Shown here piece by piece: positions 1 to 64,000 of a DNA stretch of 64,000 bases. The first letter of the stretch is position 1, and each line of letters opens with the position of its first letter. The notes beneath the pieces were generated by a model that was given only the letters and a program-made list of their open reading frames with translations, made no database searches and was not told where the DNA came from. The translations under genes and the position numbers were made by a program. This stretch comes from Pseudomonas abieticivorans (lineage in GTDB: Bacteria; Pseudomonadota; Gammaproteobacteria; Pseudomonadales; Pseudomonadaceae), in the NCBI RefSeq assembly GCF_023509015.1, contig NZ_CP094975.1:5883501-5947500 (forward strand), read 5' to 3'.

Positions 1-947
1 CCGAAGCTGTGCAGGTCTTCGGCCACGAACAGGCCATCCAGCGCATCGCCGATCTGGCCGATGGAGGGTAAATCGCCGTTGGGGAAAATGTACTTGTCCA
101 CCCACGGGTCAGGGGTGGAGTGGCGCTGGTTCTTGCCGATGGTGTGCAGCAGGAACAGCCCTTCGTCTGCCAGGCAGCGGTGCGCGGTTTCCATGTACAC
201 GCGGTAGTTCTTGTGGCCCACGTGCTCGAACATGCCGATGCTGGCGATGCGGTCGAAGCGCTCGTCCAACTCGCGGTAGTCTTGCAGGCGGAACTCCAAG
301 GGCAGGTGCGAATAGCGCTCGCGGGCCCATTCGCATTGTTCTTTGGAAATGGTCACGCCCACGCATTCCACGCCGTAGTGTTCGGCGGCGTAGGCCATGA
401 AACTGCCCCAGCCGCAGCCGATGTCCAACACGCGCATGCCCGGTTGCAGCCCGAGTTTGCGGCACACCAGGTCAAGCTTCGCTTCCTGGGCGTCGGCCAG
501 GTTGTCGGCGTGCTGCCAGTAGCCGCAAGTGTAGGTCAGGCGCGGGTCGAGCATGGCGGTGTAGAAGTCATTGCCCAGGTCGTAGTGCTGCTGGCCGACC
601 TGCCAGGCGCGGCGTTCGTTTTGCAGGTTGAGCAGGCGGGCGCTCAAGGCATGGAAAATCAACGCCGCAGGGTGTACGGCGTCGCCAATACCGCCGCGCA
701 GCAGCCGCGCGAAGAACTCATCCAGGTGCTGCGCATCCCAATCCCCGTCCATGTAGGCCTCGCCCAGGCCCAGGTTACCGTAGCCCAGGCCACGTTCCAG
801 CACGCCCGGGGCATTGAGGCGCATGTCCCAGGGGTTGGGCCCGTTGACCAGGATGCCAGCATTGCCAAGCATCTGCTCGGCCACCCGTTGAGTCTTGCCG
901 GGGCGCGGTGGGACGGGAATGTCGTCGTCGGAACACTCTGAATCCAT
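1..947 (-). CDS. cfa: Cyclopropane-fatty-acyl-phospholipid synthase, C-terminus cut by window edge
   Basis: Transfers a methylene group from S-adenosylmethionine to the double bond of unsaturated acyl chains in membrane phospholipids. About 315 residues are visible. The SAM-binding motif I (VLDIGCGWGS) lies near residue 172, preceded by a YTCGYW segment near residue 140, both characteristic of the Cfa/CmaA family. The start is the ATG at 945-947 (MDSECSDD...). The family is about 380-400 residues, so the C-terminal fifth to quarter lies beyond base 1. A parallel longer reading frame on the plus strand is a GC-rich shadow. Family assignment is firm; membrane acid/stress role is established knowledge. 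Confidence 0.93.
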   Translation of the reverse strand, partial: MDSECSDDDIPVPPRPGKTQRVAEQMLGNAGILVNGPNPWDMRLNAPGVLERGLGYGNLGLGEAYMDGDWDAQHLDEFFARLLRGGIGDAVHPAALIFHALSARLLNLQNERRAWQVGQQHYDLGNDFYTAMLDPRLTYTCGYWQHADNLADAQEAKLDLVCRKLGLQPGMRVLDIGCGWGSFMAYAAEHYGVECVGVTISKEQCEWARERYSHLPLEFRLQDYRELDERFDRIASIGMFEHVGHKNYRVYMETAHRCLADEGLFLLHTIGKNQRHSTPDPWVDKYIFPNGDLPSIGQIGDALDGLFVAEDLHSF

Positions 948-1008
948 GGCGATCGTCCTCGAGGAATGATACAGGTAGGACCCTTGCAATCACCCGGCAG
1001 TTTCATGC

Positions 1009-1593
1009 TCAAGGTGCATGGGCCTGCAACAGCGCCGGCGTGTTGAAATTGACCAGGCGTGGATCGCCCGCCGGGCACTCCAGCGGTAGCAGGCCGTGGG
1101 GCAACAAGGCCCGCAACACGCTGCGCTCGCCCTGATGCCAGGCCTCTTGCAATGCCGGCAACAGGTGGCGCGGGATCAGGCTGAACATCGGTTGCCATTG
1201 GCCGGCCTCGCGCACCATCGCAGGCTGCCGCGGCCCCAGCGCGAGCAGGCTGCGCAGCAGTGGGCGGTCAACGCACGGGGCGTCGCAGGCCAACACCAGC
1301 ATCTGCGGGTGCCGGGCCTTGGCAAGGCCTGCCAACACGCCGGCCAGGGGGCCGGGAAAGTCTGCCTGCGCATCGCTGACCAAGTGGTCGGCGAAGGCTT
1401 GGTAGCGCTCCGGGTTGCGGTTGCAGGAAATGATCAGGTCGTCGGTCAGCGGGCGAACCACCGCCTGTACGTGGGCAACCAGGGGTTGCCCGTGCCAGGC
1501 AATCAGGCCCTTGTCTGCGCCGCCCATGCGTTGGCCGCGGCCGCCGGCCAGCAGCAGGATGGAACAGTGGGCAGTGGGTGCAGTGGCGGTCAT
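1009..1593 (-). CDS. mobA: Molybdenum cofactor guanylyltransferase MobA
   Basis: Attaches GMP from GTP to molybdopterin to make the guanine dinucleotide cofactor used by DMSO-reductase-type molybdoenzymes; cytoplasmic. The 194-residue length fits the family. The nucleotide-binding signature LLAGGRGQRMGGADKGL is at residues 14-30, and the conserved DAPCVDRPLL segment near residue 103 corresponds to the magnesium/GTP region (usually DxPF). C-terminal VNFNTP is also typical. It is separated from cfa by about 60 bases on the same strand and from the upstream small secreted protein by 20 bases, so co-transcription with the latter is possible. Confidence 0.95.
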   Translation of the reverse strand: MTATAPTAHCSILLLAGGRGQRMGGADKGLIAWHGQPLVAHVQAVVRPLTDDLIISCNRNPERYQAFADHLVSDAQADFPGPLAGVLAGLAKARHPQMLVLACDAPCVDRPLLRSLLALGPRQPAMVREAGQWQPMFSLIPRHLLPALQEAWHQGERSVLRALLPHGLLPLECPAGDPRLVNFNTPALLQAHAP

Positions 1594-1613
1594 GGCTTTC
1601 CATCGCGATAAGG

Positions 1614-1955
1614 CTAATCAGTGCTGGCCGGTGCCTGCGGATCGATCGGTTTGAGCGCGCGAACCTCGGTGTCCACGTACACCCCGCGCTGCGGGTCGTA
1701 GGTACGCCGGAACAGGCGCGGCTGGGTATCGACCACGGTCGGCGGCTGCGAGTCGCTGAATTCATGCTGCTGGGGCACTACCACGAAGTCGTCTGGTTGG
1801 GTGCCGACGTAGGGGCTGGCGGGCACCGACTGCAGCGCGGGCGGTTCGGCAAACAACAGCGCCGGGGCCTGGCCGTCGGCGGGCAGGGTCTGGGCCTGTG
1901 CGGCCAGTGCCAGGCCACAACAAAGCACGGTGCCCAGCGAACGCAGACGGTACAT
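1614..1955 (-). CDS. Small secreted protein of unknown function
   Basis: A 113-residue protein with a clear N-terminal signal peptide (MYRLRS... hydrophobic core ...LALAAQAQT, cleavage likely after AQA near residue 22). The mature part is polar and proline-rich, ends with many acidic residues, and shows no motif I recognise. It lies 20 bases upstream of mobA on the same strand, so the two may share a transcript, but nothing links the functions. The minus-strand upstream sequence contains GGAGGGTTCGCC before the ATG, a good ribosome binding site supporting the start at 1955. Confidence 0.7.
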   Translation of the reverse strand: MYRLRSLGTVLCCGLALAAQAQTLPADGQAPALLFAEPPALQSVPASPYVGTQPDDFVVVPQQHEFSDSQPPTVVDTQPRLFRRTYDPQRGVYVDTEVRALKPIDPQAPASTD

Positions 1956-2007
1956 GGCGAACCCTCCGTTAACCGCCGCCCAACATGAACCTGCACTATA
2001 GCACCGC

Positions 2008-2928
2008 TCAGTGCGCGGCGACTCTGGCGGCCAGGAAGTCGATCAGCACCCGACATTTGGGCGGCAGGTAACGGTTGGGCGGGTAAAGCATCCAGGCCTT
2101 GCCGAAGTAGCTGGTTTCATAGCGCCACTGGGGCAGTACCTCGACCACGCGCTCAGCTTTCAGCGCCTGGGCAGCAGTAAAGAACGGCAGGCAGCCAATG
2201 CCCAGGTCATCGAGCACTGCATCCAGGCGCGCTTCACTGTGGTTGGAGACGAAACGCCCGCGCACCGAAACGCTGACCTGTTCGCCGCTGGCACCATGGC
2301 GCAGGTGCCAGCGGTTGTCGCCCGGGGTTTCGCCCAGGTAGATGCAACTGTGCCGCGCCAGGTCGTGGGGGTGGGCGGGGTGGCCTGCGCGTTCAAGGTA
2401 GGCGGGGCTGGCGCACAGCAGGTGGTAGACATCCAGCAGCGGCCGTGCGGCCAGGCCCGGCGGCGGCGTATCGGTGATCCGGATCATCAGGTCCAGGCCG
2501 TCGCCGATCAGGTCCATGGGCCGATCGATCAGCATCAACTGCACGTCGACCTCGGGGTACAGGCCCAGGAACTCGGCGATGTGCGGGCTGATCAACTTGC
2601 GCCCGAACGCCTTGGGCGCGCTCAGGCGCACCAGGCCCTGGGGGCTGGCGACGAAGCGGTCGGCCACCGCCATCACCGAGCGCCCGGCCTCGACCATTTC
2701 GCAACAGCGCGCATACACCTCGGCCCCCGCCTCGGACAGCCGCAGGCTGCGGGTGGTGCGCTCCAGCAACTTGACCGCCAGGGCTTTTTCCAGCGTGGCC
2801 ACCTGGCGGCTGACCGCCGAAGCGGTGAGCCCCAGTTGCAGGGCGGCAGCCGAAAAACTACCCAGCTCCACCACCTTGGCGAACACCGCCATGTAGGGCA
2901 TCAGGCCCATGTGCTGATTCGTTCTCAT
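2008..2928 (-). CDS. LysR-family transcriptional regulator
   Basis: 306 residues with an N-terminal winged helix-turn-helix (residues about 8-65, including ALQLGLTASAVSRQVATLE) and a type 2 periplasmic-binding-like effector domain (SAPKAFGRKLISPHIAEFL... onward). This subgroup resembles AaeR/PA-type regulators with the C-terminal FLAARVAA end. Start chosen at the ATG at 2926-2928; an internal ATG at 2910 is possible because no strong ribosome site precedes either. It is transcribed divergently from the DMT exporter at 3061 with a 130-base gap, so it most likely controls that gene and itself. Effector unknown. Confidence 0.9.
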   Translation of the reverse strand: MRTNQHMGLMPYMAVFAKVVELGSFSAAALQLGLTASAVSRQVATLEKALAVKLLERTTRSLRLSEAGAEVYARCCEMVEAGRSVMAVADRFVASPQGLVRLSAPKAFGRKLISPHIAEFLGLYPEVDVQLMLIDRPMDLIGDGLDLMIRITDTPPPGLAARPLLDVYHLLCASPAYLERAGHPAHPHDLARHSCIYLGETPGDNRWHLRHGASGEQVSVSVRGRFVSNHSEARLDAVLDDLGIGCLPFFTAAQALKAERVVEVLPQWRYETSYFGKAWMLYPPNRYLPPKCRVLIDFLAARVAAH

Positions 2929-3060
2929 AGCGCACAACTGTTGTCTGCAGCGCCCGGGTTATCGGCGTACAAGCGCTGGCACATAATCGCCGCGTCGCAG
3001 GCCAGCCCTCTGGGGCGGGGCCTGCAGTATCGCATGAAGCCTTGAAAGAGATGGAGCACC

Positions 3061-3954
3061 ATGAACAGACTCGCAGTACGCAACGCCGACCTGATGCTAT
3101 TGCTGGTGGCGATCATCTGGGGCACCAGCTATGGCGTGGCCAAGCAGGCGCTGGTGTTTTACCCGGTGCTGGGCTTTTTGTTCATCCGCTTCAGCATGAC
3201 CTGCGTGTTGTTGCTGCCCAGCCTGCGCGGGCAGTTTCGCGCAGCCTTGCGCCCTGGCTTGCCCCTGGGGCTGACCTTGCTGGCGATTTTCCTGCTGGAG
3301 ACCTACGGCGTGCTGCAGACCAGTGCCAGCAACGCGGCGTTCCTGATCAGTCTATTCGTGGTGTTCACGCCGTTTTTCGAGTGGCTGATGTTCAAGCGTC
3401 GGCCGACCACTGCGGCGTTCCTGGCGGCTGGCTTGTCATTGCTGGGCGCGCTGCTGCTGACCCATGGCGGCGAGGTACGGATGAACCTGGGCGACTGGCT
3501 GATGATCGGCGCGGCGCTACTGCGCGGTTTCATCGTGTGCCTGACCAAGCGCTATTCGCAAACCAGCAACGTGTCGGCCCTGGCACTGACCGCCGTGCAG
3601 ACCGGGGTGGTGGCCAGCGGCTGCCTACTGTTGCTGTTGGCGCTGCCGGGGCCACTGCCTGCATTGCCGCACGCCCCGGCGTTCTGGTGGGCGACGGCCT
3701 ACCTGGTGGTGTTTTGCACGCTGTTTGCCTTTTACGCGCAAAACTACGGGGTGCGCCGCACCACCCCGACCCGGGCCTCCTTGCTGATGGGCTCCGAGCC
3801 ATTGTTTGGTGCACTGTTCGCGGTGCTGTGGCTAGGCGAGCAGTTGAGCGCCGCCGCCTGGTTGGGCGGGTTGCTGATCGTGCTGACGTCGTTGTGGGCG
3901 AGCCGGCCGGCGCGCGAGCAGGGCAGTGGTGCCGCTGCCCCGGCTCACGGGTAA
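3061..3954 (+). CDS. EamA/DMT-family inner membrane transporter
   Basis: 297 residues with about ten predicted transmembrane helices arranged as two EamA repeats (about residues 12-140 and 150-285). The first repeat begins with LLLVAIIWGTSYGVAKQAL and the second ends with the conserved TRASLLMGSEPLFGALFAVL...GE signature. Members export amino acids, nucleobases or other small metabolites; the substrate here cannot be read from sequence. A GGAG ribosome site precedes the ATG. The divergent LysR at 2008-2928 is the probable regulator. Its 3' end overlaps the 3' end of the convergent GGDEF-EAL gene by ten bases. Confidence 0.9.
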   Translation: MNRLAVRNADLMLLLVAIIWGTSYGVAKQALVFYPVLGFLFIRFSMTCVLLLPSLRGQFRAALRPGLPLGLTLLAIFLLETYGVLQTSASNAAFLISLFVVFTPFFEWLMFKRRPTTAAFLAAGLSLLGALLLTHGGEVRMNLGDWLMIGAALLRGFIVCLTKRYSQTSNVSALALTAVQTGVVASGCLLLLLALPGPLPALPHAPAFWWATAYLVVFCTLFAFYAQNYGVRRTTPTRASLLMGSEPLFGALFAVLWLGEQLSAAAWLGGLLIVLTSLWASRPAREQGSGAAAPAHG

Positions 3955-6569
3955 ACCACTTCATCACGTTGAACCAGCCACGCCTCGAACGCCTTGGCCG
4001 GCATGGGCCGGCCAATCAGGTAACCCTGGCCCGAATCACAGCCGGCGTTGCGCAAGAATTCGTACTGCTCCTGGGTTTCGATACCCTCGGCTGTCACCCG
4101 GAATTCCAAGGCTCGCCCCAGGTCGATAATGGCCCGGGTGATCGCGGCGTGTGCGGCGGAGTCAGGCAGGTCGCGGATGAAGGCCCGATCGATCTTCAGG
4201 TGGTCGATGGGCAGCAGGTGCAGGTAAGCCAGGGATGAGTAGCCGGTACCAAAGTCGTCCACCGCCGTATGCACGCCCAGCGCCTGCAGGCGCCGCAGGA
4301 CATTGCGAGCCAGGTCCGGGCTTTCCATGATCAGGCTTTCGGTGACTTCCACTTCCAGTTGGCAGGGGTTCAGACCGTGGCGCGCAAGCGCCTGCTGCAC
4401 GGTGGCGACAAAATCGCTGCGCTCGATTTGCGGCACCGCCACGTTCACGGCGATATGGCCCAGGCGGTGACCGTGGGCCTGCCAGGTTTGCAACTGTTGG
4501 CACACCTGCGCAAGCAACCACTCGCCCATGGGCACGATCAACCCGGTGCGCTCGGCCAGCGGGATGAAGTCGCCCGGCATCACCAGGCCCAACTGCGGGT
4601 CGTGCCAGCGCAGCAGGGCTTCGGCGCCCTCGACGCGGCCACTGAACAGGTCGACCTTGGGCTGGTACCACACCTCGAACTCCTGGCCGGCCAGGGCCCG
4701 GCGCAAGGCGTGCTCCAGGTCCACCCTTGCCTGCATCTGGCGGGTCATGCTGGCCTGGTACACGCGGTAGTCATTGCGCCCCGACTCCTTGGCCGCGTAC
4801 ATGGCGGTGTCGGCATGGCGCAGCAACTCATCGCTGCTCTTGCCGTGCTCAGGGAACAAGGCCACGCCGATGCTGGCCGTGACCAGCGCGGTATTGCCGT
4901 CCAGGTCGAACGGCGCGTGCAGTGCCTGGACCAAAGCCTGTACCACGGCCATCACCCGCTCATTGCCCAGCAGGATAAAGGCGAATTCATCGCCGCCCAG
5001 GCGTGCCACGGTGTCGCTGGCAGCGATGCTGGCGATGAAACGCTGGGTGGCCTGTTGCAACAGCCGGTCGCCCAGGGGGTGGCCAAGGGTGTCGTTGACG
5101 GTCTTGAAACCATCCACGTCAAGGATCAGCACGGCCAATGGCGCGCCTTGCTCGATAGCCTGGTTGAGGCGTAGATGAAAGTGGGGGCGGTTGGGCAGGC
5201 GGGTGATCGCGTCGTAATGGGCCAGTTGCTCAAGCTCGGCCTGGGCACGCTTGAGTTGGGTAATGTCACGCACGATCGAGTAGGTCAGGGTTTCCTGGGC
5301 CAGTTGCATGATGCACAGCGTGACCTGGGCGGCGAACGTGGAGCCGTCGGTGTGCTTGTGCAGCCATTCGAAGCGGTGCACGCCCTTGGCATGGGTGGCG
5401 CGCATGTTGGCCATGGCCTTGTATGCCGAGGTCTGGCCATCGGGCTGCAGCACGGGGGACACATCGGCTGGCGTCAGGCCGCGAAAATCGGCCATGTCAC
5501 TGAAGCCGAAGGCCTTGAGGGCAGCGGCGTTGGCTTGCACGCAGTGGTCTTGGGCGTCGACGATCCAGACCGGATCAGGCGAGCGCTCGAACAGCGTGCG
5601 GAAGCGGTCCTCGCTCTGCACCAGCGACGCCTGGATGGCAACGCGCTCAAAGATTTCATCGCTCAGTTCCTGGTTGCGCCGGCTGACCGTGCGGTGGCTG
5701 CGGCCTAGCAAATGGGTCAACACGCCAAACAGCAACACGGCGCCCTGGCACAGGATAAACAGCGAGGAGTCCAGTAACCCGAAGGTTGTCCAGCCGCCGT
5801 GGGGTTGCCCGGCCAATTGCCAGGCGCCGCCCGGCACTTTGATCGCCTGCACGCTGGCAGCGCCCTGGAACAGCGTCGCATCGCCGCTGATCACCACGCC
5901 GGGTGCGCTCTGGTTGTCACCCGTGCGCAGGGCAACGTCCAGCGTCTGGTCGTCGGCAAGGCCGGTGGCCTTGAGCAGCGGGTCGATATCGGCGACCACC
6001 GCCAGGCTACCCCAGTAGCGCGGCATGCCCCGGTGTTGGGTCAAGAAAATCGGCCGCCGGTAAATCAGTGCCCGGCCCCCCTGGAGCAACGCCAGCGGGC
6101 CGTCCAAAGTCGCTTGCGCGAGGCGCCTGGCCCGCTGCACCTGGGCGTATTGTTCACCGAGCGTGCGGTAGTCCCTGCCCAGGATCTGCTCATTGCCATG
6201 CAATGGGTAGACCGCGGTCATGACATCGTCGGGGGCAATGACCAGGTGGTGAATGTAGCCCACGGACTTGAGCACCTGGTCGGCCATGGCGCGAAAATGG
6301 CCGTCATCGATACGCCCGTCCAGGCTGATCAGTTGGGCGATGCCCTCGGCCTCGCCAAACGCGCTGCGCAGGCTGCTTTCCACTTGGGCGCCGATGGCAT
6401 TCAGGCGCAGCTCGACCTGGGCCCGTTGCTCGTCGCGCCGGTGCTTGCTGTCCATTTGCCCGACGCTGATGGCCAGGCTGCTGCCTATCACCAAAATGAC
6501 CAGTGGCAGCAGGTTCAGGACATTTGGGCATTTGAGCCGGCGCAGTCGGTCATTGAATCGATTGGTCAT
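3945..6569 (-). CDS. CHASE-PAS-GGDEF-EAL membrane protein (cyclic-di-GMP turnover)
   Basis: 874 residues. A membrane helix near residues 18-38 and a second near 265-288 flank a periplasmic CHASE-type sensor. Then follow a PAS domain (from about residue 325, SPDPVWIVDAQDHCVQANAA), a GGDEF domain with an intact GGDEF motif near residue 525, and an EAL domain with EALLRWHDP near 646 and DDFGTGYSSLAYL near 775. Both catalytic signatures are intact, so it could make and degrade c-di-GMP; net direction is not predictable. The ligand of the periplasmic sensor is unknown. It is a single transcription unit between a convergent DMT exporter and an FKBP isomerase. Confidence 0.95.
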   Translation of the reverse strand: MTNRFNDRLRRLKCPNVLNLLPLVILVIGSSLAISVGQMDSKHRRDEQRAQVELRLNAIGAQVESSLRSAFGEAEGIAQLISLDGRIDDGHFRAMADQVLKSVGYIHHLVIAPDDVMTAVYPLHGNEQILGRDYRTLGEQYAQVQRARRLAQATLDGPLALLQGGRALIYRRPIFLTQHRGMPRYWGSLAVVADIDPLLKATGLADDQTLDVALRTGDNQSAPGVVISGDATLFQGAASVQAIKVPGGAWQLAGQPHGGWTTFGLLDSSLFILCQGAVLLFGVLTHLLGRSHRTVSRRNQELSDEIFERVAIQASLVQSEDRFRTLFERSPDPVWIVDAQDHCVQANAAALKAFGFSDMADFRGLTPADVSPVLQPDGQTSAYKAMANMRATHAKGVHRFEWLHKHTDGSTFAAQVTLCIMQLAQETLTYSIVRDITQLKRAQAELEQLAHYDAITRLPNRPHFHLRLNQAIEQGAPLAVLILDVDGFKTVNDTLGHPLGDRLLQQATQRFIASIAASDTVARLGGDEFAFILLGNERVMAVVQALVQALHAPFDLDGNTALVTASIGVALFPEHGKSSDELLRHADTAMYAAKESGRNDYRVYQASMTRQMQARVDLEHALRRALAGQEFEVWYQPKVDLFSGRVEGAEALLRWHDPQLGLVMPGDFIPLAERTGLIVPMGEWLLAQVCQQLQTWQAHGHRLGHIAVNVAVPQIERSDFVATVQQALARHGLNPCQLEVEVTESLIMESPDLARNVLRRLQALGVHTAVDDFGTGYSSLAYLHLLPIDHLKIDRAFIRDLPDSAAHAAITRAIIDLGRALEFRVTAEGIETQEQYEFLRNAGCDSGQGYLIGRPMPAKAFEAWLVQRDEVVYP

Positions 6570-6681
6570 CGGTACCCTGGTGAAGGTGGGGGCAGGAGGG
6601 CTTCACCATGATATCGGTCACAGGGCGCAGACATTGAGGCCGCCGTGTGATTATCGGCTGCGGCCACGGGCAAAAAGACGG

Positions 6682-7020
6682 TCAATCATCGCGGGTCAGT
6701 ACTTCCAGCAACTCGATTTCGAACGTCAGGTCCGAATGCGGGGTAATCGCCCCCATCGTACGTTCGCCATACGCCAGGTGCGCCGGCACCCAGAGTTTGC
6801 GCTTGCCGCCCACCTGCATGCCGATCAGGCCCTGGTCCCAGCCCTTGATCACTCGGCCGGTACCGATCACGCATTGGAACGGCTTGCCGCGCTGGTGGGA
6901 GGAGTCGAATACCGTGCCGTCGGCCAGGGTCCCGGTGTAGTGGGTGGTGATCAAGGCACCCTTGACCACGGCCTTGCCGTCGCCCAGTTGAAGGTCGGTG
7001 ATCTGCAGTGCTTGGCTCAT
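6682..7020 (-). CDS. FKBP-type peptidyl-prolyl cis-trans isomerase
   Basis: 112 residues forming a single FKBP domain with no signal peptide, hence cytoplasmic. It shows the canonical VKGALITTHYTGTLADGTVFDSS opening strand (given here only as description of residues about 20-42), the GWDQGLIGM segment and a YGERTMGAITPHSDLTFEIELLE-like end, all core FKBP features. It catalyses proline isomerisation in protein folding. The start is supported by AGGAA about eight bases upstream. It lies divergent to a LysR gene with only about 60 bases between them. Confidence 0.93.
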   Translation of the reverse strand: MSQALQITDLQLGDGKAVVKGALITTHYTGTLADGTVFDSSHQRGKPFQCVIGTGRVIKGWDQGLIGMQVGGKRKLWVPAHLAYGERTMGAITPHSDLTFEIELLEVLTRDD

Positions 7021-7081
7021 GTCGCGTTCCTGTGCGGGGGGCGGCCATTATAAGGTAAAGTCGCCGCACACTTATGACGGA

Positions 7082-7993
7082 ATGGCACAGATGCAGCTGC
7101 GTAACCTGGATGACCTGGTGGTGTTTCTGAAAGTCATCGACTGTCAGAGTTTTTCTGCGGCGGCCCGTGCGATGGACTTGGCGCCGCCCACCGTCAGCAA
7201 GCAGATCGCGCGCCTTGAAAAAGCCCTGGGCGCCAGCCTGTTCGAGCGCAACACCCGCCAGTTGAGCATTACCGACGAAGGCCGCGCCGTGGCCGAGCGC
7301 GCCCGCACCGCAGTGGCGCTGTTGCAGGAGGCGTGCGAGGTGGCCCAGCAAGGCCATGCGCAATTGCAGGGGCTGATCCAATTGACCGCGCCGGTGGCTT
7401 TCGGCAGCCGCTACGTGGCCCAGGCGGTGGCGGCGTTTCGCCAACTGCACCCGCAGGTGGGGTTTGAACTCAACCTCACCGACCGTTTCGTTGACCTTTA
7501 CAGCAGCGAAGTGGACCTGGCGATTCGCATCGGCCCGGTGCACGACGCCCGCCTGATCGACCGCCACCTGGCGCAAAACCAAGGCGTGCTGGTGGCCTCG
7601 CCCCAGTACCTGGCCCAACACGGCGAACCGGCCAGCCCCCAGGCCCTGCGCGAGCATGCGTGCCTGCTGTTCGGCTACCCGGGCCTGTTGCACGACTGCT
7701 GGGAGTTGCACGGTGGCAAGCAAAGCGAGCGGGTGAACCTGGTCAGCGAACTGTGCAGCGACAACGGCGATGTGCTGCGCACCTGGTGCCTGGCAGGCTT
7801 GGGGATTTCGCTGCGCGAAACATGGGATGTGGCGGATGATTTGCGTGAAGGCCGGTTGGTGCGCGTGCTGCCCAACTGGCACGAGCCGAGCGTACCGATC
7901 AGCGCTGTGCGCGCCCGCCGCGACCCGGTGCCACGGCGTTTGAGCGAGTTCGTCGAGTTCCTGGCGCAGCGTTGGGCAGGGGAGGCGTGGTGA
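7082..7993 (+). CDS. LysR-family transcriptional regulator
   Basis: 303 residues. The helix-turn-helix spans about residues 8-65 (SFSAAARAMDLAPPTVSKQI) and the effector-binding domain follows, with the LIQLTAPVAFGSRYVAQAV strand typical of CrgA/DmlR-type LysR proteins. I chose the ATG at 7082 over upstream codons because the LysR domain normally starts within the first ten residues; the ATG at 7091 is an alternative. Divergent from the FKBP gene; no obvious catabolic partner adjoins it, so its target is unknown. Confidence 0.9.
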   Translation: MAQMQLRNLDDLVVFLKVIDCQSFSAAARAMDLAPPTVSKQIARLEKALGASLFERNTRQLSITDEGRAVAERARTAVALLQEACEVAQQGHAQLQGLIQLTAPVAFGSRYVAQAVAAFRQLHPQVGFELNLTDRFVDLYSSEVDLAIRIGPVHDARLIDRHLAQNQGVLVASPQYLAQHGEPASPQALREHACLLFGYPGLLHDCWELHGGKQSERVNLVSELCSDNGDVLRTWCLAGLGISLRETWDVADDLREGRLVRVLPNWHEPSVPISAVRARRDPVPRRLSEFVEFLAQRWAGEAW

Positions 7994-7997
7994 AGCG

Positions 7998-8273
7998 TCA
8001 GTGGGCGCAGAGTTTGATACCCAGGGCATGGATGACTTTGAACACGGTGTCATAGCGCGGCTTGGCGCCGGGTGCCAACGCCTTGTAGAGGCTTTCGCGG
8101 TTCAGGCCCGCGTCCCTTGCCACCTGGCTCATGCCGCGCGACTTGGCAACTTCCTGCAGGGCCTGCAGGAAAACATCGGGGTTTTCATCTTCAAGGGCTG
8201 CGGTGAGGAACTCGGCGATGGTGGCCTCATCCGTGAGGTAATTGGCCGCTTCAAAGGTATTGAGTGTGGTCAT
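7998..8273 (-). CDS. Antitoxin of a HigBA/RelBE-like toxin-antitoxin pair (HTH protein)
   Basis: 91 residues. An XRE-type helix-turn-helix lies at about residues 50-80 (MSQVARDAGLNRESLYKALA), preceded by a segment (DVFLQALQEVAKSRG) typical of the COG3636 'probable addiction module antidote' family. Its ATG overlaps the stop of the upstream toxin by four bases (ATGA at 8270-8273), giving translational coupling and the toxin-first order usual for this subfamily. Expected to bind the toxin and repress the operon. Function inferred from family and pairing. Confidence 0.88.
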   Translation of the reverse strand: MTTLNTFEAANYLTDEATIAEFLTAALEDENPDVFLQALQEVAKSRGMSQVARDAGLNRESLYKALAPGAKPRYDTVFKVIHALGIKLCAH

Positions 8274-8566
8274 GTGCTGGCTCCGCGATCGATATCGCTG
8301 AGAAGGGCCTTGGCGTTGCGGATATCCAGCTTCTGGCTGGCCTTGTCGCCGGCACAGAGCAGCAGATAAACCACCTCGCCACGACGGCTGTAATACACGC
8401 GGTAACCCGGCCCGGTGTGGATGCGCATTTCGCTGATCCCTTCGCCAACGGGCTGGCAGTTCCCGAAATTGCCCATTTGGGCGCTCAAGAGGCGTGCGGT
8501 GATACGCGCACGCGCCTTGTAATCCTTGAGTGCGCGCAACCATTGATCGAACGCGCCCGTAGTCAT
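8270..8566 (-). CDS. Toxin of a HigB/RelE-like toxin-antitoxin pair
   Basis: 98 residues from the ATG at 8564-8566 (a GTG four codons upstream would also be in frame). The sequence FDQWLRALKDYKARARI, then RIHTGPGYRVYYSRRG and a C-terminal GDKASQKLDIRNAKAL match the COG3657 'addiction module killer protein' branch of the RelE/ParE superfamily, which are small mRNA-cleaving toxins. The antitoxin follows with an ATGA overlap. Toxicity and target are inferred from family only. Confidence 0.88.
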   Translation of the reverse strand: MTTGAFDQWLRALKDYKARARITARLLSAQMGNFGNCQPVGEGISEMRIHTGPGYRVYYSRRGEVVYLLLCAGDKASQKLDIRNAKALLSDIDRGAST

Positions 8567-8679
8567 GAATCTATTCACGGCATACTGTAGCTGTTCGGCT
8601 ACACCCTGGCAATGAGAGATGCCAGAGATTTACAGATTCACGCCAGGCAGGCACCTGATCGATAGTTGCCCGGTGTGTC

Positions 8680-9501
8680 TCAAACCATCGACAGAGGCTG
8701 CTTGCGCAACGGCGGCGGGCAGGCCTGATCGATGGCGGCGAGGTCTTGGGCGCTCAAGCGTAGGTTCGCTGCCGCCGCGTTCAGTCGCACATGCTGCGGG
8801 CTCACCGCCTTGGGAATCGCGATGACGCCCTCCTGGCGCAATACCCAGGCCAGGCAGACTTGAGCCGGGGTTACCTGGTGGCGTTCGGCAATCTGCTGGA
8901 ATACCGGCGAGCTGAGCAGTTGCCCGCCCTGGGCGATCGGGCAGTAGGCCATGGTCGGCAAGCGCTGCTCGCGGCTCCAGGGCAGCAGGTCGAACTCGAT
9001 GCCGCGAGCCTGGGGGTTATAGAGCACCTGGTTAGTCGCGCAGTCGGGGTTGGCCAGCGCCTGCAGGTCGGCCACGTCGAAATTGGACACGCCCCAGCGG
9101 CCGATCTTGCCGGCCTCGCGCAGGCGCTCGAAGGCTTCGAGCGTTTCACTCAAGGGGTATTGCCCGCGCCAGTGCAGCAGGTAAAGGTCGATGCAGCCCA
9201 CCCCCAGGCGTTTCAGGCTGCGCTCGCAGGCGGCCACCGTGCCCTGGCGGCTGGCGTTGTGCGGGTAGACCTTGCTGACGATGAACACCTCGTCGTGATG
9301 GCCCCGAATGGCTTCGCCCACCACGCTTTCGGCGCCGCCTTCGCCATACATTTCCGCGGTGTCGATCAACGTCAGGCCCTGGGCGATCCCCAGGCGCAAG
9401 GCGGCCACCTCGTCGCGACGGGCTTCAGGGTTTTCGCCCATCCGCCAGGTGCCCTGGCCGATTACGGGTACGCTTTTACCTGCCAATTCAACAGTGCGCA
9501 T
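8680..9501 (-). CDS. Aldo/keto reductase
   Basis: 273 residues. NADPH-dependent reductase of the AKR superfamily, YeaE/Gcy-like branch. Start at 9501 (MRTVELAGK...) is supported by GGAG seven bases upstream; the reading frame stays open ten codons further without a ribosome site. Catalytic features are visible: D-x-AEMYGEG near residue 47-54 (Asp and Tyr), a Lys in VSKVYP near 75, and a His in YLLHWRG near 107. The substrate is not determinable. It is a single gene, convergent or independent of the toxin-antitoxin pair. Confidence 0.92.
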   Translation of the reverse strand: MRTVELAGKSVPVIGQGTWRMGENPEARRDEVAALRLGIAQGLTLIDTAEMYGEGGAESVVGEAIRGHHDEVFIVSKVYPHNASRQGTVAACERSLKRLGVGCIDLYLLHWRGQYPLSETLEAFERLREAGKIGRWGVSNFDVADLQALANPDCATNQVLYNPQARGIEFDLLPWSREQRLPTMAYCPIAQGGQLLSSPVFQQIAERHQVTPAQVCLAWVLRQEGVIAIPKAVSPQHVRLNAAAANLRLSAQDLAAIDQACPPPLRKQPLSMV

Positions 9502-9552
9502 AAACACTCCAGCGGTGTTGGATGATATCAATCTGGCCTTCTTGCGGGCTGT

Positions 9553-10452
9553 TTAGTTCAACGCGGGCGCCGCTCGTGCGCATTCCATCAGCACATCCTG
9601 CAGCGCCTGGGCTGCGCTGGACAGCTTGTGGTCGGCCAGGCGCATCAAGCCGATGTGGCGCTCGATGCGCGGCTCGTCCAAGGCGATACAGCGCGCGCCC
9701 AATTCGTGCATCTGCTCGATGCACAGGGCCGGCACCGCGCTGACCCCAAGGCCCTTGGCAACCATGCGGCCCACGGTGCTCAACTGGTGGCTTTCAAAGG
9801 CCACGGCGAGCTTGCCGTGCAGCTCGCTCACGCCTTCTTCCAACATAAGGCGCACGGCGGAGGGCCGTTGCAGGGTGATGAAGTCTTCGCTCAACAACTG
9901 CTGCCAGGTGAGGCTCGACAGCTGCGCCAAGGGCGAGTCGGCGGCCACCACGGCGACAAAACGGTCCAGGTAAAAAGGGGTGAACAGCACTGAGCGGCTC
10001 GGGGGCGGCTCAAAACCGATACCCAACTCCACGCGTCGATGGCGCACCATTTCCAACACCTGTTCGTTGATCACATCGTGCACCGCCACGTTGATGCGCG
10101 GGTATCGATCGCGAAACACCTTCAGCGCACCGGGCAACAGGTTGCCGGCGAAGGAGGGCATGGCAGCGATCGAAACCCGGCCCAGTTGTAGGGTGAACTG
10201 CTGGCGCAGCAGTTCTTCGGTGTTGTCCCAGTCAGCCAACAGTTGCCGCGCCAGCGGCAGCAAGGCTTCACCTTCCGGGGTCAGGTTGACGCTGCGGGTG
10301 GTGCGGGCCAACAGCGTGCCGCCCAGGCTTTCTTCCAGGCCCTTGATGGTCAGGCTCAGGGCCGGCTGCGACAGGTGCAGGCGCTCGCCGGCCTGGGCAA
10401 AGCTTAAGGTTTGCGCGACGGCGAGAAAGGCACGAAGCTGCTTGAGGTTCAT
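9553..10452 (-). CDS. LysR-family regulator, probably of the adjacent CoA-transferase operon (DhcR-like)
   Basis: 299 residues, helix-turn-helix at residues about 15-60 (AQAGERLHLSQPALSLTIKGLE), effector domain beyond residue 90. Start at ATG 10452, since the upstream in-frame codons precede the conserved MNLKQLRAFLAVA opening. It faces the two-subunit 3-ketoacid CoA-transferase genes across a 130-base AT-rich gap, the same arrangement as P. aeruginosa DhcR with dhcAB (dehydrocarnitine CoA-transferase, carnitine catabolism). Regulation of that operon is inference from the arrangement. Confidence 0.88.
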   Translation of the reverse strand: MNLKQLRAFLAVAQTLSFAQAGERLHLSQPALSLTIKGLEESLGGTLLARTTRSVNLTPEGEALLPLARQLLADWDNTEELLRQQFTLQLGRVSIAAMPSFAGNLLPGALKVFRDRYPRINVAVHDVINEQVLEMVRHRRVELGIGFEPPPSRSVLFTPFYLDRFVAVVAADSPLAQLSSLTWQQLLSEDFITLQRPSAVRLMLEEGVSELHGKLAVAFESHQLSTVGRMVAKGLGVSAVPALCIEQMHELGARCIALDEPRIERHIGLMRLADHKLSSAAQALQDVLMECARAAPALN

Positions 10453-10582
10453 TGTTTTAAAATCCAAATGAATAGCGCACAAAAACAAAATTAACAAATT
10501 ACTCGTCGCGAGAGAAGATGGCCCTACGCTGCCCGGTAGCTACGCTATGGGTTAAACAACAAACAGAAAAAGGCGAATCGAC

Positions 10583-11281
10583 ATGGCTGGACTCGACAAA
10601 CGAGTAGCAACCTATGAAGAGGCCCTGGCCGGCCTGACCGACGACATGACGGTGCTCAGCGGCGGCTTCGGCTTGTGCGGCATCCCGGAAAACCTGATTG
10701 CGCAGATCAAGCGCATGGGCGTGCGCGGCCTGACCGTGGTGTCCAATAACTGCGGCGTCGATGGCTTTGGCCTGGGCGTGCTGCTGGAAGACCGGCAGAT
10801 CCGCAAGATGATCGCCTCCTACGTGGGCGAGAACGCCCTGTTCGAGCGTCAGTTGCTCGATGGCGAGTTGGAAGTGGACCTCACCCCCCAAGGCACCCTG
10901 GCCGAGAAGCTGCGTGCCGGCGGTGCCGGCATTCCGGCGTTCTACACCGCTACCGGCTACGGCACGCCGGTGGCCGAGGGCAAGGAGGTGCGTGAATTCA
11001 ACGGCCGCAAGTACATCCTGGAAGAGGCCATCACCGGCGACTTCGCCATCGTCAAGGGCTGGAAGGCCGACCACTTCGGCAACGTGGTGTACCGCCATAC
11101 CGCGCAGAACTTCAACCCGCTGGCGGCCACCGCCGGGCGCATCACCGTGGTCGAGGTCGAGGAGATCGTCGAGCCGGGCGTGTTGCTGCCCAGCGAGATT
11201 CACACCCCGGGCATCTATGTGGATAGGGTCATTGTTGGCCAGTTCGAGAAGCGCATCGAAAAACGCACGCTCAAAGCCTGA
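10583..11281 (+). CDS. 3-ketoacid CoA-transferase subunit A
   Basis: 232 residues. Moves CoA from succinyl-CoA (or acetyl-CoA) to acetoacetate or a related 3-keto acid, allowing it to enter central metabolism. The family I glycine motif [13 protein letters not shown] is near residue 28, and [12 protein letters not shown] near 54; length matches AtoD/ScoA/DhcA alpha subunits. It is followed 29 bases later by the B subunit. With the divergent LysR regulator the set looks like dhcA (dehydrocarnitine CoA-transferase), but acetoacetate as the substrate cannot be excluded, particularly because a fatty acid transporter follows. Confidence 0.93.
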
Positions 11282-11310
11282 GCCCGAACAAGAACAACGA
11301 GGATGTGAAC

Positions 11311-11967
11311 ATGGCACTTTCCCGCGAACAAATGGCCCAGCGCGTGGCCCGCGAGCTTAAAGACGGTTACTACGTGAACCTGGGCATCGGTATCCCGACC
11401 CTGGTGGCCAACTACGTGCCCGACGACATCGACGTGATGTTGCAATCGGAAAACGGCCTGCTGGGCATGGGCGAATTCCCCACCCAAGACACGATCGATG
11501 CCGACATGATCAACGCCGGCAAACAAACGGTCACCGCGCGCAAGGGCGCCTCGATCTTTGATTCGGCCCAGTCGTTCGCGATGATCCGCGGCGGCCATGT
11601 CGACCTGACCGTGCTGGGCGCCTTCGAGGTGGACGTGCACGGCAACATCGCCTCCTGGATGATCCCCGGCAAGCTGATCAAGGGCATGGGCGGGGCGATG
11701 GACCTGGTGGCAGGGGCCGACAACATCATCGTCACCATGACCCACGCCTCCAAAGACGGCGAGTCCAAGTTGCTGCCCCAGTGCAGCTTGCCACTGACCG
11801 GCGCCGGCTGTATCCGCAAGGTGCTGACGGACCTGGCCTACCTTGAAATTGAAGACGGCGCCTTCATCCTGCGCGAACGGGCGCCGGGGATCAGCGTCGA
11901 GGAAATCGTCGCCAAGACCGCCGGCAAGCTGATCGTTCCCGAGCACGTGCCGGAGATGACTTTCTAA
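11311..11967 (+). CDS. 3-ketoacid CoA-transferase subunit B
   Basis: 218 residues. Carries the catalytic glutamate of class I CoA-transferases, in the SENGLLGMG motif near residue 48-56 (Glu forms the glutamyl-CoA thioester). Start at 11311 is chosen because GAGG sits eight bases upstream; the GTG two codons earlier has poor spacing. Forms a heterotetramer with the A subunit encoded just upstream. A palindrome that may end or attenuate transcription lies 20 bases downstream of the stop, before atoE. Confidence 0.94.
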   Translation: MALSREQMAQRVARELKDGYYVNLGIGIPTLVANYVPDDIDVMLQSENGLLGMGEFPTQDTIDADMINAGKQTVTARKGASIFDSAQSFAMIRGGHVDLTVLGAFEVDVHGNIASWMIPGKLIKGMGGAMDLVAGADNIIVTMTHASKDGESKLLPQCSLPLTGAGCIRKVLTDLAYLEIEDGAFILRERAPGISVEEIVAKTAGKLIVPEHVPEMTF

Positions 11968-11986
11968 AAAAGCACCACGTCGACTC

Positions 11987-12055
11987 CTGTGGGAGCACGG
12001 CAAGCCTGCGATGGGCCTTCAAGGGCGCCATCGCAGGCCTGCCGTGCTCCCACAG
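11987..12055. repeat. Palindromic intergenic element (TGTGGGAGCACGGC family), possible terminator or attenuator
   Basis: Left arm 11987-12014 (CTGTGGGAGCACGGCAAGCC...) and right arm 12028-12055 are near-perfect reverse complements of 28 bases separated by 13 bases. Elements with this TGTGGGAGC start are repeated in fluorescent Pseudomonas intergenic spaces. It lies between the CoA-transferase and atoE, so it could lower read-through or protect the upstream mRNA; there is no U-tract. Confidence 0.85.
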
Positions 12056-12109
12056 TGGTACCGGTTACACCCGTTTGAACCTCATAATAAATTCAAGAAA
12101 GGTACCCCC

Positions 12110-13528
12110 ATGACCGCTGTCGTCGAAGAGAGCCGCTACGCGCGTTTTGCCCTGCGCTGCTCCAGTTGGGCCGAGCGCTGGTTCCCCGATTCCTGGGTAT
12201 TTGCCGCGGTCGCCGTGATCGTGGTGGCGCTGGCGGCAATGGCCATCGGTGCCAAGCCCCTGGAAACCGCCACCGCGTTTGGCGATGGTTTCTGGAGCCT
12301 GATCCCGTTCACCATGCAAATGGCCTTTGTGGTGATCGGCGGCTACGTGGTGGCCAGTTCGCCGCCGGCGGTCAAACTGATCGATCGCCTGGCGCGCATT
12401 CCGCGCAATGGCCGTTCGGCGGTGGCGTGGGTGGCGCTGATTTCGATGCTCGCCTCGCTGCTCAACTGGGGCCTGTCGCTGGTGTTCGGCGGGTTGCTGG
12501 TACGCGCCCTGGCACGGCGCACCGACCTGCGCATGGACTACCGCGCCGCCGGTGCGGCCGCCTACCTGGGCCTGGGCGCGGTGTGGGCCTTGGGCCTGTC
12601 GTCGTCGGCTGCGCAGCTGCAGGCCAACCCTGCCAGTTTGCCACCCTCGATCCTGGCGATCACCGGGGTGATCCCGTTCACCCAGACCATCTTCCTCTGG
12701 CAGTCGGGTGTGCTGCTGGCCGTGCTGGTGGTGGCCTCGTTGATCATCGCCTACGCCACCGCGCCGGGCCCGGCCACGGCGCGAGATGCCAAGGCCTGCG
12801 GCATCGACCCAAGCTTCAGCCTGCCGGCCTCACCGCCCCGCACCCGCCCCGGCGAGTGGCTGGAATACAGCCCGTTGCTGATCATTTTGATGGTGCTGCT
12901 GGCGGCGGGCTGGTTGTTCCATGAGTTTTCCAGCAAGCCTGCGATCACCGCGATCTCGGGGCTCAACACCTATAACTTCCTGTTCATCATGCTCGGCGCG
13001 TTGCTGCACTGGCGCCCGCGCAGCTTCCTGGATGCGGTGGCCCGTGCGGTGCCGACCACCACCGGGGTGCTGATCCAGTTCCCGCTGTACGGCTCGATCG
13101 CCGCGATCCTGACCACGGTCAAGGGCAGCGACGCGCAAACCCTGGCGCACCACATCTCGACGTTTTTCGTGCAGATTGCCTCCCACGATACCTATGCGCT
13201 GCTGATGGGCGTGTACTCGGCCATCCTCGGGTTCTTCATCCCGTCGGGGGGTGGCAAGTGGATCATCGAGGCACCGTACGTGATGCAGGTGGCCAACGAC
13301 CTGAAGTACCACCTGGGCTGGGCGGTGCAGATCTACAACGCCGCCGAGGCGCTGCCCAACCTGATCAATCCGTTCTATATGCTGCCGCTGCTCGGCGTGC
13401 TGGGGCTCAAGGCGCGGGACCTGATCGGTTTCTCGTTCGTGCAACTGCTGGTGCATGTGCCGTTGGTGCTGTTTTTGCTGTGGGCGTTGGGCACGACGTT
13501 GGCGTACGTGCCGCCCGTAATGCCTTAG
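12110..13528 (+). CDS. atoE: Short-chain fatty acid transporter, AtoE family
   Basis: 472 residues, almost entirely hydrophobic with roughly ten or more membrane helices. The IPFTMQMAFVVIGGYVVASSPP segment (residues about 64-85), the NWGLSLVFGGLL stretch and FFIPSGGGKWIIEAPYVM near residue 385 are diagnostic of the AtoE/TIGR00366 family. These import short-chain acids such as acetoacetate or butyrate. Start at 12110 follows AGAAAGGT. Located 142 bases after the CoA-transferase B gene on the same strand, consistent with uptake followed by CoA activation. Confidence 0.93.
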   Translation: MTAVVEESRYARFALRCSSWAERWFPDSWVFAAVAVIVVALAAMAIGAKPLETATAFGDGFWSLIPFTMQMAFVVIGGYVVASSPPAVKLIDRLARIPRNGRSAVAWVALISMLASLLNWGLSLVFGGLLVRALARRTDLRMDYRAAGAAAYLGLGAVWALGLSSSAAQLQANPASLPPSILAITGVIPFTQTIFLWQSGVLLAVLVVASLIIAYATAPGPATARDAKACGIDPSFSLPASPPRTRPGEWLEYSPLLIILMVLLAAGWLFHEFSSKPAITAISGLNTYNFLFIMLGALLHWRPRSFLDAVARAVPTTTGVLIQFPLYGSIAAILTTVKGSDAQTLAHHISTFFVQIASHDTYALLMGVYSAILGFFIPSGGGKWIIEAPYVMQVANDLKYHLGWAVQIYNAAEALPNLINPFYMLPLLGVLGLKARDLIGFSFVQLLVHVPLVLFLLWALGTTLAYVPPVMP

Positions 13529-13571
13529 GCCAGAGGTTGCACGCAAGGCCGCCGAATGGGATATTCCACGC

Positions 13572-14393
13572 ATGGAAAACTCCCGTTTCTGGCGCGACCC
13601 AGCCGTCCCATTCATCGAAGCCCGTGACGTCCTTGACGGCCGTCACGTGTGCTACGCCCGCCATTCCCACGAATCCTTTTCCATCGGCGCGATCGTCTCG
13701 GGGCACAGTACCTACCTCAATGGCCGCGCCCGGCACCGGGTGGGGCAGGGCACGGTGGTAGTGATGAACCCCGGCGACGTGCATGCCTGCAATCCCTTGC
13801 AGGACCAGCCCTGGGCCTACCGCATGCTGTACCTGGACACGCCGTGGCTGACCGAGTTGCAGCACCAAATGGGGCTGGGCGCCCATCAGGACCTGCGCAC
13901 GTTCGCCACCACCCACAGTGACGACCCGCGCTTGTTCGCCGGGTTGAACGGGCTGTATGCCACCTTGACCAACGCCGACCTGGCGCCGTTGGCCAAGCAC
14001 AGCGCCACGATCGAGTTTTTTACCCTGGCCCAGCAATGCCTGGACCCTTTGCCGCAGCGGGCCGTGCTGGCCCACGACAAATTGGGCCGGGCTGCCGACT
14101 TCATCCGCGCCAATTGCACCGGTGAGGTCACGTTAGCAGAGATCTGCAGCGTCGCGCAGTTGTCGCCCTCATACCTGATTCGCGCGTTCAAGCAGCAGTA
14201 CGGCCTGACGCCCCATGGCTACCTGACCGATTGCCGCATTCAGTTTGCCCGCGCCCAGCTGCGCCGTGGCCGGGCCATCGCCGAGGCGGCCCTGGACGCC
14301 GGGTTCGCCGACCAGGCTCACCTGCAGCGGGTGTTCAAGCAGCACCTGGCGGCCACGCCCGGGCATTACCGCGCTCACTCCAGCATCAGGTAG
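13572..14393 (+). CDS. AraC-family transcriptional regulator
   Basis: 273 residues. N-terminal AraC-type cupin sensor (about residues 15-150, with ARHSHESFSIGAIVSG and the conserved VMNPGDVHAC turn) and two helix-turn-helix motifs in the C-terminal 100 residues (LAEICSVAQLSPSYLIRAFK and IAEAALDAGFADQAHLQRVF). AraC proteins with this architecture often control an adjacent LysE-type exporter; here the next gene, a LysE homologue on the opposite strand, overlaps its 3' end by 19 bases. Target and ligand are inferred only by position. Confidence 0.92.
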   Translation: MENSRFWRDPAVPFIEARDVLDGRHVCYARHSHESFSIGAIVSGHSTYLNGRARHRVGQGTVVVMNPGDVHACNPLQDQPWAYRMLYLDTPWLTELQHQMGLGAHQDLRTFATTHSDDPRLFAGLNGLYATLTNADLAPLAKHSATIEFFTLAQQCLDPLPQRAVLAHDKLGRAADFIRANCTGEVTLAEICSVAQLSPSYLIRAFKQQYGLTPHGYLTDCRIQFARAQLRRGRAIAEAALDAGFADQAHLQRVFKQHLAATPGHYRAHSSIR

Positions 14394-14962
14394 GCCGCGC
14401 AGCCGGCCAGCAGCAACGCCAGCAGCCGATTGAACAGGCGCACGCTGGAGGCCTTGCGCAGGTATTCGCGGATAAAACTGCCGGCCCAGGCCCAACAGGC
14501 GATCGACAGGTAGCACACCACGAAATAGATCAGCGCGAAGCGCCCGATCAGGCCGGCATCACCGTCAGCGACAAATGCGCCCATGCCGGCCACGCAAGCC
14601 AACCATGCCTTGGGGTTGAGCCACTGCATCAAGGCACCGTAGCCAAACGAGGGCGGTGGGCTGTTGTCGCCCTGGCCTAGCTGGCCGTTGTCGCGGGCCA
14701 GGCGCCAGGCCAGGTACAGCAGAAAGACCACGCCGGCCCAACGGATCGCCTCGGTCAACCCCGGCCACAGGTCCAGCAACTCGTGCAAGCCCAGCCCCGT
14801 GAGCACCAGCAGCACGGTGAACCCCGCGGTGGCCCCGGTGACATGCTTGAGGCTGGCGCGCAGGCCGTGCCGGGCGCCGCTGTTGAGGGCGACGATATTG
14901 ACCGGGCCCGGGCTGATGGAGGAGGCCAGCGCGAAGGCGGCCATGGACAGGTAAAGGCTCAT
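14375..14962 (-). CDS. LysE/RhtB-family amino-acid exporter
   Basis: 195 residues with six predicted membrane helices. The opening SISPGPVNIVALNSGARHG matches the LysE signature (PGP followed by a polar segment), and LMQWLNPKAWLACVAGMGAF near residue 110-130 is the conserved NPK segment. The family exports amino acids or their derivatives by proton antiport. The gene is convergent with the AraC regulator and shares 19 bases with its 3' end. Substrate unknown. Confidence 0.91.
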   Translation of the reverse strand: MSLYLSMAAFALASSISPGPVNIVALNSGARHGLRASLKHVTGATAGFTVLLVLTGLGLHELLDLWPGLTEAIRWAGVVFLLYLAWRLARDNGQLGQGDNSPPPSFGYGALMQWLNPKAWLACVAGMGAFVADGDAGLIGRFALIYFVVCYLSIACWAWAGSFIREYLRKASSVRLFNRLLALLLAGCAAYLMLE

Positions 14963-15030
14963 GCTTGACTACCGGATCGAGGAACATGAGCCCACGGTAA
15001 GGTGCCTGGCGCCTGCGGTATTGAAGGAAA

Positions 15031-15360
15031 TTACCCTGCGCAAGGCGAGATATAGGCCCGCTCTACTTTTGCCACCCGGGTGATGCACGCCTGGTACCAC
15101 CGTGCTCGGCCTTTGTCGCGAATGGCGGCGTGTTCGGCGTGGTGTTTCCAGGCCAGGATGGCGGCCTCGTTTTGCCAATAGGACACGGTAATGCCCAGCC
15201 CTTGGGCGTCCCTCGCCGACTCGATTCCCAAGTAGCCAGGTTGTTGGCTGGCAAGGTCGACCATGTGCGCGGCGGCCTGGCCGTAGCCATCGTCGATGTC
15301 GGTGCGCTGCGAGGTGAAGATCACCGCATAGTAAGGGGGCGCAGGTGCGTTCAGGAACAT
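15031..15360 (-). CDS. Antibiotic biosynthesis monooxygenase (ABM) domain protein
   Basis: 109 residues with one ferredoxin-like ABM fold: YYAVIFTSQRTDIDDGYG, PGYLGIESARDAQGLGITVSYWQNEAAILAWKHHAEH are the recognisable blocks (residues about 10-85). Such small proteins act as cofactorless monooxygenases or haem/quinone-handling enzymes; function here is unknown. Its ATG overlaps the TGA of the upstream glutamine-amidotransferase-like gene by one base (TGATG), so the two are almost certainly co-translated. Confidence 0.85.
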   Translation of the reverse strand: MFLNAPAPPYYAVIFTSQRTDIDDGYGQAAAHMVDLASQQPGYLGIESARDAQGLGITVSYWQNEAAILAWKHHAEHAAIRDKGRARWYQACITRVAKVERAYISPCAG

Positions 15361-16067
15361 CAGCGGGCCTCCCGGTAACGGCCGGCCGCTTGCACCAGCG
15401 CGGCCACCAGCGGTGGCGTATGCCCGGCCAATGCGGCGCGTTCGGGTTGGAACAGGGTGGCCAGGAAAAACCTGTGCCCGGCCAACTCCACGGCACGGAT
15501 CTCATTGTTTTCATCCCGCCCGCTGACCCGCAAAGGGCCGGCGGTGAGTGCCTCGGCAAACGCTGGGTTGATGCCGAAATTGCACCGGTAGCCTTCATCC
15601 GTGGACGTGCAGCCGTAAGCCTGGGCCATGGCTGAGCCTGGGGTCAGGCGGATCTGCTGGCGTGCTTCCACCAGCGAGCAACTCAGGCGGCTGATGACGG
15701 TGCGCGGCGCATCCGGGGCGGTCTCGCCGTGTTCGGCATCTTGCCAGCCGAGGACGTTGCGGGCGTATTCGAGCAGCGCATGCTGAAAGCCGCCGCAGGT
15801 GCCCAAAAACGGAATCCCATTGACCCGCGCATGGCCGATGGCCTGCAGCGCGGCCTCGGTGTCGCGATAGGGGCTGGCGGGCACGCACCAGATCGCGTCA
15901 AAGCCCTCCAGCGTGTCGATGGCATCGGTTGCCAGCCAATGAGCCTGCAGGGCAAGGCCCGTCTGTTCGGCCGCCATGGGCAGGGCGCGGTCGATGGCGC
16001 GGTGGGCGGTGACCGTTTCATCGTAATCGCCTATCAAAGCAATCTTCAGGGGGGTGGCAAATGGCAT
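15360..16067 (-). CDS. CTP-synthase C-terminal-like (glutamine amidotransferase fold) protein, Cys version of a '(seleno)protein' family
   Basis: 235 residues. It has the class I glutamine amidotransferase fold with a nucleophile-elbow Cys91 in FLGTCGGFQHALLEY. The position that normally holds the catalytic His in HPE reads QPE (LFQPER, near residue 205), so a normal glutaminase triad is absent. This matches the group often annotated 'CTP synthase C-terminal region-related (seleno)protein', in which some members use selenocysteine at the elbow; here it is a plain Cys codon. Start at 16067 (MPFATPLKIALIGDYDE); the open frame further upstream overlaps the divergent LysR and is not coding. Followed by an ABM gene with TGATG coupling. 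Confidence 0.85.
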   Translation of the reverse strand: MPFATPLKIALIGDYDETVTAHRAIDRALPMAAEQTGLALQAHWLATDAIDTLEGFDAIWCVPASPYRDTEAALQAIGHARVNGIPFLGTCGGFQHALLEYARNVLGWQDAEHGETAPDAPRTVISRLSCSLVEARQQIRLTPGSAMAQAYGCTSTDEGYRCNFGINPAFAEALTAGPLRVSGRDENNEIRAVELAGHRFFLATLFQPERAALAGHTPPLVAALVQAAGRYREAR

Positions 16068-16166
16068 CGGCTGATCCTTCAGGGGGCTTGTGGGACAACA
16101 GGTGGCCACTATAATGGGGCGCCGATGCAATCGACATTGGCATCCGTGCAGAGTATTCGTGCAGCC

Positions 16167-17021
16167 ATGCAATATCGACTCAATCACACCGACCTGTGCC
16201 TGGTGCTGGCGCTGGTGCGCGGGCGCACCCTGGCCCGCGCCGCCGACCTGCTGCTGGTGGACGTGTCGACGGTGTTTCGCAGCGTGCGCAAGCTTGAGGC
16301 GGCGCTGGGCAATGCGTTGTTCGACAAGAGCCGCGCCGGTTATTTGCCCACCGCACTGGCGTTGAGCCTGGCCGCCCAGGCCGAGCGTGCCGAAGCCGCG
16401 CTGGGGGTGGCCCAGGTTAGTGTCGAGCAAGGGGGCGAAGTGGTCAGCGGCACGGTCCGCCTGACCTGCACGGACGCTGTACTGCACACCCTGGTACTGC
16501 CCGCACTGGCGACGTTCATGCCTGCCTACCCCGCCCTGACATTGGAGCTGACCACCTCCAATGCCTTCGTCAACTTGACCCGTCGCGATGCCGATATCGC
16601 TGTGCGCCTGACCGACTCGCCGCCTGAGCACCTGGTGGGCAAACGGCTGACCGGCGTGTGCTATCGGCTGTGCAGCAGCGAGGCGTATTGGCAAACCATG
16701 GGTCAGCGAACGCTGACCGAACTGACCTGGGTCGGCCCGGACGACTTTCTACCCGACCACCCCAGCGTCGTCTGGCGGCGCCTGCACTGGCCGGGCGTGA
16801 CCCCTGGCTACCGCTGCAATTCGATGTTGTCGGTGGCGCAACTGGTGCGGGCCGGTTTGGGGGTGGCGGTGCTGCCGGATTTTCTGTGCGCGGGCTTGAA
16901 ACTGATCGGCGAACCACTGGCCGGGTGCGACAGTGCACTGTGGTTGTTGACGCGGCCCGAGTGCCGCAACCTGCGGTCGGTGGTGACGTTGTTCAATGAA
17001 TTGGGGCGGGCCATTGGCTAG
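16167..17021 (+). CDS. LysR-family transcriptional regulator
   Basis: 284 residues from ATG 16167 (MQYRLNHTDLCLVLALV); an in-frame ATG at 16125 with GGGG six bases upstream is a plausible alternative. Helix-turn-helix at about residues 18-60 (ARAADLLLVDVSTVFRSVRKLE), effector domain from about residue 90. It is divergent from the GAT-like/ABM gene pair with about 100 bases between the start codons, so it is their likely regulator. No ligand can be inferred. Confidence 0.88.
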   Translation: MQYRLNHTDLCLVLALVRGRTLARAADLLLVDVSTVFRSVRKLEAALGNALFDKSRAGYLPTALALSLAAQAERAEAALGVAQVSVEQGGEVVSGTVRLTCTDAVLHTLVLPALATFMPAYPALTLELTTSNAFVNLTRRDADIAVRLTDSPPEHLVGKRLTGVCYRLCSSEAYWQTMGQRTLTELTWVGPDDFLPDHPSVVWRRLHWPGVTPGYRCNSMLSVAQLVRAGLGVAVLPDFLCAGLKLIGEPLAGCDSALWLLTRPECRNLRSVVTLFNELGRAIG

Positions 17022-17071
17022 GCAGCCCGCCCCATCGTCTGTGTGACAAAGAGGGCTGGGAGCGTTTTCAA

Positions 17072-17389
17072 TCACGGCGTCTTGCGTTCACTCGAAGAGC
17101 TGTCCGGCTTGACCGTGGAGTTGCCCATTGAACTGCCCTCGGCATTGCCCGAGCCTTGTGGCTTGATCTTCACCGTGCCGCTTTCACCCGGCGCGCGTGG
17201 CGTTGCCGAGCCATCGGCATTGCCGTTTTCCATGCGCGTGCCGGTACCCGAAGGCACGCCGATTTCGGCAGGTACGGTTCCGGTTGCAGCCGGGTTGGTC
17301 GGGCCGGTGCTGTCATCGGCCAAGGCCGGCAGGGCGCTGGCGCCCAGCAGTGCAGTCAGGGCCAGGGTGGCCCAGTGAACGGTGTTCAT
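17072..17389 (-). CDS. Small secreted low-complexity protein
   Basis: 105 residues. N-terminal signal peptide with a clear A-x-A cleavage site (LPALADD near residue 25). The mature 80 residues are Gly-, Ser-, Thr- and Pro-rich (GTGTRMENGNADGSATPR, GSGNAEGSSMGNST) with no recognisable domain, and probably disordered. AAGGAGAATCGCC precedes the start codon, a strong ribosome site. Function unknown; similar short secreted proteins are common and poorly described in Pseudomonas. Confidence 0.7.
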   Translation of the reverse strand: MNTVHWATLALTALLGASALPALADDSTGPTNPAATGTVPAEIGVPSGTGTRMENGNADGSATPRAPGESGTVKIKPQGSGNAEGSSMGNSTVKPDSSSSERKTP

Positions 17390-17482
17390 GGCGATTCTCC
17401 TTGAGCAAGTCGCTACACAGGTTTGGCTGCCAGGCCCCGCCAGAGGTGCCCGGCAGTCGACCAGCGGTCGTGTACAGGACCA

Positions 17483-17511
17483 TTGACAGCCGTTTGCCGG
17501 CAGGCTAAGTT
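17483..17511 (+). promoter_or_regulatory. Candidate promoter of the ilvA attenuator transcript
   Basis: A perfect -35 hexamer TTGACA at 17483-17488 is followed after 17 bases by TAAGTT at 17506-17511, a weak -10. Transcription from here would begin very close to the leader-peptide ATG at 17518, making that peptide nearly or fully leaderless. The -35 is convincing, the -10 is not. Confidence 0.4.
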
Positions 17512-17517
17512 CAGCCC

Positions 17518-17583
17518 ATGACCTTATCCATGCCGATGTTCGCCGCCGTTATTATTACCGCCATTCCTTATTTGGCGGGCTAG
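17518..17583 (+). CDS. Leader peptide of an Ile/Val/Thr-responsive attenuator upstream of ilvA
   Basis: A 21-residue ORF (ATG 17518, TAG 17581-17583) beginning MTLSMPMFAA and ending PYLAG. Codons 11-16 read GTT ATT ATT ACC GCC ATT (Val-Ile-Ile-Thr-Ala-Ile), a cluster of branched-chain and threonine codons, the substrates/products of the downstream threonine dehydratase pathway. It is immediately followed by an intrinsic terminator, and its own RNA can form alternative pairings with that terminator (see the attenuator entry). No strong Shine-Dalgarno precedes it. Role is inferred from codon content, position and pairing. Confidence 0.75.
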   Translation: MTLSMPMFAAVIITAIPYLAG

Positions 17584-17623
17584 CGTTCATCTGCACCCAA
17601 CCCGCCCTGGAGGCGGGTTTTTT
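17541..17623 (+). promoter_or_regulatory. Transcription attenuator (1:2, 2:3, 3:4 pairing) controlling ilvA
   Basis: Four complementary segments are visible: 1 = CGCCGCC inside 17541-17548; 2 = GGCGGG at 17574-17579 (end of the leader ORF); 3 = CCCGCC at 17601-17606; 4 = GGCGGG at 17612-17617. Pairing 3:4 is the terminator; pairing 2:3 would be the antiterminator; pairing 1:2 would free 3 for termination. A ribosome stalled on the Ile codons (17551-17568) would cover 1 but leave 2 free, favouring read-through. This is the classical amino-acid attenuator logic. Confidence 0.75.
17599..17623 (+). terminator. Intrinsic terminator of the ilvA leader
   Basis: Stem ACCCGCC (17600-17606) with GGCGGGT (17612-17618), five-base loop, then a run of six T (17618-17623). 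It stands between the leader peptide and ilvA, 40 bases before the ilvA start codon, so it acts as the conditional stop of the attenuator. Confidence 0.85.
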
Positions 17624-17664
17624 GTACCCAGTGTCTCCCGGGCTTGAAAAAACCGGAGACCACC

Positions 17665-18714
17665 ATGACCCCCGAGCAACTCGCCCTCTACGCCAAAAAG
17701 ACCCTGGCCGCGCCGGTGTACGAGGTGGCCATCCAGACGCCCCTGCAGCACGCGCCGGCCTTGTCCGAGCGCCTGGGCAATCGCGTGCTGCTCAAGCGTG
17801 AAGACCTGCAGCCCACGTTCTCCTTCAAGATCCGTGGGGCCTACACCAAGCTGGCGCTATTGAGCCCGGCCGAGCGCGCCGGTGGCGTGGTCACTGCGTC
17901 TGCCGGCAACCACGCCCAGGGCGTGGCCTTGGCGGCGCGCATGTTGGGTATCGAAGCCATCATCGTCATGCCCACCACGGCGCCTGCCCTGAAGGTCGAA
18001 GGCGTGCGCTCGCGCGGCGGCCAGGTGGTACTGCACGGCGCCAACTTTCCCCAGGCCCTGGCGCATGCGCTGACGTTGGCGCGCAACGGCTACACCTTCG
18101 TCGCGCCGTTCGATGACCCCGACGTGATCGCCGGTCAAGGCACCGTGGCGATGGAAATCCTGCGCCAGCAGCCCGACGACCTGGATGCGATCTTCGTCCC
18201 GGTGGGCGGCGGTGGCCTGATCGCCGGCATCGCCGCCTACGTCAAGTACCTGCGCCCGCAGATCAAGGTCATCGGCGTCGAAGCCGAAGGCTCCAACTGC
18301 CTGCAGGCAGCCCTGCAGGCCGGCGGGCGGGTGGTGCTGGCCCAGGTCGACAGCTTTGCCGAGGGGGTTGCCGTGGCCCAGGTCGGCGCCCATTGTTTCG
18401 AGGTCTGCCGCCACTGCGTCGATGACGTGATCACCGTCAGTAACGATGAGTTGTGCGCGGCGATCCGCGACATCTACAACGATACCCGCTCCATCACTGA
18501 ACCGTCTGGCGCGCTGGCGGTGGCCGGGATCAAGCGCTACGTCAACCAGCACCGCCTGCAGGGCCAGACCTTGGTGGCGATCGACTCGGGGGCTAACGTC
18601 AACTTCGAGCGGCTAGGGGATTTTGCGTTGCGGGCCGAGCGGGTGGAGATGCCGGTGGCGGCGGCATTGCTTGACACGGATCAACACCGGGCCAACCGGT
18701 TGGGCGCACGCTGA
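17665..18714 (+). CDS. ilvA: Threonine dehydratase, short form lacking the C-terminal regulatory domain
   Basis: 349 residues. PLP enzyme converting threonine to 2-oxobutyrate and ammonia, the first step to isoleucine. PLP-binding Lys55 is in SFKIRGAY, the SAGNHAQG loop near 81-88, and the glycine-rich phosphate loop VPVGGGGLIAG near 179-189. The sequence tracks the biosynthetic IlvA catalytic domain to GANVNFERLGDFALRAE and then stops; biosynthetic IlvA is about 500 residues with ACT-like regulatory domains, absent here. Thus Ile feedback may be missing and control may rest on the upstream leader attenuator. GGAG lies seven bases before the ATG. An iron alcohol dehydrogenase follows 48 bases downstream. 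Confidence 0.9.
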   Translation: MTPEQLALYAKKTLAAPVYEVAIQTPLQHAPALSERLGNRVLLKREDLQPTFSFKIRGAYTKLALLSPAERAGGVVTASAGNHAQGVALAARMLGIEAIIVMPTTAPALKVEGVRSRGGQVVLHGANFPQALAHALTLARNGYTFVAPFDDPDVIAGQGTVAMEILRQQPDDLDAIFVPVGGGGLIAGIAAYVKYLRPQIKVIGVEAEGSNCLQAALQAGGRVVLAQVDSFAEGVAVAQVGAHCFEVCRHCVDDVITVSNDELCAAIRDIYNDTRSITEPSGALAVAGIKRYVNQHRLQGQTLVAIDSGANVNFERLGDFALRAERVEMPVAAALLDTDQHRANRLGAR

Positions 18715-18762
18715 AGGTTCTAAAAGACCCGCTGCCGGGTCGAGCCTGACGAGACCAACGCC

Positions 18763-19911
18763 ATGAGCCACACGTTTTTCCTTCCCGCCGTCAATATCAT
18801 GGGCCGCGATTGCCTGGGTGAAGCCGTGGGCGCGATTGCCAAGCTAGGGTTTCGCCGCGCGTTGCTGGTGACCGACGCCGGCATGGTCAAGGCCGAGGTC
18901 GCCGCCACCGTGGCCTGGATGCTGTCCGGGCAGGGCATCGATACGGTGGTGTACGATGGCGCCAAGGCCAACCCCACCATCGCCTGCGTGGAGCGCGGGC
19001 TGGACCTCCTGAAAAGCACCCAGTGCGATTTCGTGGTGGCCGTGGGCGGTGGTTCGCCCCACGATTGCGCCAAGGGTATTGCCCTGTGCGCCACCAATGG
19101 CGGCCCTATTGCCGACTACGAAGGCGTCGACCGTTCCCGCATGCCACAATTGCCGCTGGTGGCCATCAACACCACGGCGGGCACGGCCAGCGAGATGAGC
19201 CGGTTCTGCTTCATCATCGACCCGGTTCGCCGGGTGAAAATGACCATCGCCGACCGCAACGTCACGCCGCTGATGTCGGTCAACGACCCGGCGCTGATGG
19301 TCACCATGCCCCAGGCCCTGACCGCCACCACCGGCATGCACGCCCTGGCACAGGCCATCGAGGCTTATGTGTCCACGGCCGCCACGCCCATTACCGATGC
19401 CTGCGCGCTGAAGGCCATCGAATTGATCATGCACCATCTGCCCCAGGCCGTGGCCGACGGCAACCACCGGGCGGCCCGCGAAAACATGGCCTACGCGCAG
19501 TTTCTGGCGGGCATGGCCTTCAACAGCGCATCCCTGGGCTATGTGCACGCCATGGCTCACTCATTGAGCGGCCTCTACGACCTGCCGCACGGCATATGCA
19601 ACGCGATACTGCTGCCCCACGTGCAACGATTCAACGCGCAGGTGTGCGCAGACCGCTTGCGCGACGTGGCCAAGGCCATGGGCTTGGAGGTGCAAGGCTG
19701 TACCGCTGAACAGGGCGCGCAGGGGGCGATTGAAGCGATCGAGCAATTAAGCGAGCGTATCGGCATTGCACCCGGGCTGGGGCAACTGGGCGTGAAGGTC
19801 GAAGACCTGCCGGTGTTGGCGGCCAATGCGTTGAAGGATGCATGTGGGCTGACCAACCCAAGGCGGGCAGGGCAGGCGCAGATCGAGGGGGTTTTTCGGG
19901 CGGCGTTTTGA
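18763..19911 (+). CDS. Iron-containing (group III) alcohol dehydrogenase
   Basis: 382 residues, YiaY/AdhB-like. Nucleotide-binding [13 protein letters not shown] is near residue 94-106; metal ligands fit the pattern of Asp/His near residue 193 onwards ([16 protein letters not shown]) and the two His in [13 protein letters not shown] near 264-276. It reduces aldehydes or oxidises primary alcohols with NAD(P). It follows the short ilvA by 48 bases on the same strand, so the two may be co-transcribed beyond the attenuator; a role in reducing an aldehyde derived from 2-oxobutyrate is conceivable but speculative. Confidence 0.93.
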
Positions 19912-19919
19912 TGTAAGGC

Positions 19920-19950
19920 GCCTGCCGGCGGGTTCAAGCGCCAGGCAGGC
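19920..19950. terminator. Stem-loop between convergent genes, possible bidirectional terminator
   Basis: GCCTGCC at 19920-19926 pairs with GGCAGGC at 19944-19950 around a GC-rich loop that can add further pairs. It fills the short gap between the convergent alcohol dehydrogenase and the small secreted protein gene. No U-tract, so intrinsic termination is only suggested. Confidence 0.5.
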
Positions 19951-19959
19951 CCCGAAATC

Positions 19960-20229
19960 TTACTTGTTGTACTTGTCCAACCGCGATTTCGCACGGTCGG
20001 TAATGGTGATGCATTCTTTGGTATCGCCCTTGGCCTGGGCGGCCTTGGCGCTGGCGATGTCTTTTTCCACCAGGGATTTGACCGTAGGGTCGGTGGTGGC
20101 GGCACTGTTGACCCGGTCGTTCAGGCGTTGAACATTGGCGTCGCAGCTGGCGTCCTGATCATCGGCAAAGGATTGCACGCTAAATGCCGCTGCCAGTACC
20201 AGCAGACCACAACCTAACAATTGCTTCAT
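19960..20229 (-). CDS. Small periplasmic protein of unknown function
   Basis: 89 residues. Signal peptide MKQLLGCGLLVLAAAFS...SFADD with cleavage after SFA near residue 22. The mature part is helical and rich in Ala/Lys/Asp with two Cys (DASCDANV and KECITI) that could form a disulfide. Start at 20229 is supported by GAGGA about eight bases upstream; the frame is open further but has no ribosome site. Nothing in the neighbourhood points to function. Confidence 0.75.
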   Translation of the reverse strand: MKQLLGCGLLVLAAAFSVQSFADDQDASCDANVQRLNDRVNSAATTDPTVKSLVEKDIASAKAAQAKGDTKECITITDRAKSRLDKYNK

Positions 20230-20415
20230 GGGTACGTCCTCGTTCAAAGTGGGTAAACCATTTAGTCCGGACTCAAGCCTTTGCACCGGGCTTATTTTGT
20301 ACGACTGATGCTTGGGTCGCTTGGTTCACACTGCGTGAAGATATCCATCACACTTGTGCACTTGTCAGGCTTGCGCTAACGGCTAGGATGAGTTTTTAGC
20401 CTGAGGGTGTGTGCC

Positions 20416-21303
20416 ATGTTTGCTGGATTCACGCGTGAGCTGCGTCATGTCAACGGTGTCGACATCGCTTACCGAATCGGCGGGGAGGGGCCTGCGCTGC
20501 TGTTGATGCATGGCCACCCGCAAACCCACGTGATCTGGCACAAGGTGGCCGAGCGCCTGGCCGAGCACTTCACCGTGGTGGCGGCCGACCTGCGCGGCTA
20601 CGGTGACAGCGGGCGGCCACCGGCCGATGACCTGCACATCAACTATTCCAAGCGGGTGATGGCCCGCGATCATCTGGAGTTGATGCACGCGGTGGGTTTC
20701 GACAGTTTCAGCGTATTGGCCCACGACCGTGGCGCCCGGGTGGCGCATCGGCTGGCACTGGACCACCCCGGCGCGGTAGAGCGCCTGGTGACCCTGGACA
20801 TCGCACCGACGCTGGCCATGTACGAGCAAACCAACGAGGCCTTTGCCCGGGCCTATTGGCATTGGTTTTTTCTGATTCGCCCCGCGCCCCTGCCGGAAAC
20901 CCTGATCCAGGCCAGCCCCGAAGGCTACCTGCGCAGCGTGATGGGCACCCGCAGCGCGGGCATGGCGCCGTTCACCGACGAGGCGTTTGCCGACTACTTG
21001 CGCGGCTTGTCCCGCCCGGGTTCGGCCACCAGCTTGTGTGAAGACTACCGCGCCAGCGCCAGCATCGACCTGGAGCACGACCGCGCGGACCTGGCGGCCG
21101 GGCGCCGGTTGACGGTGCCGTTGTTGGCGATGTGGGGTGCCGATGGGGTAGTGGCGCGTTGTTTCGACCCGCTGGCCGAGTGGCGCAAGGTGGCCGATGA
21201 CGTCCATGGCCAGGCGTTGCCCGGCGGGCATTATTTACCCGAAGAGGTGCCGGACGAGTTGCTGGCCGCAGCCTTGCCATTCCTGTTATGGCGCAAGGAT
21301 TGA
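20416..21303 (+). CDS. Alpha/beta hydrolase, fluoroacetate (haloacetate) dehalogenase type
   Basis: 295 residues. The residues that define fluoroacetate dehalogenases are all present: nucleophile Asp104 with Arg105 and Arg108 (HDRGARVAHR), halide-pocket His149 and Trp150 in AYWHWFFLIRPAPLPE, Tyr211 in CEDYRA, and the base His272 in GGHYLPEE. By comparison with the Rhodopseudomonas and Burkholderia enzymes these bind the carboxylate and fluoride. The predicted reaction is haloacetate plus water to glycolate plus halide. GAGG precedes the ATG at 20416 by eight bases. It is a single gene; no fluoride exporter or riboswitch was seen beside it. Other short haloacids may be the real substrate. Confidence 0.88.
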   Translation: MFAGFTRELRHVNGVDIAYRIGGEGPALLLMHGHPQTHVIWHKVAERLAEHFTVVAADLRGYGDSGRPPADDLHINYSKRVMARDHLELMHAVGFDSFSVLAHDRGARVAHRLALDHPGAVERLVTLDIAPTLAMYEQTNEAFARAYWHWFFLIRPAPLPETLIQASPEGYLRSVMGTRSAGMAPFTDEAFADYLRGLSRPGSATSLCEDYRASASIDLEHDRADLAAGRRLTVPLLAMWGADGVVARCFDPLAEWRKVADDVHGQALPGGHYLPEEVPDELLAAALPFLLWRKD

Positions 21304-21374
21304 CTGCGTTTGGTGAATTGAATCATTGGCAGATGAACAATCCGCCTGTCCAAGCGCGGATTGATCACGGGGCG

Positions 21375-22959
21375 CTAAATCACCCTGAACCCATGCGTGC
21401 CATCGCGGCCCAGCTGTTCCACCAGGCCAAACTCCCAATCCAGGTACGCCTGCATCGCCTCGCGCGGTGCGTCGGTGCCTTCGTAAGGGCGCTGGTAACG
21501 GTCGATGCGGGGCGAGGCCAGGCGGGTTTCGCCTGACTCGCCGGGTTGGCCCGCCGCAAACCAGCCGGCATTGCCATCGCGCAGCACGAACACCGGCTTG
21601 CCGGTACAACGCCTCGACCTGGGCCACGGCGAAGCGCGCCAGCAGGCTGCTGCCGCAGGTCAACACGTAGCGCTCGGCGGGCGGGATGCGCTGCAGGGCT
21701 TGGCTCAGGTCACTGCGCAAGGCCCACCAGGCGCCCGGGATGTGGCGCTTGACGTAGTTGGCGCTGGTGGTGAAGTCCAGCACCTGGGTCTGCCCGCGGC
21801 CTTGCCACTCCACCAGGGCTTGCACGCTGATCTGTTCGAACGGCGCGACGGCGGCGATGCTTGGCTGCCAGGCACCGGTGGCGGAAAAGTCAGCAGGCTT
21901 GAGCCCATCCAGTACGTACACATCCCAGCCCAGTTGCGCCAGCCAGGAAGCCGACATGTTGGCGCGCACGCCATCGTCATCCACCAGCACGATGCGCGCG
22001 CCGCGCACGCTGGCGAAATGGTCAGTCTCTTGCACCAGTTGGCCGCCAGGGGTGGAACGAGCGGTGGGCAGGTGGGCGGCTTCAAATTCTTGCGGGGTGC
22101 GCACGTCGAACAGGTAGGTGGTGCGCGTGGGCTCTTGCTGCCAGCGTTGCCAGTCGGACAGGTTGGCGCGCAGCACGCCAGCGCGATCGGCCACCTGGCG
22201 AGCATCGCTTTGTGCCTGGCGCTGGGTGTCGGCCGACGTGGCGGCAAAGCGCCGGGCCTGGCCGTGCTCCAGGGTTTGCCCGGCCAACAGCCAGCCAATG
22301 GTGCCGTTGCGCAGGGCGGCGATGGGGTTGGGCAGGCCGGCGTTGATCAGCGATTGCGTGCCGATCAGGCTGCGAGTGCGCCCGGCGCAGTTGACGATGA
22401 TGCGGGTGGCCGGGTCTGGCGCCAGTTCACGGGCGCGCAGCACCAGTTCAGCCCCCGGCACGCTGATGCCGGTGGGGATGCTCATGGTCTGGTATTCGTC
22501 GAAGCGGCGGGCGTCGAGCACCACCACGTCGGCCTTTTCATCGATCAGTGCCTTGACCTGCTCGGCGCTCAGCGACGGGGTGTGGCGTTCGTATTCCACC
22601 AACTCGCCAAAGGCCTTGCTGGGCACGTTGACGTCGATGAACAGCTCGCCACCTGCGCTTCGCCAACCCTCAAGGCCGCCTTCCAGCAGCGCCAGGTTGC
22701 CGTAGCCAAGCGCCTTGAGCCGCTCGATGGCCTGTTGGGCCAGGCCTTCGCCGTTGTCATACACGGTGATGGCGGTATTTAGCCTGGGGATGCGTGGGTA
22801 GGCTTCGACTTCAAGCTTGGACAAGGGCAGGTTGGCGGCGAACAGCGGGTGGGCCTCGGCGAACGGCGCCTCTTCGCGCACGTCGATCAGGGCCACTTCT
22901 TCACGCGCCAGCAGGGCACGACGGATATCGGCGAAGGAACGGTACGGGGTTTGGCTCAT
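21375..22959 (-). pseudogene. Four-domain rhodanese sulfurtransferase, frameshifted in the last domain
   Basis: Four rhodanese domains in tandem. The loop Cys is present in domain 2 (VNCAGRTRS near residue 190) and domain 4 (LTCGSSLLAR near 435) and replaced by Asp in domains 1 and 3 (YDNGEG, VDDDGVR). The frame is intact from ATG 22959 to about 21606, then the following residues turn into GC-rich nonsense, while the expected domain-4 ending (GKPVFVLRDGNAGWF... to GTHGFRVI, stop at 21375) continues in another frame. Removing one base near 21606 (GTTGTACC to GTTGACC on the minus strand) would restore VEALTGKPVFVL. It is either a real mutation or a sequencing error. Adjacent to the thiol dioxygenase, overlapping its stop by four bases (22956-22959). 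Confidence 0.85.
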
Positions 22960-23564
22960 GGGGCAGGGTTCTCTTTGGACAGGTCCCAGATGTTGGGTAA
23001 CACGCGATTTGAATAACCGGAAATGAACAGCTTTTCACTGCCGTCGGGTTGATAGACCGCCCGGTGCACTGCGCCGATGTTGGCGCCGTACACGTGGATG
23101 CTGATGGACACCTGGTCGCTGAACGCATTGCTGACCTGGTGGATGTCGCCAATGCGTGGCGAGACCGCTTCAACCTGGCCCGGCGACAGGCGCACCCGCT
23201 TGCCCTCGGGCAGGATACTGCCGTCTGGATGGCGCGCGAAGCCCTGGGAATATTCGGCGCCGCGCAACATGCCGATCAGGCCCCACACCCGGTGGTCGTG
23301 GATGGGCGTCTGCTGGCCCGGGCCCCAGACGAAACTGACGATGGAAAAGCGCTGGCGCGAGTCGGCATGCAGCAAGAACTGCTGGTAGCGCTCGGGGTTT
23401 GGCTGGGCGAAATCGTCGGGCAGCCAATCATCGTGGCTGACCAACTCACCAAGCAGTTCGCCGCCGCGGTGCAGGGCGGCCTCTTCCTCGGGGTGCCGGT
23501 CGAGCAACTCGGCCAGCGCCCCGATAAAGTGGCGAAGGCGCTGTGGGTTTAGGGCTGTGGCCAT
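22956..23564 (-). CDS. 3-Mercaptopropionate dioxygenase (cysteine dioxygenase family)
   Basis: 202 residues. Cupin iron enzyme that oxidises a thiol to a sulfinic acid with O2. The three iron ligands fall at His89, His91 (QTPIHDHRVWG) and His142 (GDIHQVSNA), exactly the numbering of the P. aeruginosa 3-mercaptopropionate dioxygenase, and the active-site Gln is at position 62 rather than the Arg of true cysteine dioxygenases. Preference for 3-mercaptopropionate over cysteine is thus inferred. Flanked upstream by an SsuD-like monooxygenase and downstream (four-base ATGA overlap) by the multi-rhodanese gene, the same order as in P. aeruginosa, so it belongs to an organosulfur operon. Confidence 0.9.
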   Translation of the reverse strand: MATALNPQRLRHFIGALAELLDRHPEEEAALHRGGELLGELVSHDDWLPDDFAQPNPERYQQFLLHADSRQRFSIVSFVWGPGQQTPIHDHRVWGLIGMLRGAEYSQGFARHPDGSILPEGKRVRLSPGQVEAVSPRIGDIHQVSNAFSDQVSISIHVYGANIGAVHRAVYQPDGSEKLFISGYSNRVLPNIWDLSKENPAP

Positions 23565-23566
23565 GT

Positions 23567-24637
23567 TCAGGCAACCTTGTGCTGACGCTGGGCGACCAAC
23601 TGGCGGGTCAATGGAATCAGTGTTCTGCCGTAATCGATGGCGTCCTCGAGTGGGTCGAAACCGCGTATCAAGAAGGTGGTGATACCCAGATCATAATAGT
23701 CGAGCAGGGCTTCAGCGACTTGTTCCGGGGTGCCCACCAGTGAAGTGGAGTTGCCTTGGGCGCCCAGCAAGCCCGCGATGCCGGTCCACAGGCGTTTGTC
23801 CAGGCGCGAGCCTTGGGCGGCAGCGGCCAGCAAACGGCGCGAGCCTTCGTTCGCCGGCTCGCGGCGCACAAAACCGCGTTGCTCGGCCAGGGTGGTGGCC
23901 TTTTGCAGAATGCTGTCGGCACGGGCCCAGGCTTTTTCCTCGGTCTGGGCCAGAATCGGCCGCAGGCTCAGGCTGAAGCGAATGGTGCGGCCGTGCTTGG
24001 CGGCTTCGGCGCGCACCTGGGCGACGATCTCGCGCACCTGCTCATAGGTTTCGCCCCACAGCGCGTAGACGTCGGCGTGCTTGCCGGCCACCTTGATCGC
24101 CGCCTGCGAAGAGCCGCCGAAGTACAGCGGGATCGGTTGTTCGGTCTTCACCGCCGAATGGGCGCCTTCGAACTGGTAGTACTCACCGCTGTAGTCAAAG
24201 GGGGTAGGGCTGGTCCATTCCTTGCGCAGCACCTCCAGGTATTCGTCGGTGCGCGCATAACGCTCCTCTTTGCCCAGGAAGCTGCCGTCGCCACGCAGTT
24301 CCTTGTCGTCACCGCCGGTGATGATATGCACCGCCGTGCGCCCGCCATTGAGCACGTCCAGGGTGGCAAATTGGCGGGCGGCCAGGGTCGGGGCGGCAAA
24401 ACCTGGGCGGTGGGCGATCAGAAACTGCAGCCGCTCGGTCACGCTGGCAGCGTGGGAAGCGATCAGGGTACTGTCGGGGCTGTTGGAGTGGAACGCTATC
24501 AACGCACGGTCGAAACCGGCTTGTTCATGGGCGCGCGCGACCTTTTCGACGTACTCGCGCTGCAGCACGGGGCCGCTCGGGGGGTGGATCTCGGACCCGT
24601 GCTGGCCGCCGATGTAACCGATGAATTCGATGCTCAT
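23567..24637 (-). CDS. FMN-dependent alkanesulfonate monooxygenase-like (SsuD/LLM family)
   Basis: 356 residues. Luciferase-like TIM barrel that uses reduced flavin and O2 to cleave C-S bonds of sulfonates, releasing sulfite. Family blocks: YIGGQHGSEIHPP at the N-terminus, ALIAFHSNSPDSTLIASHAAS, LIAHRPGF, VHIITGGDDKELRGDG and LYFGGSSQAAIKVAGKHADVYALWGE. Start at 24637 is preceded by GAGGAAG; the frame is open further upstream without support. First gene of the minus-strand sulfur unit with the thiol dioxygenase two bases downstream. No reductase (SsuE) is present here. Exact sulfonate unknown. Confidence 0.92.
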   Translation of the reverse strand: MSIEFIGYIGGQHGSEIHPPSGPVLQREYVEKVARAHEQAGFDRALIAFHSNSPDSTLIASHAASVTERLQFLIAHRPGFAAPTLAARQFATLDVLNGGRTAVHIITGGDDKELRGDGSFLGKEERYARTDEYLEVLRKEWTSPTPFDYSGEYYQFEGAHSAVKTEQPIPLYFGGSSQAAIKVAGKHADVYALWGETYEQVREIVAQVRAEAAKHGRTIRFSLSLRPILAQTEEKAWARADSILQKATTLAEQRGFVRREPANEGSRRLLAAAAQGSRLDKRLWTGIAGLLGAQGNSTSLVGTPEQVAEALLDYYDLGITTFLIRGFDPLEDAIDYGRTLIPLTRQLVAQRQHKVA

Positions 24638-24891
24638 GGGATCTTCCTCATACCATTCTTGAAAGGTCACCTCCGCCGGGCAAGGGGTCGGATCTATGGT
24701 GATCAAGGTATGTGTATAAGGAATGGGTGTGAAATTCTTTTTGGTTCTAAGTTAATTATGAAATAACTGAATTATCAATTTTATTGAATATCAGGTAATT
24801 GCATTATAACCCTAGGCGCTTTCGGTATTTCACGAACGCCTGGGGGCTACCTAGGATGAGCTCTGTTTTTAATCGTACAGGCAGGAGCCTT
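24638..24891. promoter_or_regulatory. AT-rich divergent promoter region of the organosulfur cluster
   Basis: About 254 bases between the SsuD-like gene (minus) and the SsuC-like permease (plus). Bases 24725-24815 are strikingly AT-rich against the GC-rich surroundings, with TTATGAAATAACTGAATTAT and nearby TTATTGAATATCAGGTAA. This is the expected location for promoters and for a sulfur-starvation activator of the CysB/Cbl type, but I cannot assign individual boxes. Confidence 0.4.
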
Positions 24892-25746
24892 ATGACCCAG
24901 ACCTCAGCCAATTCACCGCCCGGCTACCTCAGCATAACGCGCAGCACCGCCGAGGCCGAGCGCCTGCGCGCCACGCGCCACTGGAAGGTTCCGGATTTCG
25001 TGCTGCGCATTATCAGCCCCATTGCGTTGTTGTTGCTGTGGGAGGCGGCTTCGCGATTGGGCTGGATCCCCAGCCGCGTGATCGCCGCGCCCTCGCAGAT
25101 CGGCGATACCTTGTGGGCCATGATCGTGTCGGGGGAGCTGGGCAAGCACCTCTGGGTATCACTGCAGCGGGCCATGCTGGGCTTGGCCATTGGGGTGAGC
25201 ATTGGCGTGGCGGCGGCGCTGGTCAGCGGGTTGTCGCGGCGTGGCGAGATTGTGCTGGACTCGCCCCTGCAAATGCTGCGCACCATTCCGTCGCTGGCGC
25301 TGGTACCGCTGTTCATTCTGTGGTTTGGCATCGGCGAGTTCACCAAGGTGGCCTTGATCGTGCTGGGCACCACCTTCCCGGTGTACCTGAACCTGTTCTC
25401 GGGCATCCGCAATATTGACCCCAAGCTGATCGAAGCTGCCAATACCCTGGGCCTGAACCGTGCCGAACTGATCTGGCACGTGATTTTGCCTGGCGCCTTG
25501 CCGTCGTTCTTCGTGGGCCTGCGCTACGCCCTGGGTATTTCGTGGCTCGCCCTGGTGTTTGTCGAGCAAATCAATACCACCGCCGGCATTGGCTTTTTGG
25601 CCAGCGACGCGCGGGACTTCATGCGTACGGACGTCATCGTCATTTGCCTGTTGATCTACAGCGTGCTGGGCCTGGTGATCGATGGCCTGATCCGTGCCCT
25701 GGAACGTTATGCCCTGGCCTGGCGGCCCTCTTTCACAAGGAACTGA
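24892..25746 (+). CDS. ABC transporter permease, SsuC/TauC-like (sulfonate-type)
   Basis: 284 residues with about six membrane helices and the EAA-type cytoplasmic loop EAANTLGLNRAELIWHVILPGALPSFFVGLR (description of residues about 180-210). Family members move alkanesulfonates, taurine or aliphatic nitrogen compounds. ATG 24892 is chosen over an earlier in-frame ATG at 24856 because AGGAG lies six bases upstream. The ATPase gene follows after three bases. No periplasmic binding protein gene is present beside the two. Confidence 0.92.
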   Translation: MTQTSANSPPGYLSITRSTAEAERLRATRHWKVPDFVLRIISPIALLLLWEAASRLGWIPSRVIAAPSQIGDTLWAMIVSGELGKHLWVSLQRAMLGLAIGVSIGVAAALVSGLSRRGEIVLDSPLQMLRTIPSLALVPLFILWFGIGEFTKVALIVLGTTFPVYLNLFSGIRNIDPKLIEAANTLGLNRAELIWHVILPGALPSFFVGLRYALGISWLALVFVEQINTTAGIGFLASDARDFMRTDVIVICLLIYSVLGLVIDGLIRALERYALAWRPSFTRN

Positions 25747-25749
25747 AGC

Positions 25750-26502
25750 ATGTCTGTACTCAAGCCATTCCAAGCGTGGGCCGTGGAGCTGCATGACGTA
25801 GTGCGCCAGTTCGACGAGCAACGGGTCATCGATAGCCTGGACCTGGACATCGCCCCCGGTGAGTTTGTCGCCTTGCTGGGTGCCAGCGGATCTGGCAAGA
25901 CCACTTTGCTGCGCACCCTGGCGGGCCTGGACAGCATCGACAGCGGCCAGTTGCGCGTGCCCGTGGCCCGCGCCGCAGTCTTTCAGGAACCCCGCCTGAT
26001 GCCGTGGAAAAGCGCCTGGAAAAACGTGGTGCTGGGCCTGCGTGGCAACAACGCTCGGGCCCGAGCAGTGGATGCACTGAAGGAAGTGGGCCTGGGCCAC
26101 CGCATCGACGCGTACCCCGCGACGCTGTCCGGTGGCGAAGCCCAGCGCGTGGCCCTGGCCCGCAGCCTGGTGCGCGAGCCCAAATTGCTGTTGCTGGACG
26201 AACCCTTCGCCGCCCTGGACGCCTTGACCCGTATCCGCATGCACCAGTTGATCATTGAACTATGGCGCAAACACACCCCGGCAGTGCTGCTGGTGACCCA
26301 CGATGTCGATGAAGCGATATTGCTGGCCGATCGGGTGATCGTACTGGCTGACGGCAAGGTGGCCGAGCAGGTGCCCATCGACTTGCCCCGCGAGCGCGAT
26401 AGCGGGCAAGCGGGCTTCCAGGCAATCCGCGCCCGGTTGCTGGGGTTGTTGGGGGTTGAGGTGGCGCAGGAGGAAGTGCTGCGCAGTGTTCGGTTTGGTT
26501 GA
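25750..26502 (+). CDS. ABC transporter ATP-binding protein, SsuB-like
   Basis: 250 residues. Walker A GASGSGKTT near residue 45-53, Q-loop FQEPRLMPW near 78, signature LSGGEAQR near 127-134, Walker B LLLLDEPFAALD near 148 and switch His in THDVDEA near 183. Only 3 bases after the permease gene, so one operon. Together with the missing binding protein, this transporter depends on a receptor encoded elsewhere or lost. Confidence 0.93.
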   Translation: MSVLKPFQAWAVELHDVVRQFDEQRVIDSLDLDIAPGEFVALLGASGSGKTTLLRTLAGLDSIDSGQLRVPVARAAVFQEPRLMPWKSAWKNVVLGLRGNNARARAVDALKEVGLGHRIDAYPATLSGGEAQRVALARSLVREPKLLLLDEPFAALDALTRIRMHQLIIELWRKHTPAVLLVTHDVDEAILLADRVIVLADGKVAEQVPIDLPRERDSGQAGFQAIRARLLGLLGVEVAQEEVLRSVRFG

Positions 26503-26521
26503 TGTTTGCGGGTAGGCCCTG

Positions 26522-26567
26522 GCCCTCACCCCGCCCTCTGCCAGAAGGTGCGGGTTGGGGTGAGGGC
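26522..26567. terminator. Stem-loop between convergent SsuB-like and ferredoxin genes
   Basis: GCCCTCACCCC at 26522-26532 pairs perfectly with GGGGTGAGGGC at 26557-26567, giving an 11-base stem. Lies in the gap between convergent genes, so likely serves transcription in both directions; no U-tract. Confidence 0.65.
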
Positions 26568-26572
26568 TGTGC

Positions 26573-26920
26573 TCAATGCTGCCCCCTGGCCAACTGGAAC
26601 ACCCCATCCATGCGCCAATGCTCGTTCTGATGTCGCGGGTCATCGGCCCATTCATCCCACCCCGAATCCCGGCGATATTGGCCCAGCAAGCCGCTGGCGA
26701 GGATCTGCCGTGGGTCGGGGTGTTGCAGCGTGTCGCAATGCGGGTCCACGTACAGGGCGTCGTTGGGGCAGTACAGCTCGCACATGAAACAGGTCTGGCA
26801 GGCGTGTACATCGCCAATGCGCGGCGTGCCGCGTGGGCCAGGCTGCAAGACGTTGGTGGGGCATACGGCGATGCATTTCTGGCAGCCGCTGCACAGGTCG
26901 CTGAAGATCAACTCAATCAT
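26573..26920 (-). CDS. 2x[4Fe-4S] ferredoxin partner of the adjacent flavoprotein
   Basis: 115 residues. Two intact CxxCxxCxxxCP clusters (CSGCQKCIAVCP near residue 10-21 and CQTCFMCELYCP near 41-52), followed by a C-terminal tail with HCDTLQHPDPRQI and WDEW that is unlike simple ferredoxins and resembles the beta subunit of APS-reductase-like complexes. It overlaps the stop of the upstream flavoprotein by four bases (ATGA at 26917-26920), so the two are a complex by strong inference. It would carry electrons to or from the FAD. Confidence 0.9.
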   Translation of the reverse strand: MIELIFSDLCSGCQKCIAVCPTNVLQPGPRGTPRIGDVHACQTCFMCELYCPNDALYVDPHCDTLQHPDPRQILASGLLGQYRRDSGWDEWADDPRHQNEHWRMDGVFQLARGQH

Positions 26921-28500
26921 GGGGTAGGGGTTTCCTGAGGCGCAAAGGGCAGGGGGTCGAATCGCTGCCAGGGGCTGTCCAGGCCACCGACGCGGATGTG
27001 CCCGTCGAAGGCGCTGATTTGCTGCGGGGCATCGCTGCGCTGGTGCATGCCGCGGCTTTCTCGACGCGCGGCGGCGGCGCTGTAACACCAGCGGGCCGTG
27101 GCCGCCATGGCCACGGTTTCGCGGGCGCGAAGGGGGTTGGCCGGGTCCACCGCAAGGCCCTGGCTGACGCTGTCCCAGACAGTGTCCAGGGCTTGCAGCG
27201 AGCGCTCGATCTGCGGGCCGCTGCGAAACAGGTTTTTGTCCAGCGGGTGTACTTCGTTCTGGATCTGTTGGATCAGCGGCGTCGTGGCAGCGTGGTGCTG
27301 GTCGACCAGGCCGTGCCCGGCAAAACCCTGCAGGTGCCCGCTTGGCTGACCTTGCCGTGCCAATTGTGCAGCCCCAAGGCCTGCCCATTGCCCTGACGAT
27401 AAAGCCCACGCGGAGTTCTGCGCGCCGCCGCCCGACGAGGCGCCGGCGATCAACTCGCGGCTGGCCGCATCGCCTGCGGCAAACAGGCCAGGCACGCCGG
27501 TCTGGCAATGCTCATCCATCACCCGTAGGCCACCGACACCGCGGATGGTGCCTTCTGGGTGCAAAGTGACCGCGAAGCGCTCGCGATACGGGTCCACGCC
27601 GCGTCGATCAAAGGGCAGCATCAGGTTCGGTTGGATGCTGGGCAGGCGCGCACGCACCTCGGCGGGCACGCGGTTCAATCGGCAATACACTGGCCCCTGC
27701 AGCAGCGCGCGGGCCAAGGCATCGGTGAATTCCGGCCCCATGGGTAAAGACAAAGGGCGGTCGGCGGCGTCGAAATACTCGCCAAAGGTATAGACCATCG
27801 AGCGGGTCATGCTGCTGTCGGCGGCCGCGATGCAGTAATAGCTGGAAAACTCCATGCCAGACAGTTCCGCACCCGCCTCGGCGGCCATCAGGTAACCGTC
27901 GCCGGTATTGGTGTGGCTGCCCAACAAGCGCGAAAGAAAGGCGCAACCGCCGGTGGCCAGTACCACGGCAGGCGCGCGCACCTGCCAGCCGCCACCGGCG
28001 TGGCGACGCCAACCGCGTGCACCGGCCAGGCGGCCGTGACCATCGCGCAGCAGCTCAAGGGCTGGGTGTTGGTCCAAGATGGTTACGCCACTGTCCAGCA
28101 CATAGCGCCGCATGCCGCGCAGGTATTCGGGGCCGCGCAGGCCGCGGTAGTGGGTCACGCCCTGATCGTCCCGGGGGTAGTGGTAATAGTTGGCCAGGGT
28201 CGGCAGGCTATTCCAGGTGGTGTCGATGACCCGCGCCATCCAGCGCCGATCAGCCAGGCCATGGGCGATCCCCAGGCGCTTGTCGATGGCGGCTTCACGG
28301 GCCCCGGGCAGCGGCGGCACCCACCAATGCCCGGGGCCTGCCGTGGCAGTCACGCCGCTGGTGCCGCAATAGCCCTTGTCGGCCAGGATCACCCTGGCGC
28401 CTTCACGGGCTGCCGCCACGGCCGCCCAGGTGCCGGCAAGGCCGCCGCCAATGATCAATACATCGGCATCAAGGCTCAGGGTAGGGGGGGTTAAGCTCAT
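26917..28500 (-). CDS. FAD-dependent oxidoreductase of the fumarate reductase/APS reductase alpha family
   Basis: 527 residues. FAD-binding GGGLAGTWAAVAAAREGARV near residue 18-37; further FRD/SDH-type elements include GGCAFLSRLLGSHTNTGDGYLMAAEAGAELSG (described as residues about 170-200), FDRRGVDPYRE, and GVPGLFAAGDAASRE near 365. Start at 28500 is preceded by GGGAG at five bases. Paired with a 2x[4Fe-4S] ferredoxin by an ATGA overlap, the AprAB layout. The gene pair converges with the SsuB/C-like genes and is in the same sulfur cluster, so a role in sulfur-compound oxidation or reduction is likely, substrate unknown. True dissimilatory APS reductase is not expected in Pseudomonas. Confidence 0.9.
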   Translation of the reverse strand: MSLTPPTLSLDADVLIIGGGLAGTWAAVAAAREGARVILADKGYCGTSGVTATAGPGHWWVPPLPGAREAAIDKRLGIAHGLADRRWMARVIDTTWNSLPTLANYYHYPRDDQGVTHYRGLRGPEYLRGMRRYVLDSGVTILDQHPALELLRDGHGRLAGARGWRRHAGGGWQVRAPAVVLATGGCAFLSRLLGSHTNTGDGYLMAAEAGAELSGMEFSSYYCIAAADSSMTRSMVYTFGEYFDAADRPLSLPMGPEFTDALARALLQGPVYCRLNRVPAEVRARLPSIQPNLMLPFDRRGVDPYRERFAVTLHPEGTIRGVGGLRVMDEHCQTGVPGLFAAGDAASRELIAGASSGGGAQNSAWALSSGQWAGLGAAQLARQGQPSGHLQGFAGHGLVDQHHAATTPLIQQIQNEVHPLDKNLFRSGPQIERSLQALDTVWDSVSQGLAVDPANPLRARETVAMAATARWCYSAAAARRESRGMHQRSDAPQQISAFDGHIRVGGLDSPWQRFDPLPFAPQETPTP

Positions 28501-28740
28501 GCGTGCTCCCTGCAATATAAGAGGTGGCCGCTAGGCTAATCACTCGCATGAGGGGTGTGAAAGGCTGTGTTGTTATATGCGCCTTGTTAATTAATATTAG
28601 TAGATTAAATGCCCTTTAATTATATAAGGCCCAGCCCCGACCATCGGAATTGAATTTTCCCCGACATCATCGCTCAGAGCTTGTGTACTGCTCCGAACCC
28701 CTGCCTTTGGTTCGGGCTCCCGACGATGGAAACCCTGAAC

Positions 28741-29172
28741 ATGACCGTACCCTCGATGGACCGAACCGCTCGCCCTGCCGGCCTGATCCTGGTGGTGGAA
28801 GACGAAGCAATCATCCGCGACTTCGTTTGTGAGATTCTCCAGGAGGAGGGTTTCGCCACGCATGCCGAGGAAACGGCGGATGCGGCGCTGACGTACCTTG
28901 AGGCGCACCACCAGGACGTCTCGTTGCTGTTGACGGATATCCTGATGCCCGGCGCACTCAATGGTGCGGATTTGGCCAATCGGGTCGAAGAGCGCTGGCC
29001 CCAAATGCCGGTCTTGATCACCTCGGGCCACGAGACGCCGGAAAGCTCGGGGGTGAAAAAGTCGGTGGCGTTCGTGCGCAAGCCCTGGACCATCGGTCAG
29101 ATGCTGGGCGGGGTGGAAGATGCCCTAAATGGCCAGCCCCCATTGACTGAGGCTGGCCTGGTAGCGAGGTGA
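28741..29172 (+). CDS. Stand-alone receiver-domain response regulator
   Basis: 143 residues consisting of one receiver domain and no output domain. Acidic pair Glu20-Asp21 (VVEDEAIIRD), phosphoacceptor Asp66 in LLTDILMPG, Ser/Thr in LITSGHE, and Lys in FVRKPW. Such CheY-like proteins usually act in a phosphorelay with a hybrid histidine kinase; none is adjacent. Start at ATG 28741 is chosen for its receiver N-terminus; an in-frame ATG at 28726 exists. The preceding 240 bases are AT-rich with no gene. Its stop abuts the stop of the next, convergent gene. Confidence 0.88.
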   Translation: MTVPSMDRTARPAGLILVVEDEAIIRDFVCEILQEEGFATHAEETADAALTYLEAHHQDVSLLLTDILMPGALNGADLANRVEERWPQMPVLITSGHETPESSGVKKSVAFVRKPWTIGQMLGGVEDALNGQPPLTEAGLVAR

Positions 29173-29760
29173 TCAGCCCTGGTGGGCGGTAGTAATTTTA
29201 AGCGTGTCGGTGTAAGTCACCCGCACGCTCTGGCCGACTTTCAGGTCTTTGAGCTTGGCCTGGATCTTTGGGTTTTTCACCGCCACCACCTTGGAGTTGC
29301 CCGCTGGGCCTTCGAAGGTCACCTCGTGTTTTTTCAGGTCGATATGGGTGATCTTCAACTGCACCCGCACCTGCCGATACGCCTCCCCGCCCGGGTGGGG
29401 GTTGTCGGCGGTGGCCCGCACCACGCCCTCGCGCGCGCTGGAATCGGGTGGCGACTTATCGACGTCGGTGTCCAGCGCGGCGGCCACGGAGTGGGTCACC
29501 AGCACCTGCACCTGGTCGCCCACGTTCAAGTGGCCAAGGTCCTTGGCCTGATCGCTCAATTGTACCGGTATCTGCGCGCCCTGGGCGCCTTCCAGCGTCA
29601 CCTGGTGCTTGGCCGCGTCCACGGCTAGCACCTTGGTGGTCAATTGGTTGGCCTCCACGGCCGCCGACAGCGGAATATCCTCGGCGTGGGCGCTGAGGCT
29701 GGCGGCCGACATCAAGGTGGCCAAGGCAATGGCCTTGTGCAGTGCGTTGAGTTTTTTCAT
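29173..29760 (-). CDS. Secreted periplasmic protein of unknown function (third gene of an envelope operon)
   Basis: 195 residues. Signal peptide with A-x-A site (SLSAHAEDI near residue 27). The mature part has two similar beta-rich stretches: VLAVDAAKHQVTLEGAQG and ITHIDLKKHEVTFEGPAG, followed in each case by a DLxVGDQVxVxVT-type stretch, so it looks like a duplicated small domain. The gene follows the beta-barrel gene by 21 bases on the same strand. No established function. Confidence 0.75.
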   Translation of the reverse strand: MKKLNALHKAIALATLMSAASLSAHAEDIPLSAAVEANQLTTKVLAVDAAKHQVTLEGAQGAQIPVQLSDQAKDLGHLNVGDQVQVLVTHSVAAALDTDVDKSPPDSSAREGVVRATADNPHPGGEAYRQVRVQLKITHIDLKKHEVTFEGPAGNSKVVAVKNPKIQAKLKDLKVGQSVRVTYTDTLKITTAHQG

Positions 29761-29781
29761 GGCAGACGTTCCTTGTGGTGT

Positions 29782-30813
29782 TCAAAGCATGAAGGTCGGG
29801 ATGACCGGAATGAAGGACAGCCGAAAGTTCCAGCGGCTGCTGATCTGATCGTCCGGGTGGATGACCGAGTATTGGATTTCGCCCGAGATGCGTACCGGCA
29901 GCTTGCCGAAGTTGAAGATGCGCCCGGCACCCAGGCCGACCGGGAACGTGACTTTCTGGCCACCGTCGGCTTTCCAGTTGACGGTGACGTTGGGGGTCAT
30001 GCCGACGCGCCATTGCGCGTCGCCGGGAATGTTGCGCTGGATGAAATACTGGATGTTGGTCAGGCTGACGTCCTTGCGCTGGCTGTCACCGCCCACCGAC
30101 CACCAATGTTGCGGGAACACGCCCAGGGTCCAGTCCGGCCCCAGGTAGGCGGCGACGAACGCCGGGCCCAGGGAATATTTACCGGTGCCCAGCACGTCTT
30201 CCTCGGCGGTGGGGAACATGGCGGTGGGGCCCACGCCCCAGACCAGTTTGCCGCCGCCGTCAAAGTGGATCGGCTGCTTGGGTGAAAATACCCCCACGTA
30301 CGCCAGGTCGCCCAAGCCGCTGGTGCGGTCGAACGGGTCCTGGATGATCGAGGGGAAATCCCGGTCGGCCAGCACCTCGTAGGGGCTCATGCCGATCAGG
30401 TCGCCGGCCTTGCGGTTCACCGGCGCGCTGACGTAGCTGATGGGGATGCGGTTGATCAGGTTCCAGTCCTCGCCGATGGAAATCGGGAACGTGGGCATGA
30501 AGCTGTATTTACCCAGGTAGCGGGTACCGTTGCTGTGGGGGCCCTTGAGTGCGGTGTAGTCGAACTGGTTGAACAGCAGCACCAGGTTGCCGACCGGGTT
30601 GTCCATGAGTTTGGAGATTTGCTCGGTGGACGGTTGGCAACCGGCTTTAACCACCTCCTTGAGGTCGATGTCGAAGTTGTTCTGTAACTGATGGCAGCGC
30701 TCCGGGTCGGCGTTTGCCGGCGCAGGCTGGCTGCCCAACTCGGGCAGGGTGCCGGCAGCATTGGCCACCGCAGCAGTCAAGGACAGGCTGAGGCACATCG
30801 CCGCGCGGTTCAT
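29782..30813 (-). CDS. Outer-membrane beta-barrel-like protein (Phenol_MetA_deg/'neuromedin U' type)
   Basis: 343 residues with a signal peptide (MNRAAMCLSLSLTAAVANAAG, about residue 20). The rest is beta-rich with alternating polar/aromatic strands, e.g. LVLLFNQFDYTAL, GLGDLAYVGVFSP, TLGVFPQHWWSVGG and a C-terminal RWNFRLSFIPVIPTFML ending that suits a barrel strand. The pattern matches the Phenol_MetA_deg barrel family, sometimes mislabelled neuromedin U; substrate or role unknown. Start at 30813 overlaps the stop of the 53-residue gene by ATGA. Confidence 0.72.
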   Translation of the reverse strand: MNRAAMCLSLSLTAAVANAAGTLPELGSQPAPANADPERCHQLQNNFDIDLKEVVKAGCQPSTEQISKLMDNPVGNLVLLFNQFDYTALKGPHSNGTRYLGKYSFMPTFPISIGEDWNLINRIPISYVSAPVNRKAGDLIGMSPYEVLADRDFPSIIQDPFDRTSGLGDLAYVGVFSPKQPIHFDGGGKLVWGVGPTAMFPTAEEDVLGTGKYSLGPAFVAAYLGPDWTLGVFPQHWWSVGGDSQRKDVSLTNIQYFIQRNIPGDAQWRVGMTPNVTVNWKADGGQKVTFPVGLGAGRIFNFGKLPVRISGEIQYSVIHPDDQISSRWNFRLSFIPVIPTFML

Positions 30814-30971
30814 TGGTACTTGATCACGATGCCCTTGAGCTTGCGGCCGTCGATGGTGCGTACGTCGCGGTCCCACAGTGGGCCGCTGACGTCCACGATC
30901 ACCTCGCCCAGGCAACAAGCGAGCAAGGGCGCCTTGAAACGGCTAGACAAAGGCAGGTTGCAGGCTGACAT
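30810..30971 (-). CDS. Small 53-residue protein, first gene of the envelope operon
   Basis: ATG at 30969-30971 with a strong GGAGGG ribosome site eight bases upstream; its TGA overlaps the next ATG (ATGA, 30810-30813), which is a strong sign that it is translated. It begins MSACNLPLSSRF, has two adjacent cysteines (ACCLGEV), and ends RTIDGRKLKGIVIKYQ. It has no signal peptide. No family recognised. It may act as a translational coupler for the barrel protein or have its own role. Confidence 0.6.
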   Translation of the reverse strand: MSACNLPLSSRFKAPLLACCLGEVIVDVSGPLWDRDVRTIDGRKLKGIVIKYQ

Positions 30972-31178
30972 TTTCGAATCCCTCCGAAGGTTTCCAGTAA
31001 GTTACACAACAGGCTCACTGACCTTAGCAAAGGATTGATGGGTTGCCAGTCAGCGCGCCTGCGCTAACGCACGGGTCGCTTTGGCCGTCTGCCGACGACC
31101 GAGATCAGTCGCTGCTGTCGATCGAGGCGGCGCGATGTTGCGCCCCCCGATACAGGCGCTCAAGCAGTGGTTGCTGGC

Positions 31179-31592
31179 TCAGTCTTGTGCCTGAACCTGT
31201 GCCTGCTGCTGGCGATACTCCATGATGCGCGGCAGTTTTTCTTCGATCCAATCGGCCATGCCTTCCACCAGTTCGGCAGCTTCGCAACCCAGTGGCGTGA
31301 GGCTGTATTCAACGTGGGGCGGCACCACCGGCAGCGAAACGCGATTGACCAGGCCATCGCCTTCCAGCCCTTGCAGGGTTTGCGCGAGCATTTTCTCGCT
31401 GACCCCGCCGATCTTGCGGCGCAGGTCGCTGAAGCGGTGCATGCCACCCAGCAAAATCACCAGCACCAGCACGCCCCAACGGCTGGTCATGTGCTTGAGC
31501 ACGTCGCGGGACGGGCAGTTGGCGTCCATTAATTCGCCGCGGCGGGCCATTACAGAGAAAGGGGCGGGACGAAAATCCTCAGGGGCGCTCAT
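31179..31592 (-). CDS. HxlR-family transcriptional regulator (QorR/YtfH-like)
   Basis: 137 residues with one winged helix HxlR domain (about residues 26-115): CPSRDVLKHMTSRWGVLVL, then FSDLRRKIGGVSEKMLAQTLQGLE and the SLTPLGCEAAEL wing. Cys26 in DANCPS is the conserved redox-sensing position in QorR/HypR members. Divergent from qorB across 87 bases, so it most likely represses that gene in response to electrophiles. Confidence 0.9.
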   Translation of the reverse strand: MSAPEDFRPAPFSVMARRGELMDANCPSRDVLKHMTSRWGVLVLVILLGGMHRFSDLRRKIGGVSEKMLAQTLQGLEGDGLVNRVSLPVVPPHVEYSLTPLGCEAAELVEGMADWIEEKLPRIMEYRQQQAQVQAQD

Positions 31593-31594
31593 GA

Positions 31595-31619
31595 TACTTA
31601 CCTTTTTGTACGTACTTAC
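31595..31619. promoter_or_regulatory. Candidate HxlR operator between hxlR and qorB
   Basis: TACTTAC occurs twice as a direct repeat (31595-31601 and 31613-31619), separated by a TTTTTGTACG spacer containing the palindrome GTACGTAC. Lies just upstream of the HxlR start codon in the divergent intergenic region. Suggested by position and repeat only. Confidence 0.45.
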
Positions 31620-31679
31620 TATTGGTTAGCTTAGGGTTTAGGGTGGCGTTTCTTTCACAGTCAATCAAGGTATTTATTC

Positions 31680-32534
31680 ATGATCGCTATCACCGGTGCT
31701 ACAGGGCAGTTGGGTCGTCTGGTCATTACTGAACTGCTGGGGCGCGTGCCCGCGACCGACGTGGTGGCCTTGGTGCGTGACCCGGCCAAGGCCCAGGACC
31801 TCGCCGCCCAAGGCGTGACAGTGCGCCCCTTTGACTACAACCAGCCCGCCAGCCTGGCCGAGGCACTGGCCGGCGTCGACCGCTTGCTGTTGGTTTCCTC
31901 CAACGAAATCGGCCAGCGCGGGCAGCAACACAAGGCCGTGATCCAGGCCGCCAAACAGGCCGGGGTCAAGCTTGTGGCCTACACCAGCGTGCTGCACGCC
32001 GACACCTCAAGCCTGGGCTTGGCTGCCGAGCATCTGGAAACCGAACGGGCGCTGAGCCAATCGGGCATCCCCCACGTGCTGTTGCGCAACGGTTGGTACA
32101 ACGAAAACTACACGGCAGGCATCCCTTCGGCGCTGGAACACGGTGCGCTGTTGGGCGCTGCGGGCGAGGGCAAAATTGCCTCGGCGGCCCGGGCCGACTA
32201 TGCAGCGGCGGCCGCCGTGGTGCTGACCAGTGAAGGCCAGGCTGGCAAGGTGTATGAATTGGCGGGGGATCAGGCCTATACCCTGGCCGAACTTGCCGCC
32301 CATGTGGCCCAGCAGTCCGGCAAGCGGGTGGTGTACAACAACCTGCCGCAAGCCGACTACCGCGCGGTGCTGATCCAGGTGGGCTTGCCGCAAGTGATCG
32401 CCGAGCTGTTGTCCGATTCCGATGCGGCGGCGGCCAAAGGCGCGCTGTTCGATGGCGCCAAGCAGCTGAGCCGACTGATTGGCCGGCCCACCACGCCGAT
32501 TGCCGACAGCGTGGGCCAGGCCTTGAAGGTGTGA
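31680..32534 (+). CDS. qorB: NmrA-type NAD(P)H:quinone oxidoreductase
   Basis: 284 residues of the atypical SDR/NmrA fold. Cofactor motif ITGATGQLGRLV at residues 3-14, and the QorB pattern of VAYTSVLHADTS near residue 100 and HVLLRNGWYNENYT near 134. Reduces quinones with NADPH, protecting against reactive electrophiles. Paired with the divergent HxlR gene, as E. coli qorB with its regulator ytfH/qorR. No catalytic Tyr-x-x-x-Lys, as usual in this family. Confidence 0.92.
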   Translation: MIAITGATGQLGRLVITELLGRVPATDVVALVRDPAKAQDLAAQGVTVRPFDYNQPASLAEALAGVDRLLLVSSNEIGQRGQQHKAVIQAAKQAGVKLVAYTSVLHADTSSLGLAAEHLETERALSQSGIPHVLLRNGWYNENYTAGIPSALEHGALLGAAGEGKIASAARADYAAAAAVVLTSEGQAGKVYELAGDQAYTLAELAAHVAQQSGKRVVYNNLPQADYRAVLIQVGLPQVIAELLSDSDAAAAKGALFDGAKQLSRLIGRPTTPIADSVGQALKV

Positions 32535-32562
32535 CTCAATTGCCGTGATCGTTGCAGCCCCC

Positions 32563-32654
32563 CCTGTAGGAGCGGATTTATCCGCGAAAAGCGCGCCGCA
32601 GTTTATCTGAACGACCGCGGCGCCCCTTCGCGGATAAATCCGCGCCTACCCAGG
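32563..32654. repeat. GTAGGAGCGGATTTATCCGCG palindromic element (copy 1)
   Basis: Left arm 32563-32588 and right arm 32627-32654 are reverse complements; the inner part contains a GC-rich hairpin. The same arm sequence recurs at 57915-57994 and with one substitution at 38570-38657, so it is a dispersed Pseudomonas element. It lies after the qorB stop and before the YkgJ-like gene, convergent position, where it may also help end transcription. Confidence 0.85.
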
Positions 32655-32665
32655 GCGATGTGTAT

Positions 32666-33016
32666 TCAGTTGACTTGCCGCTCGATCAGGCAGTCATCAC
32701 CGCCCATTTCGAACTCGCGGCAGATCAGGGGGCGGTTCTGGTAAATGCTGCAGCTCATGCTGTGCCGGTCCAGCGCCGCGCACCAGCCGTCGTCCAGGCG
32801 CAGCATGGTTTGCGAGCCCCAGTCATCTTCGGCGATAAAGCGCTCCGGCACGCCGGTTTCGGTGATCAGCATCACTTCCAGCCGGCAGCATTTGGCGGCG
32901 CAGGTGTCGCAGGTCACGGCCGTGGCGGGCAGGGTGCGGGCGGGGATGGTGTGGGGCAAGGGGCGGCCTGAAGCAAAGGAATAAGCGGGCAGGGTAGCGG
33001 GCTGGCGCCGATACAT
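32666..33016 (-). CDS. YkgJ-family cysteine-cluster protein
   Basis: About 116 residues from ATG 33016, but this start has no ribosome site and could be shorter. Cys-rich signature: CDTCAAKCCRLEV near residue 40, WCAALDRHSMSCSIYQNRPLICREFEMGGDDC near 78-108 (described, not quoted in full). YkgJ proteins probably bind a zinc or iron-sulfur centre; role unknown. Located downstream of the allophanate hydrolase on the same strand but 75 bases away. Confidence 0.8.
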   Translation of the reverse strand: MYRRQPATLPAYSFASGRPLPHTIPARTLPATAVTCDTCAAKCCRLEVMLITETGVPERFIAEDDWGSQTMLRLDDGWCAALDRHSMSCSIYQNRPLICREFEMGGDDCLIERQVN

Positions 33017-33090
33017 AAAGGAGTTTGGGCGGCGGGGCGATCTGTGGTGGTTGCCGGCCCCGCGCTTCTGGAGCACGAGGCCGGGCCGTA

Positions 33091-34860
33091 TCAGTTGGGC
33101 TTGGAGGCCGCGAAGTAACCGCGCCAGCCACCGAACGGGCTGATGTTCACGGCCCCTTGCAGGCCATACGGCTCGCAAATGAACCCGGTTTCCCAACGCC
33201 CATCGGCCAGTTGTACTTTGCCCAAGCCCAGCGGTGCCGGGATACCGGTTAGAAAAGACCCCAGTTCACTGCTCGGCAACTCCCACACCTCGACCTCGAT
33301 GGCCACGCCGCCTTCGGCTACGCGCAGCATGCCGGGGCGCAGGGGCGGGCCGCCAGCCAGCGCGTAGAGCTGGTAATCGGGTGAGCTGTGGGTGGCCTCC
33401 AGTAGCCGCGCGCCGCGCTGTTGCAACTGCCCGTTCAGCGCCAGGCCGTCCAGGTGCGCACCGCACACTACTAACCTTGCGCGGTCATTGCGCGCAAGGC
33501 TGGCCGGCGCCGCTTGCCCGGTGAAGGCGTTGGCCAGGCTCAACAGGTACTGGTCGGTGAACGCGCGGCCGAACAGGGTCACCCCCCAGGGCAAACCATT
33601 GGCCATGAAACCGCTGGGCACCGCCACGGCGGCGTAATCGAGCAAGTTCATGAAGTTGGTGTAGTAGCCCAACTCCGAGTTGCGCAGCACCGGCGCTTGT
33701 TCAAGTTCGGCCAGGGTCACCGGGCGGCCGATGGTGGGGGTGATGACACAATCGAGCGAGCCGAGGGCCTGGTCACAGATCGCCTTGAGCGCCTGCAGCC
33801 GGTATTGCCCGCGGAATGTCTGCACGCCGCTGACGCCGGGGGCCTTGGTGAGTACGGCGCGGATCACTGGCAGCACGGCTTCGGGGTGCTGTTCCATCAG
33901 GGCCCCGGCGACGCTGTAGCGTTCGGCCACCCAAGGGCCTTCGTAAAGCAGGCGTGCGGCCTCCAAAAAGGGCGACAGGTCCAGTTCAACGGCTTGGCCG
34001 CCCATGGCGTTGAGCCTGTCGATCGCTTGGGCGAACAGCCCGGGGCCCTCGGTGCAGCCAAAAAACGCGAGGTCTTGGGGCCGTGGCACGCCAAAGCGAA
34101 ACGGGCGAGGTGCACCGAAGGCCGTCGCATCGTTCCAGGCCGGGTTGGTGCGGCTGTATTCATCCCGCGGGTCCAGGCCTGCGGTCAGGGCGAGCAACTG
34201 GCTGGCCTCGCGGGCGGTGGCGGTAAAGGTGGTGACGCAGTCCAGGGTGCGGCAAGCCGGCACCACGCCGGCCGTGGAGAGCAAACCCTTGGTGGCCTTC
34301 AGGCCCACCAGGTTGTTCAGCGCCGCCGGCACGCGGCCCGAGCCTGCGGTGTCGGTGCCCAGGGCGAAGCTGGCCACGCCCAGCGCCACGGCCAGGGATG
34401 AGCCTGCACTGGAGCCGCCCGAGGGGTACTCGGCGAGCACGCTGTTGCGGCAAGCGCCGTAGGGCGAGCGTGTGCCATTGAGGCCGGTGGCGAATTGGTC
34501 CAGGTTGGTCTTGCCCAGGGGGATCGCGCCCAAGGCGATCAGTTGTTCGACCAAGGTCGCCGAGCGTTCAGGCACGTGGGCGAACGCCGGGCAGGCTGCG
34601 GTGGTGGGAATGCCGGCCAGGTCGATGTTGTCCTTGATCGCGAACGGCACGCCGTACAGCGGCAGGCTATCAAGGTCGCGGCCTTCCAGGGCAAGCAGAT
34701 AGGGCTCCAGTTCGTCCAGGCTGAGCAGGTGGATGAACAGGTGGTAGTCGGGATTCAGGGCACTGGCCTTGGCCTGCACCTGGGTCAGTACTTCCCGTGG
34801 GCTGAGGGTGCCGGCACGGTAGGCGGCGCGCAGCGCATCCAGATTCAAATTCAGGTTCAT
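33091..34860 (-). CDS. atzF: Allophanate hydrolase
   Basis: 589 residues. Hydrolyses allophanate to two ammonia and two CO2 (last step). The amidase-signature triad is visible: Lys in VPFAIKDNIDLAG near residue 92, and the two Ser in GGSSAGSSLAVALG near 148 and 172 (TDTAGSGRVPAALNN). The C-terminal domain (about 460-589, with GGPPLRPGMLRVAEGG) is the allophanate hydrolase C domain. Its start overlaps the stop of the carboxylase by four bases (34857-34860). As part of the guanidine operon it completes the conversion to ammonia. Confidence 0.95.
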   Translation of the reverse strand: MNLNLNLDALRAAYRAGTLSPREVLTQVQAKASALNPDYHLFIHLLSLDELEPYLLALEGRDLDSLPLYGVPFAIKDNIDLAGIPTTAACPAFAHVPERSATLVEQLIALGAIPLGKTNLDQFATGLNGTRSPYGACRNSVLAEYPSGGSSAGSSLAVALGVASFALGTDTAGSGRVPAALNNLVGLKATKGLLSTAGVVPACRTLDCVTTFTATAREASQLLALTAGLDPRDEYSRTNPAWNDATAFGAPRPFRFGVPRPQDLAFFGCTEGPGLFAQAIDRLNAMGGQAVELDLSPFLEAARLLYEGPWVAERYSVAGALMEQHPEAVLPVIRAVLTKAPGVSGVQTFRGQYRLQALKAICDQALGSLDCVITPTIGRPVTLAELEQAPVLRNSELGYYTNFMNLLDYAAVAVPSGFMANGLPWGVTLFGRAFTDQYLLSLANAFTGQAAPASLARNDRARLVVCGAHLDGLALNGQLQQRGARLLEATHSSPDYQLYALAGGPPLRPGMLRVAEGGVAIEVEVWELPSSELGSFLTGIPAPLGLGKVQLADGRWETGFICEPYGLQGAVNISPFGGWRGYFAASKPN

Positions 34861-37800
34861 GCTGTAACTCCTTGATTCTCAGATTGTTCGCTGGCCAACA
34901 CCACGACCCGCTGGCCTGCGCCTACGGGCGAACCTGGCTGCACGTGGATGTGTCGAACCGTGCCGGCGAACGGGGCCAACACCGGGATTTCCATTTTCAT
35001 TGACTCCAGCACCACCAGCACCTCACCGGCAGCCACCCGGGCGCCGACTTCCACCTGGACCTGCCAGAGGTTACCGGCGATGGGGCTCTCCACGCCGTGT
35101 TCGTCGTCGGCCAACGGCGTGTCAGCTTGGGGCGGTGGCATGCCTTCGTCACTGTCGAAATGTGCTTGGCCACTGGCGATCCAGCGCGCCCGCTCTGCAC
35201 TGAAGGCAGCCTGTTGCTGGGCGCGAAAGGCGGCGATCCCGGCCGCTTCGCGATCCAGGAAGGCCTGGTAGTCCGCCAGGTTCAAATGACTTTGCTCAAT
35301 GCCCAGTTCAAAACGCCCCAATGGGAAATCACGGCGGATGCGCAGCAACTCGTCGGCACTGACCGGGTAAAAGCGAATCTGGTCGAAAAAGCGCAGTAGC
35401 CACGGCTTGCCCTCAAAGGCGGCGACGTCGCGGTAGCGGTTCCACATTTGCAGGGTGCGGCCGACGAACTGGTAGCCGCCAGGGCCCTCCATGCCATACA
35501 CGCACAGGTACGCGCCGCCGATGCCCACCGAGTTCTCGGCCGTCCAGGTGCGCGCCGGGTTGTACTTGGTGGTGACCAGCCGGTGGCGCGGGTCCAAGGG
35601 CGTTGCCACGGGCGCGCCCAGGTACACATCGCCCAGGCCCATGACCAGGTAGCTGGCGTCGAACACCGTACGTTGCACTTCATCAAGGTTGGGCAAGTCG
35701 TTGATACGGCGAATGAACTCCAGGTTGCTGGGGCACCAGGGCGCGTCCTTGCGCACGGTGGTCATGTATTTCTCGATGGCCAGTTGGCAGGCCGGGTCGT
35801 CCCACGACAGCGGTAGATGGACGATGCGCGAGGGCACTTGCAGGTCTTGCGCGGCGCACACTGCGCCCCATTCACCGGCGACGATGTCCAGCAGGTTGGC
35901 CAGTGGCAACTGCTCGGGTTGGTAATGCACCTGCAAGGAGCGGATGCCGGGCGTCAGGTCGATCACCCCAGGCAGGTTCAGGGCGTTAAGCGCCTGCATC
36001 AGGGCGTGGGCGCGGAAACGCAGTACCAGGTCCAGTTCCGGTGCGCCGATTTCCAGCAGCAGGTGGGTGTCGCCGGCGAGGCGGGCGACCAGGTGGGCGT
36101 TGCCTTCGCCGATTTGCATCACGACGGGGGATTGCAGGGTGACCGATTCGCGGATGCTGCTACACGGGGGTGGGGTCACCTGTAACGAACCTGGCGCCGC
36201 CAACGCGCGGGCCTGCCCAACGCTGACCGGGTAAAACTGCACCTTGTCACCGGCCTTCAACTGCCCCAACTGCCACAAATCCGCCTCGATCACCGTCACC
36301 GGGCACACGAAACCGCCCAGGCTTGGGCCGTCCGGGCCGAGGATCACCGGCATGTCGCCGGTAAAGTCCACGGCACCGATGGCGTAGGGGTTATCGTGAA
36401 TGTTAGAGGGGTGCAGCCCGGCTTCGCCGCCGTCGGCACGCACCCACTCAGGTTTTGGACCGATCAGTCGCACGCCGGTGCGGCTGGAGTTGAAGTGCAC
36501 CTGCCACTCGGTGGCGAAGAACGTTTGCATGTAGGCTTCGGTGAAGTACTCGGGGGCGCCGTGGGGGCCGTAAATCACCCGCACCTGGCGCACGGGCGTG
36601 AGCGTCAAGGGCTCATCCAGCCCTTGGCCGTGGCTTGTATCAGCCAGTTCCGGCACGTGCAGCACGTCACCGGCGCGCAGTGCCCGCCCGCAGTGGCCGC
36701 CGAACTGCCCCAGGGTAAAGGTGCTTTTGCTGCCCAGGTAGTCGGGCACCTGCAGCCCGCCGCGCACGCACAGGTAACTGCGAACGCCAGCGCCGGGTAC
36801 GCTGCCCAGTTGCAGGGTCGCGCCCGCCGGGATCAACAGCGCCTGGTTCATTGGCACCGGTTCGCCGTTCAACGTCAGGCCAATCACCGCGCCCGTGACG
36901 GCCACCACGGCTGCGGTGTTAAAGCGCAGCACTGGCCCGTTCAGGGTGATTTCCAGTGCCGCCGCGCCTTCGTCGTTGCCCAGCAAGCGGTTGCCTTGGC
37001 GCAACGATTGGCTGTCCATGGGCCCGGACGGTGGCACGCCCACGGCCCAGTAGCCGAGGCGGCCGGGGTAGTCCTGCACGCTGGTCTGGGTGCCGCCGCT
37101 GAGCACTTGCACGGTGTGTGCTTGATACACCAACTGTTCCAGGCAACGGGTCCAGGGCTGGCCGGTGGCGAAGGGCGCGTCCAGCAGGATCTGGCGCAGG
37201 TAGTCGCGGTTGGTTTCCACGCCGTACAACTGGCTGTCACCCAGGGCTTGATGCAGGCCGATGCGGGCCTGTTCGCGGGTGGGTGCCCAACGGATGAGCT
37301 TGGCGATCATCGGGTCGAAGTAAGGCGCGATCTCGCAGCCCGCTTCCACCCAGGTATCGATGCGCAGGTGCTTGCCGTCGGCCGCGGGAAAGTTCACCGC
37401 GGTCAACAGCCCCGGGCTGGGTTGGAAGTCGCGGCCCGGGTCTTCGGCGTATAGCCGCGCCTGGATGGCGTGGCCGCTGGGCGACAGGCGCAGCTCGCCC
37501 AGGGGCGGCAAGTCGCCGGCCGCCAACTGCACCATCCAGCGCACCAGGTCCACGCCCCACACCCGTTCGGTGACACCGTGCTCCACCTGCAGGCGGGTGT
37601 TCACTTCCAGGAAGTAGAAGCGCTGGTCTTCGCTGTCAAAGACGAACTCCACGGTGCCGGCGCTGCGGTAGTTTACCGCCTTGGCCAGTTTGATGGCCGC
37701 CGCGCACAGGGCTTCGGCCATGCCGTCGGGCAGGTTGGGCGCCGGCGTTTCTTCCAATACCTTCTGGTTGCGCCGTTGCACCGAGCAGTCACGCACGCCC

Positions 37801-38468
37801 AGGGCGATCACTTCGCCCTGGCCATCGCCGAACACCTGCACTTCCAGGTGGCGGGCGCGCTGGATGTACTTCTCGATAAACACCCCGGCGTCGCTGAAGT
37901 TGTTCTGGCCCAGGCGCTTGACCGCCTCGAACGACTCGCTCAGTTCCAGGGCGCTGCGGCACACGCGCATGCCGATGCCGCCACCGCCGGCGGTGCTTTT
38001 GAGCATCACCGGGTAGCCGACCTGCTCACCGGCGAGCAAGGCCGCTTGCAGGCTGTCGAGCAGTTCGGTGCCTTCCAGCAAGGGCACGCCGTGCTGCTTG
38101 GCCAGGGCGCGGGCGGTGTGCTTGAGGCCAAACACCCGCAGTTGCTCGGGCGTAGGGCCTACGAAAGCAATGCCAGCCGCCTCGCAGGCTTGGGCAAAGG
38201 CGGCATTTTCCGAGAGAAAGCCGTAGCCGGGGTGGATGGCCTTGGCGCCGGTCTGGCGGGCAATGGCGAGGATCTTGTCGACGGCCAGGTAGGTGCCGGC
38301 AGCCGCGCCTTCACCCAGGCTGTGGGCTTCGTCGGCTTCAAGAATGTGCCGGCTGGCGATGTCGGCTTCGGAATACACCGCGATGCCTTTCACCTCAAGG
38401 TCGCGCAGCGTACGCAGGATGCGGCAGGCAATGGCGCCGCGGTTGGCAATCAGCAGGGTGTCGAACAT
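34857..38468 (-). CDS. Guanidine carboxylase (annotated urea carboxylase), biotin-dependent
   Basis: 1203 residues. ATP- and biotin-dependent carboxylation of guanidine (or urea). Domains: biotin carboxylase about 1-450 (IANRGAIACRI at the start, MLKSTAGGGGIGMRVC, EVNTRLQVEH); KipA/AHS2-like carboxyltransferase from about 465 (GGTQTSVQDYPGRLGYW) and KipI/AHS1-like domain about 880-1040 (PLSWDDPACQLA, CPSNLEF); BCCP with the biotin Lys in VLESMKME near 1165. Start 38468 follows GGGGGG. A guanidine-I riboswitch, two DUF1989 genes and an ABC transporter upstream make guanidine the likely true substrate, as shown for homologues. Confidence 0.9.
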   Translation of the reverse strand: MFDTLLIANRGAIACRILRTLRDLEVKGIAVYSEADIASRHILEADEAHSLGEGAAAGTYLAVDKILAIARQTGAKAIHPGYGFLSENAAFAQACEAAGIAFVGPTPEQLRVFGLKHTARALAKQHGVPLLEGTELLDSLQAALLAGEQVGYPVMLKSTAGGGGIGMRVCRSALELSESFEAVKRLGQNNFSDAGVFIEKYIQRARHLEVQVFGDGQGEVIALGVRDCSVQRRNQKVLEETPAPNLPDGMAEALCAAAIKLAKAVNYRSAGTVEFVFDSEDQRFYFLEVNTRLQVEHGVTERVWGVDLVRWMVQLAAGDLPPLGELRLSPSGHAIQARLYAEDPGRDFQPSPGLLTAVNFPAADGKHLRIDTWVEAGCEIAPYFDPMIAKLIRWAPTREQARIGLHQALGDSQLYGVETNRDYLRQILLDAPFATGQPWTRCLEQLVYQAHTVQVLSGGTQTSVQDYPGRLGYWAVGVPPSGPMDSQSLRQGNRLLGNDEGAAALEITLNGPVLRFNTAAVVAVTGAVIGLTLNGEPVPMNQALLIPAGATLQLGSVPGAGVRSYLCVRGGLQVPDYLGSKSTFTLGQFGGHCGRALRAGDVLHVPELADTSHGQGLDEPLTLTPVRQVRVIYGPHGAPEYFTEAYMQTFFATEWQVHFNSSRTGVRLIGPKPEWVRADGGEAGLHPSNIHDNPYAIGAVDFTGDMPVILGPDGPSLGGFVCPVTVIEADLWQLGQLKAGDKVQFYPVSVGQARALAAPGSLQVTPPPCSSIRESVTLQSPVVMQIGEGNAHLVARLAGDTHLLLEIGAPELDLVLRFRAHALMQALNALNLPGVIDLTPGIRSLQVHYQPEQLPLANLLDIVAGEWGAVCAAQDLQVPSRIVHLPLSWDDPACQLAIEKYMTTVRKDAPWCPSNLEFIRRINDLPNLDEVQRTVFDASYLVMGLGDVYLGAPVATPLDPRHRLVTTKYNPARTWTAENSVGIGGAYLCVYGMEGPGGYQFVGRTLQMWNRYRDVAAFEGKPWLLRFFDQIRFYPVSADELLRIRRDFPLGRFELGIEQSHLNLADYQAFLDREAAGIAAFRAQQQAAFSAERARWIASGQAHFDSDEGMPPPQADTPLADDEHGVESPIAGNLWQVQVEVGARVAAGEVLVVLESMKMEIPVLAPFAGTVRHIHVQPGSPVGAGQRVVVLASEQSENQGVTA

Positions 38469-38569
38469 GGCATAACCCCCCAAGGCGCATCAAGTGAGCC
38501 TTGACCTGGGATGCGGGCCGTCCCGCAATGCTGGAAGTGCTTGAAGGTCGTCCTCCAAACACACCTCCG

Positions 38570-38657
38570 CGTAGGAACGGATTGATCCGCGCAGCAGGCG
38601 CCACGGTTTTTCAGCTAGACCGTGGCGATCTTTTCGCGGATCAATCCGCTCCTACAC
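38570..38657. repeat. GTAGGAACGGATTGATCCGCG palindromic element (copy 2, nested hairpins)
   Basis: Outer arms 38570-38591 and 38634-38657 match as reverse complements, variant of the element at 32563; an inner hairpin GCCACGGT (600-607) with ACCGTGGC (619-626) is nested within. Located between the DUF1989 gene and the carboxylase within the operon, so it may modulate the transcript, e.g. by stabilising upstream mRNA. Confidence 0.85.
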
Positions 38658-38739
38658 AGGGGGGCGGCGCATCATTTGAGGCATTGGCCCGAGCGTGATT
38701 GGCACAGGACGAACAGCCAGCGCCGGATGCGTTTGATGG

Positions 38740-39372
38740 TCAGTCCCATATCAGTAACTGCGCTGCGGTGGGGTTGTAGCCGTTGCACGGGTTGTTCAAC
38801 TGCGGGCAGTTGGAGATCAGCACGATCACGTCGACCTCGGCGCGCAGCTCCACGTACTTGCCCGGCGCCGAAATGCCGTCTTCGAAGGTCAGGCCGCCGT
38901 CGGCCGTCACCGGGACGTTCATGAAGAAGTTGATGTTGGGGCTGATGTCGCCCTTGCCCAGGCGCCCGTCGTGCACGCAGGCGCGCAGGTAGTTGTCGCG
39001 GCAGCTGTGCATGTGGCGTTTGTCCAAGGCGTAGCGCACGGTGTTGCTCTCTTGGGCGCAGGCCCCGCCCAGGGTGTCGTGGCGCCCGCAGGTGTCGGCA
39101 ACGATCGTCAGCAGCGGGTTGCCGAGGTTGGAATACAGCACGCTGCCGGCGCTCAGGTACACGCTGCCCTGGCGGCGCAGGGTGCGTTGCACGTCATAGC
39201 GCTCCTTGGGGTTGGCGGCGCTGTAGAACAACGTGTCCACCGCCTGGTTGCCTTCAAGGTCGAGGATGCGCACGGTCTGCCCGGCCTTGACCTCGGTCAG
39301 GAAGGGTTCGCCAGCGGCAATGGTGGCGCGGTACACCGCAGCCTCCGGGTGTTTTGCAGATGACAGTGACAT
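38740..39372 (-). CDS. DUF1989 protein, carboxyguanidine deiminase subunit (UAAP)
   Basis: 210 residues, 'urea carboxylase-associated protein' family. Conserved blocks: [19 protein letters not shown], then [38 protein letters not shown] (described as residues about 105-142, with a CGRHD and CAQE that can bind zinc). Homologous pairs form the CgiAB deiminase that removes ammonia from carboxyguanidine to give allophanate. A perfect GAGGAG ribosome site precedes the ATG at 39372. 10 bases downstream of its partner. Which gene is A or B is not assigned here. Confidence 0.88.
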
Positions 39373-39382
39373 GGCAGCCTCC

Positions 39383-40108
39383 TCAGGCGAACAGGCGATC
39401 GGTGTTGATGAAGCCGCGCTGGTTTTCCGGGCGTGAGGTGCGGCAGTGCTCGGCGACCTCGGCGCTGGCATGCATCCAGGTAAGGTTCAGCGGTTGCGGT
39501 GCATAGCGGGGGTTGGGGTCCATGGGGTGTTGCAGGGCGGTGAGTACCACCAGGGTGTCCATCGGCGCGTAAAGCTCGATGTAATCGCCGGCCTTGGAAT
39601 GCCCCTCGATGAACTGGAAGCGCCCGTCGGCGTCCACGTCCACGCGGCTGAACAGGTTAAGCAGCATGGTCAGCTCGGCCAGGCCCAGGCCCCATTTGCC
39701 CAGTTCCACCAGCAGGTTGTCGACGCCGTTGCGGTAAAAGCCGTTGCGCAGCTCCTGGTAGCGGCCCTGGCCGTATTTGCCGGCCACTTCCTGTGCGCAC
39801 AGCACGCCACCGAAGCTGTCGCTCCAGCCCGTGGTGTCGGCGGTGATGGCCGCCAGTACCCGGCCCATGTCCGAGTACAAACAATGGCCAGCGGTGAGCT
39901 TGGCGGTGTGTTGGCACTTGAGGCTGTCGGGCAGGCTCAACCGTTCGGTTTTTTCCTGGGCATTGAGCAGCGTCAGGCTGACGTTGGCGCCGCCGTGCAG
40001 GTCGGTCAGGCGCAGCAGGTGGCCGCGCTTGAGCACAAAAGAGCGGTGGCCGCCGCCAGGCAAGGTTTCTTCGGCGAAGGCCGGGTAGGGCAAGGTCGTA
40101 TCGTTCAT
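39383..40108 (-). CDS. DUF1989 protein, second carboxyguanidine deiminase subunit (UAAP)
   Basis: 241 residues of the same family as the gene next downstream. Shared features: [40 protein letters not shown] near residue 105-123, then [15 protein letters not shown]. One conserved CAQE is retained while the paired CGRH is replaced by TGWS, suggesting that one subunit carries most of the metal site. Start 40108 follows AAGGA. Lies between the ATPase and the other DUF1989 gene, consistent with a heteromeric complex. Confidence 0.88.
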
Positions 40109-40119
40109 GTGCGTGTCCT

Positions 40120-40908
40120 TCAAGCCAGTTGCAGGGTGCCCGCCAGCGCGGCCGGCAGGGCATCGATCGCGGCGCGGGCGGCGCGGCGGTCTGCGTTCAA
40201 GGGGATGTCGTAGGTGATGCGCGCGCCATAGGCGCCGGGGGCATGCGGGTCTTGGCGAACCTTGTCGAACACCAACAGGCGGGTGCCTAGGCTGAAGCCT
40301 TCGGCCAGGTCATGGGTGACCATGAACACGGTCAGTCGGGTTTCGCGCCACAGTTCCAGCAGCAACACGTGCATGTCTTTGCGGATGCCGGGGTCCAGCG
40401 CGCCGAACGGCTCGTCCAGCAGCAGCACCCGTGGCTTCATGATCAGCGCCTGGGCAATGGCCAGCCGTTGCTGCATGCCGCCGGACAACTGCGCCGGGTA
40501 TTTGCCCAACGCATGGCCCAGGCCGACCTTGTGCAGCAGCACGCTGGCCTGCTCGCGGGCCTCGCGCTTGGCCTGGCCCAACAAGCGGCCCAGCCAAGGG
40601 GCGCGCGGCAGTTCCAGGCCCAGGGCGACGTTGTCCAGTACGCTCAAGTGGGGGAACACCGAATAACGCTGGAACACCACGCCCCGCGTCGCGTCCGGTT
40701 CGCCCGCAAGCGGCTTGCCGTCGAGCAGGATCTGGCCACGGCTGGTGCGCTCCTGGCCCAGTAGCAAGCGCAGGAAGGTCGATTTGCCGCAGCCCGAGGC
40801 GCCAACCAGGGTGCAGAACTCACCCTCGGCCACGCTCAGGTTCAGGCGTTCAAGCACCACTTGGTCGCCATACTGCTGCCACACGTTGTTCACGCTGATA
40901 AAGCTCAT
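40120..40908 (-). CDS. ABC transporter ATPase of the guanidine operon
   Basis: 262 residues. Walker A GASGCGKS near residue 38-46, Q-loop VVFQRYSVFPHLS near 80, signature LSGGMQQRLAIAQAL near 138, Walker B LLLDEPFGALD near 165 and MVTHDLAEG. Start 40908 (MSFISVNNVWQQYG) with AGGAG seven bases upstream. Overlaps the permease stop by four bases, so translationally coupled. TauB/SsuB-like by sequence; guanidine or a related amidino compound is the inferred cargo. Confidence 0.93.
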   Translation of the reverse strand: MSFISVNNVWQQYGDQVVLERLNLSVAEGEFCTLVGASGCGKSTFLRLLLGQERTSRGQILLDGKPLAGEPDATRGVVFQRYSVFPHLSVLDNVALGLELPRAPWLGRLLGQAKREAREQASVLLHKVGLGHALGKYPAQLSGGMQQRLAIAQALIMKPRVLLLDEPFGALDPGIRKDMHVLLLELWRETRLTVFMVTHDLAEGFSLGTRLLVFDKVRQDPHAPGAYGARITYDIPLNADRRAARAAIDALPAALAGTLQLA

Positions 40909-41720
40909 GGCCGCGCTCCTTCGTACCAGGGGAAGGCGCGCCGGGTCAGGGCTTTCAGGCCCCAGTCCATCAACCAGGCGAGCAGGGTGATCCACACTAC
41001 GTAAGGCAAGATCACGTCCATGGCCAGGTAGCGACGTACCAAAAAGATCCGGTAGCCCAGGCCGTCGGTGGAGGCGATGGCTTCTGCCGCGATCAAGAAC
41101 AACCAGGCCGAACCCAGCATCAAGCGCAGCGAGATCAACAAGCGTGGCAGCAATTGCGGTAACACCACCCGCAGGATCACCGTCCAGGTCGAGGCGCCCA
41201 GGGTTTGCGCCTTGATCAGTAACTCCACCGGGATTTCCCGAGCGCGCTGTTCAAGGTCACGGGCCAGCGCCGGGGTGATGCCGATGACGATCAGCATGAC
41301 CTTGGACAACTCGCCCAGCCCGAACACGATGAACAGGATCGGCAGTATCGCCAGCGGCGGCACCATCGACAGCACCGTGAGCAAGGGCGACAGGCCGGCG
41401 CCAAACAGCGGCACTGTGCCGGCCAACACGCCCAGGCACAGGGCTGCCAGGGCGCTGATGCCCAAACCAATGGCCAGGCGTTGCAAGCTGGCGGCGCTGT
41501 CCACCAGCAGCAGGAAATCGCCGGTGCGGCTGTCGGCCACCAACGCCATGCGTTTTACCGCATCGCCCATCTGCACCGCGCTGGGCAGCAGTTTGTCGTT
41601 GGCGTTTTCGGCCAGGCGGCTGGCCGAGCCCAGGAAGTAGGCGGCCAGTATCAGCACGAACGGCAGCAACAACAGCATCAGGCGGCCGGCACGGTCGGGG
41701 TGACGATTGATCAGGCGCAT
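40905..41720 (-). CDS. ABC transporter permease of the guanidine operon
   Basis: 271 residues with about six membrane helices, and the EAA-like loop IKAQTLGASTWTVILRVVLPQLLPRLLISL (residues about 170-200). TauC/SsuC-type by sequence. Start at 41720 follows GGAG. The ATG of the ATPase overlaps its stop. Acts with the binding protein just upstream to import the substrate. Confidence 0.92.
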   Translation of the reverse strand: MRLINRHPDRAGRLMLLLLPFVLILAAYFLGSASRLAENANDKLLPSAVQMGDAVKRMALVADSRTGDFLLLVDSAASLQRLAIGLGISALAALCLGVLAGTVPLFGAGLSPLLTVLSMVPPLAILPILFIVFGLGELSKVMLIVIGITPALARDLEQRAREIPVELLIKAQTLGASTWTVILRVVLPQLLPRLLISLRLMLGSAWLFLIAAEAIASTDGLGYRIFLVRRYLAMDVILPYVVWITLLAWLMDWGLKALTRRAFPWYEGARP

Positions 41721-41736
41721 GGCCGTCTCCTGAGGG

Positions 41737-42804
41737 TTAGAGCTTGCCGTCGGCGGCCATTTGCACGTAGGTCGGGTCAAAGTGCAGTTTGAGGTTGCCC
41801 TTGTCGCCGCTGGTGATGCCTTTGGCGAAGGTCATGCCTACAGCGTTAGCGTCCTTGGCGCCTTCGCCCAGCAAGCCGTGGGCAAAGGAGAACTGCGCGA
41901 CCTTGTCCATGGTGGCGGGCAGTTTCGGGCTGGTGGCAAACGCCAGGGCTTGGGCCGGGGTGGCGAACAGTTTGGTGGTGTCCAGTTGCGCTTGGAAACC
42001 GGCCAGGTCAGTACCCGAGGCCTTGGCCATGTGTTCCAGGGCGGCGGTGCTGGCGGCGGTCTTGGCGTTCATCAAGGCCACCACTTCAAACCAGGCGCCG
42101 GTCAGCGCCTTGCCCAACGCTGGGTTGTCCTTGAGGGTCTGGCTGTTGACCACCATCATGTCCATGATCTCGCCGGGGATCTGGCTGGAATTGAACACTT
42201 CAGTCACGCCAGGCTTGGCCTTGATCTCTGAAAGCATCGGGTTCCAGGTGGTCACGGCCTGCACCTGGTCGGTGTTGAAGGCGGCAACGATGTCGGCGTC
42301 GGAAGTGTTCACCACCTTCAGGTCTTTTTCGCTCAGGTGGGCGTTTTCCAGGCCCCGGGCCAGCAGGTAGTGGGAGACGGAGAGTTCCACCAGGTTGACG
42401 TTCATGCCCTTGAGGTCGGCCAGGGTCTTGCCGGTGCCCTTGAGCACCACGCCGTCGTTGCCGTTGGAAAAGTCGCTGACGATCAGCGCGGTGCTGTCCA
42501 CGCCGCCGGCGGCGGGGATGGTCAGGGCGTCCATGTTGGTCATGGTGCAACCATCGAACTGGCCGGCGGTGTACTGGTTGATGGATTCGACGTAGTCGTT
42601 GAGCTGGGTGACGTCGATGCTGATGCCGTACTTCTTGGCCCACTTATCGACAATGCCCTGGGTGCCGGCGTATTCCCATGGCATCCAACCGGCGTAAATC
42701 GTCCAGCACACGTTGAAGTGATCTTTTTGCGCGGCCTGTGAACTGAGGCTCAGAAAGGCCGCGAAGGTGGCGGCCAGCAAGGCGGGGAGACGAACGTTGA
42801 GCAT
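41737..42804 (-). CDS. Periplasmic substrate-binding protein of the guanidine operon
   Basis: 355 residues. Signal peptide MLNVRLPALLAATFAAFLSLSSQA, mature from about residue 24 (AQKDHFNVCWTIYAGWMPWEYAG). NMT1/SsuA-like type 2 binding fold with a WTIYAGWMPWEY substrate-loop, ITxxNMDALTIPAAGGVDSTALIVSDFSNGNDG being conserved in ABC-type nitrogen-compound binders. First gene after the riboswitch, with GGAG upstream of ATG 42804. Presumed receptor for guanidine or a related compound. Confidence 0.92.
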   Translation of the reverse strand: MLNVRLPALLAATFAAFLSLSSQAAQKDHFNVCWTIYAGWMPWEYAGTQGIVDKWAKKYGISIDVTQLNDYVESINQYTAGQFDGCTMTNMDALTIPAAGGVDSTALIVSDFSNGNDGVVLKGTGKTLADLKGMNVNLVELSVSHYLLARGLENAHLSEKDLKVVNTSDADIVAAFNTDQVQAVTTWNPMLSEIKAKPGVTEVFNSSQIPGEIMDMMVVNSQTLKDNPALGKALTGAWFEVVALMNAKTAASTAALEHMAKASGTDLAGFQAQLDTTKLFATPAQALAFATSPKLPATMDKVAQFSFAHGLLGEGAKDANAVGMTFAKGITSGDKGNLKLHFDPTYVQMAADGKL

Positions 42805-42867
42805 GGGTGTTTCTCCAGTTGAACGTGAGATGGCCAGGAGCATCGCGGCACCGCGTGAACGGTGGCT

Positions 42868-42958
42868 GTCTCCCGGGCTTTTATCCCGCCGTGTAACCTC
42901 AACTGGAGGTCGCCAACTCTCGGACCAGCCACTCGCCTAAGCGAGCCGGAACCCTAGT
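42868..42958 (-). promoter_or_regulatory. Guanidine-I riboswitch (ykkC class)
   Basis: On the minus strand the 5' leader of the operon contains the hallmark ykkC elements in order: CTAGGGTTCCG (42948-42958), GGTCCGAGAG with flanking stem (about 42915-42930), and CGGGATAAAAGCCCGG (about 42872-42890), ending GGAGACA. These are the conserved P1/P2/P3 strands that bind guanidinium. It sits 60-150 bases upstream of the binding protein ATG; whether control is by termination or by ribosome access is not clear: no T-run is visible, suggesting translation or an unseen structure. Confidence 0.92.
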
Positions 42959-43018
42959 CAGCCATTTGCAAATTGTGGTGCGGCGAACCTGTGATGACTC
43001 CTGCACGTCGTGGAGGAA

Positions 43019-43034
43019 TGCTAGATGTGTGCCA
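43019..43034 (-). promoter_or_regulatory. Candidate sigma-54 promoter for the guanidine operon
   Basis: Minus strand TGGCACACATCTAGCA: GG and GC are separated by exactly 10 bases, as in the sigma-54 -24/-12 consensus (TGGCAC-N5-TTGC), with one mismatch in the -12 element. It lies about 60 bases upstream of the riboswitch, a normal distance for a leader. Nitrogen-limitation control by NtrC would fit a guanidine operon. Confidence 0.5.
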
Positions 43035-43197
43035 GGTTGCCTAGCCGCGGTTTTATTGAACTTGAGGCTGCCACAAGGCACTTGAACTGCACCTTGATGG
43101 GGCCGGGTGGGATATTTCGGTGCGCGTGGCCGGGTGAAATTGTCATCAAAATGGAATCAATAAGTCTCAAATCCTGCTAATTGTTCTCAATAGGATC

Positions 43198-43213
43198 AGG
43201 CACTACATTAGCT
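43198..43213 (+). promoter_or_regulatory. Candidate sigma-54 promoter for the amidohydrolase gene
   Basis: AGGCACTACATTAGCT on the plus strand has the GG-N10-GC spacing of sigma-54 promoters with two consensus mismatches. It is 49 bases upstream of the amidohydrolase ATG at 43262. Weaker than the partner on the other strand; possible coincidence in a divergent region. Confidence 0.35.
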
Positions 43214-43261
43214 CCACACCCAGCTAAGCTCACTCGATGCCCCGTTCAGGAGAACAAAAAC

Positions 43262-45100
43262 ATGCACGCCGACCTCATCCTCTATAACGGCCGCCTGCAC
43301 ACGGTCGACCGCACCAAGCCCCGCGCCAGCGCCGTGGCCATCAAGGACGGCAGGTTCATCGAGGTGGGCAACGACGCCCAGGCCATGGCCCATCGCGGCG
43401 CGGCCAGCCAAGTGATCGACCTGCACGGGCGCACGGTGATCCCCGGCCTCAACGACTCGCACCTGCACCTGATCCGCGGTGGCCTGAACTACAATCTGGA
43501 GCTGCGCTGGGAAGGCGTGCCCTCGCTGGTCGATGCCCTGCGCATGCTCAAGGACCAGGCCGACCGTACCCCTGCGCCACAGTGGGTACGCGTGGTGGGC
43601 GGCTGGAACGAATTCCAGTTTGCCGAGAAACGCATGCCCAGCATCGAGGAGTTGAATGCCGCGGCGCCCGACACCCCGGTATTCGTGCTGCACCTGTATG
43701 ACCGCGCCTTGCTCAACCGCGCCGCCCTCAAGGTGGTGGGCTATACCCGCAACACGCCGAACCCGCCCGGCGGCGAAATCGTGCGTGACGCCAACGGCGA
43801 GCCCACCGGCATGCTGGTGGCCCGGCCCAATGCGATGATCCTTTATTCCACCTTGAGCAAAGGGCCGAAGTTGCCGCTCGAATACCAGGTCAACTCGACG
43901 CGCCAGTTCATGCGTGAGCTCAATCGCCTGGGCGTGACCAGTGCCATCGACGCCGGCGGCGGTTTCCAGAACTACCCCGATGACTACGAGGTGATCAACG
44001 AATTGGCGGCGAAAAAGCAGCTCACGGTGCGCATCGCCTACAACCTGTTCACCCAAAAACCCAAGGAAGAGCTGGCCGATTTCAAGCACTGGACCAGCAG
44101 CGTGACCCTGCACCAGGGCGATGACTACCTGCGCCACAACGGCGCCGGCGAGATGCTGGTGTTCTCGGCAGCCGACTTCGAGGACTTCCTGGAACCGCGC
44201 CCGGATCTGCCGCACACCATGGAGCAGGAACTGGAACCGGTGGTGCGCCACCTGGTGGAGCAACGTTGGCCGTTCCGCCTGCACGCCACCTATGACGAGT
44301 CCATCAGCCGCATGCTCGACGTGTTCGAGAAGGTCAACCGCGACATTCCGTTCAATGGCCTGCCGTGGTTCTTCGACCACTGCGAAACCATCACGCCGAA
44401 AAACATCGAGCGGGTGAGGGCGCTCAACGGCGGCATCGCGATTCAGGACCGCATGGCCTTCCAGGGCGAATACTTCGTCGACCGCTACGGCGCCAAGGCG
44501 GCCGAGGCCACGCCACCGATCCAGCGCATGCTGGCCGAGGGCGTGCCGGTGGGCGCCGGCACCGACGCCACCCGGGTGTCGAGCTACAACCCCTGGACTT
44601 CGCTGTACTGGATGGTCAGCGGCAAGACCGTGGGCGGCCTGGAGCTGTACCCTGAGGGCCTGAGCAGGGATGTGGCGCTTGAACTGTACACCCATGGCAG
44701 CGCCTGGTTCTCGTCCGAACAGGGCAAGAAGGGCCAGATCAAGGTCGGTCAACTGGCGGACCTGGTGGCCCTGAGCGCCGATTATTTCAGCGTTGAAGAC
44801 GAAGCGATCAAGTGGATCGAGTCACTGCTTACCGTGGTGGACGGCAAGGTGGTGCACGCCGCCGGCGAGTTCGGCCAACTGGCGCCACCTACCTTGCCGG
44901 TGACGCCAGACTGGTCACCGGTGGCCAAGGTGCCGGGCCACTGGCGGCCGCAATCGCCGGTGATGAACCAGGTGCACCAGTGCAGCGGGCCGTGCGGGGT
45001 GCATGCCCACAGCCATGACAAGGTGCGCCAGGCCAATGTGCCGACCAGCGACTTCCAGGGGTTCTGGGGTGCGTTTGGCTGTTCCTGCTTTGCCTTTTGA
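43262..45100 (+). CDS. YtcJ-like metal-dependent amidohydrolase
   Basis: 612 residues, COG1574 (amidohydrolase family 3). Opening LYNGRLHTVDRTKPRASAVAIKDGRF and the metal-binding GRTVIPGLNDSHLHLIRGG (His-x-His near residue 74-76); later His in FDHCETITPKN near 380 and the Asp in GAGTDATRVSSYNP near 435 complete the binuclear metal site pattern. Hydrolyses C-N bonds of unknown substrates. ATG 43262 follows AGGAG. Divergent from the guanidine operon, and followed after 24 bases by an ABM gene, so it may process a related amide or amidino compound, but this is inference. Confidence 0.9.
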   Translation: MHADLILYNGRLHTVDRTKPRASAVAIKDGRFIEVGNDAQAMAHRGAASQVIDLHGRTVIPGLNDSHLHLIRGGLNYNLELRWEGVPSLVDALRMLKDQADRTPAPQWVRVVGGWNEFQFAEKRMPSIEELNAAAPDTPVFVLHLYDRALLNRAALKVVGYTRNTPNPPGGEIVRDANGEPTGMLVARPNAMILYSTLSKGPKLPLEYQVNSTRQFMRELNRLGVTSAIDAGGGFQNYPDDYEVINELAAKKQLTVRIAYNLFTQKPKEELADFKHWTSSVTLHQGDDYLRHNGAGEMLVFSAADFEDFLEPRPDLPHTMEQELEPVVRHLVEQRWPFRLHATYDESISRMLDVFEKVNRDIPFNGLPWFFDHCETITPKNIERVRALNGGIAIQDRMAFQGEYFVDRYGAKAAEATPPIQRMLAEGVPVGAGTDATRVSSYNPWTSLYWMVSGKTVGGLELYPEGLSRDVALELYTHGSAWFSSEQGKKGQIKVGQLADLVALSADYFSVEDEAIKWIESLLTVVDGKVVHAAGEFGQLAPPTLPVTPDWSPVAKVPGHWRPQSPVMNQVHQCSGPCGVHAHSHDKVRQANVPTSDFQGFWGAFGCSCFAF

Positions 45101-45124
45101 CCGACGACCCAGGAGATCACACCG

Positions 45125-45703
45125 ATGAACATTGACCTTACCGACGGCGTCGTCACCTTACTGGTGCGCCACCGCATCAAGCACGGTAAAGAAAGCCACT
45201 ACGAAGAATGGCTGCGTACCACCATTGCCAAGGCCCGCGAATTCCCCGGGCACTTGGGCATCGACGTGATGCGCGGGCACAACGGCGGGCTGGCGCAATT
45301 CACCATGGTGCTGCGCTGGGCCAGCGCCGACCAACTGAAGTTCTGGCTGGAGTCGGACACCCGCGAGGCCTTGGTGCTGGAGGCCCAGCCGTGGTTGGCC
45401 GATGGCGACCAGACCGAGGTCAAGAGCGAGCGCGAGTTCTGGTTTACCCCGGTGGACGCCGGCGCCCCGAACCCGCCACCGCGTTGGAAGCAGGCGTGCA
45501 TTACCTTCATGGTGATCCTGCCGCTGAGTTTTTTGGTGCCGTTGCTGTGGAAACCGGTGTTCGGCGTGTTGCCTTGGTTGGGCGGGTATGTGCCGGCCAA
45601 CGTGGTTATCACCGCAAGTATTGTGTTGCTGGTGGTGTATGTGTTCATGCCGCGGGTGACAAGGTTGTTCAGTGGGTGGTTGCAGCCAAGGGTAGCGGCA
45701 TAA
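45125..45703 (+). CDS. Membrane-anchored ABM (antibiotic biosynthesis monooxygenase) protein
   Basis: 192 residues. An N-terminal ABM domain (residues about 10-100: VTLLVRHRIKHGKESHYEEWLRTTI, FPGHLGIDVMRG, ...) is followed by two membrane helices near 125-150 and 160-180 (CITFMVILPLSFLVPLL, VVITASIVLLVVYVFMP). COG3224 type. The gene is 24 bases downstream of the amidohydrolase and likely co-transcribed; function unknown. Confidence 0.85.
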   Translation: MNIDLTDGVVTLLVRHRIKHGKESHYEEWLRTTIAKAREFPGHLGIDVMRGHNGGLAQFTMVLRWASADQLKFWLESDTREALVLEAQPWLADGDQTEVKSEREFWFTPVDAGAPNPPPRWKQACITFMVILPLSFLVPLLWKPVFGVLPWLGGYVPANVVITASIVLLVVYVFMPRVTRLFSGWLQPRVAA

Positions 45704-45744
45704 TCAGCCCCCCCAAAATCCGAGCAGTGGCGAGCCCCGCTCTT

Positions 45745-45850
45745 GATCTGCTCTGGATCTGCTCTGGATCTGCTCTGGATCTGCTCTGGATCTGCTCTGG
45801 ATCTGCTTTTGATCTGTTCTTGATCTGTTCTTGATCTGCTTGGCTTTTGA
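45745..45850. repeat. 11-bp tandem repeat GATCTGCTCTG
   Basis: About nine tandem copies of an 11-base unit: perfect GATCTGCTCTG at 45745-45799 (five copies), then degenerate GATCTGCTTTT and GATCTGTTCTT. The period is not a multiple of three, so it is not coding. It forms the outer left edge of the large palindrome region. Confidence 0.92.
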
Positions 45851-46444
45851 TCTTGATTGTATGCCCCATTAAGCGCCCGGGCCGACTGGAGGCGTCGATC
45901 AAGCGGCCGGAGGCGTAGCCGCCGGAGACGGAGCCGGAGGAGCTTCTATTCCGGGCCGTCGTCCGCTTGAGCGATGCCGGAGGGAGGGGACCCGTAGCGC
46001 AGCGTAGGGCCCAAGCAGGGGCAAGCCTTTTTTGCTTACTTTTTGGCTGGGCCGGCACACCGGGCGTTTGACAAAAAGTGAGCCGGCGTAAGGCCGGAAA
46101 GGTGATTCGGCATCATCCTAACCAATGGATATGTGCAAGGCGTCGGAATCCTGCTTCTGAGAATTGCGAGCATATCCATTATCTAGGGGGAGGCCACTTC
46201 ACCGTTCCGCCCTTACGGCGTCTTACTTTTTGTCAAACGCCACAAAAAGTAAGCAAAAAAGGCTTGCCCCTGCTTGGGCCCTCCGCTGCGCTGCGGGTCC
46301 CCTCCTTCCGGCGTCGCTCAAGGGGCAGACGGCACCGGCTATAGAAGCTTGCCGGCTGCCGTCTTCCTCGGCTGCGCCTCGGGCCCTGCGGGCCGCCCCT
46401 TGAGCGACGCCTCCAGTCGGCCCGGGCGCTTTACGGGGCATACA

Positions 46445-46555
46445 ATCAAGATCAAGATCAAGAGCAGATCAAGATCAAGATCAAGAGCAGATCAAGAGCA
46501 GATCAAGATCAAGATCAAGATCAAGATCAAAAGCAGATCAAGATCACAAGCAGAT
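46445..46555. repeat. GATC-rich tandem repeat, inverse complement type of the 45745 array
   Basis: Repeated ATCAAG (six-base) and CAGATCAAGAG-like (eleven-base) units over about 110 bases. These are the reverse-complement style of the left array (GATCTG... vs CAGATC...), so the two arrays bracket the large palindrome symmetrically. Confidence 0.9.
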
Positions 46556-46594
46556 TGCACGCTGGTGAGGGGCGTGCGCCTTGGTGCCAACGGC

Positions 46595-47251
46595 CTACTT
46601 GACCACTGACCTCAACGCTACATCAAACCGCTGCAACGCACTCACCTGCACATCCTGCTGCTGCCGAATCTCACTCACGTACTCATCCGTGGTCCGCGCC
46701 CCCGCCCACACGGGACGAAAGCTCTTCTGGTCGTGCCCCTGCACCGTGGCAATGTAATGCATGTCACGGTCATAAAACTGCACCGTCACGTCAGACTGCA
46801 CATCGCTGGCCCGCGGCGTGATCAACTGGCTGCGGGTATCCACCATCGCGATCACATCCGGGCGCGCGGCTTTCAGCGCCTGGGGCGACTCATACACCGT
46901 CACCCGGCCGAACTGCGCCTGCAACGACCGCATGATCGCCGCGTTGGCCAGGCCCGGCTGCGAGGTGGCCACGTAGGCGTCGTGGATCGGCTGGATCAAC
47001 AGGCTCTGGCCAAATCCAGTGCCCGCCTGGGCGTTATAGTCTGCCAGGTACTGGTGGTTGATACGCGCACCCTGGGTATAGACCACCCCCAGGCTGACCT
47101 GCTGGCCTGCGGGCACACGGGCCTGGCTGGAGCGGGTGGGGGACTGGTTGAAATACTCGGCTTGGGAAAGGTCGGAGTGCGGTGCAGTCGGGATGGAGCA
47201 ACCGGTGATCATCAACGAAGCGATGGCCACGGCGAGCAGGTTGGGGTTCAT
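46595..47251 (-). CDS. Lipoprotein of unknown function
   Basis: 218 residues. Lipobox MITGC with the lipidated Cys near residue 18, in a leader of typical length. Mature part: GVVYTQGARINHQYLADYNAQ, SLLIQPIHDAYVATSQPGLANAAIMRSL, VTVQFYDRDMHYIATVQGHDQKS. No recognised domain. Its 3' end lies next to the large palindrome region. Confidence 0.8.
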   Translation of the reverse strand: MNPNLLAVAIASLMITGCSIPTAPHSDLSQAEYFNQSPTRSSQARVPAGQQVSLGVVYTQGARINHQYLADYNAQAGTGFGQSLLIQPIHDAYVATSQPGLANAAIMRSLQAQFGRVTVYESPQALKAARPDVIAMVDTRSQLITPRASDVQSDVTVQFYDRDMHYIATVQGHDQKSFRPVWAGARTTDEYVSEIRQQQDVQVSALQRFDVALRSVVK

Positions 47252-47338
47252 GGTGTGTGTCTCAAGAAATGATCAAGAGATCCATCGGGTTCAATCGTCC
47301 AGAGAGCAGGGGCGGATGACTCCACCCCTCTAGCCAGT

Positions 47339-47623
47339 CTAGACGAACGCCTGGCCGGCAAAGCCGCGTGGCAGGCGCTGGCGCCCAGGCATCTGGGCCA
47401 GGCGTTGCTGCCAGGCGTCGCGCCAGTTACCGGCCGGATGGCTGGAACGGGCCTTGCGGGCGGCGCGGCGCGAGGCGTTGCGCTGGTCGCGGCGGGCCTG
47501 CTTGTAGGCATCGGTGTTGCGGCAGTTGTGGCACTTGACCTGGTTCAGTTCGGCGCTGGCGGCGAGGTTGTCGCCGTGGCGGCCGCAAGCCAGGTGGCCG
47601 GAGACACTGTAATGGGTAACCAT
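47339..47623 (-). CDS. Small protein with Cys/His zinc-binding-like motif
   Basis: 94 residues. ACGRHG near residue 13-17 and VKCHNCRN near 30-36 place four Cys/His in positions suitable for one zinc ion; the C-terminal half is strongly basic ([17 protein letters not shown]), suggesting nucleic acid contact. Same-size relatives occur in Pseudomonas without assigned function. Convergent/divergent context with selD downstream gives no clue. Confidence 0.65.
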
Positions 47624-47749
47624 AGTCTTCTCTTATTTGGACGCGAGTCACCTCGCAGACATCTATTTGGACAGCGGACAAAGGTGTGCGTTCGGTGGCA
47701 CGGCGGGGGCTCTGTTAGACTTGCAGCCTTGCCTGAAAGAGATCGACCC

Positions 47750-48784
47750 ATGAATGAGCCCGTCCGCCTTACCCAGTACAGCCACGGCGCTGGCTGCGGC
47801 TGCAAGATTTCGCCCAAGGTGCTGGAAGTGATCCTCGCCGGCAGCGGCGCACAGAACCTGGACCCCAACCTGTGGGTCGGCAATGCCTCGCGCGACGACG
47901 CGGCGGTGTACGCCATCGATGAAGAACGCGGTGTGGTCTCGACCACCGACTTTTTCATGCCGATCGTCGACGACCCCTATGATTTCGGCCGCATTGCCGC
48001 CACCAATGCCATCAGCGACATCTACGCCATGGGCGGCGACCCGATCATGGCCATTGCCATCCTGGGCTGGCCGGTGAATGTGCTGGCCCCGGAAATCGCC
48101 CGTGAAGTGATCCGTGGCGGCCGCGCCGTGTGTGACGAGGCCGGTATTCCCCTGGCCGGCGGGCACTCCATCGATGCCCCGGAACCCATTTTCGGCCTGG
48201 CCGTGACGGGCCTGGTCGATAAGCGCCACATGAAGCGCAACGACACCGCTACCCAAGGCTGCCAGCTGTACCTGACCAAGCCGCTGGGCATTGGCGTGCT
48301 GACCACCGCCGAGAAAAAGGGCCTGTTGCGCGAGGCCGATGTCGGCGTGGCCCGCGACCAGATGTGCACCCTGAACAAGCCCGGCAGCCGCTTTGCGCGC
48401 TTGGAGGGGGTGAAGGCGATGACTGACGTGACCGGCTTCGGCCTGCTCGGGCACTTGGTTGAAATGGCCGACGGCAGCGGCTTGACCGCGCGCCTGAACG
48501 CCGGCGCCGTGCCGCGCCTGCCCAGCGTGGACTATTACATCGAACAGGGCTGCGTGCCCGGCGGTACCCACCGCAACTATGAAAGCTACGGCGAGCGCAT
48601 CGGCGCATTGAGCGAGCCGAACAAGCTACTGCTGTGCGACCCGCAAACCAGCGGCGGGCTGCTGATTGCCGTCGAGCCCCAAGGCGATGCGGCGTTTCGC
48701 CAACTGGCGGGCGAACTGGGCCTGGCCCTCGAGCCGATTGGCGAGCTGGTTGCGCGACAGCAACACGCTGTCGAGGTGATGTGA
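47750..48784 (+). CDS. selD: Selenide, water dikinase
   Basis: 344 residues. Makes selenophosphate from selenide and ATP, the selenium donor for selenocysteine and tRNA 2-selenouridine. Catalytic Cys16 and Lys19 sit in HGAGCGCK, matching Cys17/Lys20 of E. coli, so this is the Cys rather than Sec form. The DDAAVYAI and [21 protein letters not shown]-binding parts are present. It overlaps mnmH by one base (TGATG at 48782-48786), so the two are one operon. Upstream reading frame extension is not coding. Confidence 0.96.
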
Positions 48785-49887
48785 TGCGCGATAACGCCGT
48801 CGATTTCACAGAGGTGTTTCTCAACGACCGGCCATTGATGGATGTGCGAGCGCCGGTGGAGTTCGACAAGGGCGCGTTTGCCCACGCCATCAACCGCCCG
48901 CTGATGAACGACAGCGAGCGGGAAAAGGTCGGCACCTGCTACAAGCAGCAGGGCCAGCAGGCGGCCATCGAGTTGGGTCACCGCCTGGTCTCGGGCGAGC
49001 TCAAGCAGGCGCGCATCGAACAGTGGGCTGCATTTGCGCGGCAACACCCCGATGGCTACCTGTACTGCTTTCGCGGCGGCCTGCGCTCGCAAATCACCCA
49101 GCAATGGCTCAAAAGCGAGGCAGGCATCGAGTTCCCGCGCATCAGTGGTGGCTACAAGGCGCTGCGCAGCTTTTTGCTCGAACAGATCGAACAGGCCGTC
49201 ACGCAGTGCGATTTCGTCTTGGTCGGCGGCCTGACCGGCAGTGGCAAGACCGAAGTGCTCGCGCAACTGCCCAACAACCTGGACCTGGAAGGCCACGCCA
49301 ACCATCGTGGCTCAAGCTTTGGCCGGCATGCCACCGCGCAACCTTCGCAGATCAGCTTTGAGAACAACCTGGCCGTGGACGTGCTGAAAAAGCGCGCTGC
49401 GGGCCACCGGCAATTTGTTCTGGAAGACGAAGGCCGCGCGGTCGGTAGCCTGGCGGTGCCGTTGTCGATGTTCCGCAAGATGCAGGCAACGCCCATGGTC
49501 TGGTTGCAAGACAGCCTGGACAGCCGGGTGGAACGCATCCTCAAGGATTACGTGGTGGACCTGCGCGCCGAGTTCGTTGCGGTGCATGGCCAGGAGCAGG
49601 GCTTTGAGCGGTTTGCCGATCGGCTGCAGCAGAGCCTGGCGGCCATCGTCAAACGCCTGGGTGGCGAGCGCTACCAGCGCCTGGCGCACGCCATGGACAA
49701 CGCCTTGCTGGCACAATCACGCAGCGGCGAAATAGACGGCCATCGGGAATGGATCAGTGGGCTGCTGGGCGAGTACTACGACCCGATGTACGCCTACCAG
49801 CGCGATGCCAAGCGCGAGCGCATCGAGTTTGCCGGCGATCGCGCCGCTGTCATCGGCTACCTTCGCGACCGCCAGCAGCGCGGTTAA
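48784..49887 (+). CDS. mnmH: tRNA 2-selenouridine synthase
   Basis: 367 residues. Converts 5-substituted 2-thiouridine at the wobble position of some tRNAs to 2-selenouridine using selenophosphate. N-terminal rhodanese domain with the key Cys95 in [11 protein letters not shown] (E. coli Cys97) and a P-loop GGLTGSGKT near residue 148-156. Coupled to selD (TGATG). Its last four bases overlap the end of the convergent permease gene. Confidence 0.95.
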
Positions 49888-50939
49888 AGCACCGCGGCGC
49901 CGATCAAGCCACTGATAATGCCCACCACCATGGTCAGCAACGCCACGCTGACCAGTACCCGACTGTCGAAGGACTTGCGCAGCATCAGCAGCGACGGCAG
50001 GCTCACACTGGGCAGGGTCATCAGCAGGGCCACGGCCGGCGCCGTGCCCAGGCCCAAGGCCATCAGGGTTTGCACGATCGGGATTTCCGCCGCCGTGGGG
50101 ATCACGAACAGCGTGCCGACGACGGCCAGCGGGACCAGCCACAGCAGGCTGTTGCCCATGGCGCCATCCACATGCGGAAACAGCCACACGCGGGCTGCGC
50201 CCAGCACCAATACCGCCAGCACGTAGATTGGGATGGTGGTCCAGAACAACTGCCAGAGGGTTTTCATCCAGCGTGCAAACCAGCCACTGTCGTCTGGGCT
50301 GGTGACGATTTCAACGGCTTCGACAGCAGCTTCGGGCAGCGTTTGCGGCTTGGCGATGCGTTCGGCGAACAACGACACGCCGATCACCAGGATGACCCCG
50401 GCAATGATCCGCAGCGCACTGAACTGCCAGCCCAGCACAAACCCCATGAAGATGATGGTGGCAGGGTTAAGCACCGGGTTGGCGATCCAGAAGGCCAGCG
50501 CCGCGCCCACCGACACCTGCTGCTTGCGCAGGCCCGCCGCCACTGGCGCTGCGCAGCAACTGCACATCATGCCGGGCAGGGCGAACAGCCCGCCGCGCAA
50601 GGTAGAGCCCACGCCCGCCTTGCCGAACACCCGCAGCAGCCAGTCACGCGGGATCAGCACTTGCACCAGGGAGCCCAATATCACCGCCAGCACGGCGGCT
50701 TTCCAGATGGCCAGGAAGTACACCTGGGCATAGGCCAGCGCCGCCGACAGCGGGGCCACCTGATGATCGTCGATGATCGAGCCGCCAATGCTGTGGCTGC
50801 CAGCGGCGATGAAGGACTTGAGGTAGTAGGGCGACCACTTCACGTAGTACAGGCCGATGACCGCCACCAGTAAGAAAGCCAGCGGTTTGAACCAGAACGC
50901 CCAGCCGCGAGGCTGGACAGTGGGGGCGAGCGTGGACAT
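49884..50939 (-). CDS. YraQ/DUF318-type permease
   Basis: 351 residues with about eight to ten membrane helices. The conserved [10 protein letters not shown] motif near residue 127-136 and [18 protein letters not shown] (about 150-170) identify the COG0701 permease family, some of which are linked to arsenic or heavy metal export or unknown solutes. No metal-resistance genes adjoin here. Start at 50939 (MSTLAPT). Convergent with mnmH, overlapping by four bases. Confidence 0.88.
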
Positions 50940-50984
50940 GGCGAGGTACCCGTTGGGTGTAAAGTGGCCGGCATCATACGGTGT

Positions 50985-53900
50985 TTACCAAGTATCGACG
51001 AAACCGGCAGATTTGCGAGCCGGGGTACCTGCCGCGTTCAACCCGCGCAGCAACCAGCTGCGGGTGTCCTGGGGGTCGATCACCGCATCGATTTCCAGGT
51101 AGCTGGCCATGTTGATCGCCTTGCCGTTGCGGTAAGCCTTGGCCACCATTTTTTCGAACAACTGCTGGCGCGCGGCAGGGTCTTCAATGGCTGCCAACTC
51201 CTTGGCGTAGCCCAGCCGCACCGCGCCCTCCAGGCCCATGGCACCAAACTCGGCGCTGGGCCAGGCGATGGTAAACAGCGGCGAATGGAAGCTGCCTGCC
51301 GCCATGGCCTGCGCGCCCAGGCCGTAGCCCTTGCGCAGCACCACGGTGAAAAACGGCACGCTCAGGCTGGCCGCGGTGACAAACATGCGCGACACATGGC
51401 GCACGGTGGCCTGCTGTTCGGCCTGGGGGCCGACCATAAAGCCCGGGGTGTCGCACAACGACAGCAACGGCAGGCCGAAGGCTTCGCACAACTGCATGAA
51501 GCGTGCGGCCTTGTCTCCGGCTGCCGCATCAATGGCGCCCCCTAGGTGCTGGGGGTTGTTGGCGATAAGACCGATCGGTCTACCTTCGATGCGGATCAAC
51601 GCCGTGATCAAGCCCGGGGCAAAGGCACCGCGCAATTCCAGCACCGAGCCTTCATCGGCCAAGGTATCGATCAGTTGGCGGATGTCATACACGCGCAGGC
51701 GGTTCTGCGGGATCACGTGGCGCAAGGCCCGTTGATCGGCGCATGTCCAGTCCTTGAGCGGGCCCTGGAAATAACCCAGGTACTGCTTGGCCACGGCCAC
51801 CGCTTGGGCTTCATCGTCCACCAGCACATCAATCACGCCGTTGGGCGACTGCACCGAGGTGGGGCCCACCTCTTCGGCGCTGAAACGGCCCAGGCCACCA
51901 CCTTCGATCATGGCCGGCCCGGCCATGCCGATACTGGCGTTACGCGTGGCGATGATTACGTGGCAACACCCCAGTAACGCCGCATTGCCGGCAAAGCACC
52001 GGCCCGAGGCAATGCCCACCAACGGCACCTGGCGAGCCAGGCGCGCCATGGCAATAAAGGTGTGGCAGTCCAGGCCCGCCACGCCGACGAAATCGCTGTC
52101 GCCGGGGCGCCCGCCACCGCCCTCGGCGAACAGCACCACGGGCAGCTTCCACTGTTCGGCCAGGCCCAGCAGGCGATCGGTTTTCTTGTGGTTGATCATG
52201 CCCTGGGTGCCAGCGAACACCGTGTAGTCATAGGCGATGGCCATGCAGCGCGCGGTTTGGCTGCCGAACTGCGCGCCGTTGACCGTGCCGATGCCACCCA
52301 CCAGGCCGTCGGCCGGGCTCAGCTCGATCAGTTCCTCTTCACTGCGCCGACGTCGTTGCGCCGCCAGCGCCAGGTTGCCGTATTCGATGAAACTGTCGGC
52401 ATCCAGCAGGTCATCAAGGTTTTCCCGGGTGGTGCGCTGGCCGGTCTTGCGCCGCTTGGCCACCGCCTGGGGCCTGCGTTGGTCTGTGGTCACGGCGTGA
52501 CGCTCGAGCACTTCGGCAAGGTCGGCACGGATATGTGCCAGGTCCAAAGCCTCCTCACTGGCAAACGCCGTGCCCTGAACCTCGGCAGGCTCCAGGAACA
52601 ACAGCGCCGCACCTTCGTACAGGCTGTCGCCGGCCGCCACGGCCAGGGAGTGAACCACACCGCTGGCCTGGGCCTTGACCACGAACTGCATCTTCATCGC
52701 TTCCAGCACCGCCACGGCTTGGCCCACGGCCACTGGCGCCCCAGGCGCAACTTCCCATTGCACCAACACGCCCTGGCTGGGTGCCACCAGCGTCAGGCAA
52801 CCGTGGGGCGCCTGGGCTTCTGGCGCCAGCGTCGCGGGGCCGCTGCTGCTGGCGGGCAGCAACTGCGGGTGCGCTGCCGGCGGGGGCGCCAACAGTTCGA
52901 CGATGTGCCGCTCGATAAAACGCGTGTCCAGCTCACGGTTTGGCAGTTCCGGGCGCTGCAGCAGGTTCTGCAAAAAGCCGATGTTGCTGCGCACGCCTTC
53001 CAGGCGAAACTCGCACAGCGCCCGGTAAGCGCGGCGCAGCAAGGTGGGGTAGTCGTCGGCCTGCACAATCAGCTTGGCCAGCAGCGAGTCATACGCAGGC
53101 ACCGTGGCATAGCCACTGTAGCCATAGCCGTCGACCCGGATACCCAGCCCACTGGGCGGTTCGTACACGCTGATCACGCCACTGCTGGCGCGGGCACTGC
53201 CGTCGGGCTGCATCTGCTCCAGGTTGATACGCATTTGCAGCGCCAGGCCGCGGGCCGCAGGCGGCGTGGCCAAGCCCAGGTCACCCAGCCGGGCACCACC
53301 GGCCAGGCGCAGTTGCACCTGCACCAGGTCGACGCCGGTGATGGCTTCGGTGACGGTGTGCTCGACCTGGATGCGCGGGTTGGCTTCCATGAACACGAAG
53401 TCGCCTTCATCGTCGACCAGGAACTCGAAGGTGCCGATGCCGCGATAGCCCACCTGTTGCGCCAATTGCAGGGCTGCCTCGCGAATGCGCGGTGCCAGGC
53501 GCGGGTGCAGGCCGGGCGCCGGGGCGATCTCGATGAGCTTTTGGTGCTGGCGCTGCAAGGTGCAGTCACGCTCCCACAGGTGGCTGACGGTTTGGCCGTC
53601 GCCGAGCACTTGCACCTCGATGTGCCGGGCCTTCTGGATCAACCGCTCCACGTAGAGGGCGTTTTTGCCGAACGCGGCCAGCGCTTCGGCCTGGCAGCGC
53701 TCGAACGCTGCGGCCAGCTCTGCCACCTCATACACCGCGCGCATGCCACGACCACCGCCGCCGGCCAGGGCCTTGAGCATGATCGGCCCTTGGCGCAACA
53801 ACGTCTGCGCTTGCTCCAGGGTGGTGGCCTGGCCGCTGCCAACGGCCACCGGTATGCCTAGCTCGATGGCCAGTTTACGCGCCCGGGCCTTGTCACCAAA

Positions 53901-54242
53901 GGTGCGAAGCACCTCGGCATCGGGGCCGACAAAGGTCAGCCCCGCCGCCGTACAGGCTTGGGCAAATTCGGCGTTTTCGCTGAGAAAGCCGTAACCGGGG
54001 TGCACGGCATCGCAGCCGTTGGCCAAGGCGATTTCAACCAATTGCGCCGGGTCCAGGTAGGCCGCAGCGCCCCGGCCCTTGAGTGCCACGGCGTGGTCGG
54101 CCTTGCGCAGGTGCAGGCAGTCGCCATCGTCTTCGGCATACACGGCCACGCTGGTGATGCCCATTTCGGCTGCCGTGCGGGCGATGCGGATGGCGATTTC
54201 GCCGCGGTTGGCGATCAGCAAGGTCTGTACAGGTCGGTTCAC
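50985..54242 (-). CDS. Single-chain acyl-CoA carboxylase (BC-BCCP-CT fusion)
   Basis: 1085 residues from a GTG start at 54242 which overlaps the stop of the upstream ligase by GTGA. Biotin carboxylase about 1-445 (LLIANRGEIAIRIART at residue 7, LKALAGGGGRGMRAV, EANPRIQVEHTVTE); BCCP with the biotin Lys in VLEAMKMQF near 515; acyl-CoA carboxyltransferase about 590-1085 (DLLDADSFIEYG, GRCFAGNAALLGCC, IALPLLSLCDTPGF-type segment). All parts in one chain is the arrangement of the single-chain long-chain acyl-CoA carboxylases (Rhodopseudomonas, Mycobacterium). Substrate not determined by sequence. GGAAG precedes the start. Confidence 0.92.
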   Translation of the reverse strand: MNRPVQTLLIANRGEIAIRIARTAAEMGITSVAVYAEDDGDCLHLRKADHAVALKGRGAAAYLDPAQLVEIALANGCDAVHPGYGFLSENAEFAQACTAAGLTFVGPDAEVLRTFGDKARARKLAIELGIPVAVGSGQATTLEQAQTLLRQGPIMLKALAGGGGRGMRAVYEVAELAAAFERCQAEALAAFGKNALYVERLIQKARHIEVQVLGDGQTVSHLWERDCTLQRQHQKLIEIAPAPGLHPRLAPRIREAALQLAQQVGYRGIGTFEFLVDDEGDFVFMEANPRIQVEHTVTEAITGVDLVQVQLRLAGGARLGDLGLATPPAARGLALQMRINLEQMQPDGSARASSGVISVYEPPSGLGIRVDGYGYSGYATVPAYDSLLAKLIVQADDYPTLLRRAYRALCEFRLEGVRSNIGFLQNLLQRPELPNRELDTRFIERHIVELLAPPPAAHPQLLPASSSGPATLAPEAQAPHGCLTLVAPSQGVLVQWEVAPGAPVAVGQAVAVLEAMKMQFVVKAQASGVVHSLAVAAGDSLYEGAALLFLEPAEVQGTAFASEEALDLAHIRADLAEVLERHAVTTDQRRPQAVAKRRKTGQRTTRENLDDLLDADSFIEYGNLALAAQRRRRSEEELIELSPADGLVGGIGTVNGAQFGSQTARCMAIAYDYTVFAGTQGMINHKKTDRLLGLAEQWKLPVVLFAEGGGGRPGDSDFVGVAGLDCHTFIAMARLARQVPLVGIASGRCFAGNAALLGCCHVIIATRNASIGMAGPAMIEGGGLGRFSAEEVGPTSVQSPNGVIDVLVDDEAQAVAVAKQYLGYFQGPLKDWTCADQRALRHVIPQNRLRVYDIRQLIDTLADEGSVLELRGAFAPGLITALIRIEGRPIGLIANNPQHLGGAIDAAAGDKAARFMQLCEAFGLPLLSLCDTPGFMVGPQAEQQATVRHVSRMFVTAASLSVPFFTVVLRKGYGLGAQAMAAGSFHSPLFTIAWPSAEFGAMGLEGAVRLGYAKELAAIEDPAARQQLFEKMVAKAYRNGKAINMASYLEIDAVIDPQDTRSWLLRGLNAAGTPARKSAGFVDTW

Positions 54243-55930
54243 AGCAGGGCTTCCAGTTCTTGTTTTTTGACTTTGCCGGTGGGGGTCATCGGCAAGCTGT
54301 CCATCAGGCGCAATTGCGGCACTTTGTAAGCCGCCATGGCCTCGCTGCACCAGGCATGCAACTGGGCAGGCGTGGTATCGCTGCCGGGTTTGAGCACGAT
54401 GAAGGCCACGGGTACCTGGCCTTTCTGCGCATCGGCCCGGGCCAGCACCGCGCTGGCCTGGATAGCCGGGTGCTGGCCCAACAGCGCTTCCAGTTCGCTG
54501 GGGAACACGCTCATGCCATTGACCTTGAGCATCTCCTTGCGCCGGCCCAGGTAGCGGATAAAGCCCTGGGCGGTGATTTCACCGAGGTCGCCAGTGTGCA
54601 ACCAGCCGCCACGCAGGGCATCGGCGCTCTCGGTCGGGCGTTGCCAGTAGCCCTTGAGCAGGGAAGGGGAACGCAGGCACAGCTCCCCGGTACTGCCCAG
54701 GGGCAACAGTTCGCCGCTGTCGAAATCGCACACCTTGAACTCGGTGCCCGGCACGGGCAGGCCGACGAAGGTCGGTTGCGCGCGCAAATCGAAGTCGTCG
54801 GTTTGCAGGCCGTAGGTGAAGGTGTCGCAGGTGTGGGTTTCAGTCATGCCGAAGCTGAATTCAAACAGCGTGCAACCGGTCAATTGCTGCCAGCGCTGGC
54901 GATAGCCACAGGTGAGTTTCTTGATGAAGGAGATCGCGCCGATGCGCTGCAGGGAGCTGAAATCGAAGGTGTGCACCTGCGGGTAGTCCAGTACCTCGGC
55001 GATGCTGTCCACCAACATGCCGCTGTGCGTCACCTGATAATGCTGCACCGCGCTGATGAAGGTGAGGGCGTCCCAGCGGGCCAGCAGCACCAGGCTGCAC
55101 CCGCTGAATACCGGGAACAGCAGACCGGAGTTTTCCCCGGCGATCCAGAACTCGGGTAAAAAATTCAAGGCCACGCTCGATTGATCGCAGCCTAACGCCG
55201 TGGGCACGAAGCTGGCGCAGGTGTAGAGCATGTCGCGATGGGTGTGGATGCAGCCCTTGGGCAGGCCGGTGGTGCCGCCGGTGTAGTTCAACGCGGCGAT
55301 GTCATCCAGGTGCGGGGCTGCCGTGGGTGCGGGGCTGCGACAGGCCGCCAGTGCCGGGTAGAAATCCAGCGCATCGTCGGCCGGTTGGCGGGGCATGCGC
55401 AGCAGGTCGGGCACTGGAAGGGTCGGCTGGGCGGGGCACAGTTCGCTCAGGCTGGTGGAGATCAGGGTGTGCAGCGCCGTCTGGGCCTGCACCTGACGCA
55501 CCAAGGGCAGCAGTTGATCGAAGCAGAGGATCACCTCTGCAGCGCAATCTTTAAGCTGATAGGCCAGTTCCAGGCCCTTGGCCATGGGGCTGACCGGCGC
55601 ATGCACGGCATTGAGCTTCAAAATGGCGTAGAAGATGATGTGCAGTTGTGGGCAGTTGGGCAGCATCACTGCCACCCGCTGGCCGGGGCCCACGCCCAGT
55701 TCCTGAAGCAGCGCGGCGCAGCGGTCGCTCAGCCGATCCAGCTCGGCGAAGGTAGTGATGTGGCCGTAGAAATGCAGCGCCACCCGCTGTGGCGCAACCT
55801 GTGCCCAATGGCGCAGGTACTCGCTGAGCGGGCGCTCACCCAGGGGGTAACAGGGGTCGCGAGGAACGCCGGGCGGCCAGGCGTGTTGTTGGAGGGTACG
55901 CAATGCCTGCAGGTAGGCGTGCTCGTCCAT
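54239..55930 (-). CDS. AMP-dependent acyl-CoA ligase
   Basis: 563 residues of the ANL superfamily. P-loop LNYTGGTTGLPKGCIHTH near residue 212, A5-type YGLQTDDFD and GSTGELCLRSPSLLKGYWQ near 415-440, C-terminal LGRRKEMLKVNG near 470 and the catalytic Lys in TPTGKVKKQELEALL at the end. It activates a carboxylic acid to its CoA thioester, which is the natural substrate provider for the overlapping acyl-CoA carboxylase gene (GTGA, four bases). The acid is unknown; length and motifs suit a medium/long fatty acid or aromatic acid. Confidence 0.93.
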   Translation of the reverse strand: MDEHAYLQALRTLQQHAWPPGVPRDPCYPLGERPLSEYLRHWAQVAPQRVALHFYGHITTFAELDRLSDRCAALLQELGVGPGQRVAVMLPNCPQLHIIFYAILKLNAVHAPVSPMAKGLELAYQLKDCAAEVILCFDQLLPLVRQVQAQTALHTLISTSLSELCPAQPTLPVPDLLRMPRQPADDALDFYPALAACRSPAPTAAPHLDDIAALNYTGGTTGLPKGCIHTHRDMLYTCASFVPTALGCDQSSVALNFLPEFWIAGENSGLLFPVFSGCSLVLLARWDALTFISAVQHYQVTHSGMLVDSIAEVLDYPQVHTFDFSSLQRIGAISFIKKLTCGYRQRWQQLTGCTLFEFSFGMTETHTCDTFTYGLQTDDFDLRAQPTFVGLPVPGTEFKVCDFDSGELLPLGSTGELCLRSPSLLKGYWQRPTESADALRGGWLHTGDLGEITAQGFIRYLGRRKEMLKVNGMSVFPSELEALLGQHPAIQASAVLARADAQKGQVPVAFIVLKPGSDTTPAQLHAWCSEAMAAYKVPQLRLMDSLPMTPTGKVKKQELEALL

Positions 55931-56081
55931 GTCGGCCTCGTTATTGTTTTTGAAGAAGCGGATGGCCTGAGCTTAGGGCCTTGTGTCGCGTGAACGCAGC
56001 GCCATTAGCTGCATGAATGTGCGCCGATTGATCGCGCATTGTGCTAAAACGCCGGTTGCATTCGATCAGGACGACCGCCAC

Positions 56082-56741
56082 GTGAAAAAGACTCACCTCA
56101 TCGCGCTGTTACTGGTGCTGGCCCTGGCAGGCGCCTGGTTCAACCAGCAAGGTGGCCGCAGCCACGCGCCGTCGGTGGCCAGCGGCGGCGGGTTCGATTA
56201 CTACCTGTTGACCCTGTCGTGGTCACCGACCTTCTGCCTCAGCCACCCGGACAACGAGCAGTGCAGCGGCAAGGGTTACGGCTTCGTGCTGCATGGGCTG
56301 TGGCCGCAATACGCCAAAGGCGGCTGGCCTCAGGATTGCGGGCAGGCCCAGCCGTTGTCCCGCGAGCAACGCAGCCTGGGCCGCACGCTGTTCCCCACGG
56401 CCGGGTTGCTTGAGCATGAATGGAAAAAACACGGCACCTGCACGGGGCTGGGTGCCGACGGTTACCTGCGCACCGCCGACAAGGCCTTGGGCCTGGTCAA
56501 GGTTCCGGCGGCGTTGCAACCGTCCACCACCGCGCATTATTTTGACGCCGATGACATCGCCCAGCTGTTTCGCCAGAGCAACCCGGGGCTGCCCGAAGAC
56601 GGCATCGTGGTGACCTGCAACGGGCCGGAACTTGCCGAAGTGCGCGTGTGCCTGGCCAAGGACCTGGCGTTTGCCGCCTGCGGCAAGGGCGTCAAGGGCC
56701 AGTGCCGGGCGGGCAAGGTGCGGGTGCCGGGGATTCGTTGA
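56082..56741 (+). CDS. Ribonuclease T2 family, secreted
   Basis: 219 residues from GTG 56082 (MKKTHLIALLLVLALAGAWF after initiation at GTG): N-terminal hydrophobic segment serves as signal or anchor. The two catalytic blocks are complete: FVLHGLWPQY near residue 73 and EHEWKKHGTC near 112. Cys are paired as in the family (FCLSHPDNEQCSG, GQCRAG). Acts on RNA in the periplasm or outside. Start supported by a weak CAGGA 11 bases upstream; the ATG at 56014 is an unlikely alternative. Confidence 0.9.
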   Translation: MKKTHLIALLLVLALAGAWFNQQGGRSHAPSVASGGGFDYYLLTLSWSPTFCLSHPDNEQCSGKGYGFVLHGLWPQYAKGGWPQDCGQAQPLSREQRSLGRTLFPTAGLLEHEWKKHGTCTGLGADGYLRTADKALGLVKVPAALQPSTTAHYFDADDIAQLFRQSNPGLPEDGIVVTCNGPELAEVRVCLAKDLAFAACGKGVKGQCRAGKVRVPGIR

Positions 56742-56744
56742 GGG

Positions 56745-57224
56745 TCACAGGCCCAGATCAGACAGCCCGGGATGATCGTCCGGGCGGCGGCCCAGCGGCC
56801 AGTGGTATTTGCGCTCGGTAGCCTTGATCGGCAGGTCGTTGATGCAGGCGTGGCGCTCGGTCATCAGGCCGTTTTCGTCGAACTGCCAGTTTTCGTTGCC
56901 ATAGGAGCGGAACCAGTTGCCCGAATCGTCGTGCCATTCGTAGGCGTAGCGCACGGCAATGCGGTTGTCGGTGAAGGCCCATAGCTCCTTGATCAGCCGG
57001 TAGTCCAACTCCTTGGCCCATTTGCGTGCCAGGAAGTCGCGGGCTTGTTCGCGATTGCTGACGAACTCGGCGCGGTTGCGCCAGCGGGTGTCCAGCGAGT
57101 AGGCCAAGGCCACCCGCTCGGGGTCGCGGCTGTTCCAGCCGTCTTCGGCCAGGCGGATTTTCTCGATGGCTGATTCACGGGTGAAGGGCGGCAGGGGCGC
57201 ACGGATCTCGGCGTTTGCGGGCAT
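56745..57224 (-). CDS. DUF1348 (NTF2/SnoaL-like) protein
   Basis: 159 residues. Conserved DUF1348 residues: [25 protein letters not shown], then [36 protein letters not shown], and [26 protein letters not shown]2-like alpha/beta barrel, role unknown. Start follows GGAG. Lies 21 bases downstream of the TetR gene on the same strand, so it is probably under that repressor. Confidence 0.85.
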
Positions 57225-57245
57225 AGGGGTATCTCCAGGTGAGGT

Positions 57246-57803
57246 TCAGAGTAAGCGTTGTGCCACAAGGCGCGCCTGGTCAGCCGCGCCCAAGTCGCCC
57301 ATCACGCGGGCAACGGTGATGGCGCCGTCAATCAGGATCAACAACTGGCGCGCCAGGGCCTGCGGGTCGGTGGCGTCATGGGCACGGCACAGGGCCTGCA
57401 CGAAGTCCTGCAGCTTTTGTTTGTGCTCGCGGGCCACCTGGCGAATCGGGTCGTTTGGGTCGCCTATTTCACCGGCGGTATTGATAAAGGCGCAGCCGCG
57501 AAAGCCCTCGCTTGCAAACCAGCCGCCCAACACGTCGAACAGCGCAAGCAGGCGCTCGGCCGGGTTAGGGGCCTGGTTGACCTGGGTTTCGAACCACAGC
57601 ATCCAGCGCCCATCGCGGCGGCGCAGGGCGGCGGCGGTAAGTGCCTCTTTACTGGCGAAATAGCGGTAGAGGGTTTTGCGCGACACACCGCTGGTTTTCA
57701 CCAACAGGTCCATGCCGGTGGCGTGGATGCCGTGTTGATAGATCAACGCCTCGGCGGTGTCGAGGAGGGTTTCGCGGGGGTCTGTGGTGGGCTGTCTAGT
57801 CAT
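57246..57803 (-). CDS. TetR-family repressor
   Basis: 185 residues. N-terminal helix-turn-helix about 10-55 (LLDTAEALIYQHGIHATGMDLLVKTSGVSRKTLYRYFASKEAL described here only in part). The C-terminal ligand domain starts about residue 70. A perfect 14-base palindrome, AGAACGATCGTTCT, lies 13 bases upstream of the ATG, the usual place for self-repression. Downstream DUF1348 gene is likely in the same operon. Confidence 0.92.
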   Translation of the reverse strand: MTRQPTTDPRETLLDTAEALIYQHGIHATGMDLLVKTSGVSRKTLYRYFASKEALTAAALRRRDGRWMLWFETQVNQAPNPAERLLALFDVLGGWFASEGFRGCAFINTAGEIGDPNDPIRQVAREHKQKLQDFVQALCRAHDATDPQALARQLLILIDGAITVARVMGDLGAADQARLVAQRLL

Positions 57804-57815
57804 GCATCACAAGGT

Positions 57816-57829
57816 AGAACGATCGTTCT
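57816..57829. promoter_or_regulatory. TetR operator palindrome
   Basis: AGAACGATCGTTCT, a perfect 14-base inverted repeat centred between 57822 and 57823, just upstream of the TetR start codon (57803). Sequence and location match the pattern of TetR-type autoregulatory operators. Confidence 0.75.
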
Positions 57830-57914
57830 CCTGGTGCAAGTGGAATTTACTGTTCAATTGCGCTGAGGCGGTAGGCGCGGGCTGCGGTGGCTCGGGTGGT
57901 AACCGCGTTGCTGC

Positions 57915-57994
57915 TTCGCGGATAAATCCGCTCCTACACGCCATTGCGCAATCCGCCGCTACACAACCCGGTAGGAGCGGATTTATCCGCGAAA
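57915..57994. repeat. GTAGGAGCGGATTTATCCGCG palindromic element (copy 3)
   Basis: Arms TTCGCGGATAAATCCGCTCC (57915-57940 region) and CGGTAGGAGCGGATTTATCC (57969-57994 region) are inverted relative to each other; same unit as the elements at 32563 and 38570. Lies between TetR and DJ-1/PfpI genes. Confidence 0.85.
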
Positions 57995-58008
57995 GCGTCG
58001 CCGTGACC

Positions 58009-58683
58009 TTAAAGCTGCTTGAGCAACGCCTCTGCCGCCGCCTCTGAGGAGGCCGGGTTCTGCCCGGTGATCAAGTGCCCGTCCACCTGCACGTACACGG
58101 CCCAATCCGCGGCCTTGGAATACAGGCCACCGTTGGCCTTGAGCGCATCTTCCACCAGGAAAGGCACGACATCGGTCAATTGCACCGCAGCCTCTTCACT
58201 GTTGGTAAAGCCGGTGACTTTCTTGCCTTTGACCAGGAGTTGGCCATCGGCTGTCTTCACGTTTTTCAACACGCCCGGCGCATGGCACACCGCAGCCACC
58301 GGTTTGCCGGCAGCGTAAAACGCCTCTATCAGGGCAATGGAATGGGCGTCATTGGCCAGGTCCCACAGCGGCCCATGGCCGCCGGGGTAGAACACTGCAT
58401 CAAAATCGTCGGCCTTAAGCCCCGCCAACGGCACGGTATGGGCCAAGGCCTGTTGCGCGGCCGCGTCCTTGGCAAAGCGCTCGGTGGCGGCGGTTTGCGC
58501 ATCCGGTTCGTCGCTCTTGGGGTCCAGCGGCGGCTGGCCACCCTTGGGCGAAGCCAGGGTCAACTGGGCACCGGCATCCTTGAAGGTAAAGTAGGGCGCG
58601 GCGAACTCTTCCAGCCAGAACCCGGTTTTCTTGCCGGTATCCCCGAGTTGGTCGTGGGAGGTGAGGATCATCAGAATCTTCAT
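58009..58683 (-). CDS. DJ-1/PfpI family protein (HSP31/glyoxalase III-like)
   Basis: 224 residues. The nucleophile-elbow Cys lies in AVCHAPGVLKN near residue 130, with a preceding Glu in FYPGGHGPLWDL segment and TSHDQLGDTGKKTGFWLEEFAAPY at the N-terminus, the pattern of the HchA-like proteins acting on methylglyoxal or protein glycation. Whether it is a glyoxalase, chaperone or other is unresolved. Confidence 0.9.
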   Translation of the reverse strand: MKILMILTSHDQLGDTGKKTGFWLEEFAAPYFTFKDAGAQLTLASPKGGQPPLDPKSDEPDAQTAATERFAKDAAAQQALAHTVPLAGLKADDFDAVFYPGGHGPLWDLANDAHSIALIEAFYAAGKPVAAVCHAPGVLKNVKTADGQLLVKGKKVTGFTNSEEAAVQLTDVVPFLVEDALKANGGLYSKAADWAVYVQVDGHLITGQNPASSEAAAEALLKQL

Positions 58684-58949
58684 GGCAGGTGGCTCCTGAA
58701 AGGGGATGAATGAGCAGCGTACGAGGGATAGGACAGGCCGCCAGTCGCTTAATTCGATCTCTCGTTACTCAGCCAATCGTTAGCCTACGACTTTCATTAT
58801 TGTGCCGCTTCAAGTGTTTTTTTAAGGATTTAAAAATTAGAGAAAAGTTGTTTTGTAGGAAGATTCTTTCGCATCAGCCGGAAAGAGCTGGCATCAATAG
58901 TGGTGCCGGCGAGTGTATTATTCACGAAATATCTAGCATTGAGTATACG

Positions 58950-59126
58950 ATGAGAAGATTATATTTTTTATGTGTGGGCGTTTTTTTGCTGGGAGGTTGT
59001 GGCGTTTTTAGTGTGGAATATAGCCCCAGGGAAGGAGGCTCAGATGGATATGGAATATCGCCATCTGAGCCAAAAAGCTATCGCTGCTATATGGATCCTC
59101 CCAATCTTCCAGGATGTACAAATTAA
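58950..59126 (+). CDS. Small lipoprotein in an AT-rich island
   Basis: 58 residues. MRRLYFLCVGVFLLGGCG is a standard lipoprotein signal with lipobox LLGGC (Cys near residue 17); the short mature part ends with RCYMDPPNLPGC (Cys pair). Codon use is AT-richer than neighbours. A longer reading frame starting further upstream is present but would begin far from a ribosome site. No function known; nothing similar in the neighbourhood. Confidence 0.6.
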   Translation: MRRLYFLCVGVFLLGGCGVFSVEYSPREGGSDGYGISPSEPKSYRCYMDPPNLPGCTN

Positions 59127-59250
59127 ACTAGTTACATTGAATCGTAGCGTGGCTGGTTAATGCCAAGGTGTTGATCTTAAAATCTTATGCCCCGAGGGAG
59201 TGTATAGAATTTGTCCCATACAGCCTCGTAGCGGCCCTTAGGTGCCACCC

Positions 59251-59523
59251 TTAGGCGTCGAACTTCTGGTACAAATCCAGACCTTGCCCAAACCAATTGC
59301 TCGTGAACCACTCCAAATCCACCATTTGATTAGAATTGAACATACGCCCCAGTAAGTCCAGTAGTTTTAGACTGTCAGAGAGCGGCTCCAGCACTATTGT
59401 AGATGACAAAATTACCATCTTAAAGAACTTGAAGACGTCGAACTTGTCACGGAGGTCTTCAAGCGGCTAGCGAACCCACAACCAGCAGTTCGCGCCTTCA
59501 TTCAGGGAGACGATCTTCAGTTT
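59251..59523 (-). pseudogene. Decayed gene fragment of unknown protein
   Basis: Minus strand, one frame: an 18-codon stretch (59523-59470, LKIVSLNEGANCWLWVR at its end) then a TAG at 59467-59469 and a second open stretch of 71 residues to TAA at 59251-59253 (PLEDLRDKFDVFKFFKM..., ...MFNSNQMVDLEWFTSNWFGQ..., LDLYQKFDA). The composition looks protein-like but no start codon fits and a stop interrupts it, so it is a remnant. Family not recognised. Confidence 0.45.
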
Positions 59524-59541
59524 CTAGATTAAGCTGTGGGC

Positions 59542-60732
59542 CTAGACCACATCCCCCGGCACCCGCACCCACCCCTCCATCAACACCCTTGCACTGCGGC
59601 TCATGATGGCTTTGACCACGGTCCATTCACCGTCCACCCGGTTGGCCTGCGCGCCCACGCGCAAGGTGCCGGAGGGGTGGCCGAAGCGCACGGCGCTGCG
59701 TTCGCCACCGCCGGCGGCGAGGTTGACCAGGGTGCCGGGGATGGCGGCCGCGGTGCCGATGGCGACGGCGGCGGTGCCCATCATGGCGTGGTGCAATTTG
59801 CCCATGGACAAGGCACGCACCAGCAGGTCGATGTCATTGGCACCGACCGCCTTGCCGCTGGAGGCGGTGTAAGCGGCCGGCGGCGCGACGAAGGCGACCT
59901 TGGGCGTGTGCTGGCGTTTGGCGGCCTCGCCCAGGTCCTGGATCAGGCCCATGCGCAAGGCGCCGTAGGCCCGAATGGTTTCGAAGCGAGCCAGGGCTTT
60001 TTCGTCGCTGTTGATGGCATCTTGCAGCTCCGTGCCGGTGTAGCCGATGTCGGCGGCGTTGACGAAGATGGTCGGGATGCCGGCGTTGATCATCGTCGCC
60101 TTGAAGGTGCCGACACCCGGTACCTCCAGGTCGTCGACCAGGTTGCCGGTGGGGAACATCGAGCCGCCACCGCCTTCTTCCTCGGCGGCCGGGTCCATGA
60201 ATTCCAACTGCACTTCGGCGGCCGGGAAGGTCACGCCATCGAGCTCGAAGTCGCCGGTTTCCTGCACCTGGCCGCCCGTGATGGGCACATGGGCGATGAT
60301 GGTCTTGCCGATGTTGGCTTGCCACACGCGCACCACGGCGATGCCGTCGTGGGGCACGCGATCGGCCGGCACCAGGCCGTTGCTGACCGCAAAGGAACCG
60401 ACGGCCGCCGACAGGTTGCCGCAGTTACCGCTCCAGTCGATGAACGCCGAATCGATGGACACCTGGCCAAACAGGTAGTCCACGTCATGTTCAGGGCGGG
60501 TGCTGCGGGCCAGGATCACCGTCTTGCTGGTGCTGGAGGTGGCGCCGCCCATGCCGTCGATCTGTTTGCCGTACGGGTCTGGGCTGCCGATCACCCGCAA
60601 CAGCAAGGCATCGCGGGCCGGGCCCGGCTGCCGGGCCGCTTCGGGCAGGTCCTGCAGGTTGAAGAACACACCCTTGCTGGTGCCGCCGCGCATGTAAGTG
60701 GCGGGGATCTTGATTTGCGCTACGTGAGCCAT
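59542..60732 (-). CDS. prpF: 2-Methylaconitate isomerase
   Basis: 396 residues. DapF-like fold enzyme required with AcnD for propionate degradation; it isomerises the trans isomer of 2-methylaconitate formed by AcnD. Conserved ATYMRGGTSKGVFF near residue 11, WSGNCGNLSAAVGSFA near 100 and the C-terminal AVRFGHPSGTL near 355. Located 20 bases after acnD, so one operon prpC-acnD-prpF. Confidence 0.95.
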   Translation of the reverse strand: MAHVAQIKIPATYMRGGTSKGVFFNLQDLPEAARQPGPARDALLLRVIGSPDPYGKQIDGMGGATSSTSKTVILARSTRPEHDVDYLFGQVSIDSAFIDWSGNCGNLSAAVGSFAVSNGLVPADRVPHDGIAVVRVWQANIGKTIIAHVPITGGQVQETGDFELDGVTFPAAEVQLEFMDPAAEEEGGGGSMFPTGNLVDDLEVPGVGTFKATMINAGIPTIFVNAADIGYTGTELQDAINSDEKALARFETIRAYGALRMGLIQDLGEAAKRQHTPKVAFVAPPAAYTASSGKAVGANDIDLLVRALSMGKLHHAMMGTAAVAIGTAAAIPGTLVNLAAGGGERSAVRFGHPSGTLRVGAQANRVDGEWTVVKAIMSRSARVLMEGWVRVPGDVV

Positions 60733-60752
60733 GTAGGTACTTCCCCTCGCGC

Positions 60753-63347
60753 TTAGGCGGCTGAACTGGATTCCAGGAAGTCCTGGGCAAAGCGCTGCAG
60801 CACGCCGCCGGCTTCATAGATCGAGACTTCTTCGGCGGTGTCCAGGCGGCAAGTGACCGGCACGTCCAGTCGCTCGCCGTTGGCGCGGTGAATCACCAGC
60901 GTCAAGGTGGCGCGCGGGGTGCGCTCGCCGACCACGTCGTAGGTTTCGCTGCCGTCGATGTTCAAGGTGTGGCGATCAGTGCCAGGCAAAAACTCCAGTG
61001 GCAGCACGCCCATGCCCACCAGGTTGGTACGGTGGATGCGTTCGAAGCCTTCGGCAGCGATCGCTTCAACACCCGCCAGGCGCACACCCTTGGCCGCCCA
61101 GTCGCGGGACGAGCCCTGGCCGTAGTCTTGACCTGCGATGATGATCAGCGGCTGCTTGCGCTGCATGTAGGTTTCAATCGCTTCCCACATGCGCATCACC
61201 TGGCCTTCAGGCTCTACGCGGGCCAGTGAGCCCTGCTTGACCTGGCCGTTCTCCACAACCATTTCGTTGAACAGTTTCGGGTTGGCGAAGGTGGCGCGCT
61301 GGGCGGTCAGGTGGTCGCCGCGGTGGGTGGCGTAAGAGTTGAAGTCTTCTTCCGGCAAGCCCATTTTCGCCAGGTATTCGCCGGCGGCGCTGTCGAGCAT
61401 GATGGCGTTGGACGGCGACAGGTGGTCGGTGGTGATGTTGTCGGGCAGCACGGCCAGCGGGCGCATGCCCTTGAGTGGCCGCGCACCGGCCAGGGCGCCT
61501 TCCCAGTAGGGCGGGCGGCGGATGTAGGTGCTCATGGGGCGCCATTCATAGAGCGGCGCGACCTTGGGGCCGGTGTCTTCGTGCACGGCGAACATGGGGA
61601 TGTACACCTGGCGGAATTGCTCGGGCTTGACCGAGCTTTTGACCACGCGGTCTATTTCTTCATCGCTGGGCCAGATGTCTTTCAGGCGGATTTCGTTGCC
61701 CTGGGCGTCGAGGCCCAGCACGTCCTTTTCGATGTCGAAACGGATGGTGCCGGCAATGGCATAGGCCACCACCAGTGGCGGCGAGGCCAGGAACGCCTGT
61801 TTGGCGTAAGGGTGGATGCGCCCGTCGAAATTGCGGTTGCCCGACAGCACGGCCGTGGCGTACAGGTCGCGGTCGATGATTTCCTGTTGGATGACCGGGT
61901 CCAGCGCGCCCGACATGCCATTGCAGGTGGTGCAGGCAAACGCCACCACGCCAAAACCCAGTTGCTCCAGCTCATCGGTCAGGCCCGCTTCGTCCAGGTA
62001 CAGCGCCACGGTCTTGGAACCGGGTGCCAGGGACGACTTGACCCACGGCTTGCGGGTCAGCCCCAGTGCGTTGGCATTGCGCGCCAACAGGCCTGCGGCA
62101 ATCACGTTGCGCGGGTTGCTGGTGTTGGTGCAACTGGTGATGGCAGCGATGATCACGGCGCCGTCGGGCATTTGCCCCGGCACGTCGTCCCAGGCGCCGG
62201 CGATGCCCTTGGCGGCCAGGTCGGCGGTGGCCAGGCGGGCGTGCGGGTTGCTGGGGCCGGCCATGTTGCGCACCACGGTGCTTAGGTCAAAGCTCAGGCC
62301 GCGTTCGTACCGGGCGGTGTCCAGGCTGTCGGCCCACAGGCCCGTCAGCTTGGCGTAGTCCTCGACCAGCTTGACCTGCTGGTCTTCACGGCCGGTGAGC
62401 TTGAGGTAATCGATGGTTTGCTGGTCGATGTAGAACATCGCCGCCGTGGCACCGTACTCCGGGGCCATGTTGGAGATGGTCGCGCGGTCGCCCAGGGTCA
62501 AGGCGCTCGCGCCCTGGCCAAAGAACTCGAGCCAGGCGCCGACCACTTTCTGTTGGCGCAGGAACTGGGTCAGGGCCAGCACCATGTCGGTAGCGGTGAT
62601 GCCCGGTTGCAGCTTGCCGGTCAGCTCCACGCCCACGCTCTCAGGCAGGCGCATCCAGGAGGCGCGGCCCAGCATCACGCTTTCGGCCTCCAGGCCGCCG
62701 ACGCCAATGGCGATCACGCCCAATGCGTCGACATGCGGGGTGTGGCTGTCGGTGCCCACGCAGGTGTCGGGGAAGGCCACGCCTTCGCGCACCTGGATCA
62801 CCGGCGACATTTTCTCCAGGTTGATCTGGTGCATGATGCCGTTGCCGGGCGGGATTACGTCGACGTTCTTGAAGGCTTTTTTGGTCCAGTTGATGAAGTG
62901 GAAACGGTCTTCGTTGCGCCGGTCCTCGACGGCGCGGTTCTTCTCGAATGCGTCGGGGTCGAAGCCGCCGCTTTCCACGGCCAGGGAGTGGTCGACGATC
63001 AATTGCGTCGGCACCACCGGGTTGACCTGGGCCGGGTCGCCACCTTGCAGGGCGATGGCATCGCGCAGGCCCGCCAGGTCTACCAGGGCGGTTTGCCCGA
63101 GGATGTCGTGGCACACCACGCGGGCCGGGAACCAGGGGAAGTCGAGGTCGCGCTTGCGCTCGATCAGTTGGCTAAGCGATGCGTTGAGGGTGGCCGGGTC
63201 GCAGCGGCGCACCAGGTTTTCCGCCAGCACGCGGGAGGTGTAGGGCAGGGTGGCATAGGCGCCCGGCTGGATGGCCTCGACAGCCGCGCAGGCGTCGTAG
63301 TAGTCCAGTGGGGTGCCGGGGAAATTCTTGCGGTAATCAGTATTCAT
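60753..63347 (-). CDS. acnD: Fe/S-dependent 2-methylisocitrate dehydratase
   Basis: 864 residues. Aconitase-family enzyme dehydrating 2-methylcitrate in the propionate (methylcitrate) cycle. [4Fe-4S] Cys are in AAITSCTNTSNP near residue 400 and FACTTCNGMSG near 470; the aconitase swivel domain ends with ...QDYGQGSSRDWAAKG near 740. Length and end match AcnD. prpF follows by 20 bases. A stem-loop separates it from prpC upstream. Confidence 0.96.
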   Translation of the reverse strand: MNTDYRKNFPGTPLDYYDACAAVEAIQPGAYATLPYTSRVLAENLVRRCDPATLNASLSQLIERKRDLDFPWFPARVVCHDILGQTALVDLAGLRDAIALQGGDPAQVNPVVPTQLIVDHSLAVESGGFDPDAFEKNRAVEDRRNEDRFHFINWTKKAFKNVDVIPPGNGIMHQINLEKMSPVIQVREGVAFPDTCVGTDSHTPHVDALGVIAIGVGGLEAESVMLGRASWMRLPESVGVELTGKLQPGITATDMVLALTQFLRQQKVVGAWLEFFGQGASALTLGDRATISNMAPEYGATAAMFYIDQQTIDYLKLTGREDQQVKLVEDYAKLTGLWADSLDTARYERGLSFDLSTVVRNMAGPSNPHARLATADLAAKGIAGAWDDVPGQMPDGAVIIAAITSCTNTSNPRNVIAAGLLARNANALGLTRKPWVKSSLAPGSKTVALYLDEAGLTDELEQLGFGVVAFACTTCNGMSGALDPVIQQEIIDRDLYATAVLSGNRNFDGRIHPYAKQAFLASPPLVVAYAIAGTIRFDIEKDVLGLDAQGNEIRLKDIWPSDEEIDRVVKSSVKPEQFRQVYIPMFAVHEDTGPKVAPLYEWRPMSTYIRRPPYWEGALAGARPLKGMRPLAVLPDNITTDHLSPSNAIMLDSAAGEYLAKMGLPEEDFNSYATHRGDHLTAQRATFANPKLFNEMVVENGQVKQGSLARVEPEGQVMRMWEAIETYMQRKQPLIIIAGQDYGQGSSRDWAAKGVRLAGVEAIAAEGFERIHRTNLVGMGVLPLEFLPGTDRHTLNIDGSETYDVVGERTPRATLTLVIHRANGERLDVPVTCRLDTAEEVSIYEAGGVLQRFAQDFLESSSAA

Positions 63348-63390
63348 GGCACAGGGACTCGATCACGGTTTAGTCACTTTAGCGGGGCGT

Positions 63391-63417
63391 CGTGGGAGCA
63401 AGGGCCTTGCCCCCACG
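63391..63417. terminator. Stem-loop between prpC and acnD
   Basis: CGTGGGAGCAAGG (63391-63403) pairs with CCTTGCCCCCACG (63405-63417) with one mismatch. In the 80-base gap inside the prp operon; belongs to the TGTGGGAGC-like hairpin group and may moderate read-through or stabilise RNA. Confidence 0.6.
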
Positions 63418-63427
63418 CACCTGCGGT

Positions 63428-64000
63428 TCAGCGATGCTCTAGGGGCACGTAGCTGCGCTGCTCGACGCCGGTGTACTCGGCGCTCGGGCGGATGATGCGA
63501 TTGTTGCCACGCTGCTCGAACACGTGCGCGGCCCAGCCGGTCAGCCGCGAGCAGACGAAGATCGGCGTGAACAGCTCGGTGGGGATGCCCATGAAGTGGT
63601 ACGCCGAGGCGTGGTAGAAGTCGGCATTGGGGAAGAGTTTCTTCTGCTCCCACATGGTCTTGTCGATGGCCACCGACACCGGGTAGATGACCTTGTCACC
63701 AACCTCGTCGGCGAGCTTTTTCGACCAGACCTTGATCACCTCGTTGCGCGGGTCGTTGTCTTTGTAGATCGCGTGGCCAAAGCCCATGATCTTGTCCTTG
63801 CGTTCCAGCATCGCCAGGGTGCCGCGGGTGGCTTCCTCGGGCGACTTGAACTTCTCGATCATGGCCATCGCCGCTTCATTGGCGCCGCCGTGCAGCGGGC
63901 CGCGCAGGGTGCCGATGGCGCCGGTGATGCACGAATGCAGGTCCGACAGGGTCGAGGCGCAAACACGGGCGGTGAACGTCGAGGCGTTGAACTCGTGCTC
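63428..64000 (-). CDS. prpC: 2-Methylcitrate synthase, N-terminus beyond window
   Basis: About 190 C-terminal residues visible. Condenses propionyl-CoA with oxaloacetate. Citrate-synthase core: GALHGGANEAAM-type segment just upstream of base 63868, catalytic His in GFGHAIYKDNDPR and the ADFYHASAYHFMGIPTELFTPIFVCSRLTGW part. The downstream acnD and prpF and the propionate context identify it as methylcitrate rather than citrate synthase. The 5' part lies past base 64000. Confidence 0.94.
   Translation of the reverse strand, partial: EHEFNASTFTARVCASTLSDLHSCITGAIGTLRGPLHGGANEAAMAMIEKFKSPEEATRGTLAMLERKDKIMGFGHAIYKDNDPRNEVIKVWSKKLADEVGDKVIYPVSVAIDKTMWEQKKLFPNADFYHASAYHFMGIPTELFTPIFVCSRLTGWAAHVFEQRGNNRIIRPSAEYTGVEQRSYVPLEHR

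Follow-up and report, generated by a model that had tools for sequence, protein, structure and literature searches.

A predicted guanidine assimilation operon of Pseudomonas abieticivorans with two guanidine riboswitches and a conserved σ54-type promoter motif

Introduction

Guanidine riboswitches are mostly discussed in terms of detoxification, or as sensors that respond to guanidine alone. The operon studied here, of a kind normally labelled urea carboxylase, raises two questions: which substrate does it serve, and under which conditions would a cell express it? It lies in a window of 64,000 nucleotides, the whole stretch of DNA that was analysed, from the genome of Pseudomonas abieticivorans. 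In this window the original prediction, made from the sequence alone, had placed a guanidine-I riboswitch ahead of genes for a transporter, two DUF1989 proteins, a biotin carboxylase, and allophanate hydrolase.

The locus carries two guanidine riboswitch families, the gene families of an assimilation pathway, a carboxylase with diagnostic Asp residues, a promoter motif conserved among relatives, and a complementarity between the aptamer and the first ribosome-binding site. We consider it probable that the operon takes up guanidine as a source of nitrogen and degrades it to ammonia and CO2, under three layers of control.

Aptamer and gene content

Three conserved blocks of the ykkC class, in order on the minus strand, had been taken as a guanidine-I riboswitch to be checked by a covariance-model search. 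All three are present within 42868-42968, and cmscan of the 64-kb window matched RF00442 there over its full length (1-107/107) at 95.0 bits against a gathering score of 63 (E = 5.7e-16), the single guanidine-I match reported in the whole 6.7-Mb genome. The interval originally assigned to the riboswitch, 42804-43034, contains the aptamer and is too wide for it: it spans the region from the start codon of the binding-protein gene to a σ54-type promoter motif, which had gone unnamed. Besides this motif, a guanidine-II riboswitch within the operon had also been missed.

The gene order given at the time, from binding protein, permease, and ATPase through two DUF1989 proteins to carboxylase and allophanate hydrolase, is borne out by NCBIfam and Pfam models (Table 1). 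Both DUF1989 proteins belong to PF09347, are encoded next to each other, and exceed the cut-offs of the UAAP1 and UAAP2 models, as CgdA and CgdB, the subunits of carboxyguanidine deiminase, would. That the genes form one transcription unit is plausible; the 271-nt gap ahead of the carboxylase is occupied by a REP pair, the guanidine-II element, and a weak terminator-like match at 38581-38566 (-). The REP core pattern counts 515 times in the genome in forward orientation at up to two mismatches, compared with 0 for the reversed control pattern, and by eye the corresponding gap of several relatives appears to hold different short repeats. Elsewhere in the window, a divergent neighbour (43181-45100, +) encodes an Amidohydro_3 family protein (PF07969, 447 bits) for which no tie to the operon was seen, and the Pseudomonas sRNA P9 (RF00624) is found at 17548-17621 (+) with 86.8 bits.

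Table 1. Features of the operon and its leader, in the direction of transcription (window coordinates)
Feature	Position	Strand	Basis
Predicted σ54 (RpoN) -24/-12 promoter CTGGCACACATCTAGCA, GG-N10-GC	43019..43035	-	11/14 consensus positions
Guanidine-I riboswitch aptamer (RF00442)	42868..42968	-	cmscan, Rfam 15
Putative anti-Shine-Dalgarno stretch CUCCAGUUGA, arm and loop of aptamer hairpin P2	42899..42908	-	complement of SD region
CUCCUGG, 3' arm of terminator-like stem with aptamer 3' end CCGGGAG	42834..42840	-	folds
Shine-Dalgarno (SD) region UCAACUGGAG of binding-protein gene	42813..42822	-	sequence; complement of P2
Substrate-binding protein, first gene	41737..42804	-	TIGR03427, 577 bits
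ABC permease, TauC/SsuC type	40905..41780	-	ORF as listed; true start probably further in
ABC ATPase	40120..40995	-	ORF as listed; true start probably further in
UAAP1 / DUF1989, predicted carboxyguanidine deiminase subunit	39383..40123	-	TIGR03425, 316.6 bits (cut-off 206)
UAAP2 / DUF1989, predicted carboxyguanidine deiminase subunit	38740..39471	-	TIGR03424, 335.6 bits (cut-off 285); ORF as listed, true start probably further in
REP pair in gap before guanidine-II	38571..38654	-	core pattern
Guanidine-II (mini-ykkC) riboswitch (RF01068)	38513..38559	-	cmscan, 40.8 bits (gathering score 32)
Putative SD-sequestering hairpin after guanidine-II	38476..38511	-	UCCC against GGGG of carboxylase SD; fold and alignment
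Predicted guanidine carboxylase, 1203 aa	34857..38468	-	TIGR02712, 1868 bits (cut-off 1304)
Allophanate hydrolase	33091..34860	-	TIGR02713, 769.6 bits; PF21986

Leader of the operon

In the window, 10 nt of the aptamer hairpin P2 are perfectly complementary to the SD region ahead of the binding protein, and 10 nt is also the median length of perfect complementarity over 49 copies of the genus, a set from which L080 was left out by a motif filter. Folded without constraints, the leader pairs the aptamer 3' end with CUCCUGG and the arm and loop of P2 with the SD, and the segment running from P2 through the SD forms, on its own, one long hairpin of -41.8 kcal/mol. CUCCUG had also been considered as the anti-SD of CUGGAG, a candidate that was rejected because in the folds CUCCUGG is paired to the aptamer 3' end, and P2 is the partner of the SD.

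Among the relatives, the P2 loop CAGUAG goes with CUACUGGAG and the loop CAGUUG with CAACUGGAG. Over the 36 copies that fit the CTCCAG/CTGGAG motif (14 of the 50 do not), P2 loop and SD flank form 10 unique pairs, and only 8 of 5000 reassignments were as good (p = 0.0016); the variants follow clades. Mean pairing energies were -17.5 kcal/mol for a leader's own P2 and SD, -15.6 for swapped pairs, and -7.5 for shuffled P2, and 22/49 copies had their own pair in the best quartile. The aptamer stem requires the CCUC part of P2, which looks like any anti-SD, so several nucleotides of this complementarity are expected anyway. When the aptamer was locked, the SD became more accessible in 48/49 leaders, a modest gain (medians 0.20 to 0.31, and the same in the window) that stems partly from the positions forced to be unpaired by the full lock; enforcing P1 alone gave no rise in SD accessibility (medians 0.011 and 0.009), and the alternative structure was absent from an RNAalifold consensus of the entire leader.

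An intrinsic terminator is the usual expression platform of guanidine-I riboswitches and does not define the aptamer. The operon might thus be an ordinary dual-riboswitch operon in which guanidine-I acts by transcription termination and the P2:SD complementarity is incidental. Such an explanation accounts for the terminator-like stem between the aptamer 3' end and CUCCUGG, for the near-equal stability of swapped and own P2:SD pairs, and for the 7 of 50 leaders with at least 5 T in the 8 nt after the stem, in which intrinsic termination may act; besides, the guanidine-I element of Vreelandella presumably destabilises an intrinsic terminator, according to the part of that report available to us (PMC12508155). 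Against it stand the covariation of P2 loop and SD flank and the window leader itself, where at most 3 T occur in the 8 nt after the stem, without a U-tract, and where a scan of 42700-43250 (loops of 3-8 only) found no terminator-like site. We therefore regard termination as the main mode of this leader as rather unlikely, and a translational switch with a vestigial or clade-specific terminator as the likely description of the Pseudomonas leader, judging from folds and covariation.

A survey reaching beyond the genus retained 45 loci after filtering, including 9 from Pseudomonas. The mean P2:SD energies of own, swapped, and shuffled-P2 pairs were -15.3/-13.8/-13.5 kcal/mol in 4 alphaproteobacterial loci, -13.9/-11.1/-8.1 in 5 betaproteobacterial, -12.3/-10.6/-9.0 in 20 gammaproteobacterial, and -7.5/-5.1/-5.2 in 7 others. 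The pairing is clear in some of these loci only (e.g. L112, L137, and L146), so we limit the proposal of an aptamer-borne anti-SD to Pseudomonas.

Promoter region

Upstream of the aptamer we found a GG-N10-GC element with a predicted transcription start at about 43008, and no σ70-type promoter was found in 42700-43250, around the aptamer. Sites of the form GG-N10-GC were scored against YTGGCACGRNNNTTGCW, which we take to be the σ54 consensus, at 14 positions. In line with YTGGCACGRNNNTTGCW, a study of Burkholderia gives GGcacg-N4-ttGC as the σ54 site, in the section of it that we could draw on (PMC5491218). A loose form of the site, TGGCACNNNNNTNGCA, matches only once in the window, with 0.41 matches expected by chance, and the window's own score is the lowest among 49 sites of the genus; given this low score and the possibility of a chance match, the argument for the site depends on its conservation in relatives.

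Within 130 nt upstream, a site of at least 11/14 precedes 49 of the 50 guanidine-I copies of the genus (from 40 fetched stretches and the window, 41 stretches in all), compared with 63/4000 random windows of 130 nt. More than one guanidine-I copy occurs in seven stretches, and a separate site precedes every one of their 16 copies; L083 and L086 contain three copies and L074, L079, L082, L087, and L095 two, together with guanidine-II in one gene run. The sole copy of the 50 without a site is that of L088 (genome G122), in which the SD and the CUCC stretch are altered too. In other families of the class, sites scoring at least 10 within 110 nt precede 27/29 copies from 21 genomes, compared with 278/5800 dinucleotide shuffles and 0/114 flanking windows; both copies without a site, L050 and L065, stand ahead of UAAP1.

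The same threshold of 10 was applied to named genomes (80 of 120 stretches, 82 scored rows, L185 being left out with 8 nt upstream only). Sites were found in 14/17 alpha-, 16/19 beta-, and 17/19 gammaproteobacterial rows (10 of these 19 being Pseudomonas), in total 47/55, and in 1/17 rows of Bacillota (0/13 of those linked to exporters), 0/7 of cyanobacteria, 0/2 of actinobacteria, and 0/1 of Aliarcobacter; these counts include L145 (alpha, score 10) and L190 (Bacillota, 10 and 9), whose sites, 18-19 nt before the CTAGGG block, are too near it for a transcription start ahead of the aptamer. In every other alpha-, beta-, or gammaproteobacterial row at or above the threshold, those from the other families of the class included, the site lies at least 32 nt before CTAGGG, which places the predicted start no further downstream than the first base of P1. 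Three rows counted in the betaproteobacteria, L147, L149, and L179 (Nitrosomonas/Nitrosospira), have guanidine-I without a σ54 site, an absence that would fit guanidine serving there as an energy source and not as emergency nitrogen.

Upstream of guanidine-II in the genus, none of 21 exporter-linked loci (20 selected and the window genome's own) reached 10; the operon-internal copies, L104 excluded, reached 10 in 7/40 and 11 in 1/40 cases (against 302 and 63 of 4000 random windows). The exporter contrast is confounded with phylum in Bacillota and with riboswitch class in the genus, where it concerns guanidine-II, and the comparison set contains no exporter-linked guanidine-I of Pseudomonadota.

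The genome encodes both rpoN and ntrC. Dyads resembling NtrC sites (TGCACC-N4/5-GGTGCA, at least 10/12 positions) occur upstream in 19/49 cases and in 18/300 random windows, a weak enrichment only, so that NtrC is the presumed activator. The GG-N10-GC spacing, the -24/-12 consensus, and the conserved position together characterise the element as a candidate σ54 promoter.

The motif might instead be another conserved element, such as a protein site, with a different regulator driving the operon. An inverted repeat of the type GCACG...CGTGC or GCACA...TGTGC, with covarying arms in genus relatives, seems by eye to span the promoter (43033-43003 (-) in the window), which would suit such an element, and a LysR regulator has been proposed for the Ectopseudomonas operon, as far as the consulted portion of that paper goes (PMC13296017). 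What makes this alternative improbable is that GG-N10-GC sites with the σ54 consensus recur in alpha-, beta-, and gammaproteobacteria, that their spacing to the aptamer puts the predicted start at or before P1 in all rows except L145, and that a similar Burkholderia operon is described as NtrC-dependent in the text seen (PMC5491218). By eye, the stretch from the start to the aptamer also appears unusually conserved in genus relatives.

Guanidine-II ahead of the carboxylase

The guanidine-II element lies 44 nt upstream of the carboxylase ATG and has two hairpins with the loops ACGA and ACGG, both of the ACGR type. In the window, the carboxylase SD is predicted to pair with UCCC immediately 3' of the second hairpin; the stretch between UCCC and this SD varies in length and sequence in the alignment of relatives. 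The RNAalifold consensus over guanidine-II, computed without L104, contained the two aptamer hairpins and not the SD hairpin. A second guanidine-II of the genome stands ahead of a small multidrug resistance (exporter) gene.

Substrate of the carboxylase

A guanidine carboxylase is expected to have Asp at the position of residue 1584 of the Kluyveromyces lactis enzyme, and Asp at 1330 separates it from urea carboxylase, as described in the accessible part of a study on comammox bacteria (PMC11410670). In an alignment with the K. lactis enzyme, positions being counted by hand, Asp701 and Asp947 of the window carboxylase are the equivalents of residues 1330 and 1584. The position of 1330 is Asp in 38/38 motif matches of the fetched relatives and Asn in none. 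From these markers the enzyme is predicted to prefer guanidine and to be of the guanidine rather than the urea type. The genome encodes one full-length protein of the carboxylase family and, separately, a full-length urease alpha subunit, so urea use would be independent of the operon.

That the operon nonetheless serves urea, through urea carboxylase and allophanate hydrolase and with its name correct, is suggested by the names urea carboxylase and urea transporter of the family models and by a Burkholderia study whose text, in the part at hand, put a similar operon down to urea use (PMC5491218), yet this is scarcely credible beside two guanidine riboswitch classes in one operon, Asp instead of Asn at the 1330 position, two carboxyguanidine deiminase homologues, and a separate urease, and urea carboxylase as the true function was dropped on the Asp marker, the two switches, and the urease. 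The predicted pathway from guanidine through carboxyguanidine and allophanate to ammonia, as originally proposed, is thus supported by the covariance model, the family models, and the Asp/Asn distinction.

Layout across the genus

Guanidine-I was found in 83 and guanidine-II in 139 of 149 genomes drawn from the genus, and in at least 67 of the 83 the nearest guanidine-II lies on the same strand 2.7-4.6 kb downstream of guanidine-I. We fetched 40 operons, from 27 of the 66 further genomes with such a listed pair and from 13 of the 16 without one (unpaired). By sequence pattern, a guanidine-II motif is directly ahead of the carboxylase in 39/40 stretches, including 12/13 of the unpaired, and the same number contain importer, DUF1989, guanidine-II motif, and carboxylase all together. 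The gene order of the window up to the carboxylase recurs in 35/40; in L083, L086, L087, and L095, permease and ATPase come first, behind their own guanidine-I.

The exception is L104 (genome G058), in which the promoter motif and guanidine-I leader stand directly ahead of allophanate hydrolase, with importer and carboxylase not found in the fetched stretch; L183 (Pseudomonas sp. AL03) resembles it. An allophanate hydrolase like that of the window was not found in 18 of the 40 stretches (tblastn, 1e-20), where the gene for the last step may lie elsewhere, or a different enzyme may perform it. The dual arrangement of guanidine-I and guanidine-II is already known and is common in the genus.

Discussion

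We propose that the operon is controlled in three layers. Transcription would start from the σ54 promoter about 40 nt before the aptamer, with NtrC as the most likely activator under nitrogen limitation. In the absence of guanidine, the leader from P2 onward would refold into one long hairpin, built from the aptamer 3' end paired to CUCCUGG and, at its base, from the arm and loop of P2 paired to the SD of the binding-protein gene; bound guanidine would hold P2 in the aptamer and free the SD. Because the stem has no U-tract in the window genome, the effect there would be mainly on translation (or through Rho) and not on intrinsic termination. The internal guanidine-II would then separately open translation of the carboxylase. 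The likely logic is nitrogen starvation AND guanidine, followed by guanidine once more at the carboxylase. Use of the promoter, activation by NtrC, a response of each switch to its ligand in the direction described, and flux through the pathway are all what we infer for this circuit.

On balance we favour a broader rule, with some reserve: in Pseudomonadota, guanidine-I riboswitches of assimilation operons would as a rule lie directly behind a σ54 promoter, which would confine guanidine sensing to cells starved of nitrogen, while the exporter-linked guanidine switches examined and the guanidine-I of three Nitrosomonas/Nitrosospira genomes have none; in Pseudomonas, P2 would double as the anti-SD of the first gene. 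Beyond the published layout, the analysis adds the conserved candidate nitrogen-starvation promoter before assimilation-type guanidine-I across Pseudomonadota and the probable aptamer-borne anti-SD, two layers for which we found no joint description. If the promoter is what it appears to be, guanidine would be treated as a reserve nitrogen source and not as a poison alone, and the appearance of a 'urea carboxylase' operon in the NtrC regulon would be explained. The circuit would have three inputs and possibly a translational mode of guanidine-I with the anti-SD inside the aptamer.

Control of such operons by σ54 and NtrC is already in print, in pieces. The gene name 'aminomethyltransferase' also stands for UAAP proteins, and COG3665 is presumably the DUF1989 family. 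In Burkholderia cenocepacia H111, I35_7283-7286 encode a urea carboxylase-related binding protein, an aminomethyltransferase, and urea carboxylase, and are NtrC-dependent: in the ntrC mutant under nitrogen limitation the carboxylase changed by log2 -6.0 and the binding-protein gene had zero reads, by the excerpted account (PMC5491218). That operon was read as serving urea, the word guanidine being absent from the text of the paper as accessible, and we deduce its orthology from gene names, unaligned. The H111 shift medium was low in ammonium, with guanidine unmentioned in the available passages (PMC5491218), which suggests that the operon is transcribed to some extent even when no guanidine is added, as would fit a leader acting on translation. 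A computational σ54 regulon of 2025 lists 102 COG3665 genes in alpha-, beta-, and gammaproteobacteria, of which 59% are named urea carboxylase, and its main text, in the portion covered, does not use the word guanidine (PMC12316311). Our literature search, with most subscription journals outside its reach, found, among the papers listed, no statement joining σ54/NtrC control to a guanidine riboswitch.

Among close relatives of Pseudomonas, operon IV of Ectopseudomonas guguanensis G3 combines guanidine-I riboswitches with a urea carboxylase-related ABC transporter and carboxylase; a guanidine function was suggested, and mention of guanidine-II or σ54 was not found in the sections available (PMC13296017). 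In Billgrantia, which we take to be a relative within the Halomonas group, like Vreelandella, the guanidine-I leader of L115 has a σ54 score of 9/14.

The completeness of the set, transporter included, had been presented as remarkable, a view that does not hold, since the same layout is in print and common in the genus. In the enterobacteria Raoultella terrigena, Erwinia rhapontici, and Klebsiella michiganensis, importer and deiminase genes go with guanidine-I, carboxylase and allophanate hydrolase follow downstream with guanidine-II as in the window, and growth on guanidine has been shown, according to the pages of the review that we could use (PMC12186494). The gca/mgdH operon of Vreelandella boliviensis has the same guanidine-I first, an ABC importer, cgdA/B, guanidine-II before gca, and atzF; it differs from the window operon in carrying mgdH and mgdL between gca and atzF, and its guanidine-I is presumed to act on a terminator, with no σ54 promoter mentioned in the partial text (PMC12508155). 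The original observation is thus real and correctly interpreted, and by itself describes a further example of this published operon type.
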